A stretch of DNA of 6,864 nt from positions 1 through 6,864 of the forward strand of contig DAOVIU010000056.1 of NCBI GenBank assembly GCA_030673585.1. The letters run 5' to 3'. Positions within the stretch are counted from its first letter, which is position 1; every line of letters begins with the position of its first letter. The DNA is from Pseudomonadota bacterium (GTDB lineage Bacteria; Desulfobacterota; BSN033; G020346125). Shown one piece after another: positions 1-6,864 of the stretch. The notes beneath the pieces are model-generated. The model was not told the DNA's origin and did not search any database. It saw only the letters and a program-made list of their open reading frames with translations. The translations under genes and the position numbers were made by a program.

Positions 1-671
1 CACGTGTTGATGATCCCCCGACGATCCACCTTCCGGATGCGGTAATTGTCATAATCTCCGATGTACAGGTTCCCTTCGCGATCCACGGCGACATCATAGG
101 GGGACCATATCTGGGCGTTTACCGCTGCACCGCCGTTTCCGCTGAAGCCCCCCATTCCAGTACCGGCCACAGTGGTGATAATGCCATCAGTGCCCACCTT
201 GCGAATCCGGTGGTTACCCCTATCGGCGATGTACATGTTGCCCTCGGCATCCAGGGTAATATCATTGGGCGAGCCAAGTTGGGCCTCAGTGGCAGGACCC
301 CCGTCACCATCAGAACCATGTGGCCCCGATCCGGCATAGGTGGTAATGATCCCCGAGAGATCCACCATGCGGATGCGGTTATTCCCATTGTCGGCGACGT
401 AGAGGTTTCCCGAGGAATCAACAACCACACCCGTCGGAGAGTAAAGCTTCGCCTTGGTGGCAGGACCCCCGTCTCCCCCCCAGCCCATCTCCCCCGACCC
501 GGCATAGGTGGTGATGATGCCAGCGGTATTGACCCTGCGAATGCGGTCATTCCCTGAATCGGCGATGTACATGTTTCCCCGCGAGTCGAATGCGACATCG
601 GTAGGGTTCCAGAGCTTGGCCTCCGTGGCAGGGCCTCCATCGCCATCAAAACCGAACTCACCAGTCCCGGC
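1..671 (-). repeat. Four NHL-coding tandem repeats, 168-bp period
   Basis: Reading on the minus strand, repeat boundaries fall at 671-504, 503-336, 335-168 and 167-1. Each full repeat is exactly 56 codons. Each starts AG(T/S)G, carries a GDGGPAT-like turn (GNGGAAV in the fourth), then a W/Y/G-x-P segment, D..GN(M/L)YI(A/G)D, N.RIR(K/R/M)V and GII(T/N)T. The fourth copy lacks its last base at the window edge, so the array may continue. The copies differ at many third positions, so they are diverged repeats rather than a recent expansion. Confidence 0.9.
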
Positions 672-2267
672 AACCATAGTCAAGGAGCCATCGGGATTCC
701 GCCGCCAGACGCGATGCTCGGCGGTGAAATAGATCTGGTCCTTTCGATCCATCCCCATTCCCACTAGATACGGTACACAGGGAGGGTCCATCTCATGGTA
801 TGTCCCCACGGGGACAAACACCCCCGCACAGGTGCTTCCCTCGGTCAGAAGCACTGTATCCCCCTGGGAATCGATGTGAAGCCTCTGGAGCCCTTTCACC
901 CCCCAACCAGAGCCGTAGGGGCTCTGGCTTTCGTTGTGAAGGGGAAGCCAGCCATAGAAGTAGTTATTGAGGGGGAATGGCTCCCGGGTAGAAACTCCGG
1001 TATCCTCCAGAGGAGGGCCGCCGAAAAAGGCCGCCGTATAGTAGTTGCCGCGATAATCGCTGGAGATGTCCACCCGAAAGGGGTAGCATCCCGTGGGTAA
1101 AGGCTTACCCCGGGCGTTTTTCCCGTCGAAATGGAAGGCAAACCGAGCCTTGCCCTCGTCCCCCTCGAACTTGACCTCCCTCCGGACGCCCTCAATATTC
1201 ACGGTAAAGCCGATGGTCTCCGGGATGAGCATCTCGGCCGGATTCACCTCGGCCTCCGCAGTGATCACCGCCCCTGGTTTTGCCGAGAGGCTGTTGTATT
1301 CCAGGGTCACATCGCGCCAGATTCCAAGGGTCCGATAGCGGGGAAGACCGTTGGTCAAGTAGAGGTTTCCCGTCTTAAAACCCACCTTGGCGGAGCCATG
1401 TTTGCCATCCTCCTCACAATGATGCTCACGCTCAGAGGTCTTTTTACTCACCCCTTTCATGACGCCCGCATCCTCAGCGGCCCTAGCCGGTGAGTTACAA
1501 TCCCCGAACGAAAAGTGGCTTGTCTCATACTCCATGGTACTGCCATCGGCGGTGACAACTGCCATGCCATAGGCGGTCCACTGGGCACTCTCTTTGGTAT
1601 AGATGCCCACGGGCACTGGAGTGCCCGCCGGGAAACCCAGGAAGTTTTCGATCCTCACCGAGGCTGGCTTGTTCAGGACGAGATCATCCGGCTTGAGGTT
1701 CAATGCCACGGTGAACTTGCTCAACGGCGGAAGCGGATAAGGAAGTTCCTTGTCCCTCTCCACCATGGTGGCTCGCACGTTTACCGTCTTTGAAACCGCC
1801 CCAGCAGGAAAGACAATCTCGATGCGGCCCGTGGAATCCCTATGGGTTCCACCGCCGGGGCCGATAGGGGTAACGTTAGGATCCAAGGGGATGAGATAGA
1901 CGGGAGCAACGGCCACATCCCTTCCTACAACCCCATTGGCCCTCCGCTGGGCATAGGCGTAGCCGTCCTTCTCTATGGTGAGGATATACTCCCTATTTTT
2001 CGTGACGGGAAAGAAGAACTTTCCCTCCCCATCGGATTGAACAGCCCCCGATACCCCTCTGGCCCTAACCTGTGCCCCTTCAAGGGGGATATCGCTTCGG
2101 GCATCGTAGATCACGCCATCGATGTACCCAGTCGCCGAGGTGGATGGAAGGGTCGAAGGGGGGATGATTCCCCCCCCATCCCCGTCCCCACCACACCTCA
2201 AAAACATCAGGAAGGCCAATACCGAGATGACGGAACCCAATGAAAGCCATATGCCTTTGTTTCTCAT
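1..2267 (-). CDS. Large secreted NHL/Rhs-like surface protein (C-terminus beyond window)
   Basis: 755 residues are visible without a stop from ATG 2267, which is preceded by a good ribosome site (GGAGGAAAGA-ATG). Residues 1-25 form a short basic-hydrophobic signal ending FLRC-GGDGDGGG. This suggests a lipoprotein, but Arg before Cys is an atypical lipobox. Residues about 47-107 look like a carboxypeptidase-regulatory-like beta domain (GYIDGVIYDA...GAQVRA...GKFFFPV...GYAYA). Residues about 137-170 resemble the start of a ZU5 domain (IEIVFPAGAVSKTVNVRAT). Residues about 295-475 resemble the module before the repeats of Rhs/YD proteins (KTGNLYLTNGLPRY, LEYNSL, SPYGSGWGVKGLQRLH, TVLLTEGS). From residue 533 come NHL repeats (GDGGPAT, GNMYIADSGNDRIRRV, GIITTYAGSG), a fold that usually makes a beta-propeller. 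By analogy with NHL-YD proteins, a YD-repeat core and variable C-terminus may follow outside the window; that is inference. Expression is probably controlled by the c-di-GMP riboswitch in its leader. The role is unknown, plausibly cell-surface or matrix. Confidence 0.85.
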   Translation of the reverse strand, partial: MRNKGIWLSLGSVISVLAFLMFLRCGGDGDGGGIIPPSTLPSTSATGYIDGVIYDARSDIPLEGAQVRARGVSGAVQSDGEGKFFFPVTKNREYILTIEKDGYAYAQRRANGVVGRDVAVAPVYLIPLDPNVTPIGPGGGTHRDSTGRIEIVFPAGAVSKTVNVRATMVERDKELPYPLPPLSKFTVALNLKPDDLVLNKPASVRIENFLGFPAGTPVPVGIYTKESAQWTAYGMAVVTADGSTMEYETSHFSFGDCNSPARAAEDAGVMKGVSKKTSEREHHCEEDGKHGSAKVGFKTGNLYLTNGLPRYRTLGIWRDVTLEYNSLSAKPGAVITAEAEVNPAEMLIPETIGFTVNIEGVRREVKFEGDEGKARFAFHFDGKNARGKPLPTGCYPFRVDISSDYRGNYYTAAFFGGPPLEDTGVSTREPFPLNNYFYGWLPLHNESQSPYGSGWGVKGLQRLHIDSQGDTVLLTEGSTCAGVFVPVGTYHEMDPPCVPYLVGMGMDRKDQIYFTAEHRVWRRNPDGSLTMVAGTGEFGFDGDGGPATEAKLWNPTDVAFDSRGNMYIADSGNDRIRRVNTAGIITTYAGSGEMGWGGDGGPATKAKLYSPTGVVVDSSGNLYVADNGNNRIRMVDLSGIITTYAGSGPHGSDGDGGPATEAQLGSPNDITLDAEGNMYIADRGNHRIRKVGTDGIITTVAGTGMGGFSGNGGAAVNAQIWSPYDVAVDREGNLYIGDYDNYRIRKVDRRGIINT

Positions 2268-2290
2268 TCTTTCCTCCGCCTTACGATCCC

Positions 2291-2332
2291 AAAGAAAAAG
2301 CCGGACTGCCTTCTCCGATCGGCAGTCCGGCT
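2291..2332 (-). terminator. Rho-independent terminator of the riboswitch leader
   Basis: On the minus strand AGCCGGACTGCC (2332-2321) pairs perfectly over 12 bp with GGCAGTCCGGCT (2310-2299) around a 10-nt loop. TTTTCTTT (2298-2291) follows directly. It lies only 23 nt before the start codon at 2267, so it cannot end that gene. It must decide whether transcription enters it. The left arm is shared with the 3' side of the riboswitch aptamer, so the two structures exclude each other. Confidence 0.88.
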
Positions 2333-2407
2333 ATCATCGCCATTGATTATGCGCTGACCCGTGACTTTGCGACCCACCCTCTCGAGATGGTGTGCTCTTG
2401 ACGATCA
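2316..2407 (-). promoter_or_regulatory. Cyclic di-GMP-I (GEMM-I) riboswitch aptamer
   Basis: The minus-strand leader of the NHL/Rhs gene aligns base for base with the GEMM-I consensus known from Vibrio Vc2. P1 can form from GATCG (2406-2402) and CGATC (2321-2317). One arm is CCATCTC-GAGA-GGGTGG (2390-2374), closed by a GNRA tetraloop, with one bulged base. The conserved core GTCGCAAAGTCACGGGTC follows (2373-2356). The 3' arm is GATGATAGCCGGACTGCCG (2338-2320). AGTC (2366-2363) pairs with GACT (2327-2324) and CGG (2361-2359) with CCG (2330-2328), replacing the Vc2 pairs by compensatory changes. Aligned to Vc2, the ligand-contacting bases are G2395 (G20), A2367 (A47) and C2322 (C92). G rather than A at position 20 favours c-di-GMP over cGAMP. 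Because the terminator needs 2332-2321, ligand binding should block termination, making an ON switch; that direction is inferred. Confidence 0.88.
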
Positions 2408-2437
2408 TCTCATTCAACGCTGAAATTCGCCACGACT

Positions 2438-2467
2438 CGTATATTAATCGCGATATATTTAAAACAA
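2438..2467 (-). promoter_or_regulatory. Possible sigma70 promoter for the riboswitch transcript
   Basis: In the AT-rich stretch upstream of the aptamer, the minus strand has TTGTTT (2467-2462), an 18-bp spacer and TATACG (2443-2438). A start about 7 bp downstream would place the aptamer near the 5' end of the transcript. Matches to consensus are only 3/6 and 4/6, and other hexamer pairs can be drawn in the same AT-rich stretch, so this is a weak call. No clear terminator for the gene ending at 2502 was found, so read-through from it is also possible. Confidence 0.3.
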
Positions 2468-2501
2468 CATCCCACAAAAAGCAAATAGTTTCTTAAAAGC
2501 A

Positions 2502-4058
2502 TTATGGATTATACACTACCTCACCGCTCCAGGGATCGCGCCACTTGAAGTCCACCCCTATCCTGTCGCGATTGCCGAACCCCCCACAATCAACGTTATT
2601 GCTGAAGCTCATCCAATCAAGACCGCTCCAGGCTGGGGACCTGGGAGATGGCGTACAGATGCTCTTGAAGAGCAGCACACAGGTCGCAATCGTCCCATCC
2701 GGCTTCTTGCACCAATACGTGCCCAGCCTTCCCCTGAAGGGAAGCCACTGCAGGTCGTGCCACGCGGGCACGTGTTCCCAGTGATCGAACCACTCCCAAC
2801 CGTGGGCGTTGATGTACCCATCCCCGTCGGTATCAGGTGACCGCTTAATCTCCCCCATATTCACCAGGTAATCGTACCTGAAAAACGTCTTGTAGAGCCA
2901 CGGATCGGGGTCATAGTCAACATCGTCGGTATAAACGTCACCTGCGACGTTAATCTCATACAGCGGTTCCCCGAAGTTATAAGAACCGTGGGCGTTACGC
3001 GCAATCCACACGTGAAGATGCGTCCGCGACTCGTCGTAGCCCTGGTGCGGTGGAATCTCCATGGTGTGGCCCGAGGCATAAGAACCCCACCAGCACTCAC
3101 TGGCCGGGAACTGTCGGCCTCCCTCGTGCTTGTAGAAGTTTACCCTCCGGGGCACGAATCGATCCCCTGCCCTCTCAACCTCGATGGACACGTGCTCGAA
3201 ATCGCCTTCGTGCCAGGTGGACTCACTCGTCTGCTCCCTCGTGTCGTTCATGGTCATGAAATACCAGTATTGCACGTAGTAATAGGAGCCCTTCTTATAG
3301 ACGTGGTAGTAGATGGGCCGTTCCCCCGGAAGCTCCTCCTTATATCGCTCGGCATTGTCCATGTCCCACCGGTAGTAGGCCGACCCCTGTCCGTATCCCC
3401 ACGAGTCCCACTGATAGCCGTACCGCCAGTGGAATGTCGAATACTTGGTAATCCGGTTGTCGGGGTATTGCTGGCCGCGAATATTAAATACCCTTCGTGA
3501 CGCCCACAGGACCCGGTCGACGTCAGCCAACCCCTCCGGCTGCAGGTCATCGGGATGCCGATGAAGCACGGGCTTGAACTTCTCCGCAATCGCCTCCTCA
3601 ATACAGAGTTCGGCGTAGCCGTCGACAGTTGCCCTCGCTAAATTGGAATATGTCAGATGACGCCCGCCGCCGGCATCGCGCCAGTTGAGGACGGCCCTCA
3701 GCGTATAGGTATGGCCGCTCCTTAGGTTGTTTCTCGTTGGACCACAGACGATATCGCCGTGAATATTGTCCCATCGATAGCTCGGGGAACGGGCGGTTTC
3801 GTCGGTGTACCACGTCCGGCCTCCGTCGGGGGAATACTGAGTGGTTACTGACGCCGCTTTTCGCCAGGGGGCATCCTGAAGCTTGAGGTCGATGTAGTAC
3901 TCCATCCTCAGCCCGTACCCGTAGGGAATGGGAAACTTCTGGGCGTAAGCCTTGTAAATTGTGATCTTCGGCCGCGGTGGAGGCGGCTTCGCGGCGCCAT
4001 CCCCGCAAACGAGCACCACGGCCAGACATCCAATGAGAAAAAGACTCAATAATCTCAT
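2502..4058 (-). CDS. Secreted Vps62/DUF946-like protein
   Basis: The product is 518 residues. ATG 4058 is preferred over TTG 4061 because AAGGAG lies 6 nt before the ATG. Residues 1 to about 23 form a signal peptide (MRLLSLFLIGCLAVVLV), followed by a proline linker (PPPPRP), so the protein is exported. Residues about 30-145 look like a beta-sandwich-type N-terminal region. The rest resembles the Vps62/DUF946 family. KFKPVLHRHPDD (160-171) marks its start, a Tyr/Trp-rich segment follows, then HEGDFEH (283-289), which corresponds to the family's H.GDWE motif and recalls the GHRHDWE motif of NPP1 toxins. HLHVWIARNAHGSY (about 347-360) then matches the family's conserved His-rich strand. DTDGDG (about 408-413) looks like a calcium-binding loop. 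The His/Asp/Glu pattern suggests a metal site, but no reaction is known. The gene lies upstream of the riboswitch-controlled gene on the same strand, with 234 bp between them. It could also be a distinct secreted family sharing only this core. Confidence 0.7.
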   Translation of the reverse strand: MRLLSLFLIGCLAVVLVCGDGAAKPPPPRPKITIYKAYAQKFPIPYGYGLRMEYYIDLKLQDAPWRKAASVTTQYSPDGGRTWYTDETARSPSYRWDNIHGDIVCGPTRNNLRSGHTYTLRAVLNWRDAGGGRHLTYSNLARATVDGYAELCIEEAIAEKFKPVLHRHPDDLQPEGLADVDRVLWASRRVFNIRGQQYPDNRITKYSTFHWRYGYQWDSWGYGQGSAYYRWDMDNAERYKEELPGERPIYYHVYKKGSYYYVQYWYFMTMNDTREQTSESTWHEGDFEHVSIEVERAGDRFVPRRVNFYKHEGGRQFPASECWWGSYASGHTMEIPPHQGYDESRTHLHVWIARNAHGSYNFGEPLYEINVAGDVYTDDVDYDPDPWLYKTFFRYDYLVNMGEIKRSPDTDGDGYINAHGWEWFDHWEHVPAWHDLQWLPFRGRLGTYWCKKPDGTIATCVLLFKSICTPSPRSPAWSGLDWMSFSNNVDCGGFGNRDRIGVDFKWRDPWSGEVVYNP

Positions 4059-4080
4059 CAAGGTCTCCTTTCAGGATTAA

Positions 4081-4200
4081 CCCCCGCCCCGGTTTTCAGG
4101 AACCCCCGCCCCTTTAACCGGTTCCCCCGCTCCTTTTATAATTCCCCCCCGCCCCGTTAACCGTTTCCCCCGCCCTTTTTATAATTCCCCCCGCCCCTTT
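4081..4200. repeat. Six G/C-run direct repeats, 21-22 bp apart
   Basis: The motif CCCCCGCCCC (or a near match) starts at 4081, 4103, 4124, 4146, 4167 and 4188, giving spacings of 22, 21, 22, 21 and 21 bp, close to two helical turns. The spacers alternate between a GTTAACC-like type (units 2 and 4) and a TTTTATAATT type (units 3 and 5). This makes a higher-order repeat of about 43 bp. The minus strand therefore carries six blocks like GGGGCGGGGG, directly upstream of the ribosome site of the gene starting at 4058. The array could be operator sites, a G-quadruplex-forming leader or a simple expanded repeat. Confidence 0.85.
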
Positions 4201-4557
4201 TATTGGATTCAGTCGCCCATTTGGGAACCCTCATCTTAAACGCTCCCTCTCATCTCTCATGTCATCCTCGTATTCCACGTGTTTTGTGGCCGAACCTTCT
4301 GCCCCACTGCTGGCATCATCGACGGCAACTTTCAAGGTGAGGCAAACCCAACGCAACTTCTATGCCAGGTCCAGATCGTAGACGAAGCTGGAACTGAAAT
4401 CAATGATAATCCCCTGAAATCATTGGATAATCTATTCGTTCCCTTTCATTTCCAACGGGATTTGTCTGCAGCGCGCTCCTCGGAAAATGTGCCAAAAGGG
4501 ACAAACAAAGTCGGGAAAACTCGGGTTTTTTAAGGAATATCCTTTTATTTTCACGGG
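4201..4557. other. Non-coding stretch between divergent transcription units
   Basis: No convincing gene was found here. The longest plus-strand frame (GTG 4279 to 4533) has no ribosome site and a composition unlike a protein. The stretch must hold the minus-strand promoter of the gene starting at 4058, unless that lies inside the C-rich repeats, but no clear hexamer pair stands out. It contains two short direct repeats listed separately. It also has a small palindrome AAGGAATATCCTT (4532-4544) followed by T-rich sequence, which could be a weak terminator. Confidence 0.5.
4395..4432. repeat. Short tandem direct repeat, 20-bp period
   Basis: TGAAATCAATGATAATC (4395-4411) is followed after CCC by TGAAATCATTGGATAATC (4415-4432). 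The two copies differ by one substitution and one inserted base. They lie in the non-coding stretch and have no obvious function; a paired regulator site or slippage product are both possible. Confidence 0.7.
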
Positions 4558-4578
4558 TTATGAAAATGTGCCAAAAGG
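4483..4578. repeat. Repeated 17-mer GAAAATGTGCCAAAAGG
   Basis: The identical 17-mer occurs at 4483-4499 and 4562-4578. A third, diverged copy (GAAAGGGGGCCAAATGG) lies at 6097-6113 upstream of the spermidine-synthase-like gene. The copies at 4562 and 6097 belong to a longer duplicated block. The one at 4483 matches little beyond the core, so the core itself may be a binding site kept in several leaders. Confidence 0.75.
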
Positions 4579-4690
4579 TACCATAAGATGACCAATTGGG
4601 CCCTTTCTGGGATCACCTTCTTCAAGATAACGTCTATGAAACGGTAAATTCCTTCGCGCTTTTCCTCATTGGCCTTGTGGCAATCAATCT
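4558..4690 (+). pseudogene. Decayed copy of the 5' end of the spermidine-synthase-like gene
   Basis: This segment repeats the leader and first codons of the gene at 6196. Positions 4558-4587 match 6093-6122 at about 24 of 30 bases. TTCAAGATAACGTCTATGAA (from 4621) matches TTTAAGATAACAGCTATGAA (from 6181) with three differences. 4650-4681 matches 6211-6242 at 25 of 32. Read in the matching frame it gives SFALFLIGLVA against SFALFLVGFAA in the intact gene. The remnant has ATG 4636, then TAA at 4645-4647 and a net one-base deletion, and similarity fades after about 4690. Most differences in the coding part are silent or conservative (V/I, F/L, A/V), so the copies seem to have diverged as functional genes before this one decayed. 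The leader is about 30 bp shorter than in the intact copy. Confidence 0.72.
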
Positions 4691-4701
4691 TTCGGTTGAT
4701 G

Positions 4702-4707
4702 TACAAT
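4702..4707 (+). promoter_or_regulatory. Possible -10 element for the selenoprotein operon
   Basis: TACAAT (5/6 match to TATAAT) lies 35 bp before the start codon at 4742. No good -35 hexamer sits at 16-18 bp upstream, so the promoter would need an activator or is wrongly placed. Confidence 0.25.
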
Positions 4708-4741
4708 AGTAGATAGACCCGGTTAATAAGCGAGGTGACAG

Positions 4742-5224
4742 ATGGCGAGAAGGAAGAAAAAGAAGAGCCCCGATGTATCTCAAGACAGAACAGCTGCGAA
4801 GAGGAAAAAAATGATAACAAATCCCTTCCTGTGGATTGGAGGCCTAATCGTGGTGGCCATCATTTCTTTTGCTCTATTGGGGCACATACCTTTTATTGGC
4901 ACCGGAAGCAAAAGGGGTAAGTCCTTCTCCGTCCAGGGAGGTGAAACGCGCCCTGTGCTCAATCCTTCACTGTTTGAAGGCATGGCCAGAACAGCCTACG
5001 CTGCGGCGAAGAAATATCCAGAGGTAATGGACCAGTTGTACTGCTATTGCACATGCGATGAACCGCCTTTTAATCACAAAAGCCTGTTGAGTTGTTTTAC
5101 CGATAATCATGGTAAGGGCTGACTGCTCTGTCAGAAGGAGGCCTTGAGGGCAGCCCAGCTTTACGAAAAAGGTAAGACCGTCGAAGAGATAAAGAGAACA
5201 ATTGACGAGGAATTCGGTCGCTAG
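4742..5224 (+). CDS. Membrane-anchored PCYCGC-motif protein, probable selenoprotein (Sec127)
   Basis: Start ATG 4742 has AGGTGA 3 nt upstream. The frame meets TGA at codon 127 (5120-5122) but continues for 33 more codons to TAG 5222-5224, giving 160 residues if TGA is read as selenocysteine. Residues 1-23 are strongly basic. A transmembrane helix spans about 28-47 (NPFLWIGGLIVVAIISFALL), so the rest should face the periplasm or exterior. The C-terminal part matches the PCYCGC-motif family: C101-Y-C103-T-C105, NHKSLLSCF (C118), then DNHGKG-U127-LL-C130, then GKTVEEIKRTIDEEFG. Family members carry HGxxCxxC followed by a GK..KEIR..ID tail, so U127 replaces the first Cys and makes a UxxC redox motif. 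The conserved tail after the TGA argues against a true stop. The function of the family is not established; a thiol-redox or metal-binding role is inferred. The TlpA-like gene starts 99 bp downstream. If Sec is not inserted, a truncated 126-residue protein results. Confidence 0.85.
5120..5153 (+). promoter_or_regulatory. SECIS-like hairpin following the in-frame TGA
   Basis: Directly after TGA (5120-5122), CTGCTCT (5123-5129) pairs over 7 bp with AGGGCAG (5147-5153), including one T-G pair. Above it, AAGG (5135-5138) pairs with CCTT (5142-5145) around a three-base loop AGG. The stem is broken by a 5'-side bulge containing a U (5131), and C5132-G5146 can also pair. The apical loop begins 16 nt after the TGA and has G as its second base. 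This agrees with the usual bacterial SECIS layout of loop distance and early loop G. The upper stem is short, so energy calculation matters. Confidence 0.6.
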
Positions 5225-5323
5225 ATCGACCCACGGTTTCGTATCATTTCCCTTCTATCGACTCCTGGTTTAAGTATCTTCATAGGAAACCAAATTCCTT
5301 AATCTTGGTCTTTCCAGTAAAGG

Positions 5324-5911
5324 ATGCGTATTTTCGGCATAAGGAGATGGAGAGAGATACTTATCGGGTTGGTGCTGATAGCAGTATCTGTTGGCTTTTA
5401 CTCTATTTCCCTCAAAAACGATCAGCCCGACTCGGAGGTACAAGATATCCGGTCGGGTTTCAAGCCTAGCGTGGGAGATCGCGCGCCAGATTTCACCCTT
5501 CCAACCTTAGCGGGTAATCACGTTCGCCTATCGAATTACAGGGGAAAACTGGTCTTTTTGAACTTCTGGGCCACCTGGTGTCCCCCTTGCCGCCAAGAAA
5601 TGCCCTCTATGGAATCCCTGTATCAAAGGTTGAAAGGGCGAGATTTCGAGATGCTTGCGGTCAGTATCGATAGCAAAGGAGCGTATCAACTGAAATCTTT
5701 TGTCGCCACATATGCCCTCACATTTACCGTGCTTCTTGATCCCCATAAAAAGGTATACAGGCTTTATGGCCTCACTGGAGTACCCGAGACCTTCATTATC
5801 GGTAAGAACGGGGATATTCTCTTGAAGATCATAGGGTCTCGAAACTGGATGAAAAAGCGATGGCTCGATTACTTTGGTCGAATCACTGGGAAGAGTTCTC
5901 TATTACGGTGA
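5324..5911 (+). CDS. TlpA/ResA-like thiol-disulfide oxidoreductase
   Basis: The product is 195 residues, a usual length for membrane-anchored TlpA/ResA/CcmG-type thioredoxins. A basic start (RIFGIRRWRE) precedes one transmembrane helix (about 12-29), so the thioredoxin domain should face the periplasm. The domain begins VGDRAPDFTLPTLAG (50-64), carries the active site FWATWC86-PP-C89 with RQEMPS after it, and has the cis-proline loop GVPETF (Pro154). Such proteins reduce disulfides in apo-cytochrome c or other exported proteins. A stop at 5318-5320 sits just before the ATG, so no upstream start is possible. The ribosome site is poor, because TAAAGG abuts the ATG; the ATT codon at 5330 would have better spacing but is a rare start. 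It lies 99 bp after the probable selenoprotein, with no clear terminator between, so the two are likely co-transcribed and may work together. Confidence 0.92.
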   Translation: MRIFGIRRWREILIGLVLIAVSVGFYSISLKNDQPDSEVQDIRSGFKPSVGDRAPDFTLPTLAGNHVRLSNYRGKLVFLNFWATWCPPCRQEMPSMESLYQRLKGRDFEMLAVSIDSKGAYQLKSFVATYALTFTVLLDPHKKVYRLYGLTGVPETFIIGKNGDILLKIIGSRNWMKKRWLDYFGRITGKSSLLR

Positions 5912-6195
5912 AATGAGAAGAAATCTTTTTCATCACTCGGCCTTGAAAACATCTGATAACGGGCTCGAGAAATTCTGGATCGAACTTCCCAAGAATCTTC
6001 AAAGGATATTCAGACAACTAATCACCTTCACCTTCCTCGGGGCAGGCGAAGATACCTTCTTCCTCTGCCAATCTCCTTTCATTATTACGGTATTATGAAA
6101 GGGGGCCAAATGGTAACATAGGGAAACCATTCGGGACTTTTCCTCCCCTGTTCCGCCCTTGCTTTATGAAACCGCCTTATTTTAAGATAACAGCT
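5912..6195 (+). other. Intergenic leader upstream of the spermidine-synthase-like gene
   Basis: The frame 5874-6098 overlaps the end of the thioredoxin gene, has no ribosome site and no recognisable protein, so it was not called. GGCAG (6041-6045) and CTGCC (6065-6069), with inner GAAG/CTTC, could form an imperfect hairpin without a T-run. From 6093 onward the sequence is the intact partner of the duplicated block at 4558-4690, so part of this leader is kept in two places. Confidence 0.5.
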
Positions 6196-6245
6196 ATGAA
6201 AGGACGGATCTCCTTTGCCCTCTTCCTCGTCGGCTTTGCGGCCCT
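6093..6245 (+). repeat. Intact partner of the duplicated gene-start block
   Basis: This direct repeat of the decayed block at 4558-4690 spans the leader and about the first 16 codons of the gene at 6196. The best conserved parts are 6093-6122 (24 of 30 bases), AACCATTCGGGACTTTT (from 6125; compare GACCAATTGGGCCCTTT at 4589), 6181-6201, and 6211-6242 (25 of 32). This copy has about 30 extra bases between the second and third blocks. The two copies flank the selenoprotein and TlpA-like genes. Confidence 0.7.
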
Positions 6246-6864
6246 TGTGGGCCAGATCATCCTTATCAGGGAACTGTTGGTCATCTTCTATGGCAATGAG
6301 CTGTCCACGGCCATCATTTTGGCCAGTTGGCTCATTTGGACCTCCCTCGGCAGCGCAACCCTGGGAAGGATAGCCGACGCCATTGCCAATAAACGTAGGG
6401 TTTTTGGACTGGTCCAACTCGTGCTTGCCTTTCTCCTCCCGTCATCCATCGTCGCGGTTCGATTATCCAGGATTCTCTGGAATATCCCCGTGGGGGAGGT
6501 GGTCGACCTCGCGACCATGATGGGTATCTCCTTTGCCATCCTGGCCCCCTTCTGTTTTCTCTCGGGATTTCTCTTCGCCCTGGGCTGCAGCCTCCACAAC
6601 GAGGCGACTGGCGGAAGGGGGAAATCCGTCGGAATCGTCTACTTACTGGAGGCCATTGGCTCAGGGGCAGGCGGCGTCGCTTTTACCGTAGTATTCGTCC
6701 ACTTTTTCAATCACCTCCAAACGTCCTTCGCCATATCGGCCCTGCTGATTCTTTCCTCGATTTTTCTCTCGTTGAAGAGGGGGCGACCGTCGGTGTGGGT
6801 TTCGGGTTCGGCTGTCATTTTGCTCTTTATTATGCTGCTCGCCATCCATGGCGAGAAATGGGAG
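6196..6864 (+). CDS. Membrane spermidine-synthase-like protein (C-terminus beyond window)
   Basis: 223 residues are visible to the window end. About seven hydrophobic segments appear: roughly 5-24, 38-56, 69-90, 108-131, 146-170, 176-193 and 200-217. The sequence GQIILIRELLVIFYGNELS (19-37), SWLIWTSLGSATLGR (44-58) and YLLEAIGSGAGG (149-160) is typical of the integral-membrane N-terminal part of large spermidine-synthase-like proteins. In these, a Rossmann-fold aminopropyltransferase-like domain usually follows; here that would lie outside the window, so catalytic capacity cannot be judged. ATG 6196 has no clear ribosome site. ATG 6166 in the same frame would add ten residues (MKPPYFKITA) and also lacks one. 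The start at 6196 is favoured because it gives the normal short N-terminus before the first helix, and because similarity to the decayed copy at 4636 includes this ATG. Confidence 0.85.
   Translation, partial: MKGRISFALFLVGFAALVGQIILIRELLVIFYGNELSTAIILASWLIWTSLGSATLGRIADAIANKRRVFGLVQLVLAFLLPSSIVAVRLSRILWNIPVGEVVDLATMMGISFAILAPFCFLSGFLFALGCSLHNEATGGRGKSVGIVYLLEAIGSGAGGVAFTVVFVHFFNHLQTSFAISALLILSSIFLSLKRGRPSVWVSGSAVILLFIMLLAIHGEKWE

Follow-up and report, generated by a model that had tools for sequence, protein, structure and literature searches.

The gene at 4742-5224 very probably encodes a genuine selenoprotein of the OS_HP4/CYCxC family, in which the in-frame UGA at 5120-5122 would be decoded as selenocysteine (Sec). 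It lies within the window, by which we mean the whole stretch of 6,864 nucleotides that was analysed. This reading, drawn from sequence comparison, is well supported because TGA and Cys codons exchange at this position among relatives, the tail encoded after the TGA is conserved, synonymous codon choice is constrained directly after it, and Sec machinery is found in most of the relatives' genomes. The claim of a selenoprotein, made in a first-pass annotation of this DNA, is upheld on these four grounds. The gene is nonetheless one more member of an already listed bacterial selenoprotein family, not a new kind. The features discussed below are as follows.

4742-5224, plus strand: coding sequence of the predicted selenoprotein of the PCYCGC/CYCxC family (160 residues, Sec127), closed by TAG at 5222-5224.
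4823-4879, plus strand: predicted N-terminal membrane helix, residues 28-46, from an AlphaFold2 helix and a hydrophobic stretch in the sequence.
5042-5056, plus strand: CYCxC motif, residues 101-105 (CYCTC); alignments A1 and A3 both have an invariant Cys at columns 101, 103 and 105.
5120-5122, plus strand: UGA codon for the putative Sec127, which opens the UxxC motif that Cys130 closes; of 42 loci, 37 have TGA here and 5 a Cys codon.
5137-5155, plus strand: candidate SECIS hairpin (RNAalifold), GG..GCCT / GGGC..CC, with TGA 5145-5147 in the apical loop, overlapping the coding tail.
5324-5911, plus strand: downstream gene for a TlpA/ResA-like thiol-disulfide oxidoreductase (CPPC), PF00578 121.8 bits, stop TGA.

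The ATG at 4742, with a ribosome-site-like stretch (GAGGTG) visible just 5′ of it, opens a frame of 160 codons whose sole internal stop codon is the TGA at codon 127. HGKG precedes this codon and LLC follows it, which agrees with the earlier placement of the TGA at the first position of UxxC. A further 33 codons separate the TGA from the TAG, and this tail aligns to that of the relatives, as had been claimed. Besides CYCTC and U127-L-L-C130, the domain holds a further cysteine, Cys118. AlphaFold2, given 50 sequences, models residues 61-160 as a confident helical domain (ten-residue means of 95-99). Its confidence is low across the predicted helix 28-46 (ten-residue block means of 58, 78 and 67), which follows a Lys/Arg-rich N-terminus.

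The protein belongs to the PCYCGC-motif family, as the first-pass annotation had assigned it, with a match of 40.8 bits to PF13798 (Pfam cut-off 25). It also matches the NCBIfam model NF041379 (OS_HP4_CYCXC), which falls within PF13798, and its 125.9 bits exceed the cut-off of 90. This match covers residues 69-158 and crosses the TGA, which was entered as Cys for the scoring. NCBIfam names the entry 'CYCXC family (seleno)protein'. Table 1 of a 2026 review (PMC13188914) lists a 'CYCXC family protein (hypothetical protein OS_HP4)' with PF13798, UxxC and one Sec, and the source given for that row is its reference 60, a 2007 Olavius algarvensis paper. OS_HP4 with UxxC is also listed in a 2022 review (PMC9312934). 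Since NF041379 and these two reviews already hold the OS_HP4/CYCxC selenoprotein family, the suggestion that the gene represents a new Sec form of the PCYCGC family has to be dropped.

Like the OS_HP4 row, the window protein combines CYCxC and UxxC with a single predicted Sec, encoded by one in-frame TGA, and it carries the same domain; apart from being another sequence from another organism, it differs in nothing substantial. A Parageobacillus lipoprotein (PF13798; PMC13068155) shares the Pfam family and the conserved cysteines, including a CYC-type motif. It is described in that source with Cys only and with a lipobox Cys, whereas the window protein has a putative Sec and a predicted transmembrane helix. 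Plasmid genes from Burkholderia, Paraburkholderia and Paenibacillus (18 records) also contain PF13798 and are likened to the window gene at the family level only.

For the comparison at the DNA level, we used 42 loci from species genomes that encode relatives of the window protein. The codon at column 127 is TGA in 37 of them and TGC or TGT in the other five, and in all 37 TGA loci the frame runs on and closes at an offset of 33 to 36 codons, in L014 across a second TGA at offset 3. Because 37 loci have the TGA, it is extremely unlikely that the codon is a sequencing error for TGT or TGC, or that the gene is a decaying pseudogene. Such faults are a general possibility in metagenome assemblies and nothing more, whereas here the TGA recurs at the same codon in genomes of other species and the window frame has no other stop.

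The closest species genome found (G001) encodes a protein 61-63% identical to that of the window. Seven additional loci from the class of G001 have TGA at column 127 as well; six of the 13 loci from this class (L043, which is L001 again, and L048, L049, L052, L053 and L055) had no match in the motif scan, which took each sequence in its given orientation alone, and stand outside the counts. Of 230 genomes from the class of G014, 82 have a match, and 83 of the 88 listed matches hold at least one TGA within the matched stretch, the placement of which is verified only where the genome belongs to the first 42 loci.

An organism-wide reassignment of UGA to Trp or Gly (codes 4 or 25), with no selenocysteine involved, would read the same frame through, for it is open under any such code. 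We consider this scarcely credible, because the gene at 5324-5911 ends at a TGA, close to the end of its L001 homologue, and because the residue that stands in for TGA at column 127 is Cys in those five loci, never Trp or Gly.

The protein search returned 153 homologues, of which 118 among the 120 listed stop at the residue just before column 127. Homologues ending at this position had been regarded as an argument against Sec, and they are what would be seen if the UGA were a true stop, with a functional protein of 126 residues and a tail that is either a remnant or a leaky read-through product. However, the tail is conserved in both sequence and length across relatives, and column 130 is Cys in every row of alignment A3, with TGA read as Cys (L014, described below, is thus also counted as Cys). 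In addition, Cys is found at column 127, with the protein running on, in the five loci and in the database protein P0052, the only one among the 120 matches listed to have Cys there and continue past it. Together with the synonymous constraint directly after codon 127, this makes a true stop very improbable. Homologues with Cys at this column, which the first-pass annotation had named as something to look for, do exist, in genomes and in the database alike.

Since 37 of the 42 loci show TGA followed by a conserved tail, the short database entries are most simply explained as gene calls cut at the UGA. One partial entry, P0002, which is 97% identical over 76% of the query, stops four residues before the usual end (among the 120 matches listed). 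The alignments used here comprise 32 of 121 proteins (A1), 29 of the 39 UxxC TGA genes (A2) and 50 rows with L016 left out (A3). The window gene thus adds one member to a selenoprotein family in which coding by TGA prevails in the loci sampled and nearly all of the database entries listed are truncated at that codon; the function and the redox partner are therefore worth a direct test.

The remaining interest lies in that function and in possible variants of the motif. In L014 (CP070737.1), the gene at 9953-10405 has a TGA at 10304 and a second TGA three codons later, at both places of CxxC. Its protein scores 125.8 bits on NF041379, and it is the only row with two TGAs among the 88 matches listed in the class of G014. 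The second TGA is possibly a sequence error; alternatively, L014 may on this evidence be a UxxU form of a family that is listed with one Sec. Five Deltaproteobacteria bacterium records (L032, L034, L037, L039 and L042) have TGA, three residues and then Cys, which is UxxxC as opposed to the listed UxxC.

Next, we examined the RNA after the UGA. Synonymous codon identity was computed over genes placed in three groups (39 UxxC TGA genes, 5 Cys genes and 6 others). The genes were lined up without gaps, which puts some distant members out of step 5′ of the CYCxC region. In the 39 UxxC TGA genes, identity at codons +5, +6, +7, +9 and +11 is 1.00, 0.95, 0.76, 0.82 and 0.94, where codon usage leads one to expect 0.54, 0.50, 0.27, 0.24 and 0.28, respectively. 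It is raised at +2 too (0.57 compared to 0.26 expected). Most other columns, which serve as the control given that the 39 genes are related and their kinship is uncorrected, lie nearer expectation, with some upstream columns (for example -10, -13, -16, -19 and -32) in excess by about 0.2 and up to 0.25. Constraint of this kind just after the TGA is what an embedded SECIS element would be expected to leave.

Folding energies point the same way. Over codons +1 to +12, 38 of the 39 UxxC TGA genes have a lower energy than their synonymous versions have on average (mean z -1.22), compared to 25, 21 and 20 of 39 for three other stretches of the same genes. The Cys genes, used as a control over the same codons, give 3 of 5 negative values and a mean z of -0.43, five genes being too few for a firm contrast. 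The value for the window gene itself is -0.52.

The RNAalifold hairpin at 5137-5155 is based on 29 sequences and has six pairs. In the alignment, 98.3% of cells are paired, compared to 28-78% when the partners are slid. Covariation is limited to one pair changed on both sides in two sequences (2 cells), and there is little of it because the sequence itself is conserved. A hairpin scan with an ad hoc score gives a mean of -10.4 for the 45 TGA genes, 37 of which have a qualifying hairpin; it finds one in 3 of 5 Cys genes as well, where the mean is -5.7, and the groups are too unequal for this contrast to carry weight.

The window RNA folded alone is unexceptional: in the proposed fold check around 5120-5165, three stretches that overlap within 5117-5170 show no gain in stability over their shuffles (z of 0.71, -0.07 and 0.95), which on its own would suit a UGA that is a true stop. 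An Rfam search around the TGA returned a chance-level row only. The earlier description of a SECIS-like hairpin thus stands in part: the comparison supports a hairpin at 5137-5155, and its first base is the 15th after the TGA, not the next base as had been stated.

Most of the relatives' genomes encode Sec machinery. Over the 42 genomes, selA exceeds the cut-off in 38, selB in 37 and tRNA-Sec in 32, while the same searches over 14 named control genomes give selB in 2, selA in 1 and tRNA-Sec in 5. In a set of 25 genomes that takes in the class of G001, 23 have selA over the cut-off, and tRNA-Sec exceeds it in 17 of 24. G001 itself, the draft genome of the closest relative, has selB over the cut-off and neither selA nor tRNA-Sec.

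The tRNA-Sec stays under the cut-off in 10 of the 42 relatives' genomes. A smaller search of the single-chromosome genomes G009, G010 and G014 again found none over the cut-off, and ARAGORN names all tRNA-Sec candidates in these three genomes as other tRNAs. Nor did the surroundings of selA and selB in these genomes yield one. A DNA search of 12 genomes with the tRNA-Sec of a relative recovered full copies only in G013, the source of the query, and in G025. The genome G010 contains the 5′ part of a tRNA-Sec, which runs into a masked stretch, and the rest of the genomes gave partial or weak matches. G009 and G014 contain selA, selB and TGA genes, yet no tRNA-Sec in them reaches the Rfam cut-off.

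On the selenoprotein reading, the UGA at 5120-5122 would direct insertion of Sec, aided by the candidate SECIS hairpin a few codons 3′ of it. The resulting protein of 160 residues would be anchored in the membrane at its N-terminus and would carry CYCxC, a further Cys and UxxC within a compact helical domain. Because of the motif and the predicted anchor, we infer an exported redox protein: it probably sits outside the cytoplasm, with the selenol of Sec127 and Cys130 acting as a thiol/selenol-disulfide redox pair. A TlpA/ResA-like thioredoxin, for instance the product of the adjacent gene, might also re-reduce the Sec127-Cys130 pair, a partnership that we put forward tentatively. The redox role as a whole is deduced from the motif and the neighbour only.

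The product of the downstream gene at 5324-5911 scores 132 bits on the ResA model NF002854, under the cut-off of 170, and is 63% identical over 150 residues to that of a gene beside L001. When four window proteins were sought in the 42 loci, the TlpA-like one alone recurred. A homologue of it lies at most 1.3 kb from the selenoprotein gene in 8 of the 42 loci, with the same strand in L001 only (the loci differ in length). Among 10 proteins scanned, from 10 loci (135 neighbouring ORFs listed), the neighbours differ. A conserved operon as a general rule was rejected on the basis of these variable neighbours and of the 8 of 42 loci.

We also considered a relation to CcmH. The N-terminal domain of CcmH (PDB 2kw0) resembles the window protein in being a helical domain with a CxxC pair (UxxC in the window protein) and a similar last helix. 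It is the first PDB row in Foldseek, as a weak match (E 1.1, prob 0.66). In VIA-align, where the CcmH match is weak, a designed protein outranks this domain. A search of the PDB with the window sequence gave no relative up to E 1, and even with E allowed to reach 10 the window protein had no match to CcmH PF03918 (the filters drop most weak matches). Profile comparison with CcmH yields a probability of 38% using 5 CcmH sequences and 6% using 12.

One protein links the two domains. Locus L105 (1186-2100, minus strand, in G014) encodes a cytochrome c domain (PF13442, 29.7 bits), CcmH (42.2) and PCYCGC (35.4) in a single protein, with Cys in place of Sec in its CYCxC-family domain. A full-length match to this fusion is found in 1 of 395 genomes, G014 itself. 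Membership in CcmH, the lead given by Foldseek and VIA-align, was rejected in view of the missing PF03918 match, the profile probabilities and the single genome with the fusion; the resemblance stays a lead. The shape resemblance, the TlpA-like neighbour and the L105 fusion led us to a broader proposal. According to it, CYCxC selenoproteins would be selenol versions of CcmH-like exported thiol oxidoreductases and would have a TlpA/CcmG-like thioredoxin as their partner, the maturation of cytochrome c being one example of such a role, with UxxU possible in L014; we regard it as speculative and rather unlikely.

Finally, the window contains other features. The minus-strand frame at 2502-4061, of 519 residues, matches nothing in Pfam with an E of 0.001 or below. 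Just upstream of it lies a C-rich tandem repeat (4081-4203) with units of ~21 and ~43 bases, CCCCCGCCCC... The minus-strand gene at 3-2267 encodes an NHL-repeat beta-propeller protein, and a c-di-GMP-I riboswitch (53.7 bits, cut-off 35) is located just upstream of it at 2318-2406 on the same strand.
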